A program made the position numbers and the translations under genes. From contig NW_004457313.1 of NCBI RefSeq assembly GCF_000313135.1, positions 1,185,151-1,249,150 on the forward strand: a DNA stretch of 64,000 nucleotides. The letters are read 5' to 3'. This document shows positions 1 through 64,000 of this stretch, one piece after another. The stretch is from Acanthamoeba castellanii str. Neff (lineage: Eukaryota > Discosea > Longamoebia > Acanthamoebidae). The first letter of the stretch is position 1. Every line of letters starts with the position of its first letter. The notes under the pieces were generated by a model, which made no database searches, was not told the DNA's origin, and saw nothing but the letters and a program-made list of their open reading frames with translations.

Positions 1-158
1 ACAGTTGAAGCTGGCATGGCCTAGGAAAAAAAAAAAGATGAGAGAATACCGAGTGCAAGCTTCATGAGTCGTCGGACGGTCGTTCGATTGGGGTCGACGT
101 GGACGGTCACTGTGGTGCCCGTGACCAGCTGGATCCTTACAGGCACCTGTTTGGATGT

Positions 159-274
159 ACACGACACACGACACACGACACACGACACACGACACACGAC
201 ACACGACACACGACACACGACACACGACACACGACACACGACACACGACACACGACACACGACACACGACACAC
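159..274. repeat. 7-bp minisatellite (ACACGAC)n
   Basis: About 16 nearly perfect head-to-tail copies of ACACGAC. Because 7 is not a multiple of 3, every frame on both strands stays open and gives spurious low-complexity peptides. No gene is supported here. Confidence 0.95.
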
Positions 275-342
275 ATGCGATGCACACGCAAACGGTTTGT
301 CAGAGGTGCGATGAAAGAGGGTAGGGGGGGGGCGGTGGTTCA

Positions 343-486
343 CCCGCAGCGAGTCGTCACCGCCCTCTTCCTCGTCGCTCAGGTCGCTCAGGTCGTCATC
401 GTCATCGTCGTCACCGTCGTCATCGCTCTCGTCGTCTGAGCAGCTCTCGTCTTCGTGATCCTCTTCCTCGTCATTTACGGTTTTTT
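343..486 (-). other. Acidic exon-like segment, copy 1
   Basis: The minus strand reads as an open Asp/Glu-rich stretch running from TVNDEEED to EEEGGDDSLRV. It follows a plausible acceptor (tatccag). A related segment with the same flanking words lies at 3037-3151. Copy 1 is open throughout, but no start, stop or domain can be tied to it, and downstream it runs into the minisatellite. It could be an exon of an unrecognised acidic protein or a fragment left by duplication. Confidence 0.35.
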
Positions 487-1046
487 CTGGATATCCACAA
501 ATATTATTAATTTCCTTTTTTAAGTAAATAACACAAAAAATGGCCATTATTAAAATTAGAAATTTTAGCTCTCAAAAACGGAAAAGTGATTATTATAAGA
601 TTGATTTATCATTTTGAAAACTGTTCGTATACGGGCGCGTACGAGGGGCAGGTGGAGCTATGACAAGTTCTATGGAGTCCGAGGAGTCGAGACTGCTGGT
701 TGACAGATTACGCTCCATGTGGCCTCGCCTGGCAGGGTGTCGCTGGGGTTGCGCTCCACCGCAAAGGCGAACATTCGCAGCTGCGAAACTTGTTGTCGAC
801 TACGCGACGAAATAAAAATTTAAGCGAAAGGAATTATCACAGTTGATTCTTTGCATATCTCTCATTATGATGGTATTTTAATCTGCCAATTTCTCAAGAT
901 ACTTCCAATTTTGTATTGCTATTATTAAATTAAAACCCTTTTTGTGTTGTCAAAACCATTTTTATGAGGTTAAACTGACAAACAAAATCACTTTTCAAAA
1001 TGACTGGACCTCTCATTTCAAATGACTGCAAGTTCAAGGTTCTTGT
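487..1046. other. AT-richer gene-free stretch
   Basis: No convincing coding sequence, RNA gene or strong repeat is visible. Base composition is clearly more AT-rich than the genic parts of the window. Confidence 0.6.
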
Positions 1047-1049
1047 CTG

Positions 1050-1446
1050 TGCAATTCATGTGTAATATTGTCTGCAAAATGGTCATAATCATCTGTCATC
1101 TGCCTAATGGGCATAAGAATCATCTGTTGTCTGCAAAATGGCCATAAAAATCATATGTCATCTGCATAAAATCATCAGTGAAATGGCCATAAAAATCATC
1201 TGTCATCTGCATAAAAATCATCTGTTGTCTGCAAAATGGCCATAAAAATCATCTGTCATCTGCATAAAATCATCTGTGAAATGGCCACAACATCATCTGT
1301 CATCTGCATAAATGTCATCTGTTGTCTTTAAAATCATCTGCAAAATGGCCATTAAAATCATCTGCCATCTGCATAAAAATCATCTGAAAAAATGGCCATA
1401 AAATCATCTGTCATCTGCCTAATGGGCATAATAATGGCAGATGATT
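1050..1446. repeat. Degenerate tandem array built on ATCATCTG
   Basis: Roughly 50-bp units recur, each built from ATCATCTGTCATCTGCATAA, then ATCATCTG(TTGTCTGC), then AAAATGGCCATAAAA. Longer and shorter units alternate, suggesting a higher-order period near 100 bp. The array runs up to the left end of the TTAA-bounded element at 1447. No coding potential is supported. Confidence 0.85.
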
Positions 1447-1935
1447 TTAAGGGGGCAGTGCCATCTAGTTTTGGGCTGTGACCCACTTGTTTAAGAGGGC
1501 CAATTTTGAAAAAAAAATTTCCCACACACAAGTTTTTTGTTTTTAGATGGACAATGGACGCATCTCCCATCATTCAAGTACCATTAAACAACGTAGAAAC
1601 ATGGCATATGCAACCTAAATTAATCTTCAACCTTGCCAGCTTGTTCTTGTGGAAATGTATGCTTTGCATGATTTTGTCCACATCTTTTCCTACCCCCCTT
1701 TCACATTCACAACTCAAAAAAATAAGAGAAATAGAGCCTCCAAGATGACCTTGTTTACCCCCTTTTAGCCCCCATAGATGTTGCATCTTGGCGTACAATA
1801 AAAGGCAGAAGATGCCTTTTTCAGTGGTCCACAAAAGAATTCCAAATATTCTCATGCAAAGTGGCCGAGGTTCAGGCAAATATTTGAAATCGTGATGGGT
1901 ACACAGCCCAAAACTAGACAGCACTGCCCCCTTAA
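1447..1935. mobile_element. TTAA-bounded element with terminal inverted repeats (MITE-like)
   Basis: The left end (1447-1480) begins TTAAGGGGGCAGTGC, followed by two bases and TCTAGTTTTGGGCTGTG. The right end (1902-1935) is its inverse, with only the two central bases different: 32 of 34 positions match. TTAA stands at both outer edges, as expected of a TTAA target-site duplication typical of piggyBac-type transposons. The interior (about 420 bp) holds no transposase, only short open frames without recognisable motifs, so this would be a non-autonomous element. It sits beside a tandem array. Inverted ends and TTAA are seen directly; the family assignment is inference. Confidence 0.65.
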
Positions 1936-2012
1936 TGGCCAACTGTCATTCATTACCCACCTTGACACAAAAGCTGCTGTGGTGGCGGTGGCAGGCAATG
2001 GTTGGGGGTGCC

Positions 2013-2165
2013 TTAGCAGGCGGGCAGGCCAAGGATGGCTGTCGATGTACACGTTGATGGCCTTGGGAAAGGTGCGCTGGTCGACCCAGTAGAAGTTCTT
2101 GTCGCACCCGCTGATGTAGAAGTGTGGGCGTTGACACGCGGTGAAGCGTGGGTCTAGGTCGTACA
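2013..2165 (-). pseudogene. Exon-like fragment, unknown
   Basis: One minus-strand frame has natural-looking protein composition, including YDLDPRFTACQRPHFYISG and later FYWVDQRTFPKAINVYIDSH. No family is recognised, no flanking exons could be joined with confidence, and it ends close to the TTAA element. It may be one exon of an intact gene or a relic. Confidence 0.25.
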
Positions 2166-2495
2166 AACACAAGGGGGCTAGGAATGCAGGGGGGAAGAGG
2201 GGTATATTGTGGGTCCGGATGTCAGTCCCGTCGATAGAAGAGGAGAAGAGAGAGCCATCAGCCCGCTCGCGAGAATATCGCTGGAACCGGAGTCTGCCAG
2301 CTGCCGTGGCGAACCGGCACATTCAGCATTTCGGGGACCGATGGGCCTGGTCGGGGGTTCAACTCTGGTCGTAGCCGGTTTCGGTTCGGGGGTCATCGGC
2401 TTCGTGGGGCAGAGAGGCAGCCGCAGCGCCGGGGCCTCAGCGTTCTCAAAGAACGAGGCGAGTGCGAAAGGGGCGACGGCGCAAGGACGACTACA

Positions 2496-2890
2496 GGTAG
2501 TGGATGGTGTACTCGGGGAAGGCCTGATGATTGCCGAACACTGCACGTCGTGACACACACGACACACGCCAACGTGAGCATCTGCGAGGCGTACGAGAGA
2601 GTTGGGGGGGGGATTCGTACCCACACACATGCCGTTGCCCCCGTGGACCTGCCCGACGGAATCTTGCAGGCCACCGCCTCGCTTCTCGCTATTTTTTTGC
2701 CAAACGAAACGGTGTTTGGGCCAATCAGCACAACGCCTTTGTACACCTCCGGAAGAACATCGGGCAGGTTGAGATGCAGCAGCTGCAGCCCCAACAGCAG
2801 ATCCCGCAGGTGAAGATGAAGGCTACATAATCAGGCACGCGACAATCACAGCACCTACACTTATTGTAGTTGTAGGTCATCGCCACCCCT
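2496..2890 (-). pseudogene. Possible exons of a cysteine-rich protein
   Basis: One minus-strand frame (about 2720-2875) reads MTYNYNKCRCCDCRVPDYV and continues through a hydrophobic, Cys-packed stretch with CGICCWGCSCC. A further short open piece ends FGNHQAFPEYTIHYL and then a TAG at about 2496-2498. Acceptor-like sites (gtgcgcag, gtgcag) precede both. The terminal peptide resembles the end of some PARP catalytic domains (QAxPEYxI), but the rest of that domain is not seen. The exon joins are speculative and the opposite strand is also partly open. Confidence 0.25.
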
Positions 2891-3036
2891 CGGTCTGCGC
2901 ACACATGACATCCAGCCGAAGGGGGGGGGTTAGGACCACTTGCAGCAGCGATTGTGGATGCCCTGTGCTTTAAGGTGGTAGGTGGTGGGTGGGCTGGAAG
3001 CGTACCTGCAGTGATCCCGTAGGGACGGTGAGACTA

Positions 3037-3151
3037 CCCGCAGCGAGTCGTCACCCGCTCAGATCGCTCAGCTCGTCATCGTAGTCGTCGTAGGCAGCAT
3101 CATCGCCATCGCTCTTGAGACTCCTCTTCCTTCCTCATTTACAGTTGTTTA
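3037..3151 (-). pseudogene. Acidic exon-like segment, copy 2 (degenerate)
   Basis: This shares the words cccgcagcgagtcgtcacc, gctcag-tcgctcag, cgtcatcg and cctcatttac with copy 1 at 343-486. Here the acidic frame hits a stop after LSDLSG, because the bases encoding DEEEG in copy 1 are missing and the frame has shifted. That marks this copy as the decayed one. Confidence 0.45.
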
Positions 3152-3340
3152 GGTCTCATATTTATTTTCCCCTTTTGGAGAAGGGCGTCTTTTGGTGAAA
3201 CATTCATTTTTCGTGGCCACCAAGAACAGGGATTCAAAGAAGGTGCTGCTCGGGTTCCAAGTTCTGAGTGCGTAGACCCTCTCTCCTGGTTGCGCCATGT
3301 CCCACTGGCATGAGGGTATTTGGATCGACGTTCTTGTCAT
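3149..3340 (-). CDS. Small hypothetical ORF (63 aa)
   Basis: An ATG-initiated frame with unbiased, protein-like composition, including WNPSSTFFESLFLVATKNEC. It overlaps the degenerate acidic segment by a few bases. No domain, signal peptide or membrane helix is recognised. It may be a first exon or chance. Confidence 0.2.
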   Translation of the reverse strand: MTRTSIQIPSCQWDMAQPGERVYALRTWNPSSTFFESLFLVATKNECFTKRRPSPKGENKYET

Positions 3341-3502
3341 TAAAATTCAAGAATGTACCGCAACAACTCTTGCAATTCTTCCGCCACTTTGGGCTGAAGC
3401 AGCAGGTGAGGATGAGGGTAGAAGAGGAAAGATGAGCGTTTATGTGCAGCCTTAACGAAGAAGGGGAGGAAGATGGATGGATGGAAAGCTAGAGCTCCGG
3501 GG

Positions 3503-4432
3503 CTAGAGTTCGGCGTCAGGCTGGACAAAGAGGACGCCGCTGGGGCACAGCCCGGCCTCGTGAAGGGTGAGGCCCAGGTCAGCCAGTCGTCGCCGCGGGT
3601 AGGACGACACCAGGTGGAAGCGGCTGTGCTGCTGCTGCGTGTCTTCGTCGTCATCTTCATCCATGATCGCCTCCACCTCATCATCGGCGCTTAGCTCGCG
3701 CTGCTGTGTCTCGGCTCCGCTCTCGCCGCCTCCACCTTCGCTTGTCTTGGCCCGCCGCAGCTCCTCTTCGAGCGCCAGCGCTTCGACGTAGGTGCGCACG
3801 TCGGCCAGGCGGTCGGCCGCGCGGAAGCGGCGCTCGGCGCGTCGGCCGTCGGGGAAGCGCAGGACCAGCGAAGAGGTGGTCTGCTCCCCGGCCCGCGAGT
3901 CGTGGTCGACGGGCTCGGGCACAACCCGCGCCTGCAGGGCGCGGAGCCGCTGCTTCTGCACGCGCCGATGAAGCTTGCGCCAGGCCTCGCGTTGCTGATG
4001 GCTCCGCTCGCGCATCTGGTCCTGGGCGAGTGCCCGCGCATACTCGGTGTCCTGGGCCTCGCGCAGGAGCCGCGCCTCGTCCCGCAGCGCCGCCGCCACG
4101 GCTTCGGCCTCTTCGGCGTCGATGAAGCAGCTGACGTCATCGCCGTCGAGGGTGGTGGTGGGGTTGACGTACGTGTCGGCGGGGTGGTCGAGCACGTAGC
4201 CGTTGCGCAGCTGCTGCTCGACGCTCAGCTCGAGCGCCAGGCGGAGGCTGTCAAAATCAAGGCCGTGGTCGTGGGCGCCGTAGTCGTAGTCGTCGTCTGA
4301 GTCACTCATCGCGTGCTTCTCCTGTGACAGCACCTGATAGACCCGCGTCGCGGCTTGTCGCAGCTTCTGGCCCAGCATGAAGCTTCCCCTCCCGCCAGGG
4401 GCCGCAGTGGTCCTCCGTGCTGTGTCGGCCAT
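3503..4432 (-). CDS. UBX-domain protein, single exon, 309 aa
   Basis: This is a likely p97/Cdc48 adaptor. The C-terminal third (about residues 195-309) is a UBX domain: it opens LVLRFPDGRRAERRFRAAD and ends with FHLVSSYPRRRL, then TLHEAGLCPSGVLFVQPD. YPRR occupies the turn that contacts the p97 N-domain in known UBX proteins. The middle (about residues 110-185) is a charged, Gln/Arg-rich coiled coil, as in FAF1/UBXD8-type proteins. An acidic insert (IMDEDDDEDT) interrupts the UBX fold between strands. The ATG at 4432 opens a continuous frame with no intron, unusual among its neighbours. No UBA domain or membrane hairpin is apparent, so it is probably cytosolic or nuclear. Confidence 0.85.
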   Translation of the reverse strand: MADTARRTTAAPGGRGSFMLGQKLRQAATRVYQVLSQEKHAMSDSDDDYDYGAHDHGLDFDSLRLALELSVEQQLRNGYVLDHPADTYVNPTTTLDGDDVSCFIDAEEAEAVAAALRDEARLLREAQDTEYARALAQDQMRERSHQQREAWRKLHRRVQKQRLRALQARVVPEPVDHDSRAGEQTTSSLVLRFPDGRRAERRFRAADRLADVRTYVEALALEEELRRAKTSEGGGGESGAETQQRELSADDEVEAIMDEDDDEDTQQQHSRFHLVSSYPRRRLADLGLTLHEAGLCPSGVLFVQPDAEL

Positions 4433-4895
4433 TGATGTGTTGCGAGAAGAAAGAGGTGTGGGGGGGGGTACAAAAGAAGATGAAGAAGTTTGAAGCGCGA
4501 CTTCAAACGTAACGATGCGCGGTGGGTTGCTGGTCGTTTGTCCTCCTAGCTCGTCTTCGCTACGATCGTTGTTGATACACGCGCTCTTCCAGTCGCACGC
4601 GATCGTGAGAGAGCAAGGGAGAAGCTGCGAGTCCGGCCGTGCGCTGGTTGGTCAGTCAGGTCCGACACTCACCCCGGCACTCCGAGTTCTGCAGATCACA
4701 TCAAGCCAGTGACACATCCTCTCCCGCCGAGCCACCCGCGGCGAGAGAGGTCTGTTATGTAACTCGCAAGGGAGCGATAAGGGAAGGCACCGTTACGATG
4801 CAACACGAAGCCAAGACTTTATCGGTTCCGTGAGGGTGCACCAACGGCGCCTCAAACACTTGCACTCTTGTGTTGCACTGCTTTGAACGCAGCGT
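4433..4895. other. Intergenic: UBX 5' flank and PDCD5 3' flank
   Basis: No supported gene. It contains the presumed promoter of the minus-strand UBX gene and the 3' end of the PDCD5 transcript. No RNA gene could be recognised by eye. Confidence 0.5.
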
Positions 4896-5628
4896 TCACT
4901 CGTCTGAGTCCCACTTCCTCCTTTGATACTGTGGTTACAAAGTTGGTGGTGAGTGAGTCATCCATGGATGTACCAAGAGTTCAAAGGCATGCGCGTACCG
5001 TGATCTTGGTGTGCTGCTGCTTCTCGCTGATCTGATCCAAGAGGCTGATGAGGTTGGCCTCGTTGACCTTGCCTCCGAGCTGACCCGACTGGGCAGCGCC
5101 AATGATCATGTCCTCAACTTGGCGGGCCTTCTCGGGCTTCACCAGGCTGATGCGCGCCACTTGATCAACACCAGCATAACGTTAGCGTTACGCTCCAAAC
5201 CTCCAACGTGTCTGGGTCGATCTGACGCACTTCTTTCTCGGGCCTCAGCAGTAAGGATTTGGGCAAGGATTTGGCGTCTGCGTTCTTCCATCTCCCTGTG
5301 TTTGCATCATCTTTAGATCCCGCGGGTCCGCTACACGTGCAGTTGCAGAATGTGCACCTTTGTCGAGCCTCTTGCTCCTGGGGGTTGGGTCCAGCGCCGC
5401 CTCCACCAGGGGCACCGCCGCGTGCGGCAGCCTGCAGAAGAAATGGAAGCAGCCATTTCAAAATCGGCAATCAAATTTCTTCAATCGCCATCGCAAGTCG
5501 ATACCTGCGCCTGCAGTTCGGCCATTCGCCTCTGTCTGATCATTTGAAGCTCCGCATCGTCGTCCTATTCGGCACATACACATGTCAACAATCAACTTTT
5601 CCGATCGCATGATCGTTCCGCGTACCAT
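4896..5628 (-). CDS. PDCD5: PDCD5 / TFAR19 family protein, 131 aa, six exons
   Basis: Conserved DNA-binding/TRiC-associated protein of the PDCD5 family. Exons joined on the minus strand: 5628-5626, 5564-5505, 5431-5358, 5295-5231, 5159-4999, 4928-4896, totalling 396 nt. The first coding exon is only the ATG. The product begins MDDDAELQMIRQRRMAELQA, has a Gly/Pro-rich linker, then EERRRQILAQILTAEARER and ISLVKPEKARQVEDMIIG, both hallmarks of the family, and ends NRRKV-like with RRKWDSDE. The basic-then-acidic tail matches human PDCD5, though shorter. It shares a 336-bp divergent intergenic region with LSM12. Confidence 0.88.
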
Positions 5629-5964
5629 CTTGCTGTGTGTACTACTTTTTATTTTTTTATTTTTCGTAGGGGGTCCGAAGGGGAAAACTCTTCGGCTCAA
5701 GCGCGAAAGACCGGTTTTCCTGGGCCCCACCACAACGGCCAAGGAACAACAGGAAAAACAATTAATCTTCGCCCATCCCAACGAGTTGGGTGGCGTTGTG
5801 ATCTATCTCTTCTCTCCTCCTCTCTCCCCTCTTATCGACGGCACGCCCCCGTCAGAGATCGGCAAAGGAGATAGAGAAGGACTGGTCGAATTCAGCCAAC
5901 ATTGGCCGAATCGAAGCAACATCGAGCGAGTGGTCAGTTCACATTAGATCGAGCTCTTTGAACT
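5629..5964. promoter_or_regulatory. Divergent intergenic region, PDCD5 / LSM12
   Basis: 336 bp between two divergent ATGs, presumably carrying both promoters. No defined motif is assigned. It includes a T-rich stretch at about 5643-5667. Confidence 0.4.
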
Positions 5965-6853
5965 ATGGAAGGCGGACAGAGCCAGCAGCAATCGAATGAC
6001 TGGAAGATAGGTTCGTCTGTGGCGCTGGAGACTGCGCTTGGGGAGCGCGTGGAAGGCGTGGTGTATGCCTTCGACCGCGTGATGAACTGCGTCATCCTGC
6101 AAGACGCCCCCATGAATCCGACGCAGAAGAAGACCTACCGCATCATCAATGCCAACTTCATCAAGAAGAAGGGGCCAGGACCCGCCCTGCCCGCGTCGAC
6201 CATGGACGTGCGGCCGGTGCGGCCACTCGACATGGGCCGCATCAGGGCCAAGGAGGCCAGTGCTGTCGCCGATGCCCGAAAGGACGCAGCCCGCATCAAC
6301 ACCAACGTCAGCACCGACGCACAGAAGATCTTCAACGCCCTCGCCAAAACGTTCGCTCCCCCCCCCACCACAGCCAATCCGTTACACGAGATCCCAATTC
6401 CTCTGCGGCCGAGCTCTTCTCGCATTTTTTTATTTCTTATTTTTGTTTTGATGTGGATGGTGCCGTCTCCAGGCTGCCGTGCCGATGGGAGAACGAAACG
6501 ATCGTTATTTTCGACGATTTGCGGATCTCGAGTCCCTACCGGGTGGAGGACGTGCGTGGCGGCGCCATGACCTCCAAACACGAGCTCGAGAGAGTCAAGA
6601 GAGTGGTACCCGCACCCTGCACTCGTCCCCCTTTGTGCCCCCTTTTCCCCTGCGCTTGTTGTATGTGTTTGCTGTGGGTCCACTCTTCCTCTATGTACTG
6701 CCACTGTGAGCATGTTGGGACTTCGCTCTCATATATATCTCTCTGCGCGATACGAGGGTGGGTGCTCGATGACTAACACCATCGCTCTTCTTCAACTTGT
6801 TGTGTTTCCTCCAGTTGGACGGGGAGAAGCGGCGACTTGGTCTGTCAAAGTAG
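5965..6853 (+). CDS. LSM12: LSM12-like protein, 185 aa, three exons
   Basis: RNA-associated Lsm12 family protein. Exons 5965-6350, 6473-6605 and 6815-6853 total 558 nt. Residues 10-70 form the Lsm-like fold: WKIGSSVALETALGERVEGV, VVYAFDRVMNCVILQ, then YRIINANFI. Residues 85-185 form the Lsm12 anticodon-binding-like (AD) domain: RIRAKEASAV, AQKIFNALAKT, and across the first splice KTLPCRWENETIVIFDDLRI with SSPYRVEDV. It ends VKRVLDGEKRRLGLSK. Length and domain order match animal and plant LSM12. The first donor is the non-consensus GTTCGC, but the join exactly restores the conserved WENETIVIFDD block. Confidence 0.88.
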
Positions 6854-7203
6854 AGAGTTAGAGGCGAGTGCTGTGCTGGGCGCTTGGCGGGCTTGAGCAC
6901 TTACGAAAGGAGGAGGAGAGGCCGAGACATCGAACAGGAACAGACAACGAGCGAACAGCGAGAGAGAGAGAGAGTGGAGCGCCGCATGTCGCCAACATGC
7001 GCGCAACGACGCCCTCTCTCTCGACCAGTGTGTGGCCTCCCCTGCTCTGCCTTACTCTTCTCTTCCTCCAGAAGGTGGAAATACAAAACAAACAAAAAAA
7101 AATAATTTATTTATTTCTTGGCGCACCCAAATTGAATTTTCATTACCATTTATAATAATATTAATAATAAGTGGACTGCAAAACGTTGGTGAAGACGTAG
7201 AAC
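6854..7203. other. Intergenic, LSM12 to F-box gene
   Basis: 350 bp with a GA-rich run near 6960-6975 and an A/T-rich stretch at 7085-7175 just before the next ATG. No gene is supported. Confidence 0.5.
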
Positions 7204-7749
7204 ATGGACCGTGCGGTGTGGGCGGCTGCCTCGGAGAGCCAACGACAGGAAAGGCTCAAAAAAGAGGAGGAAGACAAGCAGCTCGAGGCGGCACGGGCTG
7301 CGGAGCACGCGGCCCATATCGCCCGCCTCTGCGCCACCCCGCCGCCCGACGGACTGCCCGACCTCCTCCCCGAAGAGGTCCGCCCTCCCCTCTTCTCTTC
7401 ATCTCTTTTATTCTCTTCGTTGGTTATGGTTCGGCAATGGAAGGGCTGAACGAGTATGTCTTCTCTTCGCGGGTGCAGCTGTGGGTGCGCATCCTGCAGC
7501 ACTTGCCGATGCGTTCGTGGAAGAACGTGGCTCGCGTGTGCGTCTTCCTTCGTCGCATCGCACAAGACCAGATGGTGGTACCCGTTCTCCCTCTCACAAA
7601 CGACACACGACACACAGCACAAACACGACACACGCGACACGCGACACTCAACTCAATTTCCACCGCGCACGCGCCAGGATCCGGTGGTGCTGTTCAGGCG
7701 GAAAAGAGAAGAGGCGCGACTACGCCTGCAAGCGACAGCCCTGGGCTGA
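7204..7749 (+). CDS. Small F-box-like protein, 113 aa, three exons
   Basis: Exons 7204-7377, 7479-7574 (or 7577) and 7678-7749. Residues 1-45 are a charged amphipathic helix (ESQRQERLKKEEEDKQLEAA). Splicing exon 1 to exon 2 creates an F-box-like core: LPDLLPEELWVRILQHLPMR then SWKNVARVCVFLRRIAQDQ, matching LPxEL..I...LP......VC..WR. The basic end is VVLFRRKREEARLRLQ. An F-box would recruit a substrate to an SCF ubiquitin ligase, but no substrate-binding repeats follow, so this is either a minimal F-box protein or a mimic. The stop lies 87 bp from the convergent end of receptor A. Confidence 0.65.
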
Positions 7750-7836
7750 CCTACGCTGTAGTAGACCGGTTCTGTGTTTATTATTGTCAGCGATTATTAT
7801 AATTAATTTGTTGTTGTTGTGGGGCAGAGGGCGAGG

Positions 7837-10800
7837 TCATGCCATCGTGCTCGCACCACCGCCCGCACCATCGAGAAGGGACTCGAGGAAGGCCAGCACG
7901 GCCTCCATGGTTGGTCGCCGGTCGGGCACCCCGTGCCAGCACTTCTTGACCATCTTCTTGAACTCGTGCGGGCAGTCGCCGGGGATCTGCGGCCGACGGC
8001 CCTCGAGCACGTCGAGCGACACGCCCATGAAGTTGCGCCCGGCGTAGGGTTGCTTCCGCGTCAGCACCTCCCACATGATCACCCCGAACGAGAACACGTC
8101 GGCCTTCTCGGTGTAGCGATCGCCGCGGATGACCTCGGGCGCGGTCCAGCAGGGCGAGCCGCAGCGGGTCATGGTCACGTTCTCCTCCTTGATGCGCGCA
8201 AACCCGAAGTCGGCCACCTTCACGTTCCGGTTCTCGTCGACCAGCAGGTTCGACGGCTTCAGGTCGCGGTGCACGATCACCGGGTGCAGTGGGTGCGGGT
8301 AGTTGATCCCGAGCGCCGCCGAGCGGAGCAGCCGCAGCTTCTGCTGCCACGGGAGCTTGATGGCGTTGTCGAGTAGGATCTCCTTGAGCGAGCCCTGCTT
8401 GACGAACTCGGTCACGATGCACAGGTTGGGCCGCTTGACGCAGGCGCCGATGAAGAGCACGATGTTGGGGTGGTGCAGCTCCGAGAGGAAGGCCATCTCC
8501 GCGCGGAACTCGAGCATGCGCCGCTCGTCCAGCTTCTGCTTGATGAACCGCTTCACCGCCACCTCCACGCCCTTCCACACGCCCTTGTAGACCATGCCGT
8601 ACGAGCCCATGCCCACCTGCTTGCCCATCGTGACCTCCTTGAAGTCGAGGATCCAGCGCACCATGTTGGCCGACGTGAGGAAGTTGTCCTCCTTGAACAT
8701 CATGCCCTCGCCCACCTCCGTCTGCAGCTCCTGGGACTCCTCCATCTTCGTCGTCGTCGTCACGCCGCCGAAGAACCTCGCCTGCAGTCCGTCCGCCTTC
8801 ACGTCGTATAGCTTTATCCCTGTGTTTTTCCGAGTTGTGAGCGCACAAGCACACACCGCACACGCGCACCGCACACGCACACGCACACACGCCACACAGC
8901 CCTGTGTCCCCCCCCCCCGAGATGTGAGCGCACATGCGCACACGACTGGACACGCACCGGTAGGGAAATCGGGGGTCTCGAACTTGCCCACGCAGGTGGC
9001 CTTCTCGAGGAGCGCCTCGTCGGCGAACCGCAGCTGCTCGAGAGCGACCTCCGACGCGAGGATCTGGCCGCCGTGCGCGAGCGAAGTGATGCGCGCTGCG
9101 GCGTTGACCGTCGCGCCCACGTACTCGACGCGCCGGGACTTGGGGTCGCGCACCAGCTTGGCCTCGCCGACGTGGACGCCCATGCGCACGCGCAGGCCGC
9201 GGAAGATGACGCGGTTGTCGGTGTCGCCCCACTCCTCGGCCGCGCCCGGGTGCTCGAGCAGGGCCTCGGGCCACTCGACCTTGACCAGCTCCTGCTGGGC
9301 CTCGGAGCACCACCCGACCGCGTTGACCGCGTTGGTGAACACCATGCAGAAGGAGCCCTCGCCGCTGTTGCGCTCGCGCACCAGCATGGCCTCGTAGCCG
9401 CTCCACCGCTTGAGCAAGTCGCGCAGGACTTGGTTGTGCAGCAGCGTCGCGTCGCGCATGGCCTGCGCGTTGAACTCCCAGAGCGTGGAGGCGCGGGTGA
9501 CGTCGGTGAACACGATCGCCACCCGGCCGTCGGGCACCGGCGCGCGGTCGATCGTGCGCGTGAGCCGCGCGATATCGCCCATCTCCGACGACGCGGTTGA
9601 AGAGCGCCCGCCGGCGCTGGCCTCCAAGCCCCGCATCGAGCGGCTGTGGTTGGCCCACTTGCCGTTGGGCAGCTTGAAGATGTTGCCGGACGCGCTGCTC
9701 GAGTTGTTGGACGAGGTATGCGACGTATGGCTCACGGACTGGTCGCCGACGATGGCGCTGAGGCGGGTCATGATCTCGAGGAACGTGGGCCGAATGCCCG
9801 AGTCGTAGTGCCAGCAGTTGGTGATGAGGGTGGTAAAGTCGGCTGGCGCGTCCTCGGGCACGGTGGGCCGCAGCTGGTCGCGGATGACCGCCACCGCCAC
9901 CGCCGCCGGGCTGAGGGTTTCGTAGGGCTGTTGCCGAGTGAGGAGCTCCCACATGATTATGCCTGTGCCACCAGCCGCGGCTCAATCAGTACGCACGCAC
10001 GCACGCACGCACTATCGCACACGCACACGCACACGCACACGCACACGCACACGCACACGCACTACCGCACACGCACACGCACACGCACACGCACACTCAC
10101 ACGCACACGCACACGCACACGCCGTACCGAAAGAGTATACGTCGGCGAGAGCGTAGTCGATGTCCTTGGCCTCGTTGAGCACTTCGGGCGCGGTCCAGTG
10201 GATGCTCATCTGATGGGCCGGTCCGTGGTTATTCTTGGCGTCCTCCTTGAACTGGGTGAGACCGAAGTCGGAGACCTTGACGTTCCACTTGTTGTCGAGC
10301 AGCAGGTTGAGCGACTTGAGGTCGCGGTGCACGATGCCCGACGAGTGCAGGAAGTGCATGCCCTTGGCCGCCTGGTACGCCATCTTCACCTTCAGCGCTA
10401 ACGGCAGCTCCGGGATGAGCTCGTTGTGCAGCAGCTGCGCACACACCACAACCGTTACATGATTGGCATTGGTTGATAAAAGCTAAAAGCTAAAAGAGGT
10501 GGAGCTGATTGGCGCGAGTGGATTGCCAAGGGAAGCGGTACGTCATAGAGGGAACCGAGAGCCATCAGCTCCATGACGATGCACATCTTGGGCTTCTTGG
10601 TCGACGCGGCCATGAACAGCACCACGTTGGGATGCCGCAACGCCGTCATCACTCGCACCTGTTGTCAACACACACACACACACACACACAAGGTGATTGC
10701 GTCATCGCTCAATCTTGTGAGTGATGACACTGGTGGTGCGGGTGAGAGGGCGCGTGCGTACCTCTTCGACGAAGCTCCGCTCCATCTCCTTGTTGACATC

Positions 10801-13800
10801 CTCCATGATGAGGAACTTGACGGCGACCTCAGTGCCGCGCCACTTGGCCCGGTAGACCTCGCCGTAGCCGCCAGTGCCCAGGTGCTCCTCGAGCTCGAGC
10901 TCGTTGGGGTCGATCTCCCACTGGTCGCGCTGCCCGCGGCTCCGGCGCCAGGCCACCGCCAGGACGCACAGAACCACGAGCCCGAGCAGCAGGACGATAG
11001 CCACCGAAGGGATCACCGCGCCCAGCACCGCCGCGAGCGCCGTCGAGTCCAGCCCAGACGACGAGCTCGCCTCCTTAACTGCGTGCGCGCAGAAAGTCCC
11101 CTCCCAGCCCTTGTTGCACTGCACCACCACCACCACGAAGTGGTTAGAGGTCGGAGGCTCCAGAAGGCCGCTAAGTTTCAAGGGGGTGGGGAAGTACAAG
11201 GCAGCTGCCGTTGAAGCAGGTGCCGCGGTCGGAGCAGATGGTGCCGTTATCGATGCAGCCGGCCAGCGGACTGACGGCCTTGCCGTCGCACGTGACCGCC
11301 TTGATTTGGTTCAGCAGATGGGCGAGGAGCGGCTTGTGAGTCCCGGGGACCGCCATCGAGTACCTATGCGCACCGTGGTCAGCCCAGACACCACCTTTTC
11401 TGGCCATCGCGTCGATGGGTGATCTGGTACCTTACTGCCGTACTGGCCGCGACGGCTTCGGTCTGCGACCAGTAGACCCACTCCACCAGGGCCTTGGCCT
11501 TGGTGCAGTCCTGCATAGAGGTAGTCCTGAACAGCAGCGAAAAGAACCCCACGACCGGCCAGCTCGCCTCTCCTGAGTCTGTCCACGCCAATCGGGGATG
11601 AGTGCGGTGCAGTTTGATTGCGATTGGCGGGGCAGCAGGTACCGAGAAGGACGGACTCGTCGGTCGATGTGAGGCTTGCGAGCGCGGCGTGGATGTTGGC
11701 CGGCTCGGCGCTGGAGACGTTGCCGGCCGCGTTCAGTAGCCGGGCCTGGCCCAAGAAGAGCTGGTAGTCGCGGTACTCTCCGCTCACCAGCCACGCCAGA
11801 CTATAGAGCGTGTCTGCGGCGGTGGATGCCACCGCGCTTGGCGCAGCGTACACGACCCGGTCGGGCAGGTCCTCGACGGGATAGTGCACAGACTCTCCGG
11901 ACCCCACCTGTGCGTGCGTGCGATGAGTCACGGTGCCAGAGAGAAGAGAGAATGGCCGGCGCCCGCGCACCGTTGATTCGAAGTCAGAAGAGACGAGGCT
12001 CAGCGCCTGAGTGATCAAGAGCGTCGCGCTGCAGGGCGTCGATGGCAGCACCAGCTTGATGAGCGCGTTGGGCAGGGCTATACTGGGGTTGAGCGCCGCG
12101 ATGGCGGTGTCGTTCCACCACGCCACCTGGTTGAGCATGATCTGCGCCAGAAGCTCCAGAGACAAAGTCATGTTGACCGGTTGTAGGACCGGCCCACCGA
12201 CAATCTGCGCCACCGAGCCACAGACGTTATAATCACGCAGGTCGCGATGGAACAGGAAAAAGCGCGCACCCGATACGCGGGGATCAGTGCGTAGGCGTGC
12301 ATGGCAAACGTCTCTGCGTCTGGAATCTGCAGCTTCTGGTCAGCGGTGAGCCCAGAGCCCACAAGCCCAAAGTCGATGGTTCCTAAAGGCAATGGACAAA
12401 GCCGTCAGCAATCACCGTGCAGCCGCTTGGAATGTTGGGATCACGACGAACCCTTTGCCACCAGCTCGACGGTGGTCGATTCATCGCCAGCGCAATATTT
12501 GACCTGGAACTGTGGGTCATAGTTTGCGTAGACGTTGGCCAAGTCGGGCAGGGCTTGCTGCTGCGGACCTAAGGCGACCGACCACGCCACGCCGAGGCTC
12601 CGCTCTCCATCGCAGAGCAGGGTGCCCAAGAGGTCGATTATTTGTTTCTTGTACGGCAACGTCAACGGCACCTGTGCAGCACCACGATCACATTTGAATG
12701 CGAGATCGTGAGCACCATGTGAGTTTGGCCACTCAGGAGCCCAAGCGCAACGCACCCATCCTAAATCTTCAGCCCACGATGCGATCTGGTACACACGGGT
12801 ACACACGAACACACACGGGCAAATTGTAAGCAATAGAAGGTGAAAGAGGCTGATGGCGGGGCGACTGTTACCTGGTCATTAATTTGGATCCAGGCGAGGA
12901 GCTGCTCTGCTTCTCTGATGAGAGGGCAGAGGTCGGCGTCCGACGATACTAATCCTGCGCCCAGGAACATGATGTACGAGAAGGGCCATGCGTCATCGGC
13001 TCCCGCGTCGTCGATGCTCACGAGCAGGTCACCCGCTGTAGTATAGACCATACCAGCAATTATGTGGCTGGCCTGATGAAAAAAGAGCCTGAGAACTCAC
13101 CTGAAACGCTGTCGCTGACGTTGGTCAAGGCAGCGCGCATCGTGTGAACGGACGCCTCCACTACGTGGCCCGCCCGATTCTTCATCGACGCCACAGTCAG
13201 CTCCGGAGAATGCTGCAAGGCAATCGGCTGTTCGATGATCCCCAGCGTGTAGTTGGTGTCCTGTTGTCGCGCGAGGAAGCGAAAAAGTATGGGTGTAAGC
13301 CTCGGGGGACACTGGTGCTGGTCGTTGCGGTCGTACGGTTACTGCTTGGGCGACGGCGGAAGTGGACGCGACCGCCAAGAGCCGGCCTTCGACGGCCACG
13401 GCCAGGCTACTGAAGTTGCGCGACGCACTCGTGAACGCGTCGCAGAAGTCAGTGTCGAACGAACACACCACCTTGCCAAAGAAGATCGACAGATCGGCCA
13501 CGCTGGGCGGCATGACCAAGACGATGTCCTTCTCTGGCAGGGTCGCGCTGGGATTGAGCGTGCTGATGCGTGAGTCATTCCACATCCGGATAGTGCCCAG
13601 CCAGATCGCGGCAACCGTTGGTCGGTCCAGCACCTGGCCACGTGTGGCACACCAGCGAGAGTGAGCGCTTCGAACCACGTCAGCACACGGCCAGAACCCG
13701 AGGGGTCTACCAGAATGTGAGAGCCCAGCTCGGGTAGGTTGTAGGGCAGCACGACCGAGCTGGCAAAGATGGGAAGTACGGTGAGACCGACGGGCGGGAA

Positions 13801-14220
13801 GGCAGCGACGGTCGGTGCTGAGCGCCGCCACCAGACCCTGGCCCAAAGCCTGCACCGCCTGCCCGAAGGTGGGCGTCGGGAAGTACTGCAGAGACAAAAT
13901 GTCCTGTGTTGCCCCCCCCCCAGGCCACCACGGTTACTGTGTACACATAACACGAGCGTAGGTGTTCTACTCGCACCTTTTTGCAGCGGTAGCCCTCCGA
14001 TACTCGGGTCCATATGGCTGAGTTGGTGGTACCCCCACCAGCGAATGTGACCCCCTCCACTCCTGTCCCCTCAGCCTTCAGTCCGCCGTACTACGCATCA
14101 TAGATTGCAAAAAAGAAAATGCGGAAAAAATAGAAAGAAAAACACACCAAGACGGGGCAGGGAGAAGGCAGCGATGAAGAAGAGAGCGAGGGTGGTGAGC
14201 GCGAATCGATGAATCATCAT
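7837..14220 (-). CDS. Receptor A: 2x PstS-like / EGF / TM / TKL kinase / class III cyclase / TKL kinase
   Basis: Predicted single-pass plasma-membrane receptor. The start at 14220 gives a signal peptide (MMIHRFALTTLALFFIAAFS). Two periplasmic-binding domains of PstS type follow, at about 13100-14060 (VLDRPTVAAIWLGTIRMWND) and 11300-12400 (LELLAQIMLNQVAWWND). An EGF-like segment (CSDRGTCFNGSC, GWEGTFC) and a helix near 10950-11030 come next. Kinase 1 shows LGTGGYGEVYRAKW, VAVK, HRDLKSLN and DFG. The cyclase domain (9000-9560) has IVFTDVT and VNAAARIT. Kinase 2 has MGSYGMVYKG, HRDLKPSN and DFGFAR. Introns interrupt throughout, one full of CACACG repeats. Near 13810 the first binding domain appears to shift frame by one base, so the copy may be damaged or the assembly wrong. 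It is tandem with receptor B. Confidence 0.8.
9989..10122. repeat. Intronic CACACG/CACG microsatellite in receptor A
   Basis: Runs of CACACG and GCACGCAC fill the intron separating the DVYSFG part of kinase 1 from GIIMWELLTR. The flanking acceptor (tggcacag) and donor (GTACGG) restore the conserved kinase subdomain IX. Confidence 0.9.
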
Positions 14221-14620
14221 TATCTCGGCGTCACCGCGGCCACTTGGTGTTAGTGTGAAAGAGATAAAAAAAGGGCGGGACGACACAGTTGCTGATTTGC
14301 GCCGGCGGCCCTGGATTGCGGTGTAGCACGAGGGCTGGATCAGCTTTCAGCCATCCCATGGGCGCTCCTGCACTACCAATCGGTTGCTACGCACACCTAA
14401 AACCAGTCGACCTCGTGTTGAGGTGCACCTCGATCCTGTCTGATCTGCCAAGCTTTCCCTAAAACAGGGACAATTTTTTCCCTTTGCGTTTGGGCAAGTA
14501 ACCGACCGTGTGGTCTCGCTCATTGTTTGGCCTTGACTGAGAAAAGTTGAGAGCCAACATATACACCAATGCGTAAATGTGATGTGTTGTATATTCTATG
14601 TTGTTCTATGTGGTTGTTGT
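14221..14620. other. Intergenic, receptor A 5' flank / receptor B 3' flank
   Basis: 400 bp between the receptor A start and the receptor B stop. It presumably contains the receptor A promoter and the end of the B transcript. No RNA gene or repeat is recognised. Confidence 0.5.
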
Positions 14621-17600
14621 TTACACGATTTCGCCTCCGCTGCCGTGGCACTGGGCGAGGTGGTCTTCGAGCAGCTCGATGACGTCCTCCATGGCCGGCC
14701 GCTTGTTGGGGTCCGAGTGCCAGCACTTCTTGATGAGCTTGGCAAAGTCCTGCGGCGTGTCGGGTGGCACCTGCGGGCGGCGGCCCTCGAGCACGTCGAG
14801 CGACACGTCCATGAAGTTGCGTCCGGCGTAGGGCTGGCGCCGAGTGAGCACCTCCCACATGATGATGCCGAACGAGAACAGATCGGCCTTCTCCGAGTAC
14901 TTCTGTCCCTGGATGATCTCGGGCGCGGTCCAGCAGGGCGTGCCGCAGCGGGTCATGGTCGCGTTGTCCTCCTTGATGCGCGCGAACCCGAAGTCGGCCA
15001 CCTTCACGTTGCCATTGTCGTCCACCAGCAGGTTGGAGGGCTTCAGGTCGCGATGCACGATCACCGGCTGCAGCGAGTGGAGGTAGTCGACGCCGAGCGC
15101 GGCAGAGCGCATGAGGCTCAGCTTCTGGCCCCACGAAAGCTTGATGCTGGTGTTGGAGATGATGTCCTTGAGCGAGCCCTGGCGCACGTACTCGGTCACG
15201 ATGCACATGTTCGGCTGGCGCACGCAGGCGCCGATGAAGAGCACGATGTTGGGGTGGTGCAGCTCCGACAGGAAGGCCATCTCGGCGCGGAACTCGAGCA
15301 TGCGCCGCTCGTCCAGCTTCTGCTTGATGAACCGCTTCACCGCCACCTCGACGCCCTTCCACTTGCCGCGGTAGACGATGCCGTACGACCCCATGCCGAT
15401 CTGCTTGCCCAGCTGGATCTCGTCGTAGTTGATGATCCACCGGCACAGGTTGGCCGACGTGAGCGACGAATCCTCCTTGAACATGAGCCCGTCGCCCACG
15501 ACCGACTGCACCTCGCTGTCCGACGACACGTGCGACCGCACCGAGCCGCCGGAGCTGTAGCTCTCCACCGAGCTGTGGGAGCTGCGGGAGCTGCGCGACA
15601 GGCTGGCCCCGCCGCGGATCTCCTTGTCCTGCGTCACGCCGCCGAAGAACCGGGCCTCGAGGCCCGTCGCGCGCAGCTCGTAGAGCTTCTCGCCCTGGAT
15701 CAGGTCCGGTATACTGAACTTGCCCAGGTACAGGATGCGGTTCTTCTCCTGGGCGAGAGGCGTGTCGCGCAGGCGCTCGTAGACGTCGCGCGACAGCAGG
15801 ATCTGGCCGCCGTGGGTGAGGGCCGTGATGCGGGTGGCCATGGTCACCGTCGGACCCGAGTACTCGACACGCCGGGTCTTGACGTCCTTGATGGCCTTGG
15901 GAGTGCCCAGGTGGACACCCATGCGCACGCGGAGGCCCTTGAAGAGAACCTTGTCGTCGGTGTCGCCCCACTCCTCGACCGCGCCCGGGTGCTCGAGCAG
16001 CGAGCGCGGCCAGTCGATGGTGAGCAGCAGGCGCTGGGCGTCCATGCACCAGTTGACGGCGTCTATCGGGTCCTGGAAGGCCATGCAGAACGACCCCTCG
16101 CCCGAGTTGCGGTCGCGGATGAAAATTACCTCGTAGCCGCGGTGCTTGCGCAGGATCGAGCGCAGGGCCTCGTTGTGCAGCAGCGTCGCGTCGCGCATGG
16201 CGTTGGGGTCGTACTCCCAGAGCGAGGCGGCGCGCGTGATGTCGGTGAACACGATCGTCACCTCGCCCTCGGGCGGTCGCACCGCGTCGCGGTCCTCCAG
16301 GCGCCGCCCGGTCCGCGAGGCCTTGGAGCTGGCCCGCGACCCGCCGCTGCTCTTGGACGACACCGAACCGCGGTCGGACGGTAGTGTCCACGACGAGTTG
16401 GACCGCGGGATCTTGGGCTTGTTGCTGGTGCCGGTGGCCGACGACGACGACGAGCGCGAGGTGAACATGGCCGTGCTTGAGTCGCCGTGCATGGACGAGA
16501 GGCGGGTCATGATTTCGAGGAAGGTCGGGCGGATGGTGGGGTCCTGGTGCCAGCACGAGACCATCAGCTCAACGTAGTCCGGCTGCGTGTCGCCCTCCAC
16601 TTCCATCAGCGTCGGTCGCAGGTTGTCCCTGATCACGGCCACGGCCACCGCGGCCGGGCTCAGTCCGGCGTAGGGCTGTCGCCTGGTCATCAACTCCCAC
16701 AAAATGATGCCTGTAAAGAGGGTCAACGACGGTCATTCGACGTCAACGATGGTCGTCAATCAAACAACTGTTTGTCAAGCGTGGTCAGCGTACCAAACGA
16801 GTACACATCGGCGAGGATGTAATCGATCTCGGGCGACTCGTTGAGGATCTCGGGCGCGGTCCAGTGGAGACTGCCCTGGGCGTCCTTGGCGCCGGACTTC
16901 TTCATCTCCTCGCGGAACCGGGTGAGGCCAAAGTCGGAGACCTTGACGTTCCACTTGTTGTCGAGCAGCAGGTTGAGCGACTTGAGGTCGCGGTGCACGA
17001 TGCCCGACGAGTGCAGGAAGTGCATGCCCTTGGCCGCCTGGTACGCCATCTTGGCCTTGAGCGTGAACGGCAGCTCCGGGATGAGCTCGTTGTGCAGCAG
17101 CTGTAGCCCACCACCACCCAACAGGAACCGGTTTAGCCACAACAAGTGGAGAAAGGGGCCGTGCAAGGAAGACGCGTCTCGGTCAGTACCTCGTAGAGCG
17201 AGCCCAGGGCCATGTACTCCATGACGATGCACATCTTGGGCGGCTTGGTGCAGGCGGCCATGAACAGCACCACGTTGGGATGCCGCAGCGCGGTCATCAC
17301 GCGCACCTCTTCGATGAAGCTGCGGGCGGTGTCCTTGCCGAAGGCCGCCGGCGGGATCATCTTGACGGCGACCTCGGTGCCCCTCCAGCGCGCGCGGTAC
17401 ACCTCGCCGTAGCCGCCGGCGCCGAGCGGATCGCCCATCTCGAGCTCGTCGGTGGAGATCTCCCAGTCGTTGCGGCCGCCGCCCTTCTTGCGGGCGAAGC
17501 AGCAGAGGCACGCGATGACGCAGGCCATGATGAGCAGAATGATGCCCACGACCGGCAGCGCGATGCCGAGCGACAGCGCCAGGGTCGTGCCCGTGTCGTC

Positions 17601-20600
17601 GGAGCTGGAGGAGTTGGACTGGCAGTAGCTGCCCGAGAAGCCGTTGTCGCACTGGCAGCGCGAGTTGACGCACACGCCGTGGTCGCTACACACCATGTCG
17701 TTCATGATGCACGAGTAGACCGAGCTGGCCGGCTGGCCGTTGCACCGCACGCGCGACAGCTGCGAGACCATCCTGCGCTTGATCGCGCTCGACTTGCTGG
17801 CGACGACGACAAAGTTACGGTCGGCCGCCAAGTCGGCGGTCGTGCTCGACTGGGACCACCACATGAAGTCGTACAGTGCGCGCGCCTTCACGCAGTCGCC
17901 CGTGGTGACCGTGTGCGCGATCAGGGAATTGAAGGTGACGACAGGATATCCGCTCGGTTCCGGACCTAAAAGATTCCGAAAGAGGTCAGCACCAATCGCG
18001 TTTGGGCGCTGAGTCTAGCCATTGGCCGATTGGAGCAAGGCTGACGCACCCCAGATGGCGCGCAGGTTGGTGATGTCGGCGTCCTGCAGGGCCGCGGTGG
18101 TGGCCGCCGTGGTCGGCTGCACGGCCTTACCGGCGGCGTTGACGATGGCCGCCTCGCGCAGCTTGCGCTGAGTGATGATCTGGCCCGCCGAGGCGAACAC
18201 GAACGAGTAGGGGTTCGCCGCCACATAGGGGATCGTCACCGTCGACGTGCCGGTCATCAGCGTACTGCAGCGGTTGCAGTGTCAGCTTCGTGCAGTCACT
18301 CGGGGCTCCAGCACAGAGGAATGGTTGACGTACGAGCTGTTGCTGCCCACGACCGGGAAGGGATCAGGGTAGCCGGTTACGCCCACCGTGGAATTCCAGT
18401 TACGCACGGCTTCGGCCAGGACCTGGGTCCACACCTGGGTGACGACCGAGAAGCCCGAGGAGAAGACGGGCATGATCTCGCGGTCGGGGAGAAGGTCCTC
18501 GATGGTGGGGTTGAGCGTCAGGATGGCTTCGTCGCGCCAGTTCGTGATCGTGTTCCGCAGGATGCCCGCCACCACGTTCATGTTCAGGACCAGAATGCCC
18601 TTGTTGAGAATCTCGGGCAGCTGCGTGTGCGAGAGAGTCTAGGGTCAGACACGTAACAAGCCCAACCCTTCAGTGTGGTCGTGCGTACGTTGTAGACAAA
18701 GACCATGGGGAAGGCCGTGATGGTGAACAGCTCCACGTCCTCGCCGATCTCGTGGAGCGTCTCTTGGCTCAACACGTAGCTCGTGGCGCCAAAGTCGACG
18801 TCATCTGATCATAGGCAAACATTAATCAACAACTGTCATATTGCAAAAAGGTATAAGGCGGCGCTGGTGTACCATCCTGCATGGCGGTGATGGCGGCGGC
18901 GGTGGTGCTGTCAAAGTACTTCTGGACGTAGGAACTGGTGGAGTACTCCTGAGCCCAATCGTAGAAGGCGGAGAGGGGTCCGCCCGTGCCGATGAGGTAG
19001 GCCACGGTGAGGGCCTGTTGGTCTTGGCACTGGAGCAGGACGAGCAGGTCGATCAAGCGCTTCTTGTAGGCGATGGTGAGCGGCGCCCAGCCGTTGGTCT
19101 GGAGCGTGGTCTCCGTCTGGCCATTGGTGGCCACCCAGGCCAGGATCTCCAGGAACTGCTTCAACGGAGTACAGTCCTGCTAGCGCAATGGAAGACGAGT
19201 AACAAGAAATGCAATAGCCTTTAGTAAGAGCGAAGACGAAAGCGAAGACGAAAGCGAAAACGAGGTAAGAAGGTATTGGTACTGTTGTGTTGGTGTTGTT
19301 GAGCACGCCGACGAGGGAGACGTAGGGCATGGGCCACGTGTTGGTGCCATTGCCATCGATGATGTCGGCCGACAGGTCTCCTTCTTTCGCCCATTAAGAT
19401 GGGTAGGGGTTAGGCATCGCCCCACATAAACAATCCACGCACACAATGCAGGACAACGAGAGAGCCAGTAATGCAAACCTTGGTGGACAGTTTCAATGAA
19501 GTCGTTCATGGCCGACTGCACGTTGGCGGCGGTGGGCTGGACAATATTGCCCGCCCTGTTCACCATGGCGGCGTAGCTCATGTTGGATTGTTGAAGGAAG
19601 GCCGGATAGTCGATGTACGTGATGCTGTAGGCATTGTTCTGAGATTACACCATTTACATTCGTCAACACATTAACCACAATACCACTACTGTAGCCGCCA
19701 CCAATATCATCAGCGCATCACACCAGGGGGGGCGAAGGGGGTACCCTGACGTAATCGAAGCGGTCCGTGGGGTTGTCGAATCGCATGGCCTTGCCATTCT
19801 GGGCCGGCGGCAGGCCGGCGAGCAGGCCACCGGCGGCGTTAAGCTGCTGGGCGAATTCGGCGTTGAATATGGAGAGGGCGGTCTTGAACACCTGCGAGCC
19901 GGCCGTCCCGATCAGGGTCTCGGTGAAGCTCATGGTGATGGGCACGTCGGGCAGGTCCGACGAGGTGAGGTTCTGGTTGAGCGCCAGGATTGCGGGATCC
20001 GCCCACGAGGTGATGGAGCCCATGAATATTTGTGCCAGGGTGTTGCCATCCAATACCTGCATAGAGAATGACACGCGCCTATTAACTCCACCCAATCACA
20101 CGTGAGTGGTTGGGGGGGGGGCGAGGAGACCAGCTGATAACTCAAACCGGGCAGGTTGTAGGCAACGACGAGGGCCACGCCGGCCAGCGGAACCTGCGTC
20201 AGCCCGCTCGGGACGAGGTCTTGCGAGATGGCACTGTCCAGACTCACGAAGTCGGCGTTGCCCGCAGCGAAGGTGGCCAAGGCTGTTTCCGCGGTGGTCT
20301 CTTGTGTGTACTGTACCACCACGTTGTCCCTTCGGTACTGGTAGCCTGCATGCCACCGCATTGCAACACCATCCCAAAGATAAGTTAGTTCCCTCCCCTT
20401 GGCGCATCTCTTGTGCTTTTTTGGGCCAGTGAAACGAGAAGCGAAGAACGAAAGCGAAACCGGTGGGTTCACCCCTGTGGGAAAAGAACGGGAAAAAATA
20501 GAACGAAAAGCGAAGGGCACAAGAAGAGGTGGAAGAAGAAGAGGTACCACTGCTGAGCTGCCGCCACAGGGAAGTGACGGAACCGGAGGAACCGACCCCG

Positions 20601-20781
20601 GTGATTACGAGGGCTCCTGTGCCTGCTTTCGTGTGAGAAAAGATGTTAGTTTGGGAGGGAAAGAGCATGAACACTTTCATAGACTTGGAAGTAAGTAGGG
20701 GCGGGAGTTCGTACCAGCGAGGAGAGAGAAAAATATGAGGGTGCAGAGAAGGAGGAGTGGGCTGCGGCGAAGTACGGCCAT
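14621..20781 (-). CDS. Receptor B: 2x PstS-like / EGF / TM / TKL kinase / cyclase-like / TKL kinase
   Basis: Same architecture as A and C. The ATG at 20781 gives the signal peptide MAVLRRSPLLLLCTLIFFSL. Binding domain 1 (about 19720-20650) contains LDGNTLAQIFMGSITSWADP. Domain 2 (about 17880-19160) contains MNVVAGILRNTITNWRDEAI. The EGF-like knot has CSDHGVCVNSRCQCDNGFSG. The membrane helix is at about 17500-17585. Kinase 1 carries LGAGGYGEVYRARW, VAVK, HRDLKSLN and DFGLTRF; kinase 2 carries MGSYGIVYRGKW, HRDLKPSN and DFGFAR. Cyclase, linker and kinase 2 lie in one long exon (14621-about 16710). Its cyclase has FTDIT, but where A and C read VN-AARIT it reads VTMATRIT, replacing the catalytic Asn, so cyclase activity is doubtful. 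The linker is Ser-rich (SSRSSHSSVESYSSGG). Confidence 0.85.
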
Positions 20782-21636
20782 CCTGTGTGGGGTCACTGGC
20801 GACTACGACCACGAAACTATAGGTACACGGTGCTGATGGCGGCTGGGTCTTCCTCCCGGCCAGGAATCCCTCCTTGTTCAAAAGGCACCACCCGAGACTT
20901 GCGGCGGAGTCGGGTGTGGGAGCAGACGTGTCTTGCTGCTGGGCGGGGGGAGACAACAACACTGGAGAACGGGCCACAAGACGCGAACAGACACCCACGC
21001 AACACAAGGCGGTAAGACAACCAAATCGTGGTGCCGTATCTCCTGCTGCGATCTTGGGGTAGGGGCTTGCGCTTGGGTGCTTAGTGTGAGCTCACAGTGC
21101 CTTGATTAATTTGGAGTTTCCAGTTTTCTGCGAGTTTGGTCCGCTCCGGTTGGTAGCCAGGTCGATTCTCGTTACCGAGGTCCCTTCGAACTCTCCGATG
21201 GGTGGGCCATTGGCTGGCGTTTTCTCCCCTTCTCCCCCACTTCTCTGCACTTCTGGTCGGCCAGCCAAGTTGAAACACAACGTTGGCGCAGGGGAAAAGG
21301 TCCACTTCTTTTTCCTGGCTGACGGCGTGGCCCCTACCAGGACTGGAAAAGGAACTTCAGAGCGAAGGGCACACGCCACACGACACACATGAGCCGCCAC
21401 GCCGATTACTCGCCTTGGCCCCAAGCCATTCCAACAGATTTTCCTCAACGCGAGAACCCCCTATCGCGCCAGGATTTTTCCTTCTGATTTTAACTCCGAG
21501 CCCACCTGGCACTCTCCGGTTGGGAGAAGCTGCACAGTACGATCTTGATCTCCTTCTCCAACGTTGTTGTGTTGCCGCTCGGGGGGGGGGTACAGCCTAC
21601 TTCTTCTTTTTCTGCCCAGGCCGTCTCCCCTCTTCT
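20782..21636. other. Intergenic, receptor B 5' flank / PDC 3' flank
   Basis: 855 bp. Several short frames are open on both strands but none shows a domain or reasonable splice partners. No RNA gene or repeat is recognised. Confidence 0.5.
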
Positions 21637-24535
<2,899 letters not shown>

Positions 24536-25588
24536 ATGGAAGAAGAGAAGAAGATAGTGGAGGAGATTGGGGAGAAGGAAGGAGCAGATGCGGCGAATGG
24601 CACCCCCTCCCCTTCGCCCTCGAAGAAGAAGCAGAAGCAGGTGCACGGCATCCTCAAGAGCGGCAAGAAGGAAGCCAGGTGTGCCTTCTCCTTTCAACTC
24701 ATGCCTGCTGAGGTCGATCTATTAAGCATATTCTGTCCTCGATTTGCAGGAACTCAGGAGTCGTCTGGGATGAGGACAATTTGATTTACAATGAATCAAA
24801 CAAGAGCGCTACGATGAAGATCGACGAACCGCCTACGCCCTATAACAAGGAATACGATTCGGCCGAAGATGATGAAGAGGAGTCCACGTCGTCGTCAGAG
24901 AAGGAGAAGGGATCGAAATCGGACGATGATGGCGAGCGCACGTCCAGCGCTACTCGCAGGAATCACAGGGAAGACATCAAGACCGAGGAAGCTGCCCGTG
25001 CTCACTTTGATCAAGTGAGCACCGCTCTCGAGGAAAGCAAGCGGCGCCCGGCCAGAACCGCACGACCGCGCTTCTCCAGCGACGAAGACACCACCGAAGA
25101 TGATGAAGGCGCCGAACACGGTACCGGCCACCCTATCTCTCTTCTTTTGCCTTCTCTTCTAGTCCGGTTGGTGTGCGTCGTCGCTCTGCGGAGCCAGTTG
25201 ATCCTGTCGTGCTTTATGAATAGTCCTCTCTTCGCCTGTCTGCTGTCGCTGCGTGCTGTTGTTGTTGGCGGAGCCAGGTGACGCTTGATCTGTGGTCTGA
25301 CGTCTGTTCTCACACAATCGCACAGGAGAGAAGCGCGGCGAGTTTAAGAAGAAGCGCATGCAGCACTACAACGAGTGGAAGAGGCTACAAGAGTTCAGGA
25401 GAAGGTACTGCTCGTTTACAAGATGAGGAAAGCTCTACTTTAGGACCAACGTTGTGCCTGACTTGTGTACTCGCCGTAGCCACAGCAACGACGCCAGCGA
25501 GGGGGAGGACGACGCGGAGGAAGAAGAGGACGACGACAAAGATAGGGATGACGACGACACCAGGACCGCCAAAGCGCTGAGGACGTAA
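24536..25588 (+). CDS. PPP1R2: Protein phosphatase 1 inhibitor-2 homologue, 233 aa, four exons
   Basis: Regulator of the PP1 catalytic subunit. Exons 24536-24678, 24750-25120, 25326-25404 and 25480-25588 total 702 nt. All three PP1-contact regions of inhibitor-2 can be seen: HGILKSGKKEAR (KGILK motif), WDEDNLIYNESNKSATMKID (with the following EPPTPY matching the KIDEPxTPY motif), and KRGEFKKKRMQHYNEWKRL (the active-site-occluding helix with HYNE). The Thr in PPTPY is the conserved GSK3/MAPK phosphosite. Long acidic Ser/Glu/Asp stretches lie between and at the end (EDDAEEEEDDDKDRDDDD), as usual for this disordered protein. It is divergent from PDC. Confidence 0.9.
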
Positions 25589-26732
25589 ACATTTCCGACC
25601 GCCGATTATCTGACAGGGCTCTCCCACTCTCCTCGCTCTCTTCGTCGCTCGCAAACCCAGTTTCGCATCGGGGCCTAGGGCGCTCACGACTTGTACATTC
25701 GCCTGTACACACCCCATATACCGCAAAAACCCTACTTTCACTCGATGTCGTCTCTCTCTTTGCTGCAAGGAGTGTCTACGTGTCCGTCGGCCGTGAGATC
25801 CAGGACCAGGCGCCCGTGTGGGCCGTGAACTCCCCTCCCCCTCTCCTCACCTTGTCTTCTCCCGCTTTTCATGGTCATCTCTGCCAGCAACATGCCACGA
25901 GCCCAACAACTTTGAGTACTCCAGGTGATGAAGGCAACAGGCAGTTCACGGCGACCATGAAGGCAGAGCGCCCATTGGCTGTTGCTTCACGCATTCACGG
26001 TCAACTCAGCCGCCAAGACACGGACTACTCCTTGCACCCAAAATATGTGCTGTTTGGTAGGTTTCTCCAGTGGTGGAGTGCGGGCCCTCGGGTCCTGTAC
26101 AACGAGGAATAATGCGTTCACTCTTGATATGCTCCTACCATGTCCATGGTGGACTGCGCGCGGGCTAGGGACGAGCACAGATAGAGCCGGCTCAGCCTCT
26201 CAGCAAGACGTGTAACCGCAAGGTCCCCAGACAGTCAGGCAGCCAGACAGGCGTTGAGCTGGGAAACATCCTTATGGCAACCGGTGCCACGGCCAATCAG
26301 GTACGCGCGCTGTTAGACTCTGTGATTTCGGTGGCCCGGCGGTTCTAAATAGAGCTTAATGTGTGGCTACCTGCTTCGCTTCTCAAGGTAGCAAGCGCAG
26401 TTCATAAATGGCAGACCAATGGGCGTCTGGTTGGAAAGGTCACACTTGCTTCACCTCGACCTGGTACCCCAGGTTCGCGCTTCGCCTTGTCGTCTCTATG
26501 CCGCGGTGGTCTCCTCCTCAGATCCACCAGAGGGCATAAAAGCCCTCTCTTCGCTTCTCTTCTTTGTCATTCCCTCCACCGACAGCAAGCCACCCACCTT
26601 TTCTCGCCCCCCAGAACCCTCTCTTCTCTCGACGGAGGAGGGCTTGTACAACACCACATCTTGCTCTCGACGGAGGAGGGCTTGTACAACACCTCATCTC
26701 GCTGTCCCACAGCACCACCACACAGCATCATC
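25589..26732. other. Gene-free 1.1 kb upstream of receptor C
   Basis: No supported coding region. It contains the 38-bp tandem duplication at 26626-26701 and presumably the receptor C promoter and 5' UTR. Pyrimidine-rich stretches at 25830-25870 and 26500-26600 could belong to the 5' UTR. Confidence 0.5.
26626..26701. repeat. 38-bp tandem duplication in receptor C leader
   Basis: CTCTCGACGGAGGAGGGCTT followed by GTACAACACC occurs at 26626 and again at 26664, with 8 bp of similar spacer after each. It lies immediately before the receptor C ATG. Each copy contains a GTAC that could act as a donor. Confidence 0.9.
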
Positions 26733-29700
26733 ATGCGGTGCGGATCAGCCACCACGGTCACTCTTTCCTGGGTCCTGCCCTTCGTCCTGCTCCTCCTGGG
26801 TACATGCTCGTCCTTTAGGGCCCTCACGTTTTCATCGCCTTCGTTTCTACACCTTTGTAACATTTTTTTTTGCTGAATTTGGTCTTGTGCTACCATGCAA
26901 TACGTATGTTGTACACTCACTTCTATTGCACACTCACTTCTCGTTCTGGGTCTCCCTAGGCACAACTGCAAGCGCCAGCGGCGCTGTGACCCTGTACGGC
27001 GTAGGTGAGTACTCTCTGGTGGGCGCCCTGTCCAGCGTGGCCTCCAGCTACTCGGTCCGTACCACAACACTCGCCTCGCTCATTTTCACCATTCGTCGCC
27101 CCTTTGCATCTTCTTGTCTCACGTTTCGTCTACTGCGACTATGACAGTACCACAGGGATACGGTGAGCGTGGCATATGTGGGGACGCCGAACGTCTCCAC
27201 TGTCCTGTTGGCCTTCACTGCTCGCTACAGCCAGTACGGCGCCCTCGACAGCCAAATTGATGAGGACATGCTCGCAGCGGACACGCTGCAGCTGCCCATC
27301 TTCGGCTCGGGCATCGTCTTCAACTACAACCTGGGACCCTCCACACCCACACAACCCCTGGTAACCTGCCCCCCCCCCTTATCCCCTTCTTTTGATGTTG
27401 AGAAGCTTCGGCTCATCCCCTAAACTGCAGGTGTTCGACGCCGAAACTATGGGGCGGATCTGGAGCGGCGACATCACCAAGTGGAACGACTCGGCGATCG
27501 CCAGCCTCAACGAGGATATCGACACGCCGCTTCCCGGCGATGACATTATTCTGTGCTGGGGCTCCACCACGGAAGAGTCCATCACGCAGACCTTCAAGCG
27601 CGGTCTGCGGGCCATGAGCCCCGAATTCGACGCGGCCCTGACCGCGGCCAACGATGACCTGGGCTCTCTCCCACCTATTCTCGCCGGCAGGGGCATCGCC
27701 ATCGCCACCAACAGCTCCGGAAGGATCAACTGCACTCAGGTACGTATTGGCAGACCCACGGCGAGCGCGCGCGCGCACACACACACACACACACGGTACA
27801 CCCTCACGACATATTAACACCTGACCATTATCATGTCCACTTCTCTTTGACAGGCCACAGAGTACAGTCTCACCTACTCGGACTGGGCCTCGGCTCTGAA
27901 GTACCCCAACAACGCCCGTATGCGCAATAAGGCCGGCAAGGACGTGGCAATCAGCGTCACCTCCCTCCAAGCGGCTATGAAGGACTTTCAAGTCCTGCTT
28001 CAAGATGGTACAGGTGAGCCAACTAAAAAAACATGCGCGTACAGCACCTTGACAACTGAGCTAACGAACTATGTTCTTTTCTGTGTTTTTTAGGCGACTT
28101 GCTGATCCCGCTGTTCGACGGCGAGGGTGACTCCTCGTACCCGTTCGCCTACATGTCGACTGTACTCATCGTCAAGGAGGGCAATCAGAGCGACTGCACA
28201 ATCCCGCAAGAGATGACGCAGTACTTGAGCTGGATCTACACCAACCAGCACGTCTCGGATCACATGTCGACCCAGGGCTGGGCGCCGCTCACGGTGGCCT
28301 ACAGGAAGATGATCATCGACGTACTTGGCATCGTCACGTGCGACGACGAAGAGGTCCTCACCACGGCCTATCTCATCGGCGAGGGCACGTCGCGCCCCGC
28401 GCTCTCCGACCTAGCCGGTCAGTATCCCTCGAGCACCGTCACCCAGAAGTACTTCACGAGCGATATGGCCACCGCCATCGTCGACATGAAGCAAGGTACA
28501 CACACACCACACACACACCACACCACACACACACACACACACAAAAGCACAAAGCACAAGCATGGGTTGTCTATTCACCTCGCTCCACCCGGCCAGGCGC
28601 AATCGACTATGCCGATGTGACGACCGGCGTCACCGGCGCACAGTTGGTGGGAGCTGAAGAAGCCAACATGGACATTGTGCCCGTCCTCGGCTATGCTGTC
28701 TTCCCGTGCTACAATGTACGTGATCGCCCCTTCTCTCCACTGATCACAAAATCTCCACGAAACCTTGGCGTGCTGACGAACCATCATGATTCAGATACCT
28801 GCGCTTCGATTCCATCCGCTGTCGCTCAACCTGACGCTGGAGATCTGGGCCGGCATCTACCTCAATCAAATCACGACCTGGAACCACCCGAGCATTGTGG
28901 CTATCAATCCGGCCTTTGCGTCCATCCTCTCAGCCCTCCCCATCAACATCACCGTGATGCTGGGCACCGATCCCTCGCCCCTCACGCGCATGGTGACCAC
29001 CGTTCTGAGCGACGCCAGCCCGGACTTCAACTCCACCGTCGGTGTTGTCGAGACGCCGGACACCTACACGGTAGCGGGCGTGGTCAACCGGACCGAAGCC
29101 GTCGCCGGCGCTGAGTCCGCGCTGGCCGCGAAGATGAACGGCATAATCAACACCTTCGCGGCGCTCTCCAGCGGCCAGCTCGCCACGGCCAAGAGCGTAC
29201 GCATGGCCGCGCTGTACAATCCCACCACCGGCAACTACGTCGTGCCGTCGACCGCTTCCATCCAGTCGGCCATGCGCGACCACGACAACGAGTCCCTCAT
29301 TCACCTCTTCCTCGGCGCTCGCAATTGTACATTTTCCCCCTTCACTTGCAGCTTACTGTAAGCGCCGTACTAAACAAAGCTCTCTACATTACCACATCCA
29401 GCGCCGGGCGCAGACAGCTACCCGCTGGTGATGTACGACATCCTGCTCATCTCCAAGAACTCCTCGGACTGCTCGAAGGCTGCGGCACTATCGGACTGGA
29501 TCTACTGGACCCAGAGCGACAGCGCGGCGAGGAAGGTGGCCGAGCGGAACGGCGTGGTGCTCACCAGCGACGTCACCGTGTGGAAGCGGATGATGCTCAA
29601 GGCCGTCACGGGCATGACCTGCAACGGCCTCAAGGTGAGCTCCATCGCCGGCTGCGTGGCGGACAGCACACTCTGCTCCGACCGTGGGCGCTGCATCTCC

Positions 29701-32682
29701 AACGCCTGCGAGTGCGACGCGGGATGGACTGGCACCTACTGCGAGACCAGCATCAACACGTCGAGCTCGGGCAGCGACTCGACCGTGCTCGCGGCCATTC
29801 TCGGCTCGGTCCTGCCGGCCGTGTTGCTGGTGGTCATCCTCCTCGCCGTGCTCGTGCTGGTGCTCGTGATGCTGGCCCGCCGCAAGCGAAGCAAGGACGC
29901 GTGGGAGATCGACACCAACGAGCTCGAGATGGCCGAGACCCTCGGCGCGGGCGGCTACGGCGAGGTGTTCCGGGCCAAGTGGCGCGGCACCGAGGTGGCG
30001 GTCAAGATGATGTCCGCCCGGGACAGCCTCCTTACCAAGGACATGCAGCGCAACTTCGCCGAAGAGGTGCGAGTGATGACGGCGCTGAGGCACCCCAACG
30101 TGGTGCTGTTCATGGCCGCCTGCACCAAGCCGCCGAACATGTGCATCGTCATGGAGTTCATGGGCCTCGGCTCGCTCTACGAGGTACTGACCTTTACTTG
30201 TGTCCAAGAAGAGATTGATTTGCTCATCACCATTTTTTTGGTCGTTGTGTGCGCGCAGCTGCTGCACAACGAGCTCATCCCGGAGCTGCCGATCGCGCTG
30301 AAGGTGAAGATGGCGTACCAGGCGGCCAAGGGCATGCACTTCCTGCACTCGTCGGGCATCGTGCACCGCGACCTCAAGTCGCTCAACCTGCTGCTCGACA
30401 ACAAGTGGAACGTCAAGGTCTCCGACTTTGGTCTCACCAAGTTCAAGGAGGAGTCCAAGAACTCGGGCCTGGGCCAAAACGCCCTCCAGGGCTCGATCCA
30501 CTGGACCGCGCCCGAGGTGCTCAACGAGAACCCCGACATCGATCTCATCCTCGCCGACGTGTACTCGTTTGGCATCGTGCTGTGGGAGCTGCTCACCCGC
30601 GAGCAGCCCTTCGCCGGCATGAGCCCCGCGGCCGTGGCCGTGGCCGTCATCCGCGACAACCTGCGCCCAACGCTGCCCGAGATCGACGCGGTCGAGACCA
30701 CGCCCGAGTACGTCGAGCTGCTCACCAGCTGCTGGCACGCCGACCCCACGATCCGTCCGACGTTCCTCGAGATCATGACCCGCCTCAGCGCCATGATCGG
30801 CGACTCGAGCAGCACCATGTACTCCAAGACCACCTCGTCGTCGTCGTCATCGAGCGGGCCGCAAGTGGCCGTGGCCAGGCCCGGCATGGACGCCTCGTGG
30901 ACTCTGCCGTCGTCCGTGACCGCCACTTCATCGTCATCGGGCAGCGGCAACAGCCGGTCGAAGGACTACTCGGGCAAGCTGGGCGCGGCGGTGGCCGCCG
31001 GCGGCGTGCGGGCGCCCGAGGGCGAGGTGACAATCGTGTTCACCGACATCACGCGCGCCGCCTCGCTCTGGGAGTTCGACGCGGCGGCCATGAAGGACGC
31101 CACCATGATGCACAACGACGCCCTCCGTGCGCTCCTCAAGCAGCACAGTGGCTACGAGGTGGTGTTCATCCGTGACCGCAACAGCGGCGAGGGCTCGTTC
31201 TGCCTCGCGTTCCAGAGCACCGAGGACGCGCTGATCTGGTGCATGGAGGCCCAGCAGACCCTGAACAAGCTCGAGTGGCCCGAGGCCCTGCTCGAGCACC
31301 CGGGCGCGGCCGAGGAGTGGGGCGACACCGACGACCGTGTGCTGTTCCGCGGCCTGCGCGTGCGCATGGGCGTCCATGTGGGCATTCCCAAGGTGGTGCG
31401 CGACCCGATGACCCGCCGTGTCGAGTACATCGGCGCGGTGGTCAACACCGCCGCGCGCATCACGGCCATCACGCACGGCGGCCAGATCCTCGTGTCGCAC
31501 CACGCCGCCCTGCGTGTGCAGCACTCCGAGCTCGTCCGGGAGAAGAATCGCCTCGCATGCCTGGGCAAGTTCGAGATGCTCGACAGCGAGCCCGAGGGGG
31601 CCAAGCTCTACGAGCTCAAGGCGCGCGGACTCGAGGGCCGTTTCTTCGGCGGCGTGTCTAAGGACAACGAGCTCGTGCCGGAGGCGCTCAGGCGCAACGC
31701 CCGGAAGCAGCAGCACGCGATGGACCGCTCGCCGAGCCAGCGCGAGCTCGACGCGTCGTTCGCGTCGTCGGCGGGCAGCAACGACAGCGACGAGGCCCAG
31801 ACGGCCGTGGGAGAGGGCATGATGTTCAAGGAGGACAACTTCCTCACGTCGGCCAACCTGTGCCGCTGGGTGCTCGACTTCAACGAGATCGCGCTGGGCA
31901 AGCAGATCGGCTCGGGCTCGTACGGCATGGTCTACCGCGGCAAGTGGAAGGGCGTCGAGGTGGCGGTGAAGCGGTTCATCAAGCAGAAGCTGGACGAGCG
32001 GCGCATGCTCGAGTTCCGCGCCGAGATGGCCTTCCTGTCGGAGCTGCACCACCCCAACATCGTGCTCTTCATCGGCGCCTGCGTCAAGCGGCCCAACCTG
32101 TGCATCGTGACCGAGTTCGTCAAGCAGGGCTCGCTCAAGGAGATTCTCATCACCAACAGCATCAAGCTCACCTGGTCGCAGAAGCTAGGCCTGCTGCGAT
32201 CGGCCGCACTCGGGATCAACTACCTGCACTCACTGCACCCGGTGATCGTGCACCGCGACCTGAAGCCGTCGAACTTGCTCGTCGACGAGAACTGGAACGT
32301 GAAGGTGGCCGACTTCGGGTTTGCGCGCATCAAGGAGGAGAACGTGACCATGACCCGCTGCGGCACGCCCTGCTGGACCGCGCCCGAGGTCATCCGCGGC
32401 GAGAAGTACTCGGAGAAGGCCGACGTGTTCTCGTTCGGGGTGATCATGTGGGAGGTGCTGACGCGGAAGCAGCCATACGCCGGGCGCAACTTCATGGGCG
32501 TGTCGCTCGACGTGCTCGAGGGCCGTCGGCCGCAGATCCCGCCCGACACGCCACAGGACTTCAAGAAGATGATCAAGCGCTGCTGGCACGGCACGGCCGA
32601 CAAGCGGCCGGCCATGGAGGAGGTCATCGGCTTCCTCGACTCCATCCTCGCCGGCGACGCCTCCGCCGCTGACAAGGTCTAA
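26733..32682 (+). CDS. Receptor C: 2x PstS-like / EGF / TM / TKL kinase / class III cyclase / TKL kinase, 1703 aa
   Basis: Best-resolved member. Ten exons: 26733-26799, 26960-27054, 27148-27360, 27431-27739, 27854-28013, 28094-28495, 28597-28715, 28795-29335, 29402-30183 and 30259-32682, total 5112 nt. The signal peptide spans about residues 1-25. PstS-like domain 1 (to about 420) has FDAETMGRIWSGDITKWNDS; domain 2 (about 440-700) has LEIWAGIYLNQITTWNHPSI. EGF-like about 712-745 (CSDRGRCISNACECDAGWTG). TM about 765-795. Kinase 1 about 813-1075 (LGAGGYGEVFRAKWRG, VAVK, HRDLK, DFG). Cyclase about 1150-1330 (IVFTDIT, VNTAARIT). Kinase 2 about 1439-1697 (GSGSYGMVYRGKWKG, HRDLK, DFGFAR). Both kinases keep all catalytic motifs and look RAF/TKL-like. 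The natural ligand is unknown; phosphate or another small anion is only a suggestion from the fold. Confidence 0.9.
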
Positions 32683-33028
32683 GTCGAGGCCTCCAATGTA
32701 TCTCATGTATACGACCTAAAAATATTAATATGTAGTATGTAATACGTAAGAAATATCTTTTTTTAAACGAAGAGAAAGTGGAGAATGGTGAACGCGACCA
32801 ATGTTGAGATGCAACCAGGCATTTTTTTAGTGCGGAAATATTTTTGATTGGCCAGCAGAATTAATCCGAAAAAGAGGCGATGAAGGTGCGGAAAGGGCAC
32901 GAAAAGGGAGAGTGGACAGCCAGAGGGACCGTGGCAAGCGTCACAACACCACAGCACCACAGCAACCAACAACACTGCCAACAACAACCACCCAACACAG
33001 AAATCTATAGGTAAGGCGAAAGAGAAGA
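32683..33028. other. Intergenic, receptor C to flavoprotein gene
   Basis: 346 bp. It is A/T-rich just after the receptor stop (likely 3' UTR and polyadenylation region), then CA/ACAAC-rich before the next ATG. No gene is supported. Confidence 0.5.
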
Positions 33029-35724
33029 ATGCGTAGTGCCGAGCAGCGAGGGAAGGTGTGTTTCGATCAAAGCACAGAGGAGAAGGGAGAGCTGTTGGAC
33101 TTTGTCATTGTGGGCGCGGGGCCACACGCGCTGGCCTTTGCCTGCCGCCTGCTCGAGTCCAAGCCGGACTCACTCTACGACGAGAAAGATCTCACCACCC
33201 GCCACAAGTACCACCCCGGTATAGTCCCCGCCCCTACTTACCACACCCTCGTGGCCACGTAGACCACAAAACGACTCTACATTCGCCAACATAATGGCAG
33301 AGACCCGAAAAAGAAGACCAATCGCAGTCATGGAATGAACGCGACATGTGTGCGTGCAGTGCTATCTTCGAAGAAGAAGACGAAAAAGGTGTCGGCGGAG
33401 ACGCCGGAGGAGAAGCCGATGTCGTTCGTGGCGGTCGACGAGAGCGGAGGCTGGATGCGCAAGTGGGACGACCTGATGCACAACCTCGACGTGCACCACC
33501 TGCGCTCTCCTCTCAATGCCCACCCAGGTAAGTTCAAGTTAGGCCAACTTTCTTCAGAAGGAAGGGATGATTGACTGCGTGTGCGTGCGTGTGCGGCGTG
33601 TGCGATGTACTGTGTGCGCCTCAGATCCATTCGACGTGACTTCGTTGAATGCGTTTGCCCACGAACAGGGCCGAAGCGCAGAGCTGCAGTGCTTGGGAAT
33701 CTCGCCACGGTCTTCGGGCAGAGAGGAGTACTCTAATCCACCCCATTCTTCCGCGGCCTTTCGTGTCCAACCACCCAAGGCTCACCTCTTGACCCACTTC
33801 CGCTCCACCGCACAACAGCAAAAAGAAGGTGAGGGATCACGCAGCCTACATCTTCACCAACAACGACCGCATCATGCTCAAGGTGCCTTCAGTGCCACTG
33901 GTACGAGTCACTTTCTTCAGGTTGGGTAGGTTGCATTGTGCGGTCTGACCGTCCTCCTCGTTTGCAGTTCAAGTCCTTCTGTCAATCGCTGATCACGCGC
34001 TACGACCTCGATTCGCACCTGGTCCAGGCCCGAGGTACGTACAACAAGACGATGCCGAGTTAAGTACACGTGACCTTAACTGATCGTGGAGCGCTAATCA
34101 AACGAAGTGATTCGAGTGGAGCCCTGCTTCGATGCGCCGGAATCCACCGAAACTCGACCAACGACCAAGCCTTCGTCGTTCAAGGTAGCACACGCGCTCA
34201 CACACGAGAACCACCACCGGACACTCAGCACAGTGCCTATGGGGTGTGCAGGTCCACTTGTCCACTGGCCAAGTGCTGCGGGGCAAGCGCGTGGTGTTGG
34301 CCACGGGCCAGACTCGGCCCCGCATCCCCTCGTGGGTGCCGGAACAGCAGACCACCCAACGGAAGGGCAACACCATCATCCACTCGGACTGGATGCGGGT
34401 CAACGACCCTGCCTTTCGGAGGAGCATCAAGAACAAGGTGGGCCTGGCCTCTCGCCAGCCTCTGATCCCAACTCAACCCCAACACTGACGAACGTGTGCG
34501 TTCGTGCGTGGTGCGTGCGGACAGCGTGTGTTGGTCGTGGGGGGTGGGATAACAGGTTACCACCTCTCGCGATCGGCCATCACCGCCGGCGCGTCAAAGA
34601 TCACGATGGTAACGAGGAAGCACATCAAGGTGCAGCACTTCGACGTATCGCTGACGTGGGCCGGTCGGTACAAGAAAGTGCACTACAGCAAATTCTTCGG
34701 CCTGAGCGACCCTCTCGGTACTCCATCTCTTCCCGCCTGTACTGCGAACTCTACCCACCCTAACACACTTGTGTGTTGTGTGTGCTGCGTGTGCGTGCCT
34801 TTGTCGTGTGTCGTCTTTGTAGAGCGATTTCAGGTGCTGCAGGAAGCGCGCGGTGATGGCGGCGGTACCGTTCCGCCGCACATGTACAACTACCTGAAGG
34901 AGATGCACGGGTGGAAGAGCGACGGCAGGTTCAAGCTCATGGAGGAGACCCAGGTCGAGCACATCGAGTGGATTCCCGCCAATCAGGTACTGTCCGCCTA
35001 ATCTGCATCGCATGCTGCGCAGGCAGCGCACTGACTGACGTGGGGCCTTGAAAGGAGTGCGCGTCGGCAGAGGTCGAGGGGGCTCGACAGTCGCGAGACG
35101 AGGGCGACTACTGGTGCGTGAAGCTGTCCACCGGGCAAGTGCTCCACGTAGACTACATCTGGCTCGCCACCGGGCGGGCGCTCGACGCCGAGAAGGAACC
35201 GCTCCTGGGCGACCTCCTGCGCAGCCGGCCAATTCCCCTGGTGCACGGCCTGCCCGTCCTGCACACCAGTACGCCCCCTCTATCACGACAGTTTAGTTCC
35301 CTTGCTCACCACCGCACACGCACATGCACCACCGCACACGCACCACCGCACACACGCACACTCGACAGGCTTGCGCTGGTGCGATGATTGGGAGGTGTAT
35401 GTGTTGGGCGCGTATGCGGCGCTTCAACTGGGACCGGACGCCATCAACCTGGCTGGAGCTCGTGTGGGCAGCTTGCGGGTCTTTGATGCCGTGAGCTCAA
35501 ACGATGTCGTGGTGCGCCACAACGACGACAACGGAGGTGCGCTCCGACTCATGTCCTTCTCGTGGTTGTGAGTGAATGGCAATCAGAGGACGACGCTGAC
35601 TGTTTGCTTTTGATCGAAACACACAGTGCCTGCGGCAGGCGCCACAAAGAAGTCGGAGTCGTGGGTGTGCCGCGAGGAAGACCTCAACCCGTTCTCGCTG
35701 TTGACCGACCACTGCGCCGAATAA
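33029..35724 (+). CDS. FAD/NAD(P)-binding flavoprotein, monooxygenase/oxidoreductase-like
   Basis: Two-dinucleotide-binding-domain flavoprotein. The first exon ends after the FAD Rossmann motif LDFVIVGAGPHALAFACRLL. Later exons give WMRKWDDLMHNLDVHHLRSP with LNAHP, then DPFDVTSLNAFAHEQGR, VVLATGQTRPRIPSW, a second Rossmann (NADPH-side) motif LVVGGGITGYHLSRSAI, and IWLATGRALDAEK. It ends NPFSLLTDHCAE. The order FAD motif, LRSP-HPDPFD, ATG, GGG and final ATG resembles the NAD-binding_9 / lysine-ornithine hydroxylase-like flavoproteins. Substrate unknown. Start chosen as the only ATG before the GAGPHA motif. At least ten exons, several introns under 100 bp. Confidence 0.7.
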
Positions 35725-35874
35725 TCGAAAGGACACACACATTCAAGAAGTGTGGGGGTGGGCTGTGGGAAGGGGTGGCTGGTCAGTGCGTACCTCGATC
35801 CTCTATTCATAGATCGTAGAGCACACATTCTTCTGGTCCACAGGAAAGGGAAAATGATGATGCAAGAGGCAAAA

Positions 35875-35993
35875 AGGATACGGCACGGTGGATTCCCGGG
35901 TGGTCGCCCACCCCAGTACTAACACCGCCTGGCGCAGCTTAACTTCGCTGTTCGGATGGGAAGCGGTGCTTTCTGCGCAGTATGGCCGTATCC
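35875..35993 (-). rRNA. 5S ribosomal RNA
   Basis: On the minus strand the gene starts GGATACGGCCATACTG and ends CCGTGCCGTATCC(T). The first nine bases GGATACGGC pair perfectly with the last GCCGTATCC (helix I). The interior contains the conserved eukaryotic 5S words CCCATCCGAACAGCG, AAGTTAAGC and GTGGGCGACCACCCGGG, including the internal pol III control region. A T-run (TTTTT, 35871-35875) directly follows as the pol III terminator. Length about 118-119 nt. Only one copy is in the window, so it is dispersed here, not in a tandem array. Confidence 0.96.
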
Positions 35994-36289
35994 ATCAGCT
36001 CCACCATCATAACAGCAGATCACCGCCACGCTCGCCGTTTGTGGGCCGGGCCGAGCGCGGGGCGCTGACGAAGAGCATCGGCGAGGCCACCATTACGGCG
36101 GATATCCACATCGTGGGTCCACGTGTGCCTGCATGCTACACGAAACGAAGAGAGAGGGAGAGAGAGAAGAGCGGTGACGGTGGCATTCACGGTTGAAGCT
36201 CGCCGGTGTTTAGTGCGCACTGGCTCCCTCCTCTACAAAGGTGCTGCACCTGCTCAGACCACCCGAGGATCTGGGCCAGCAGCAGTTGT

Positions 36290-36974
36290 TCACTCGGCCG
36301 AGGTCCGCAGCCTCTTCTCGACCGCCTCGAGAGCCCTCCGCCGCCTGACTTCGTTCGACACGTCGGCAGCGTCGGATTCGATCAGCGTCTCGGCTGGCGC
36401 TTCGGCCTCGACTGGGGCCTCAACTGCGGCAGAAGAAGATGAAGAAGACGATGAAGCAGCTGCGGCAGGCGCGGATGGCCCGGTCAGCTTCTCCAGGTAC
36501 TTCCTGTGGAGGGAACGAACGAACAGAGAAGGTCGGTCACAGATCATGAGAGGCTTGAATGGGCGAGAAAGCACCTCCTGGCCTCTTCGACCATCTGCTG
36601 CTTGCGAAGCTGCAGGAGCTGCTGTCGCTCCTCGGCGCTCTTGGGAAAGCCCTTGGCGGCGACACCACCCGCAGGCACTGTTGCCACGCGCGCGACCGAG
36701 GGCGAACCGCCAGCTCTGCTGCCTTTGGTTGCTGGCGCGCTGCCCGCTGAAGTCGTTCCGCCAACCGTCACTGCCGGCACATTTGCCACCTCTGCACGAC
36801 CCACAAGGAGAGCCACAAATCAGATGGGTAAGGCATGCATCATCAAAAGCAGAATTGCCAGAGAAAGGAGCTGCCACCTCCAGCGAAGAGGACATTCTTG
36901 AGCCACCGGGCGATGCGCTCTGAGTTCTTGAAGGCGATGTAGAGCACAATCAGCAGCACGAGCACCACGTACAT
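36290..36974 (-). CDS. Small membrane-anchored protein with Ubc7-binding-like helix, 175 aa
   Basis: Exons 36974-36878, 36791-36575 and 36503-36290 total 528 nt. Residues 1-16 are a hydrophobic anchor (MYVVLVLLIVLYIAF). The middle is Gly/Ala/Thr/Val-rich and likely disordered. Residues about 80-115 form a charged helix, SAEERQQLLQLRKQQMVEEA then RRKYLEKL, with the pattern xxERxxLLxxRKxxMxxxARRxxL seen in G2BR/U7BR helices of AUP1 and Cue1, which bind the E2 Ube2g2/Ubc7. The tail is Ser/Ala/Glu-rich with a final helix (RRRRALEAVEKRLRTS). No CUE domain is seen. The ERAD role is inference; it could be an unrelated coiled-coil protein. It is divergent from the NT-C2 gene. Confidence 0.55.
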
Positions 36975-37185
36975 GTTGTGTTCTTTTATTTCTATTATTG
37001 GGTTTTTTTATTTCATTTTATATTTCGTTTGTGATGCCCACTTTTTGTCGAGCACGGCTGGACCGTTGAGGCAACAGAACGTTGGTCGTTAGCTCGTCGA
37101 ACTCCATTTTGTTCAAATCAATCCCGCCTTTGATTGATAGAGAGAATTGGATTAGCACAAGTGTTCCTTTGTCGTGATTGGGAAA
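36975..37185. promoter_or_regulatory. Divergent intergenic region
   Basis: 211 bp between the membrane-anchor gene and the NT-C2/DIL gene. A/T-rich at 36983-37025. No element assigned. Confidence 0.35.
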
Positions 37186-37510
37186 ATGCCGAAGGATGGA
37201 AAGAAAGAGAGGAAGTCCAAGAGCAGCGGCGGCAAGAAAGAGAAGAAGGTGAAGGTCAGTGTCTTGTACGAAGTTACCATCAAAGGTACCGCCCAGGTGG
37301 CAGTGACTCATGAAATATCTTATAGCGGGACCTCACCCCCCCCCCCAAAACAACTCAAGGAATTGATAAATTGGCACGCGACGACAATGGCAACAAAATG
37401 TACATCCAATACAAGCGAGGCAAGAAGTCTTCCAACCACGGAAAGACGAAGGAGGTGCGCGTTTCTTTCATTTGATTCATCACGAGATTGTGGCCGTTGT
37501 TTTATTTTTA

Positions 37511-37541
<31 letters not shown>

Positions 37542-40468
37542 TCGCATTGTTGGCCTCAATGCAACCAACCACACAACAGGCAGTTATCCAGTACAACTTT
37601 GTGCAGTGGGATGAAAAGATCAACATCAAGAGCACCCTCCTCCAGACTCCCTCGACGGGCAAGTTCGATCCCAAGACTATCGACTTTCACGTCATCCAGG
37701 TCTGCATGCACACTCTCAAAGAGGGCCTCTGGGCTTGATCATAGCTAACCATTCTCTTTAACACACACACACACACGCACACACACACACCACACACACA
37801 CCCACACCACACACAAATTCCTCGCACAATAGCTGGCCGCGCCCAAGTTCAGCAAGAAGAATGAGGTGGCAGTGATGACGATGAACCTGGCCGACTACGC
37901 CCAGCCGTCGGCGTCCTCGCCCTCCGCCGAGCCATCGGCCGGCCCCAAGGCCTGGAACGTGATCCAGTCGGTGCAGTTCCCCGTCCAGAGCGACAGCCGA
38001 AAAGGCAGCGACAAGAACGCCATGGGCCTCGAGAGCATCCCTCAATTCGTACCTTTGCCTCACATTCTGTTCTTTTTCTTTTTCTTTTTCTTTAACGAAC
38101 TAACCCATCATAAATGCAGGAAATTATGGTCAAGTCGCGTTGGCTCAAATATAACGGCAAGTTGCTGATTCAGTACGTGGAGAGCTCTGATGCACGCAGT
38201 CGTTGATGGACGCGCGATTACCTGACACTCACACGCACGCGCGCTCCTGACAGGACCAACAAAGACAAGGAATCGGGCAAGCCCACCGTACGCGTGGGCG
38301 ATGAGGAGTTCGATCTGCAGACGGACAAGGAGGGATCGGACGACGATGACGGTGACACCACGTTGGGCGGAGGCAGCGACGACGAAAGCGAAGTCGAGAG
38401 CGAATTCGAAGACGACGACTTTTCCGAGAACGAGAGAAAGGGTTCAGGTCAGCATCGATGCGATCCCACTCACACGCCCTGAGCTCAGTCGTGTGTCGCT
38501 TCACGTGAATGTACTGACGTCACTTATGGCCTCCACGCACAGGCATCGCGGGATTCAAGGCCAGCACAGATTCCAAGTCGGGCAAGACGAGCAGCCGAGG
38601 GAGCGACGCGTCATCGTCATCGTCGGCGGACAAGAGCGACAGTAAGCGAATCAAAGCCCTACAGGAGGAGGTCCAAAAGCTCAAGCAACAGCTGCGCCAG
38701 TACGTCGCCTCGTCTCCCTCGTGCACGCACAGGTCGCACAGACAATATTAACTCGGGGGGGGGGTGACTGTCAGAGTGAACGAGACCTCGCAAATTCGAC
38801 TCGAGAACATTTCGGCGCAACGCAGAGAGATCGAGGACCTGCGGGAGCAGGTGGAAGGCGGCAAGCCGGCCTCTCCGAAGCTGGGTGGTGCAAGCGACAG
38901 CCAAGTGAACGACCTCATTAAGACCGTCGGCCTTTACTTCAAGGTAAGCACCACCATCGTTGCCGTTCGTTGTACGGCCGTAATTAATCAATTGGCGAGC
39001 GCAGAAGGACAAGGACGACTCGGAGCGTACTTGCCATTGGTTGGGTTTCACTGCAACCCTGACAACGCTGTTCACGGGCATGGCCCGCAGCGACGAGGGC
39101 GTTCCTTCCTCGCTCCAGAGCAAGCTGCCCGACCTGCAGGGCGTCGGCATCGATCTCGAAAAGCAGGGTACTCCCTTACCTTTTCTTTTTGTATTTGTAA
39201 TGAAGAGCGTTCACTGACCGTAGCTATGTATCTGTGTGAAGCCCCCAGCGCCGACGTGCTTCGCAGTGTGTCGCCCCCAGCACGAACGGCATTCATTCTG
39301 GAGATGATGCTGCGCGAAATCTACATCGGGTTGCTGAACTCTTTTTACCACGTACCCGATCCTCGTCCCCTTGGATTGTTTGTCTGTTGCGCTGTGCGCC
39401 AGCTTTTTTAAGCGTTTTCCCTGCAGGACCTGGATGATGTGCTGCTGCCCGTCATTTTCGAGGACCAGAGCATTGAGAAGTTGTACGTCATCATCGCTCC
39501 ACTCGCGTCTGAGAAACTGAGTCATGAGTTACTCAATCTGATCAATTGGGACGACGTGCAGAGAAATGCTGAGCAAGAAGAAGGGATCGTCTTCGCGCCA
39601 GCCGTTCACGTGGAAGCTCTCGGCGATCGCCACCCAGATGGCGGCCAACCGCCTTCCCATGGTGATCCAGCTCCAGTTCTTCACGCAGGTGTTCTACTAC
39701 GTCGGCAGCCAGCTGTGGAACACGCTGCTGGAGCGACCAGAGCTCTGCACCTGCAATTTTGGCTTCCACCTCAAATACGCCGTCTCCGAACTGCGCTCTT
39801 GGTACATATCGCGCCTCACCCCTCGCGGCCTGCTCACCATTTGCGGCTGACACTACTTACGTGCAACAGGATCAACACGCAGAATCTGCACGATGAGAAC
39901 TTCCATCCCTCGCAGCAGCTCAATCGTATACTGGTAAGTCGCACACACACGCACACGCACGCACGGCATACACTGTGTGCACGCCGCACATACGACCATG
40001 AGTTATGAGTTGGGTGGAGGCTGACACGATCCGTTTTGTTCCTATCAGGATGCGGCGGGCGTGCTCGTGGTAAGCAAGAGCTTCTTCGACGACGCCAAGA
40101 TCCCGCAGGATTTGCAGCAGACCTTCCCCGCCCTCTCCCTCCACGAAATCAAGTTCCTTCTCGAACACTTCATCCCTGACAAGTGCGTTCCTTCGCCTTT
40201 GCCTTTGCCTCTTGGTATTCCGCTTTCGCTCTTTGGCTTACCGCCTCTTCGCTTTCGTTCTTTCATATGTGTCGGCCGCAGGAGTGCACAGGAGAAGGGC
40301 ATCCCGACGTCGGTCAAGCGCAAGCTGGACGCCGCTGCGCAGAAGGAGGAGGGAAGCTCTTCCTCGCTCGAACTGGACCCGTTCGCCAGCGTGCCTTCAC
40401 CGTTCTCTTCATCATCGTCGTCTTCGTCGTCATCCAGCGGCAAGAACAAACCCAAGGGGCGAAGGTGA
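37186..40468 (+). CDS. NT-C2 / coiled-coil / DIL-domain protein, 685 aa, 15 exons
   Basis: Exons: 37186-37285, 37360-37454, 37580-37699, 37833-38048, 38120-38172, 38254-38447, 38543-38699, 38775-38943, 39005-39167, 39242-39351, 39427-39482, 39562-39801, 39870-39933, 40049-40182 and 40282-40468, total 2058 nt. A basic N-terminus (KSKSSGGKKEKK) leads into an NT-C2 fold (about 24-190: VKVSVLYEVTIKGIDKLA, MYIQYKRGKKSS, VQWDEKINIKSTLLQ). An acidic linker and coiled coil (SKRIKALQEEVQKLKQQLRQ) follow at about 290-340. The C-terminal half is a DIL domain like that of myosin V tails and afadin: FTQVFYYVGSQLWNTLLERP, FGFHLKYAVSELRSW. NT-C2 domains bind membranes; DIL domains bind cargo or Rab-type partners. 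Likely a membrane-traffic adaptor. Confidence 0.82.
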
Positions 40469-40620
40469 GCGTGGAAGGAAGTGGGACGGCAAGGGAATGC
40501 TTGAATGTAAGTGAAAAAGAAAATCAAGATGATGTGAAACTCGTCCCTCACGCCCTCACCTTTCGGTGAACACAAGAAGGAGAGAGCAGCGGCAGGCAAG
40601 AACAAAAGAAGAAGTTGAAG

Positions 40621-41948
40621 ATGGGAGGCGGAGAGAGCAAGCACCGTCGGCCGCTACAGCGACAGGAGGAGCCACAGAAGGAGAGATATGACTTCAAATC
40701 GATAAAGGACAAATTTGAGACGATCGAGGAGGTGCAGGAGGCCTTGCGCAAGGCTGGCCTGGAGTCCTCAAATCTCATCATTGGCATTGACTACACGATT
40801 TCCAACATCAGCGGGCAAGACCACCTTCAACGGGCAAAGCCTTCAGTCCATCTCTCCCCATCATCTCAATCCCTACCAGTACGCCATCAAGATCTTGGGC
40901 GAAACCCTCAGCGTACGCTGCTTGTTGCCGCCACCGCCTGGTGTCACAGGTCTTGACGGCCCAAATCTCATCTTCCTCATTGTGAACCAGGCGTTCGATG
41001 ACGACGGGTTGATCCCCGTGTTCGGCTTCGGTGACAAGCAGACGCAGGACAAGACTGTCTTCCCTTTCTTCCCCGGTGCGCCACCTCTTACCATCGACAT
41101 CGGGAAACACGCGTGCTGATGAAGGTGGTGGTCGCCGTGGCTCTCTTAGACCGAGTATGCAATGGTTTGCCCGAGGTTCTGCGCCGCTATGAAGAGATCA
41201 CGCCCCGTGTCCAGTTGGCCGGACCCACCTCCTTCGCTCCTCTCATCAGGTCTGGCACTACCTGCGCTGGCTCGTTTTGAGTTGCGAGGGTGCTCAAGGG
41301 CTCACAAGACCGTTGCGCGCTCGACAGGGAGGCCATCAACATCGTGAAGCGCGAGAGGGCGTACCACATTCTCATCATCATCGCCGACGGACAGGGTACT
41401 GTTGCAACCTCTCTCGGACCATTAGCTCCTTCTTCTTCTTCTCGATGAGCTCATCGTCCATCGTGCCACAACAGTGACGCCCGACAGCGAATACTGCCAA
41501 GCCGAGACCGAGACCAAGAACGCCATCGTCGAGGTAAGTCGCCTCTCCATATGTGATGCCAGCCAAGGCCTGAGCTGATCAGAAGACGAATCAAACGAAC
41601 ACGCAGGCCTCCCACTATCCTCTGTCGATCATCTTGGTCGGCGTGGGCGACGGACCCTGGGATTCCGCTGAAGAGGTCCGTTCCCTCTCGCCCGCTCTTC
41701 ACCGCACGTTGTCCTCACACGCCACCTCACCACCGCCCTCGTCGTTGTTGGGTGTGTGATGGGCGGGTGGCCGGCAGCAGTTTGATGACGGTCTGCCGAC
41801 CCGACAGTTCGACAACTTCCAGTTCGTCAACTTCCACAAGGAGGTCTCCTATGGCGGCGAGGAGTTCGGCCCGGCCTACTTCGCCGTGGCCGCCCTCCAG
41901 GAGGTGCCCGAGCAGTACGAAGCCATCCGCAAGCTCGAGCTGCTCTGA
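40621..41948 (+). CDS. Copine / RGLG-type vWA-domain protein with an apparent one-base frameshift
   Basis: Seven exons: 40621-40912, 40991-41075, 41150-41249, 41328-41395, 41475-41533, 41607-41675 and 41778-41948, total 844 nt, one more than a multiple of three. The product (280 aa if one base is ignored) starts with a polar N-terminus, then the copine/vWA core: [103 protein letters not shown]. These match RGLG and copine A-domains closely, but no RING finger follows, unlike plant RGLG E3 ligases, and no C2 domains precede. The MIDAS-like DYTxSN is kept. The frame changes at about 40811-40817 (ISNISG to KTTFNG). Confidence 0.82.
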
Positions 41949-41982
41949 TCTCCGAGTGATCCACATGGAACGAAGGCGAGGC

Positions 41983-42099
41983 CAACTTTTCGAGATATAT
42001 ATGTGTGCAAAGCACCGCCTGTGGCGTGGAGGACGGTGGTGAAAGAGAGTATGTACAGTGCAGCGTCCACACACACAGCCCTCAAGAATCTCGATCCTG
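41983..42099 (+). repeat. Direct repeat, copy 1 (3' flank of copine-like gene)
   Basis: A 117-bp segment just after the copine-like stop, closely matched at 43712-43824. Shared words include AGCACCGCCTGTGGCGTGGA, GAAAGAGAGTATGTACAGTG and CAAGAATCTCGATCCTG. Confidence 0.9.
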
Positions 42100-42220
42100 A
42101 CTTTTGGAATTGGCAATATCAAAGGCCTCGCGCCACAACCAATCAAAACGTTGCCCTTTCCCCGACAACATTGCCGAAGAATTGGACGTCCAGTTCTGTT
42201 CAAAAGGCGAACCAGTAAGG

Positions 42221-43491
42221 ATGACCATGCAGGCCGTAGAACAGTATGTTTTGGAGTTGATCCACCTCTACCTGATCCTCTTCTCCTTCGCTGTACACAA
42301 ACACTGTTAGACATTCTCACTCATGTTTGTATATTTCTCCTTGCTACACATGAACTTATAGTGACCACCACTTCAACGTGTTGATCGTGGGCGACGCCGG
42401 GACCGGCAAATCAAGCATCTTCTATAGATTCGTTGTACGTTTCAAGCTTCTGTCTCTTTTTGTGCCTCTTTACCTCCACGAAGAGAGGCACAGTACATAC
42501 TCACTGACCTTCGTGGCTGTGTGCTGTGCTGCACAGGAAAACTCATTTTTCAGCGCTTACCTCACCACCCTCGTCGTCAACCACGTACGCTTTCCATGTG
42601 TCCTGCGAATAAGGATCTCGTAACCCTTCGCCACACAGGACCAGAAGACCATCGATCTCAATGGAAAGAAGATACAGCTCGGCCTTTATGATCTCTGTAT
42701 GTACCACTTTCCACCTTCGTTCAACTAACGAGCTCGTTATTTTGTAACTAATTATTTTCTCTACATGTTTCATTTTCACACAACATTCATTGTTGCAGCT
42801 CCTCGGGAAGAACATTCGGGAGTCGCGTCGGCTGTTTCGGGCTCTCCGGTAGACTTGAACTCCTACACGTCGGACCGCTACAAAGAGGCCCATGGCATCA
42901 TCGTCGTGTACGACGTGACCGATCAGGCATCGTTCGACCACATTCCGAGCTTCTTGGACGAGATGGCCAGGCACGAAACGACCACCGGCCTGGGCAAACC
43001 ATCCATCCTTCTCGTCGGCTGCAAGACCGACCTCTCCCCGAGGGTTGTTACCACTGAGGCTGCAGAGGTACACCGACATGAACAGACCTTGCTTTGCATT
43101 CAAAGAGCAGGTTTCAGCCTTATTTGATGCTGATCGCCTCTATCCTCCCTCTCTTCGCTGTCAACATGTTGGAGGTGAAGAAGACGAGAAGCTGAGAAGC
43201 TAAAGAGACGTGAAGATGTCTGAAAGGAAAAAAGGTAATGTATTGAGGAGATCTGAAACGGTACAAGTGTGAAGTCAGAGGAAATAAGAGGGAATAAAGA
43301 AAAGAAAGGTAAACATAAAGAAAGATAGAGAAAAAGAGAGAGAGAGAGACGAAGAGTATCCAACACAACAGGGGCTAGCTCAACAGAACGGTCTTGAGGT
43401 GATCGAGACCTCCACCAAGGATGGCACCAACGTTGAAGCAGCTTTCAACAAGCTCGCTGCTGACATCCTGCAGAAAGTAGGAGCCCAATAG
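42221..43491 (+). CDS. Atypical Ras/Rab-like small GTPase, 196 aa, six exons
   Basis: Exons 42221-42243, 42362-42434, 42537-42584, 42639-42696, 42799-43067 and 43372-43491 total 591 nt. The P-loop is normal (LIVGDAGTGKSSIFYRFV). Switch I and the following strand read LTTLVVNHDQKTIDLNGKKI. Where Rab proteins carry WDTAGQE, this one reads LYDLSPREEHSG plus a Ser/Val-rich insert before YTSDRYKEAHGIIVVYDVTD, so the catalytic Gln is absent. The guanine motif is GCKTDL in place of NKxD, and ETSTKDGTNV corresponds to SAK. It ends KVGAQ with no prenylatable Cys, so membrane attachment by a C-terminal lipid is not expected. The start at 42221 gives MTMQAVEHDHHFNVL. A longer in-frame start upstream is less likely. 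Confidence 0.8.
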
Positions 43492-43887
43492 CGCGCAGCA
43501 GGCTGAAGACCTGTGGAGGAGAAGGGTGCTCCACAAAGCACAAACGTGGCCTTTTACCATTCTGGTTTCTCTGCACATTCGGCCTCGTTGTCGCTGAGAT
43601 GGGCGCGTTTGACTTCCTTGGGTTGAAGTTGAAGGGCAGCACGTGACGGGTGACTGTTTTGGCGGTGGTGACATCGGGCTGAGGTGCCGACCCGACAGTC
43701 GACAACTTGCACAACTTTTCGAGGTCGTGCAAAAGCACCGCCTGTGGCGTGGAGGATGATGGCGAAAGAGAGTATGTACAGTGTCGCGTCCACACACACA
43801 CAGCCCTCAAGAATCTCGATCCTGCACCCAACCTCTGTCGGTTTGTCTGTCTTTCTTTGCGTGGAAGTCACGGTTTACCTGACCTCT
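43492..43887. other. Intergenic with copine-gene relic
   Basis: Between the GTPase stop and the convergent ERF4-like stop. Apart from the relic at 43685-43824 nothing is supported. Confidence 0.5.
43685..43824 (+). pseudogene. Fragment of the copine-like gene's 3' end (direct repeat, copy 2)
   Basis: 43685-43708 (TGCCGACCCGACAGTCGACA and following) matches the last copine exon at 41794-41818 with one base missing. It is followed at once by 43712-43824, which matches that gene's 3' flank at 41983-42099. The intervening 41822-41982 is absent. This is therefore a partial, internally deleted copy of the neighbouring gene, located beyond the GTPase gene. Confidence 0.75.
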
Positions 43888-44823
43888 TCACACGCCCAGC
43901 TCCTGTGTTGTGTGTTGTGTGTGGATTGAGTTACTTGGGTGGCCCCACCACCAGCAGCAGCGCCGCCTGAGGCTGGGCGAGAGGCGGAAGGGAGCAGGGC
44001 GTACGGGGACCGGGACGATCTCGATCTCGAGGAGGTTCGCGTTCTCAGAGTCGTATCTGTCGTACACGAACCGGAAGTGAAGACCGCGCTTACCGTACTT
44101 GTCGTTCAGCTGCTTGCACGCCGACGTCACCGCTCGCGCCACCTGAGCACAGACGCACATGTGCGCGTCAGCATGCCAAAAAAACGCAGCACTAGAGAGG
44201 GGGCGTGCTTACGTTCTGGGCAGTACGGCGGCTGCTGGTCCTCTTGATGAGGAAGATCATGAAGCCGATAAAGATGGGCATGGGGAAGAAGTCGATGATG
44301 CTGGCGTTGTGGTGCTTGAAGGCCTTGGCGCCGTGCCACAGCGACAGCAGCACCCACACCAAGATCAGAGCCAACGTAGCGTAGATCCAGCCCTTCTTCA
44401 CCTGGCCGCCCACCTGCTCCCTTATATCCTACGCACATTGGTAAATGAGTTCACAAGATTAATCGTTCATCGATTGGGCGAACAAGCAGAGAAGAAGGTG
44501 ATAGAGCACACCTGATTGAGGTGAGAGAGGAAGTCCAAGAATTCGTCCTTTGATAGGCGTCCCTCAAGTAGTGGATGATAATCGTTCGGATTGAAGGTCT
44601 GGGCGTCCGTTGCGAAGTAGATGTCGATCAAGCCGAGCTTGTTGAGGGGGAGTGACACAGTCTCCCCCTTCTCCGCCTGCGCCAGCTCGCTCTCATCGTC
44701 CCCGTCGAGGTAGACCCCAGCCGGCATTACGATTCCGCCTGCTCCATGGCTGGCTGCCTTATTGTGGACCACAACGCGCTCGCCCTGAGTTTCGTTCACC
44801 GAGAGGGGCAAGGAGGACTCCAT
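43888..44823 (-). CDS. ERF4/GOLGA7-like protein with transmembrane insert, 260 aa, three exons
   Basis: Exons 44823-44512, 44428-44213 and 44142-43888 total 783 nt. Residues 70-105 (IDIYFATDAQTFNPNDYHPL then LEGRLSKDEFLDFLSHLNQ) resemble the start of the Golgin A7/ERF4 domain (FPxELExRIxxxxFxxxxxxLN). Two hydrophobic helices follow, at about 118-140 (WIYATLALILVWVLLSLWHG) and 150-165 (FFPMPIFIGFMIFLIK). Then VTSACKQLNDKYGKRGLHFR with FVYDRYDSENANLLEIEIV corresponds to the end of the domain. ERF4/GOLGA7 partners palmitoyltransferases of the DHHC9 type. Two clear membrane spans inside the domain are unusual. The last 45 residues are odd, with a Cys/Trp-rich CCWWWG patch, and may reflect an uncertain last exon. 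The ATG at 44823 is preferred because upstream in-frame starts are not ATG. Confidence 0.6.
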
Positions 44824-44923
44824 CTGCCCTGCAATGATGGAGAGCTTGAAGAGATCTTCGTGGCCAGACAAGACAGAAAGAAATGTGTGGAAAATGAAAT
44901 ATTACAATTTTTAAATATTTTTG
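44824..44923. promoter_or_regulatory. Very short divergent promoter region
   Basis: Only 100 bp separates the divergent ATGs of the ERF4-like and PIG-X genes. It includes an A/T-rich core (about 44893-44921). Confidence 0.4.
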
Positions 44924-47207
44924 ATGTGGTGCGGACGAGGGCGCCCCTGTGGCGCGCTGCTTGTGGTGGCGGTGCTGGCACTGTTCTCGGCTGCAGTTGA
45001 AGGCGTGGCAGGAGGTGCGGCGTACAGAGTGAGGCATCCATCATCAAGTACGATTTTGTGGAGCGACGACGCCCACCTGCAAGTGCGTTCGTGTACGACC
45101 CCCCCCCCCGCCTCCTCTTTGCTTCCTCTACTTACACCCTGCCACACCGCCTCTTGATCAGCGCTCACTGACGGGTCTGCCAATGTTGGTGCACAGTTGG
45201 GTCTCGAGTGGAGGTGCAGCCTTCCCACTCCTCGCTCTACGCGCTGCAGCGGGGACGCCTTGAATGGACGACGAGCCCTCTCACCTCCGCGGTACAGTAC
45301 AACCGACCAACCAACCACGTTACCCAGACCCCGCAGCACGTCACGGTCACCATCTGATTTCTCACCCACCACAACTCGTACTCGTTGATGATTGCATTCG
45401 TGCCTGCCGGCTGCAGTCGTTCGACCTTGAGCAAGTGAGACTCGTCATGTCTTCCTCTACTGCGTCGACCCTCTGTCATGGACCCATGCCGGCTCTGATC
45501 TCTGCTCTCGACGTTGAAGACGCGAAGCACGAGGAGTGTCCCTTCGTGCTGCCGGGTCTCCATCTCGAGGCCACCTACGCGACCGAGGCAAGCGCTCCGG
45601 CGGGTGGTGTGGCCGAGGACGAAAGCACGGCGCGCAGGAGACGCGGAGACGCTCTGTGCGCGCTCCTGGCGCAGGTAGGGCTCGATCTGGGCCAGTGCGC
45701 GACCGTCGTGGGCGGCGGTGGGGACCACGACCTGCTCCACATGGGCCGCCTGCCTTCGAACTTCTCGCTCTCGACCATGGCCTACAGTCTGCCGGCCGAG
45801 GTCCTCCAGAGCTTCGAACACGACGGCTCCTCTCGACGGTCATCGCCCGAGCGCACGGATCGCTACTTCTTCTACGCTCCCGACTTCCCCCTGGACAGGG
45901 CACACGCGATCGCTGCACGGCTGCAAGAGGCCTTTGATGAGGGCGCGGGCGAAAGCAACCACCAGGACGACGACACCCGACGCTGGAGCCTGACGGCGCT
46001 GGAGGTCCGGTTAACGCCCAACAGGATTGAAGGCCCACCAGCACTCTCCGTCGTTGCAACTCAGTTCAGGCAGACTCCCGCCACGGTACTCCTCTTCCCC
46101 TAGCTTGGCCGACTCTCGATGTCGAACCGCTCACCCAAGCCGGGGCTTTTCCGGACTGCGGGTAGGGTGAGGCGACCAGGCTGTCGGTGTCCGACAGTCG
46201 GCCGGAGGAGATCTCGTTTGTCACCGGGCCGGGACAAATCACGACCCTCTCCAACTATCGCAGCTCCTCCGCCGACCGACCCTCGCTACCGGCGGCCGAT
46301 TCCCAGGTCAAGGTCAGCGAGCAGCCGCGCAACTTCACGCGCTCTCTGCCTATCCACCGCCGCAGCGCCACCAGCGAGGAGGGCATACAGCTCCAGTCCC
46401 TTCGGCGGTCGCTCGACAAGAAGGGATTCCACCGAGAGATTCGTACCGACATCACCCTATCTGCCCGCGGTCGGGAGACTTCCGAGCTGCGGTGGTGCCA
46501 AGTCGCCCTGATGGAGATGTTACCCGAGTCGGTGTTTGTCGACAAGTACCAGGTGGACGAGCTGCACCGATTTGGGTAGGCGTAGTCCCCCCCCCGGGGC
46601 GAACCCTGCCTTCAGTCCACTCACCGGTCGATGACTGTGCAGTGGTCCGCAAGTGCTGATCTTCGACGAGTTCGACTTGGAGAAGCCGTCGTCCGATCAC
46701 GGCGCGCGCCAAGGTGTGGTCATAGTGCAGACCACGACCACCAATCCCACCAAGTACGCTTCTTCTCTGCCACTTGGCCCTGTCGACACCTTAGTTATTC
46801 ATTCACCCGCCCCCTCCTCCTCTAACATCTCTAGGGTTGGTGACCGACTTGAGGCCCGCCTGTCCGTCGTGCTGCCCATCCACTTGCGCTATCAGGACCC
46901 GTCGCTCGACGCCACCCACCGCAAATTCAGCATACCGCCACCGCTGGTCTACGTGCGCTGCGGCGCGGGAACTGTGCCAACGCCGCCATCGCATCCATCA
47001 TCGTGGACTCGAGCCGTACGCGATAGCGACGAAACGAGGGGCGCTGACGCATCGGCAGCGGTGCTGGAAGTGTGGGTGCCCGTGGGCGAGAAGCAGAAGC
47101 AGGGCCTGGTGACGATCGTGACCCTGCTGGCGACCACCCTCGGCTCCGCCATTGTCCTTCTCTTCCTGTGGTCGCACCGCCGTGCCGGCAAAGCCAAGCG
47201 AGAGTGA
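44924..47207 (+). CDS. PIGX: PIG-X / Pbn1-type GPI mannosyltransferase I subunit
   Basis: ER membrane subunit that stabilises the first GPI mannosyltransferase (PIG-M). The signal peptide is ALLVVAVLALFSAAVEGVAG. A long, poorly conserved lumenal part follows. The diagnostic PIG-X block lies in the last third: KKGFHREIRTDITLSA, WCQVALMEMLPESVFVDKYQ, ELHRFG then PQVLIFDEFDLEKPSS, and above all VVLPIHLRYQDPS with FSIPPPLVYVRCG. A single TM helix (VTIVTLLATTLGSAIVLLFL) and a short basic cytosolic tail (RRAGKAKRE) end it, as in PIG-X. The N-terminal region is longer than in human PIG-X, closer to fungal Pbn1. At least six exons; the donor at the first intron is ambiguous by a few bases. Confidence 0.82.
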
Positions 47208-47733
47208 GGCCCGACAGCCCCACGCTACACTTTCAAGAAGCAGAGGGAGAGAGAGAGGGAGACAGAGATTGTACAGCCGGACCAACACAACAGGTAATGC
47301 ACAAACACTTTACACCATCCACATGCTTTTGCAGGGTACCCAGGGCGGGATAAATTCGCGTGTATGATGAAGGTACCACACCACGGCGATCTCCGCTCAA
47401 CCAACGTCACGCACTCGTTCACTCACGACCTCACCTCCCAGTCTGCGTCAGGTCCCAGGCACCAGAGCTGATTTCCACAGCATTTCTTTGGTTCGTTGGC
47501 TGGTAATCGGTCTTCCGTGGAACGGCCAATCACAAAAATTGCCTCATGACCCGCAAAATTCTGCGCTTTGGCCCAATTCACCGACACCCACCACAGAGAC
47601 AAGTGGTCTCCCACCCCCTCCTCTTTTTTCTTCATACACTCCACTACACTCCTCACCAGACACTAGTGCACCACATTACAACTACTACTAAGCCAACAAC
47701 AGCAGAAGAAGAGAAACAAGGCAAGACAGAGAG
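47208..47733. other. Intergenic, PIG-X to GH65 fusion gene
   Basis: 526 bp; nothing beyond short chance frames. A GA-rich run at 47242-47268 follows the PIG-X stop. The stretch 47640-47730 is CA/AAC-rich and probably the 5' UTR of the next gene. Confidence 0.5.
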
Positions 47734-50700
47734 ATGGACTTGAAGCTGCTGGAATCGGTGATGCGGGCCTTCTGCCCGCAGACCAACAAGGGCCACTTCA
47801 ACGTGCCCGAGGGCTACAGCTTCCGCGGGGCCGTGTTCGACCTCGACGGGGTGGTGACCCAGACGTCCCACCTCCACGAGGAGGCCTGGAAGCAGCTCTT
47901 CGACGAATTCCTCCACAAGAAGAAGAACGAGAGCCAGGCCCGAGGCGGCGACCCAACAGACACGAAGCAGAAGACGAAGAAGGAAGAAGACGTGAAGGAG
48001 GATGCCGAGGAGGGCTTCGGCGGGAAGTTGAGCGAGGGATCGAAGGAGAAGGCAGAGAGTAGCCACAACGGCCGCCACGTCCAATTCGCAGAGCAGCAAG
48101 AGAGCGAGGCCAAGGCCGAGAGCAGCAGAGACAAGGAGGGAAAGCCCAAACGCGACGGCGAAGATAAAGAAGAGGAGGAGGAGACGGTCGCCGCCGACGG
48201 CGATCCCTACCGTCCCTTCAGCGAGCAGGACTACCTCACCTACGTCGATGGCCGTCCACGCCTTGACGGTGCGCCTGTGTTGGGGTGTGGGTCTGGGTGT
48301 GGGCAGTGGTGTTCTGAGAAGGTGATGCGTTGCGTGGACAGGTATCGCCAACTTCCTGAAGTCGCGTGACATCAAGCTGCCGCAAGGCGACGCCAAGGAT
48401 GATGAGGACATGGAGACAGTGAGCGGGCTTGGCAACCGCAAGAATCGATTCTTCAACGCTCTCATGAAGGAGAAGGGCGTCGTCGTATACAAGGCCACCG
48501 TAGAGCTCATCAAGGTCCGCCCTCCATCACCAACCAACCAACCAACCAACCAACCAACCAACCACCAAATCTAAACCGTGTGTAGGAGTTGAAGCGCATG
48601 GGCGTGAAGATCGGCGCCGCTTCGTCTTCCAAGAACTGTCGCCCCATCCTGGTCACCGCCGGTCGGACCCTCTCCCTCCACCCCCACAGCAACTCATCAC
48701 CAACTAACCCTCGCCTGACCTTTGTTGTGTGTGTGCGGATGATGTGGTAACTGCAGAGATCGAGTCGTTGTTCTCGGTGGTGATCGATGGCGTGGTGTCG
48801 GAGAGCCTCGGACTCAAGGGCAAGCCGGCGCCGGACATCTTCACCAAGTGCGCCGAGATGCTGGGCGTGCACCCGCGAGAGAGCATCATGGTCGAGGACG
48901 CCACCAGCGGCGTCCAGGCCGGCAAGGCCGGAGATTTCGGTCTCGTCGTCGGCATCGATCGGGCCAAGGGCAGGAACCGACAGCCGCTGCTGTCGGCCGG
49001 TGCGGACGTGGTGCTGGACGACTTTTCCCAGATCACGTCGTGGCATCTCAACGATTTCTTCCTCCCCAATGACGCCGGCTATGTCCTTCAGTTCGACAAC
49101 TACGAACCCAAGCAAGAGCGCCTCCGTGAGGTATCGCTCGTTGTGTGTGTGGTGTGTGTGTGGTGTGTGTGTGTGGTGTGTGTGTGGTGTGTGTGTGTGT
49201 GGTTCTGACAACCACCACTTAGGCTCTTTGTACGCTCGGCAACGGTTATTTTGCGACGCGAGGATGCCTGGACGAGGCGCGAGCCGACGCTGACGAGCAC
49301 TACCCGGGCACCTACATGGCCCGGGGCTGGAACCGCGAGGTCAGCAAAGTCGAAGGCCGCGACGTCGCCAACGAGGTATAATCCCACCTCGCTCAGCTGT
49401 GAGACTCCACTCCATATCTCACCGTGGTGTGTGTCGACAGGACTTGGTCAACCTGCCCAACTGGATCCACGTCACCTTTCGGCCCGACGGCAAGGACTGG
49501 TTCTCGTGGAACCGCGATGCCAAGGGTATGTGCACTTCCCTCTTTTTCTTCTTATTCTTCTTATCCTGATTTTTTTTTGTATTGTGGTTTATGTCCGGAT
49601 TGTACTCTTACGCGGTCAGGAAACCTGCCCTTCGAGCTGCTGCACTACGATACGCGGTTGGACACGCACAACGGCCTGCTGGTGCGGCGGTACCGCGTGA
49701 AGGACGACGAGGGCCGGATCACTATGATCATGACCCATAGGGTGGTGCACATGAAGAAGCCGCACCTGGGCCTGGTCAAGTACACCCTCATTCCCGGTAC
49801 ATGGTCCCCTTCTCTCCGATGCACCCCACGGTCGCTGTCGCTGCGCCACTGACTGAAGGCCTGCGCTGCGTGCACAGAGAACTGGGGCGGAAAGATCGAC
49901 ATCGCTTCAGAGATTGACGGCAGTGTGCGGAACACCGGAGTGCCTCGCTACTTGTACGCACGTGTGACAACGCACAGCTCATTCTCGTCAACTATTGTTT
50001 CTTTTGGTAACCATCGTGTCGTTGGTCTGCCTTGTTGGGTTGACATTGTGCAGAGGTCTGCACGATAAACACTTGCGCGTGCTCGAGAAGGGCAAGTTCC
50101 CGCTCTCCACCAACGCAGATGAAAAGGACCAGGGCGTCTACATCGTCACCCGCTTCACCAAGGTTGACCACCTGCCTTATTTCATTTCATTTATTTCATC
50201 TTTTTTTTGACCTCAAGCGACAACTAACCCGCGTGATGGTCGTGGTGGCGCTAAGGCGTCGTGCGAGGTGGCAATGGCTGCGCGAACGCGGGTCTACCGA
50301 GGCACCAACTCCAACCCCCTTGACAACCCTGTCATTGGTATGCCCTACCCAACTCTGTTCTTGTTCTGCAAACTCAGGATTGTAAACTGGATCAACAATT
50401 GATTGTTGTGATGATACCTTCACCACAACGTTACAGTGGAGGACGAAGAAAAGATGACGCAGATCTATTCTGTGGACATCGAGCAGGGATGCGTCATTCA
50501 AGTGGAGAAGCTGGTCTCGCTCTACTGCAGCAAGGACCGCGGTGTGGGCAACGTCGCCGATTCGGCCATCGATGACATTCAACGCCACCACATGAAGGTA
50601 GGACCCTTGGCCACAACATCATTTACAGCTCTCAGCTCCTTTCTAACACACACACACACACACAACAGCGCTATTACAATATCTTCAGCCTCCACCAAAA

Positions 50701-52702
50701 GATCTGGTCGGAAATCTGGCGGCGTGTGGATGTCGACATCGAACTCACGCCCGAGGAGGCCAGTCCCACGCTCAAGCGCGAGCACCTCGAAGCGGTCAAG
50801 AAGGAAGAGCGCGAGCTGCGCGTGCTCAACGGGAGTGAAGAAGACCCGTCCTCCGAAGAGTTCTTCAGGGCAACCACCGGTACGACGATCGGAAGCCACC
50901 CAAGCAGGCGCAGAACGGCACAGTTGTCCACCAGGCCCGTACGGGCTCGCTCGGAGCTCAGAGCCTACCATGAATTTGAACGAGGTACCCAATCGACTGT
51001 GTCGCAAGCTGTGTCGTGTCGTGTCCTACTCACCCCATACTACAGCCAAAGAAAAGATGGAGAGAGTGGAGCACCTGCCCCTTACGAAGTACTCGGACAT
51101 CGCCAAGGCCACGAACGAGGAGGACCTCCTCGCCGCCGCCTCCCGCCATCTGCAGGTTCGCACCTGTCCTACTTCTTTTTCTTGTTTAACAAAGCCGATT
51201 GACCTGTACGCGGGGGTGCATGGGTATTCATTCATTCATCTGCAGCTGGTGCTTCGCTTCAACATGTTCCACCTGACCCAGACCGTGTCCTTCAACACCA
51301 TCGGCCTCGACACGTCCATTCCCGCTCGGGGCCTCCACGGCGAGTCCTACCGCGGTCACATTTTCTGGGACGAGGTACCCCTTGCGCCCCTCTCTTTCAT
51401 TACTGTCTTTTCGCAGGAGCGCATGACATGTTCTGACCGCGCGTGTGAACGCCATGGTGGGGTGATATCTGCGTGTGACGGCGCAGCTGTTCGTGTTCCC
51501 GAGCTACAACCTGCGTCTGCCGGAGGTCACCCGTACCCTGCTGCTCTACCGGTTCTACCGCCTCGACGCTGCACGAGACCGGGCCAAGCAGGTACTCCAC
51601 GCGTCTTCACCTGCACACTCAAGATCGCAGGGGAACACCACTCATGCCCGAGTGGTGTGTGTCGTGTGTGTGTGTGTGTGTGTGTCGTGTGTGTGTGTGT
51701 GTCGTGTGTGTGTGTGTGTGTGGTCCTAGCTGGGCTATTTTGGCGCATGCTATCCCTGGCAAAGCAGCAGCACGGGAAAGGAGGAGACGCAGGAGGTGCA
51801 CTACAACCCCATGAACAAGACCTGGGGTCCCGACTACTCGTCCAACCAGCTCCACGTCAACATCGCCGTCTTCTACAACAGTGCGCCAGTGTCCACCGTT
51901 TCTTCGTTCTTCTTCGTTCTTTGTTTTCTTCGTTCTTCGTTCTTACTCATGAATGTTGAATGTTGTGCGTCATCCAGTCTGGGACTATTACAATGTGACG
52001 GGCGACCGCAGTTTTATCGCGCTCTACGGTGCCGAGATGATGCTCGAGATTGCCCGCTTCTGGGGGCTCAAGGCCATCTACAACGAAAAGACCGACCGCT
52101 ACGACATCGATGGTGCGTGCTTGGCATTCCTTCGCCAAACCATTTCGCGACCCAACTGACGGCGCTGGCACAGGCGTGATGGGTCCGGACGAGTTCCATG
52201 AGAAGTACCCGGACACGGACAAGGCCGGGCTGAAGAACAACGCCTACACCAACGTGATGGTGGCGTGGCTGCTCGACAAGGCCCTGCTGGTGCTCAATCA
52301 GCTGCTGCCGGAGGCCCGGCGCCAGGAGATGATGAGCCGGCTCCACCTGTCCAAGCTGGAGCTCGACCGGTGGGAGCACATCACGTTCCGCATGGCCGTG
52401 CCCTTCCTCACCGAGACCCCCGGCATCATCGCCCAATTCGAAGGCTGGGAACAGCTCTTGGTACGCGCGTGTCGTGTCGTGTCGTGTCGTGCGGCGTGTG
52501 CGGCATCACTGACGCGTTACTGTAAATTTGTAGGACCTCAACTGGGACGCGTACCGCAAGAAGTACGGCACGATCAACAGAATGGACCGCATTCTCAAGT
52601 CCGAGGGCGATTCGCCCGACCGATACAAGCTGGCCAAGCAGGCCGACACCTGCATGCTCTTCTACCTCCTTCCCGAGCAGGAGCTCCTTCGCGTACGTTG
52701 TG

Positions 52703-52734
<32 letters not shown>

Positions 52735-53454
52735 CGCGCGCGCGTGTGTGGTGCGTGCGGTGTGTGCGTTCCTTACATTCTGCATTCCTGCGACGCTGCG
52801 CAGATACTCGCTCAGCTCGGGTATCCGTTCACGCGGGAGCTGATCCACAAGAACATCACCTACTACCTCAAGCACACCTCGCACGGTTCGACGCTGTCCT
52901 ACGTGGTCTTCGCCCACATTCTCCACAAGTTCGACTCCAAGAAGGCCTGGAAGTTCTATCGCACCTTCGTCATGAGCGACATCGGCGACACCCAAGGTAG
53001 ACGCCACCTGGTCGCCTTCCGCCCAATCTAGACTCATTTGCGTGTGTGTCGTGTTTTAGGAGGGACGACGAGCGAAGGAATTCACGTCGTGCCGCTTGCG
53101 GCGTCGATCAACATGCTGCTGATGCAGTTCTGCGGTATCGACACCAGCTACAACGCCATTCGCATCGACCCGCACCTCACCAAGGTCATCAGCCGCCTCG
53201 CCTTCCGCTTCAGCTATCAGCACCAGTGGTACGCACCCCAGCCAACCGGTTCAATTCCAACACACACGGCACACACGGCACACTGACCGTTCATAACACG
53301 AATGGACCACAGGATTCGTGTGAAGCTGTACGACTCGGTGCTTACGGTAGCGGTGGACGGAGACTCGGGAAGCGAGGACAAGGTGCCCATCATCATCCGC
53401 GACACCCTCCACTTCCTCCTGCCCGGGTCCAAGATGCAGTTCCACCTGCCCTGA
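47734..53454 (+). CDS. Beta-phosphoglucomutase / glycoside hydrolase family 65 phosphorylase fusion
   Basis: Bifunctional carbohydrate enzyme. The N-terminal HAD domain (47734-49130) shows motif I ([20 protein letters not shown]), motif II ([10 protein letters not shown]), KGKPAPDIF and [16 protein letters not shown], fitting beta-PGM. A charged insert rich in Lys/Glu/Asp (47930-48190) splits its cap. The GH65 N-domain starts [20 protein letters not shown]. The catalytic barrel carries [22 protein letters not shown] and the acid signature [10 protein letters not shown] with NNAYTN. GH65 phosphorylases cleave alpha-glucobioses such as trehalose, maltose or kojibiose with phosphate to beta-glucose-1-phosphate, which beta-PGM turns into glucose-6-phosphate, so the fusion joins successive steps. 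Exact disaccharide unknown. More than 15 exons. Its stop is 117 bp from the convergent reductase gene. Confidence 0.87.
48528..48567. repeat. Intronic (ACCA)n microsatellite
   Basis: Seven or more ACCA/CCAA units within an intron of the HAD part of the fusion gene. Confidence 0.9.
49140..49203. repeat. Intronic (GT)n-type microsatellite
   Basis: Interrupted GTGTGTGTGG repeats directly after a GTATCG donor in the GH65 fusion gene. Similar GT runs occupy introns of the same gene at 51656-51722 and 52695-52750. Confidence 0.9.
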
Positions 53455-53571
53455 TCTGATGATCCCAACCCGACACATTTTCATCCAATACAACCTTCTC
53501 CACTCTTGACTCTCGTTGGGTGCGCCAGCGTTTCTTTCTGTGCACGACACGACAGGCCTGGTTGGAACGCG

Positions 53572-56500
53572 TCAGACAAGGTCCTTCGCCTTGAATCGGT
53601 GGAGCCAGCTGGCCACCACCCGAGAGTCGATCGGGTGGCAAGCCACCTTCGCTGTCGCACCATCCGTCCCCTCCTCCAGCTTGCGCGAGGAGTCGGCGAT
53701 GGCCTGGAGGAGCGCCACAGTCTTGCCGCACTCGGCGGAACTCGTGCCCGGGAACCTGGTTTCGCCCGAGGCTGCTTAGGCGGCCATGGCTTGGGCGAGG
53801 CTGGGGCGCGCGCGCATGAGCGGTTGCGTACCACGAGCGGAACATGGAGCGGACGACGTAGAGCGGGTTCGACTCGTCGCTGGAGTCGATCTTCCGGCGC
53901 CACGCCAGGTAGGTCACCGCCTCCAGCGAGGGCGCAGCAGCGTCGCCAGACGAAGAAGAGGCGGTGTCTTCCATGAACCGCCGCACGCCCTCCAGCAGAG
54001 TGTCGAACGTTGTAGCCTGGGAGAAGTTGTTGATGTGGAATGTGCCCCCAGGCTGGCCGGCGGTGTGCTTGGCAATCTTCACGATCGCCGCCGCGGCCGA
54101 GTCCACGGGGACGAAGTTGAACTCGACTCCCCTGCACGCGGGGTAGCTCCGCATGTGGACGATGCCGCAAAGCAGCCGGCCGACCCAGTCGCTCTCGTTG
54201 GCGACGCCACCGCGGGCGCAGTGCGGCGCGGCCTCGCCGACGATCATGCCGCAGCGGAACACGTTGACGGGGAGCCCCCGCTTCCTGCCCCTGCGGAGCA
54301 GCAGCTCGGCCACGCACTTGGTCTGCCGGTAGCCGCTCCTGAGCGCCGCCAAGTAGGCGCCGACGTCGCCGCCGCCGCCGCCGCTCGTGCGCCGCATCAG
54401 CTGCTTCAGGTCTTCGTCTTCTTCGTGTGCCCTGGCCGTGCCTCGATCCTGCAGCACGCTCAGGCTCGAGATGTGGTGCACGACCGACAGTGTGCGGCCC
54501 GTGGCGGCCAGTCGCACCACGTTGCGCGTGCCTGCAAGAATCGATGAGCGCGTGTGTGTGGCGGTGTGTGCGGTGCGGTGTGTGCGGTGGTGCGTGTGCG
54601 GTGTGTGCGTGTACCCACTACGTTGCCCTTGACGAGAGAAGAGTAGGAGAGCAGGGAGTTGACCCAGGCGCCGCAGTGGAAGATGACCTCGGCTTCATCG
54701 CCCAGCGCGTCAAAGCGGTCCCTGCTGAGGCCGAACCGATCGAGCGAGAGCTCGCCGGCGACGGGCCGTATGCGCTGGGCCTGGGCGTCGTCCCAGAGCC
54801 CGTAGTCCTTCATGTGGTCCCGGACGCGCCGCATCGCCGCGTCTTCGTCGGCCTGACGCGGCCCCACGCGCACCAGGCACCATACGGTGGCCGACGGGAA
54901 CTCGGCCAGAATGCGATGCAGGAGGAATGCGCCCAGGAATCCGGTGACGCCGGTGACGAACACGCCCCGCACCTCCAGGGCCGCACCTGCCCTCGAGACC
55001 TATAGTATACCCCCACCCACCCACACCCTTCGGGTTAGAACTGGCCTGCAGCTCGCTCAGCTCAGACCACAGCTCAGCCCAGCTCAGCTCAGCTATTTGA
55101 GGAATGGGCACGGGCGCACCTGCGAAGATGCCTGACATTTTTCGTCGAGCAGCCTGATGGTTTCTGGGTCCAATCGCGAGTCCCTGCGCCAATCGATTGA
55201 CTGTGTCGCGGCCGTCGACTGGTCGCTGGGCGACCCACCCTGCGGTGGTGAGTCTTCCCCCGAGGCGGCGCCACCGCCGCCACTGTGCCGCTCGACGTAC
55301 TCGGCCAGCTCGTCGATCGGTCGTTCGAGGACCATGGCCAGCGGCAGGCTCACGGCGAACCTCTCGCGGATGATCTTCATCAGGTTCACCGCCCCTAGCG
55401 AGTCGCCGCCCAGCTCCAGCAGACTCGCCTGCTGGCCCTCCTGCTGATGCAGCTGCTCGGCGCCGGGGCTGATCGTATGCGCGATGGCGTCGCGAATGGT
55501 GTCTCGGGTAAGGCGCGCCTGGGTCGTGGTGCGCGCGTAGGCGGCGTCGATGTCGGCGCGGTAGTGCACGGCCAGGGCGCGTCGGTTGAGCTTGCCGGTG
55601 ATGGTGCGTTGGCCATTGTGTTCGCTGAAGGGCTCGCGGGCGAGGATCACGTCGCGCGGCACCTCGTAGTACCTCATCTCCTGCTTCTTGCTCACCGCCC
55701 GAATCCCTTCGGCGATCTCGTGCTTGAGGCGTTGGCGGCCAACGTGGTGGTCAGCCTCACCGTCGACGGCCGTAGCCGCGCGGGGAACGACGACGGCCAC
55801 GAGGTGGGAGCGGCTGCCGTCGCCGTAGACGAAGCACTCCCTGATCGAGGGACAGCCGATGGTCAGTGCGGCTTCGATCTTCTCGGGCACCACGAAGAGC
55901 CCTTGCGCCAGCTTAAACAGGTTCTGTCCATATGTGCCGGTGATGTGCGGTGGTGAAGGCGCGAGTGAGTGTGTCGCGAATGGAGCACAGTGTGAATGGG
56001 CGGGGCGCGGGGTGCCTTCTTGCGGTCGATGAGCTCAATCGACCGGGTGTCTCCGGTCTGCTGGAGCATGCCAATGTCCCCCGTCTTGAACCAGCCGTCT
56101 TCAAAGTTCTCCTTCGTTTGCTCTTCGTCGAGGTAGTAGCCTTGCGTGGTGACCACCAAAGGCGTTGGTGAGCGATCACTAGCGAGGCGGCGAGGTGGAC
56201 CCGTACGTACCAGGAGTGATTGTGGGGCTGCGCACCCAGACCTCGCCTCGCGGGAACGGCTTGTCCGTTGTCTTGTATTCTTCCCAGTCGACCAACTTGA
56301 GCTCGACGTCGCTCGATACCTGATGACGAGAAGAGGCGAAGGTATTCAACACAACAATCAGGCCAGTAACAGGTTGCGGCAGGGTCATATAGAACGTTGA
56401 TACATTAGACAACTGCAATTATGCATAGAAATGTTGGTGGTGATTGTACCGTCTTATTGCTGTAGATGCCGCCGATCTCTGTGGCGCCGTAGCTTTCCCG

Positions 56501-58673
56501 GATCTCAATGTTACCGAAGAGCTTGCGTGTGAACTGCAGTACCTCCTTGGGCACCGGCGCACCACCTGCCCGCCATGAAGAAAAGATCGTCAGTTGCTTG
56601 CCCTGCAGAGCTGAAGCTTCTTCTCTTTGTTTGTACCGATCGTGATCATTCGAATGCAGCCGCTGCCAAGCATCTTTCTAAACCGCGCCATAACCTGGGC
56701 CTTCAGCTCCTGCTTTTCCAGCGCATTCTTGGCCCCGCCTGTGTGGTATGGAGAATAGCAGTGGAACGTGGTCAGCGCCGAGCGCAGTACTGGACAAGAG
56801 GGACGGGAGGCACCGACCATAGGCCGCGTTCAGGGCCTGAGTGTAGAGCTGGTGTACGGTGATCCAGGTGATGGGCGGACCCGAGAGAATGGTGGGCCGC
56901 AGGATGGGGATCTCTTCCAAGATCCGATCCACGCCCCCCGAGAAACAGCCAACCCGGGAGCCATTGCCTGCGGCGGACGGCGGTCAGTGTGCGCGAGATT
57001 CGGGGGGGGATGGGCGCATGACTACGCACAGAGGGCGCGTTCGGTGTTCTTGCGGGTGGAGGAGGCCGACAGAGGGCCGCTGGTCATGTACACCTTCGGA
57101 AATGCGTAGAGCACAGTCCTGTCGTATGAATTGAGTGTAACGCGAGTGCGCTCGCCAACACCAGAACAACACTTGGCAGGAATTAGAGAGAGAGGCGCAC
57201 CTGGATCTGAGGGTGTCGTGCCACAAGCGTTCCGTGTAGATCGTGCCCTGTTCATGATGGATCTGTGCGTCAAGCCTCTGGCCAAACGTATTCATGGCGG
57301 GGTGGACCGACGAACCTTGGGCAGGCCGGTGCTGCCGGACGTGTACACCACGGTGACCACATCATCGGGTTTGTTGGGCACCGCAATCGGGAATGTCGGG
57401 TTCTGCATCGTCGCAATATCGAGGCATCAAATGGATCGAGTAAGTTCAGGTCAGCCAACACGCGCTACACGGGAGTGATTGCTGGCGGCCAACCTCGGCC
57501 AGGAACAATGCTCCTTGCCTCTCGACGCTACTGAACCGCAGGATCTTGACCCCAGTCTGCACCGGTGAAGCTTGACGAATCAGGCACCACCAACAAAGCT
57601 TTGGGGGGGGGGAGCGAGAGCGAAACCTGGTGTTGTTGTGGGTAGGTGCCGAGTGTGGCTTGAGCCGGTAGCGAGTCGCCGTCGGAGAGGGACGGCTGGT
57701 TCTTGTCGAAGTGGATGATGTACTGGAGCGCGGGCAGTGACGGAGCCAGCTCCTCGAACAGTTTGACAAACTCGGGACTGCACACGACGCAGGTGGCCTG
57801 GAAACGAACATGAGCCAGCCGATGGGCCAAACAAGATAATAATTCGGGTTTGTCCTGTGTACCTGGACGCGCTTGAGTATGTACAGCATGTCGGAGCGGT
57901 GGCTATTTGTATGCAACGCCACAGAGATGACAGACCGATAGACGCACGCAAAGTCGGCCAGGTACCTGATGATTGTGTAAACATAAAGAGAGAACTGAGA
58001 TCAGAGGCAGACCTTGACCTAAAGACCTGAGTAGAGAGAGATAAATTAGATGTGGTATCGGCCCACGCACCACTCCAAGCGATTGGGAGAACAGATGGCG
58101 AGGTGCGATCGCGCCTCGATGCCCAGTATCGACAGCCCCGCGGCAAAGTGTCGCACTCGCAGACCAACCTCCTTGAACGTATGCCACTTGTAGGAGGCCG
58201 CCAGTACTTCTGGCGCGGCGGAGAATGCGTCAAGAGCGCCATGGATCACATCAGCTCTATATCGCCACGACCTACCAGACGACTCAGAACATTCACTGAT
58301 GATTGGTGGCTCACCTGTGCCATCGACAGAGAGGGTGGGTCGCCACCCGAGACACCAGCGGCCGGCGAAGCAATTGAAGGCCAGGGATAGGATCGTCACG
58401 CAGTCGGGTCCCTGCACCGCGTCTTGGCAGGTCCACGGATGCCCCCTCTCCTCCAGCATCTCGTGGGCATGCGGCGCTCGCTTGTCTGCACCCGTTTTTT
58501 ATTATTATTATTTATAAACAAATATTAATTAGAATTAGTGTATACAAATAAGTATATTTGGGGGTACCAGCATAGCAGGCAGAGCAGCGCTCCACCCAAT
58601 CGCACGTGGGGCAGTGGTAGCGGGTGTCCTCGGGTCGTATCGTGCGCCAGCACCCTTCGCACTCGGCCTCCAT
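53572..58673 (-). CDS. ZZ finger / adenylation / acyl-carrier / thioester-reductase enzyme (carboxylic acid reductase type)
   Basis: Multidomain ATP- and NADPH-dependent reductase. The start at 58673 gives a ZZ zinc finger (CEGCWRTIRPEDTRYHCPTC, then CSACY and HAHEM). The adenylation domain follows (55860-58300): LSILGIEARSHLAICSPNRL, P-loop VVYTSGSTGLPK, GWFKTGDIG and ELIDRKK. The carrier domain (about 55290-55450) has the phosphopantetheine Ser in LELGGDSLGAVNLMKI. The C-terminal reductase (53572-54970) shows GVFVTGVTGFLGAFLL, a Tyr-Lys pair in SGYRQTKCVAELLL and NFVPVDSAA. The order A-carrier-R matches bacterial carboxylic acid reductases and fungal aminoadipate reductase-like enzymes, which make aldehydes from acids. 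The ZZ finger is not part of the usual architecture. More than 12 introns. The gene is convergent with the GH65 fusion and divergent from the kelch gene. Confidence 0.82.
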
Positions 58674-58814
58674 CTTCTCTTCTCCTCTCGTTGTCTGGCA
58701 GCTCAAGCTCGCGTCTCTGAGTGCGGCTTGCGTTGCTTGCGTTCAGTGAACACAAGAGTCCACCCAAAGTGGCAGCAGCGAGGATTGTAATCTTTTTGAG
58801 TAAGACAGAAGAAG

Positions 58815-60563
58815 ATGGCCGACAAGGAAGAGTGGAGGTGGGTGTGCGTTGATGCGGGCTCGCGGTTGGACGGCGACAGTGACGAAGAGGAGGAAGAGGA
58901 AGACGAGGAGTACGACCCCACCCGCGTGGACGAGGACGGTCTGCTCCGTCCGCTCACTCGCTGGGGCCAGACCCTGGCTTGCCTGCCCTCTTCTTCTTCA
59001 GTTGCCCTGTCCTTCTTCCTCTACGGCGGTACCCCCCCCTCCGCACTTTAGTTACATTTTGTGTTTTTTTTTCATTTCCTTTATTTTGGTCATAATGTAA
59101 ATCATTTTTATTTATATGTAAAATGTTATTGTTCACCTCTAAGCAAAATGCAATGTAACAACCACTCAGGAAGGGACGGGCGGTTCGCCGATGGTTACAT
59201 CTACCCTCGCGAAGTGTGGACGTGCAGTCTGAAGGTTGGCGCGGCCGGAGAGCGGTCGGTCGAGTGGCGCTGCGGTCCTCTCGTGGGTGATGACGACACC
59301 GCCACCCCCAAAGGTACCTACTGCTGCTCCTGCTAGTACTACTGCTACACCTTGACCTTGGATCAGGCCTTCTCATGAGTACTACCAACAACGACCACCA
59401 CTCCTACAACTCAGGTCGTTTCCTGCATTCGACGTGCGTGGTTGGGCGAGGCTTGCTGGTGTGGGGCGGCCACGATGACGAGGACGTGTTCGACGATCTC
59501 CACCTGCTCGACACGGACACGATGCAGTGGCGCCGGGTGGAGTGTGAGGGCGAGAGCCCTGGCCCTCGCTATGCGGCCGAGTCCGTGACGCTGGCGGACG
59601 ACTTGGTGCTGGTTTACGGCGGCAAGGACGACAGCAAGGCCTTCAACGACCTCCACCTGCTGCGCTTTACCTCGGCGGGTACCTCTTTCTGGGTGTGTCG
59701 CGTGTGTCGCGTGTGTCCGTGTGTCGACACTGATGTGTGCCATCTTCGCCCTCCGCCAGACAAGCAAAGGGCTCAGTGGAGCAAGCTCGCCCCCACGGGA
59801 CAGGCCCCGACGCCGCGAGATTGCGGCACTGCGACCTTGCTCAACAAGAAGTACAATTCTCTCTCTCGCTCTCTCGCTCTAGCTCGTTCGGTTCTGTGTT
59901 AAGTGTGGCGTCCCTACATCAGGCTCTACGTGATCGGCGGATCAGATGAGGAGAGAGAGGTCTTCGTGTACGACGTCGGTAACGTGTCCCCCGCCCTATG
60001 AAAAGAGCACTTGGGCAAGATGCGCTGACTCCTGGTCAATTGACGCAGAAACGAATGCGTGGAGTACGGTGGCGCCGCCGGAAGAGGGCTCAGATGAGGC
60101 GGCGTGGCCCACACTCCGATCGGGTCATGCCTGCGCCCCGGTGGCCGGTCGCTACATAGTCATGTTCGGCGGCTGCACGCCCGAGGCTCTTCACGGCGAT
60201 ACGCACGGTGCGCTCGTCCTTCTTTCCTGATGCGCCTTTCTTTCTTCGGGCCAGTCCCGTTCTGACCGGTCAAATTGGCACCAGTGTTCGACACGGAGCA
60301 AGGAACGTGGAGGCAGCTGAGCTTGCCCGAGGAGGGCGCACCTGCGCGCCGAGCAGGTTTGCACACCCGAGCGACTCAAGTTCGCGTGGCATTCCCAGTT
60401 TACTCACCACCCCTAACGGTGCATTCCGTCTGCAGGCCATTCGATAGTGGCCCTCGCCGACGCGCGTACCTTGGCCCTGTTTGGTGGCGAGACCGTGCGA
60501 CCGGACAAGCTCGTCGACATGGCCACGCTCAATGACCTCCACCTCCTCCAGCTTTCGAGCTAG
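58815..60563 (+). CDS. Kelch-repeat beta-propeller protein
   Basis: After an acidic N-terminus (DGDSDEEEEEEDEEYDP), kelch blades recur with the GG-D-L pattern: LVWGGHDDEDVFDDLHLLDT, VLVYGGKDDSKAFNDLHLLR, LYVIGGSDEEREVFVYDV, YIVMFGGCTPEALHGDTH, ALFGGETVRPDKL with NDLHLLQLSS at the end. Each is preceded by Arg/His-rich turns such as RFLHSTCVV and RSGHACAPV. About six blades and at least seven exons. No catalytic or F-box domain is seen, so a protein-interaction role is likely. It shares a 141-bp divergent region with the reductase gene. Confidence 0.8.
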
Positions 60564-61033
60564 CCTTGGCAAGGCCGCCTCATTTGTTTTGATGATGTTG
60601 GAGTGATTTGTTGTTTTTGAGTTGGTGAAGATGTTGTGTTTGTTTTTGTATTGGTGAAGAAAAGGAGATGTTCGATCATAGCCCAGGCCCCAGCAGAGGA
60701 GAATACGGTGCTTGGGGTTCTGTAGACCCACCGTCCTGGCTTCTGCCAGGTCCGGCGTTCGTCTATTAGCCGAAGTGCGACACTCCGCACGGAAGAGCGG
60801 ACCACGCAAAGCACGGCTAAAGAAGATTCAACACCAAACCCGACTCTCTCGGCAGGCTATGTATTTATCTGCCCGAGCAAATATTGTGGGACCGCAGCTA
60901 AACTCCACGCGTGCGCTGGGGCTGGACGCGTGAGCTCAAGCGGACGCGACATCACGTTTGGCGTTGACGACAGCAACATGTTTCGTATTGTTGGGTGGTT
61001 GAAACAATAACTCGTATGAGTTCCGGAGTGTGG
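60564..61033. other. Convergent intergenic region, kelch / Dus
   Basis: 470 bp between convergent stop codons, presumably both 3' UTRs. A GTTTTTG/GTTGGTG-rich patch lies at 60580-60660. No tRNA or other RNA gene was recognised. Confidence 0.5.
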
Positions 61034-62923
61034 TTAGGGATGTGCGGCGGAGGTGGCGGCGGATTGGGCTTGCCAGGCGAGGGGGAGGGAGGAGAGGGCG
61101 GCGTGGTTGGTGAGCTCCAGGGCTTCGAGGAGGACGTCGGGTCGCAGCGGCGTCGTCGTCTTCGCGTGTCTCTCCGACAGGTGCTTCTTCCAATTCTTGG
61201 CTCCTGGAATCTGAGTTTTAGCACCCAAAGGATGTGGCCCAGTGATGAAGGTGGGCTTTACCTCCGGGCATGTTGGCGTACAGGCCGAGCATGTGTCGTA
61301 CGATGCTCCACAACTTTTCGCCTTCTTCCATCTGCTCTTTCGCATATTCCACCTAACAACGTTACAGTGGCCTTGGTCAGAGTTGGCTGACGCCACACAG
61401 AGGGTAAAGATGGTGCGACATACCATGCGCAGCACAACATCGCGTCGGCTCACCTCCTCTGCAGTACTACCGAAGAATTCCCTGTCCAAGGCGGCAAAGA
61501 GGAACGGATTGGAGTAGGCAGCCCTTCCTATCATCACACCGTCCACGCCCTGTATCGACCACGGTTCAGCAAACCAGTTATTGATGGTGATGGTGGTGAT
61601 GATGATAAAGACGGGCGAAATGCCGGTGGAGGGAATGGTACTGACCTGCTGCCTCTGATAATGGATATCTTCGATCGTTTTCACCTCGCCGTTGAGCTCG
61701 ACCTTGAGCGCAGGGAACTCCTGCTTGATTCGGTACACGTAGTCGTAGATCAGGGGAGGAATTGTTCTGTTCTCCTTCGGCGACAGACCCTTCAACCACG
61801 CCTTCCTACACGAGCGACCATGCCAGTCGGTCAGCCATGTGAGCGAGTGTGCGCCGCGCAGTTGGACGCACGCGCACCTGGCATGAATGATGAAGCGATC
61901 GCAGCCGGCCAGCGACACCGTGTGCACGAACGCGCGCAGCTGTTCGTAGGAATCCATTTCGTCCACGCCAATCCGGTGCTTCACGGTGATGGGAATCTGC
62001 ACGCCCTTCTTCATCGCTTCGACGCACGAAGCGACCACCGACGGCGTCTTCATGAGGACCGCGCCAAAGCTACCTGGCGCATTCACTATGCGTGAGTCCA
62101 AGGTCACTAGTACGTCACGCACACGCACCACCGCACACGCATGCACTGACCTTCTTTGACGTTTTTTGAGGGACAGCCAACGTTGAGATTGACCTCGTCG
62201 TAGCCCAGCTCCTGAGCCACCTGCGCGCAGAACTGGAGTTCGGTGGGGTCGTTCCCGCCAAGCTGCAGGACCAGCGGATTCTCGTACGGGGAGTAGCCCA
62301 GCAATCGCCCCAGCGACGGCGGCGCGTGGGCGTGTGCGTGCGTCGGCGCCGCTGTGGCAGGAATCTGAACGATCGGTTCAACGTGAGTGAGCGAATGCCA
62401 GGTGGCAAAGAGAGGGAGCTGGGTGCCTTATACCGTGAGGGAGAGTGGCGAAGAAGAGGCAAGAGAGGGACTGTGGTGGCGTTGTCGCACGCGGGCGAGA
62501 ATGGCGGCGAGCGGGGTGTGGCGCGACTGTTGGTGTTCGGCGTGGATGGACGACAGGATGGCGCCGGTCGACACCATCTCCGTGTAGAGAACGGTGTGCT
62601 GCGTTATCTGGCGCATCAAGTACCTGCCATCCAGAATTAATATTAAAAACTGATAAATTAATCAATAATTAATCCACTATGGACGATTAATCGATATATT
62701 GGCCGGCGACGTACCTATAGTGTTGGTCGGTGCAGTCCATCATGGGGGCGACGGAGATGCGAAAAGAATCTGAGGCCTTTGCGGTATTGGTGGAAGCGGA
62801 ACGAATCGATATCGTTGCATCACGATTCTTCCTATCTGACACAGATCGTGCACCATACGAAACGAGACACGGCACCGCAGATTTTACGGCCGTTGGGCAT
62901 AGCAATCGCGATCGAACGGACAT
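61034..62923 (-). CDS. tRNA-dihydrouridine synthase, DusA type, probable mitochondrial presequence
   Basis: FMN enzyme reducing uridine to dihydrouridine in the tRNA D-loop. Start 62923. The first about 45 residues are basic/Ser-rich without acidic clusters (MSVRSRLLCPTAVKSAVPCL), compatible with a mitochondrial presequence. The Dus barrel follows: RISVAPMMDCTDQHYRYLMR, VLYTEMVSTGAIL, PLVLQLGGNDPTELQFCAQV, LNVGCPSKNV (catalytic Cys), ITVKHRIGVDEMDSYEQLRA, IIHARKAWLKGLSPKENRT (a DusA signature), ELNGEVKTIEDI and GVDGVMIGRAAYSNPFLF. It ends SAATSAAHP. About eight exons. DusA-type enzymes are mostly bacterial, so an organellar origin is plausible. Confidence 0.88.
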
Positions 62924-63015
62924 GTGCGGGGTGGATGAGGTGTTTGGTGGTGCCCTCTTCTTTTGAGTGTTGTTGACAAGGGGCTGCTGACGTCAGCAAA
63001 CAAGACTCGCCTCCG

Positions 63016-64000
63016 TCAGTAGTCAGTGTCGATCCGTCGTTGACCGGCCCCCAGCTTGTAGAAGATGTCGCCCTTGCCGTCCCACACCTTGGGCTTGATG
63101 GTGGCGCCCACCATCACGGCACTGCTCAGCAGGAGGGGCGTGATTGGTGGGCCAAGCAGCGAGAAGAAGGCGGCCACGAGAATCCACAGGTGCAGCGACT
63201 CGAGCATCTTTCGTGGCAGCACCTCGTCGTCGCGCTCCGCGTCTGCTTCCTCTTCACCATCAGTGCCTTGGCCCGGCTTTGTAGCGGAGGTGACCGTCGT
63301 CTGACGGTTCGAGGTCGTTGCTGGTCGCTTGTCACTGCTGGCTGGACTGACGAACAGAGTGTAGTAGACCTTTGCAAGGCAGACGAGCACGGCGAACGAT
63401 GCAACAATAGAGAAGTCGTTGTCGTCCATCCCCTGCAGCGACACACACCACACACACACACACACACACACGCAATAAGAAGACGCAACAATCAGGGGCC
63501 GTGGGAAAAAGCAGGCGAACCTTGACGATCAAAGCGGGGCTGCCGGTTTCGAGCAGATCCCGTCGCACGTTCCATTTGGCGGTGGTGTCGACCACGAGGA
63601 CGCACAGGGATGTGGATAAGAGCATCAACGCGCCGCGTAGCATCTGGCGTCGTTCCTCCAGGATGTCGATCGACCAAAAGCGATACATCTACAACGTCGA
63701 TTGCCAGCCATGACAGTCATCAGTGGCAGAATGATGCGCATTGGGCAACACGGGGAATGTGGCCACGTACGAAGAAAATGGAGAGGAGGGAGGGTAGCAG
63801 GAGTGTGCCGAAGAAAGGCGCCTTGTTCCACATGAAGGCGTTGAAATAGCCGTTGATCGCCATCATTCCCAGCTGCAGCAAAGTCACGGCCGTAACCGAC
63901 CTGCACGGCACAGCGCACATTAGCCTTCATTCCATGCATGTCGAGCGCGTGCAGGAGGTGTGCGTGCTGCGAGCCTGGTTTGGGGCGCAGGCGAGGTCGC
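63016..64000 (-). CDS. Multi-pass membrane protein, partial (5' end beyond window)
   Basis: The C-terminal exons of an unrecognised membrane protein. Hydrophobic segments include VTAVTLLQLGMMAINGYFNA, FFGTLLLPSLLSIFFVR, GALMLLSTSLCVLVVDTTAK, FSIVASFAVLVCLAKVYYTL and LWILVAAFFSLLGPPITPLL. A hydrophilic Thr/Glu/Asp-rich loop separates the last two. It ends KLGAGQRRIDTDY, TGA at 63016-63018. An intron at about 63433-63520 carries a (CA)n run (63445-63472). The last coding base is 92 bp from the Dus start, both on the minus strand. No family is named. Confidence 0.6.

What the first reader, a model, noticed from the sequence alone, without database searches (positions are those of the whole stretch)
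7837..32682. Cluster of three receptors joining two PstS-like sensors to a kinase-cyclase-kinase chain
Three paralogues (7837-14220, 14621-20781, 26733-32682) share one layout: signal peptide, two tandem phosphate-type periplasmic binding domains with the PstS-like LN-x-IxxGxIxxW signature, EGF-like knot, one TM helix, TKL kinase, class III cyclase, TKL kinase. Seen in sequence: the motifs and their order within continuous spliced frames. Known: PstS-type domains bind phosphate in bacteria; to my knowledge kinase-cyclase fusions have been noted in Acanthamoeba. Inference: extracellular anion or small-molecule sensing feeding both phosphorylation and cyclic-nucleotide signalling in one polypeptide.
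Basis: partly seen in the sequence, partly recalled or inferred. Interest (0 to 1): 0.88.

Follow-up and report, generated by a model that had tools for sequence, protein, structure and literature searches.

The report
Amoeba receptors with PstS-derived sensor heads
An amoeba genome carries a cluster of single-pass cell-surface receptors whose outer half is a doubled bacterial phosphate-binding protein that has lost its key phosphate-gripping residues, joined to the kinase-cyclase-kinase tail already described for Acanthamoeba.

The parts
7837..14220 (-). Receptor A: signal peptide at 14220-14146, tandem PstS-like ectodomain, kinase 1, cyclase, kinase 2; apparent frame break near 13,813 in the first PstS-like domain
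9028..9528 (-). Receptor A class III cyclase domain
   Evidence: G000:C207:1194178-1194678
14621..20781 (-). Receptor B: spliced frame from signal peptide (20781-20715) to stop, about 1,650 aa; exact 5' junctions open
15761..16273 (-). Receptor B class III cyclase domain
26733..32682 (+). Receptor C: 10 exons (26733-26799, 26960-27054, 27148-27360, 27431-27739, 27854-28007 or 28013, 28094-28495, 28597-28715, 28795-29326, 29402-30183, 30259-32682), 1,698-1,700 aa
   Evidence: relative P0005 crosses the first six junctions
26733..26799 (+). Receptor C signal peptide exon
26960..28339 (+). Receptor C first PstS-like domain (exonic parts)
   Evidence: fold from relative P0005
28340..29661 (+). Receptor C second PstS-like domain (exonic parts)
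29653..29745 (+). EGF-like knot of receptor C
29776..29880 (+). single transmembrane helix of receptor C
29902..30840 (+). kinase 1 of receptor C (exons 9-10), VAVK, HRDLK, DFG intact
31015..31566 (+). class III cyclase domain of receptor C, nearest solved relatives trypanosome receptor adenylate cyclases
31891..32631 (+). kinase 2 of receptor C, VAVK, HRDLK, DFG intact

Best explanation
A, B and C belong to the published Acanthamoeba family of single-pass receptors with a kinase-cyclase-kinase tail. Shown: the extracellular half of B and C is two tandem copies of a PstS-type (type II) periplasmic-binding-protein fold, followed by an EGF-like knot and one TM helix; the phosphate site is not conserved; the ectodomains diverge far faster than the kinases. 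Inferred: each receptor binds an extracellular ligand, different among paralogues and probably not inorganic phosphate held the PstS way, in or around the cleft of the Venus-flytrap domains. Hinge closure changes the packing of a receptor dimer across the single TM helix and so turns on kinase 1, which controls the cyclase module and kinase 2. One standard internal signal would thus be driven by many different sensor heads, as expected of environmental or prey chemoreceptors.
Against: No ligand, dimer or enzyme activity was tested. The second PstS-like domain was not modelled. Low pocket conservation also fits a scaffold without a small ligand. The cyclase site is unusual and its domain is degenerate in several paralogues, so the cyclic-nucleotide step may not occur. 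Receptor A may be damaged in its first domain.
Confidence: 0.62

Rival explanations
1. Phosphate receptors: the PstS-like domains still bind inorganic phosphate, and the receptors report phosphate supply.
For: Clear PstS homology and fold; the Asp56-equivalent acid is kept as Asp in 9 of 15 first halves, Ser139 in 13 of 17 and Ser38 in 7 of 17 second halves.
Against: The Arg135 equivalent is absent in 32 of 32 halves against present in 78 of 79 bacterial relatives. Thr10, Phe11, Asp137, Gly140 and Thr141 equivalents are absent or rare (at most 3 of 15 or 17). Two first halves have Lys in place of Arg.
Confidence: 0.1
2. Protein or surface recognition: the flytrap fold is kept as a scaffold that binds proteins or glycans (self, prey or virus), not a small molecule in the cleft.
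For: Pocket residues are not conserved between paralogues while the fold is; fast ectodomain divergence; structural relatives of the domain occur in giant viruses of amoebae.
Against: Two receptors replaced the PstS-like heads with a different ligand-handling periplasmic fold, a 5'-nucleotidase, which hints that small-ligand binding matters.
Confidence: 0.22
3. Ectodomain and kinase halves are separate neighbouring genes that gene prediction fused.
For: Many introns lie between the signal peptide and the kinase in A, B and C.
Against: P0001 and the C99 883-aa exon join both parts without any splicing; in C the EGF, TM and start of the kinase share exon 29402-30183 with the end of the second PstS-like domain.
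Confidence: 0.02

Closest known systems
Acanthamoeba castellanii kinase-cyclase-kinase receptor family (2013 genome paper PMC4053784; 2015 Physarum genome paper PMC4758236)
   Same: Extracellular domain, one TM helix, cyclase flanked by two kinases; 67 cyclases reported in A. castellanii, 66 of them in this family, and 43 in Physarum (passages read).
   Different: The passages read do not say what the extracellular domain is. Here it is identified as tandem degenerate PstS, or a degenerate 5'-nucleotidase. The supplementary figure S3.3.1 that may show domains could not be opened.
Bacterial PstS phosphate-binding protein
   Same: Sequence homology and fold.
   Different: Doubled, membrane-anchored, fused to kinases, phosphate arginine lost.
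Trypanosome receptor adenylate cyclases GRESAG4.1/4.3
   Same: Nearest solved relatives of C's cyclase domain (1fx4 4.9e-19, 1fx2 3.7e-17); by recall also a large flytrap-type ectodomain and a single TM helix.
   Different: By recall no kinase domains. In the printed alignment the lysine of 'YEVK' (base-selecting, by recall) is Val in C, and a six-residue insertion follows the second metal-site aspartate.
Animal natriuretic-peptide receptor guanylyl cyclases (recalled)
   Same: By recall: flytrap ectodomain, single TM, kinase-like domain, cyclase.
   Different: By recall: type I flytrap, inactive kinase-homology domain, no C-terminal second kinase. Not compared here.
Giant-virus receptor-like kinases (Pandoravirus, megavirus)
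   Same: Predicted structures match the P0005 model: A0A0B5JBP5 4.6e-26, A0A0B5J011 (Ser/thr kinase) 1.2e-23, A0A2K9V9A7 (Serine threonine kinase receptor fragment) 1.8e-14; rmsd is high (6.8-12.6).
   Different: Domain order, cyclase presence and direction of gene transfer were not tested.

Membership tests
Acanthamoeba kinase-cyclase-kinase receptor family | extracellular domain plus a single TM helix before the catalytic part | tested here: met
   for B and C; the TM scan did not include A
Acanthamoeba kinase-cyclase-kinase receptor family | class III cyclase domain flanked by two kinase domains | tested here: met
   C; B; A
PstS (phosphate-binding protein) | PstS fold and sequence homology | tested here: met
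   first domain by fold on relative P0005; both domains by sequence profile and on paralogue C99
PstS (phosphate-binding protein) | phosphate-binding residues (Thr10, Phe11, Ser38, Asp56, Arg135, Ser139, Gly140, Thr141; residues and numbering recalled) | tested here: not met
   Arg135 0 of 32 halves; Asp56 kept in 9 of 15 first halves, Ser139 in 13 of 17 second halves
Active class III nucleotidyl cyclase | two metal-binding acids, base-selecting residues, transition-state Asn and Arg (residue roles recalled) | tested here: inconclusive
   models: first Asp 22; at the position that one search aligns with the second metal Asp, Asp in 13 and Glu in 3; Asn and Arg together in 13 (C and A yes, B has Thr for Asn); Lys not found at the base-selecting position in C
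Active protein kinases | VAVK lysine, HRD aspartate, DFG aspartate in both kinases | tested here: met
   for A, B and C, both kinases
Phosphate sensor | binds inorganic phosphate | not testable with these tools
   needs a binding assay

The most novel reading that the evidence does not exclude
An amoebal chemoreceptor superfamily took up bacterial phosphorus-scavenging periplasmic proteins at least twice, PstS and an UshA/CD73-type 5'-nucleotidase. It disabled their original chemistry and uses them as interchangeable sensor heads on one kinase-cyclase-kinase tail, reading phosphorus-containing or other metabolites (for example nucleotides) released by prey. Giant viruses of amoebae share the PstS-like heads.
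Probability: 0.27. Interest if true: 0.75.

Novelty: new variant of a known kind. Interest (0 to 1): 0.52.

Why it matters
This cyclase family of Acanthamoeba has been known since 2013, with its outer part described in the passages I read only as an extracellular receptor domain. Identifying that part as a doubled PstS fold without the phosphate arginine, and in two cases a 5'-nucleotidase with altered catalytic motifs, gives concrete domains to express and screen for ligands. It also makes testable how a free-living amoeba, and perhaps its giant viruses, may sense its surroundings with parts of bacterial origin.

Tried and rejected
Viral relatives by DNA: three scans of viral contigs ran. The scan with P0001 and the scan with the tail alignment A2 confirmed no relative. 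The scan with kinase-2 alignment A3 gave 53 loci; a profile search of their six-frame segments over 60 aa found no PstS-like domain at E up to 1. This does not exclude giant viruses, since Foldseek against BFVD found such proteins.

Tree of PstS-like halves with 79 bacterial relatives: second halves group together (0.91), but the group that holds all first halves also takes in 13 bacterial sequences. I draw no conclusion on donor or on one against several transfers. A text-motif count (25 of 79 bacteria) used a faulty pattern and is not used; the column counts are.

Pfam exon-level co-location: 14 of 54 cyclase places have a PBP_like_2 place within 6 kb upstream, against 2 of 54 for the downstream or other-strand control. 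The Pfam model misses many of these domains, so I used my own leave-one-out profile.

Protein searches each scored only about 8,000 candidates, and near relatives of the window's genome may be left out of the collections, so missing hits in other amoebae mean nothing.

Alignment A4 mixed fragments of different regions and was discarded. No second structure job was run: the second PstS-like domain of the window genes is split by introns, and I did not hand in a piece of P0001.

Literature: 10 searches of the PMC open library, most asking for all terms at once; six gave no paper, the other four gave listings. No listed title or abstract start names PstS-like or phosphate-binding ectodomains for these receptors. 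I read passages only of PMC4053784, PMC4758236 and PMC12724359 (the last had nothing relevant). Supplementary files could not be opened.

Full report
Observation. The window lies in a 38.4-Mb, intron-rich genome (G000:C207:1185151-1249150). No name is given; the Acanthamoeba assignment rests on the match to the published family and is an inference. Spliced models were built with a small exon-intron program of my own. Receptor C (26733-32682, plus) has ten exons and 1,698 aa; all nine introns are GT-AG. P0005 carries two extra residues at the 28007 junction, which suggests that this exon ends at 28013. Receptor B (14621-20781, minus) splices from a signal peptide exon (20781-20715) to its stop, about 1,650 aa; several 5' splice choices remain open. 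Receptor A (7837-14220, minus) has the same parts, but two neighbouring pieces of its first PstS-like domain lie in different frames at about 13,813 with no room for an intron. That is either damage or an assembly error.

Domains. Pfam on C gives two PBP_like_2 stretches, an EGF-type knot, two protein kinases and Guanylate_cyc. A profile built each time without the tested gene finds the PstS-like fold in A, B and C ectodomains at 1.7e-83 or better, and in no shuffled ectodomain or cytoplasmic part given to the same call. Fourteen of 14 models (A not among them) show one TM-like stretch just before the kinase.

One polypeptide. P0001 (JGI source, contig 5,346 bases) holds the whole architecture in one 1,704-aa open frame, while the genomic C and B carry nine or more introns; I infer that it comes from RNA. 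P0005 (JGI source, contig 1,627 bases) is 89.4% identical to C over its first 470 residues, crosses six introns, and then reads into what resembles C's intron 7 translated, as a partly spliced transcript would. In the C99 paralogue a single 883-aa exon spans signal peptide, both PstS-like domains, a weak EGF match, TM and the kinase start.

Phosphate. Thirty-two halves (15 first, 17 second, from 18 proteins including P0001) were aligned with PstS. The Arg135 equivalent is absent in 32 of 32. In the larger alignment it is present in 78 of 79 bacterial relatives, Asp56 in 67 of 79, Ser139 and Gly140 in 66 of 79, Thr141 in 65 of 79. Kept in part in the amoeba: Asp56 in 9 of 15 first halves, Ser139 in 13 of 17 second halves, Ser38 in 7 of 17 second halves; Thr10, Phe11, Asp137, Gly140 and Thr141 in at most 3 of either set. 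Two first halves have Lys at the Arg position. The residues and numbers of E. coli PstS are recalled. Phosphate binding in the PstS manner is therefore unlikely, though a different mode is not excluded.

Family in this genome. Twenty-eight receptor loci were modelled: 20 from the first fetches, A, B and C, and five more. They were picked by similarity to P0001 or by cyclase and 5'-nucleotidase hits, so they are not a random sample; one search lists 54 cyclase places as a lower bound. Twenty-six have PstS-like ectodomain sequence; in 12 of the 28 both halves are spanned over 290 residues or more, some in two pieces. Several models are split or lack their 5' end. Two further fetched loci (L037, L040) were not modelled. 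The other two of the 28, on contigs C80 (L033) and C234 (L173), carry a 5'-nucleotidase-like head instead (PF02872 2.7e-23 and 7.4e-28; for L033 also 2z1a 2.7e-36) before the same kind of EGF-TM-kinase-cyclase-kinase tail (for L033; for L173, partly read by eye). In both, the metallophosphatase motifs as I recall them are altered (DAGN for DAGD, no GNHE), so they look catalytically dead while the C-terminal domain is kept. The cluster extends beyond the window: further members lie on the same contig at about 1,165, 1,259, 1,269 and 1,435 kb.

Divergence. Over 14 full proteins, P0001 included (91 pairs), median identity is 30.1% for ectodomains, 68.7% for kinase 1 and 69.7% for the C-terminal 290 residues: a changing sensor on a conserved output.

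Catalytic parts. Both kinases of A, B and C keep VAVK, HRDLK and DFG. The nearest solved relatives of C's cyclase domain are trypanosome receptor adenylate cyclases. Of 22 models, the first metal Asp is kept in 22 and the Asn-Arg pair in 13. The printed alignment places the Asp of C's 'IRDR' on the second metal Asp of the trypanosome enzyme, followed by a six-residue insertion; at that place 13 of 22 models have Asp and 3 have Glu, and a GEGSFC motif follows in 17 of 22. The lysine of the trypanosome 'YEVK', base-selecting by recall, is Val in C. In C99 and L034 Pfam finds no cyclase in the tail exons given to it (for C99 the piece began 465 bases into its second exon). Cyclic-nucleotide production is thus an open question.

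Known or new. The 2013 A. castellanii genome paper (PMC4053784, passages) reports 67 nucleotidyl cyclases with an extracellular receptor domain, one TM helix and a cyclase flanked by two kinases, a configuration also seen in giant viruses. Ten literature searches listed no paper whose title or abstract start names the PstS-like ectodomain, though automatic annotation already calls P0001 a kinase/phosphate substrate-binding protein. Predicted giant-virus proteins match the domain's fold. I rate it a new variant of a known kind: the tail is known, and the identity and altered sites of the heads are the addition.

Noticed in passing
L033:3519-5261 and L173 (contigs C80 and C234 of the same genome): Two receptors have a degenerate 5'-nucleotidase ectodomain in place of the PstS-like pair, on the same kind of EGF-TM-kinase-cyclase-kinase tail.
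   Followed up: partly
window 13,813 (minus strand, receptor A): Apparent frame break in the first PstS-like domain of receptor A; damage or assembly error.
   Followed up: partly
window 31015-31566 and 22 modelled cyclase domains: The cyclase has an insertion with a GEGSFC motif (17 of 22 models) after its likely second metal Asp, and the lysine that selects the base in the trypanosome enzyme (recalled) is Val in C.
   Followed up: partly
L002/L039 (contig C99) and L034 (contig C203): Paralogues with few exons (2 and 5 in my models) and no cyclase match by Pfam in the tail exons searched.
   Followed up: partly
window 21637-24286 (minus): Between B and C lies a thiamine-pyrophosphate enzyme gene (TPP_enzyme_C 5.9e-12, TPP_enzyme_M 5.7e-10), which reads like a decarboxylase (recalled).
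   Followed up: partly
BFVD A0A0B5JBP5, A0A0B5J011, A0A2K9V9A7: Pandoravirus and megavirus predicted proteins match the PstS-like domain; direction of transfer unknown.
   Followed up: no
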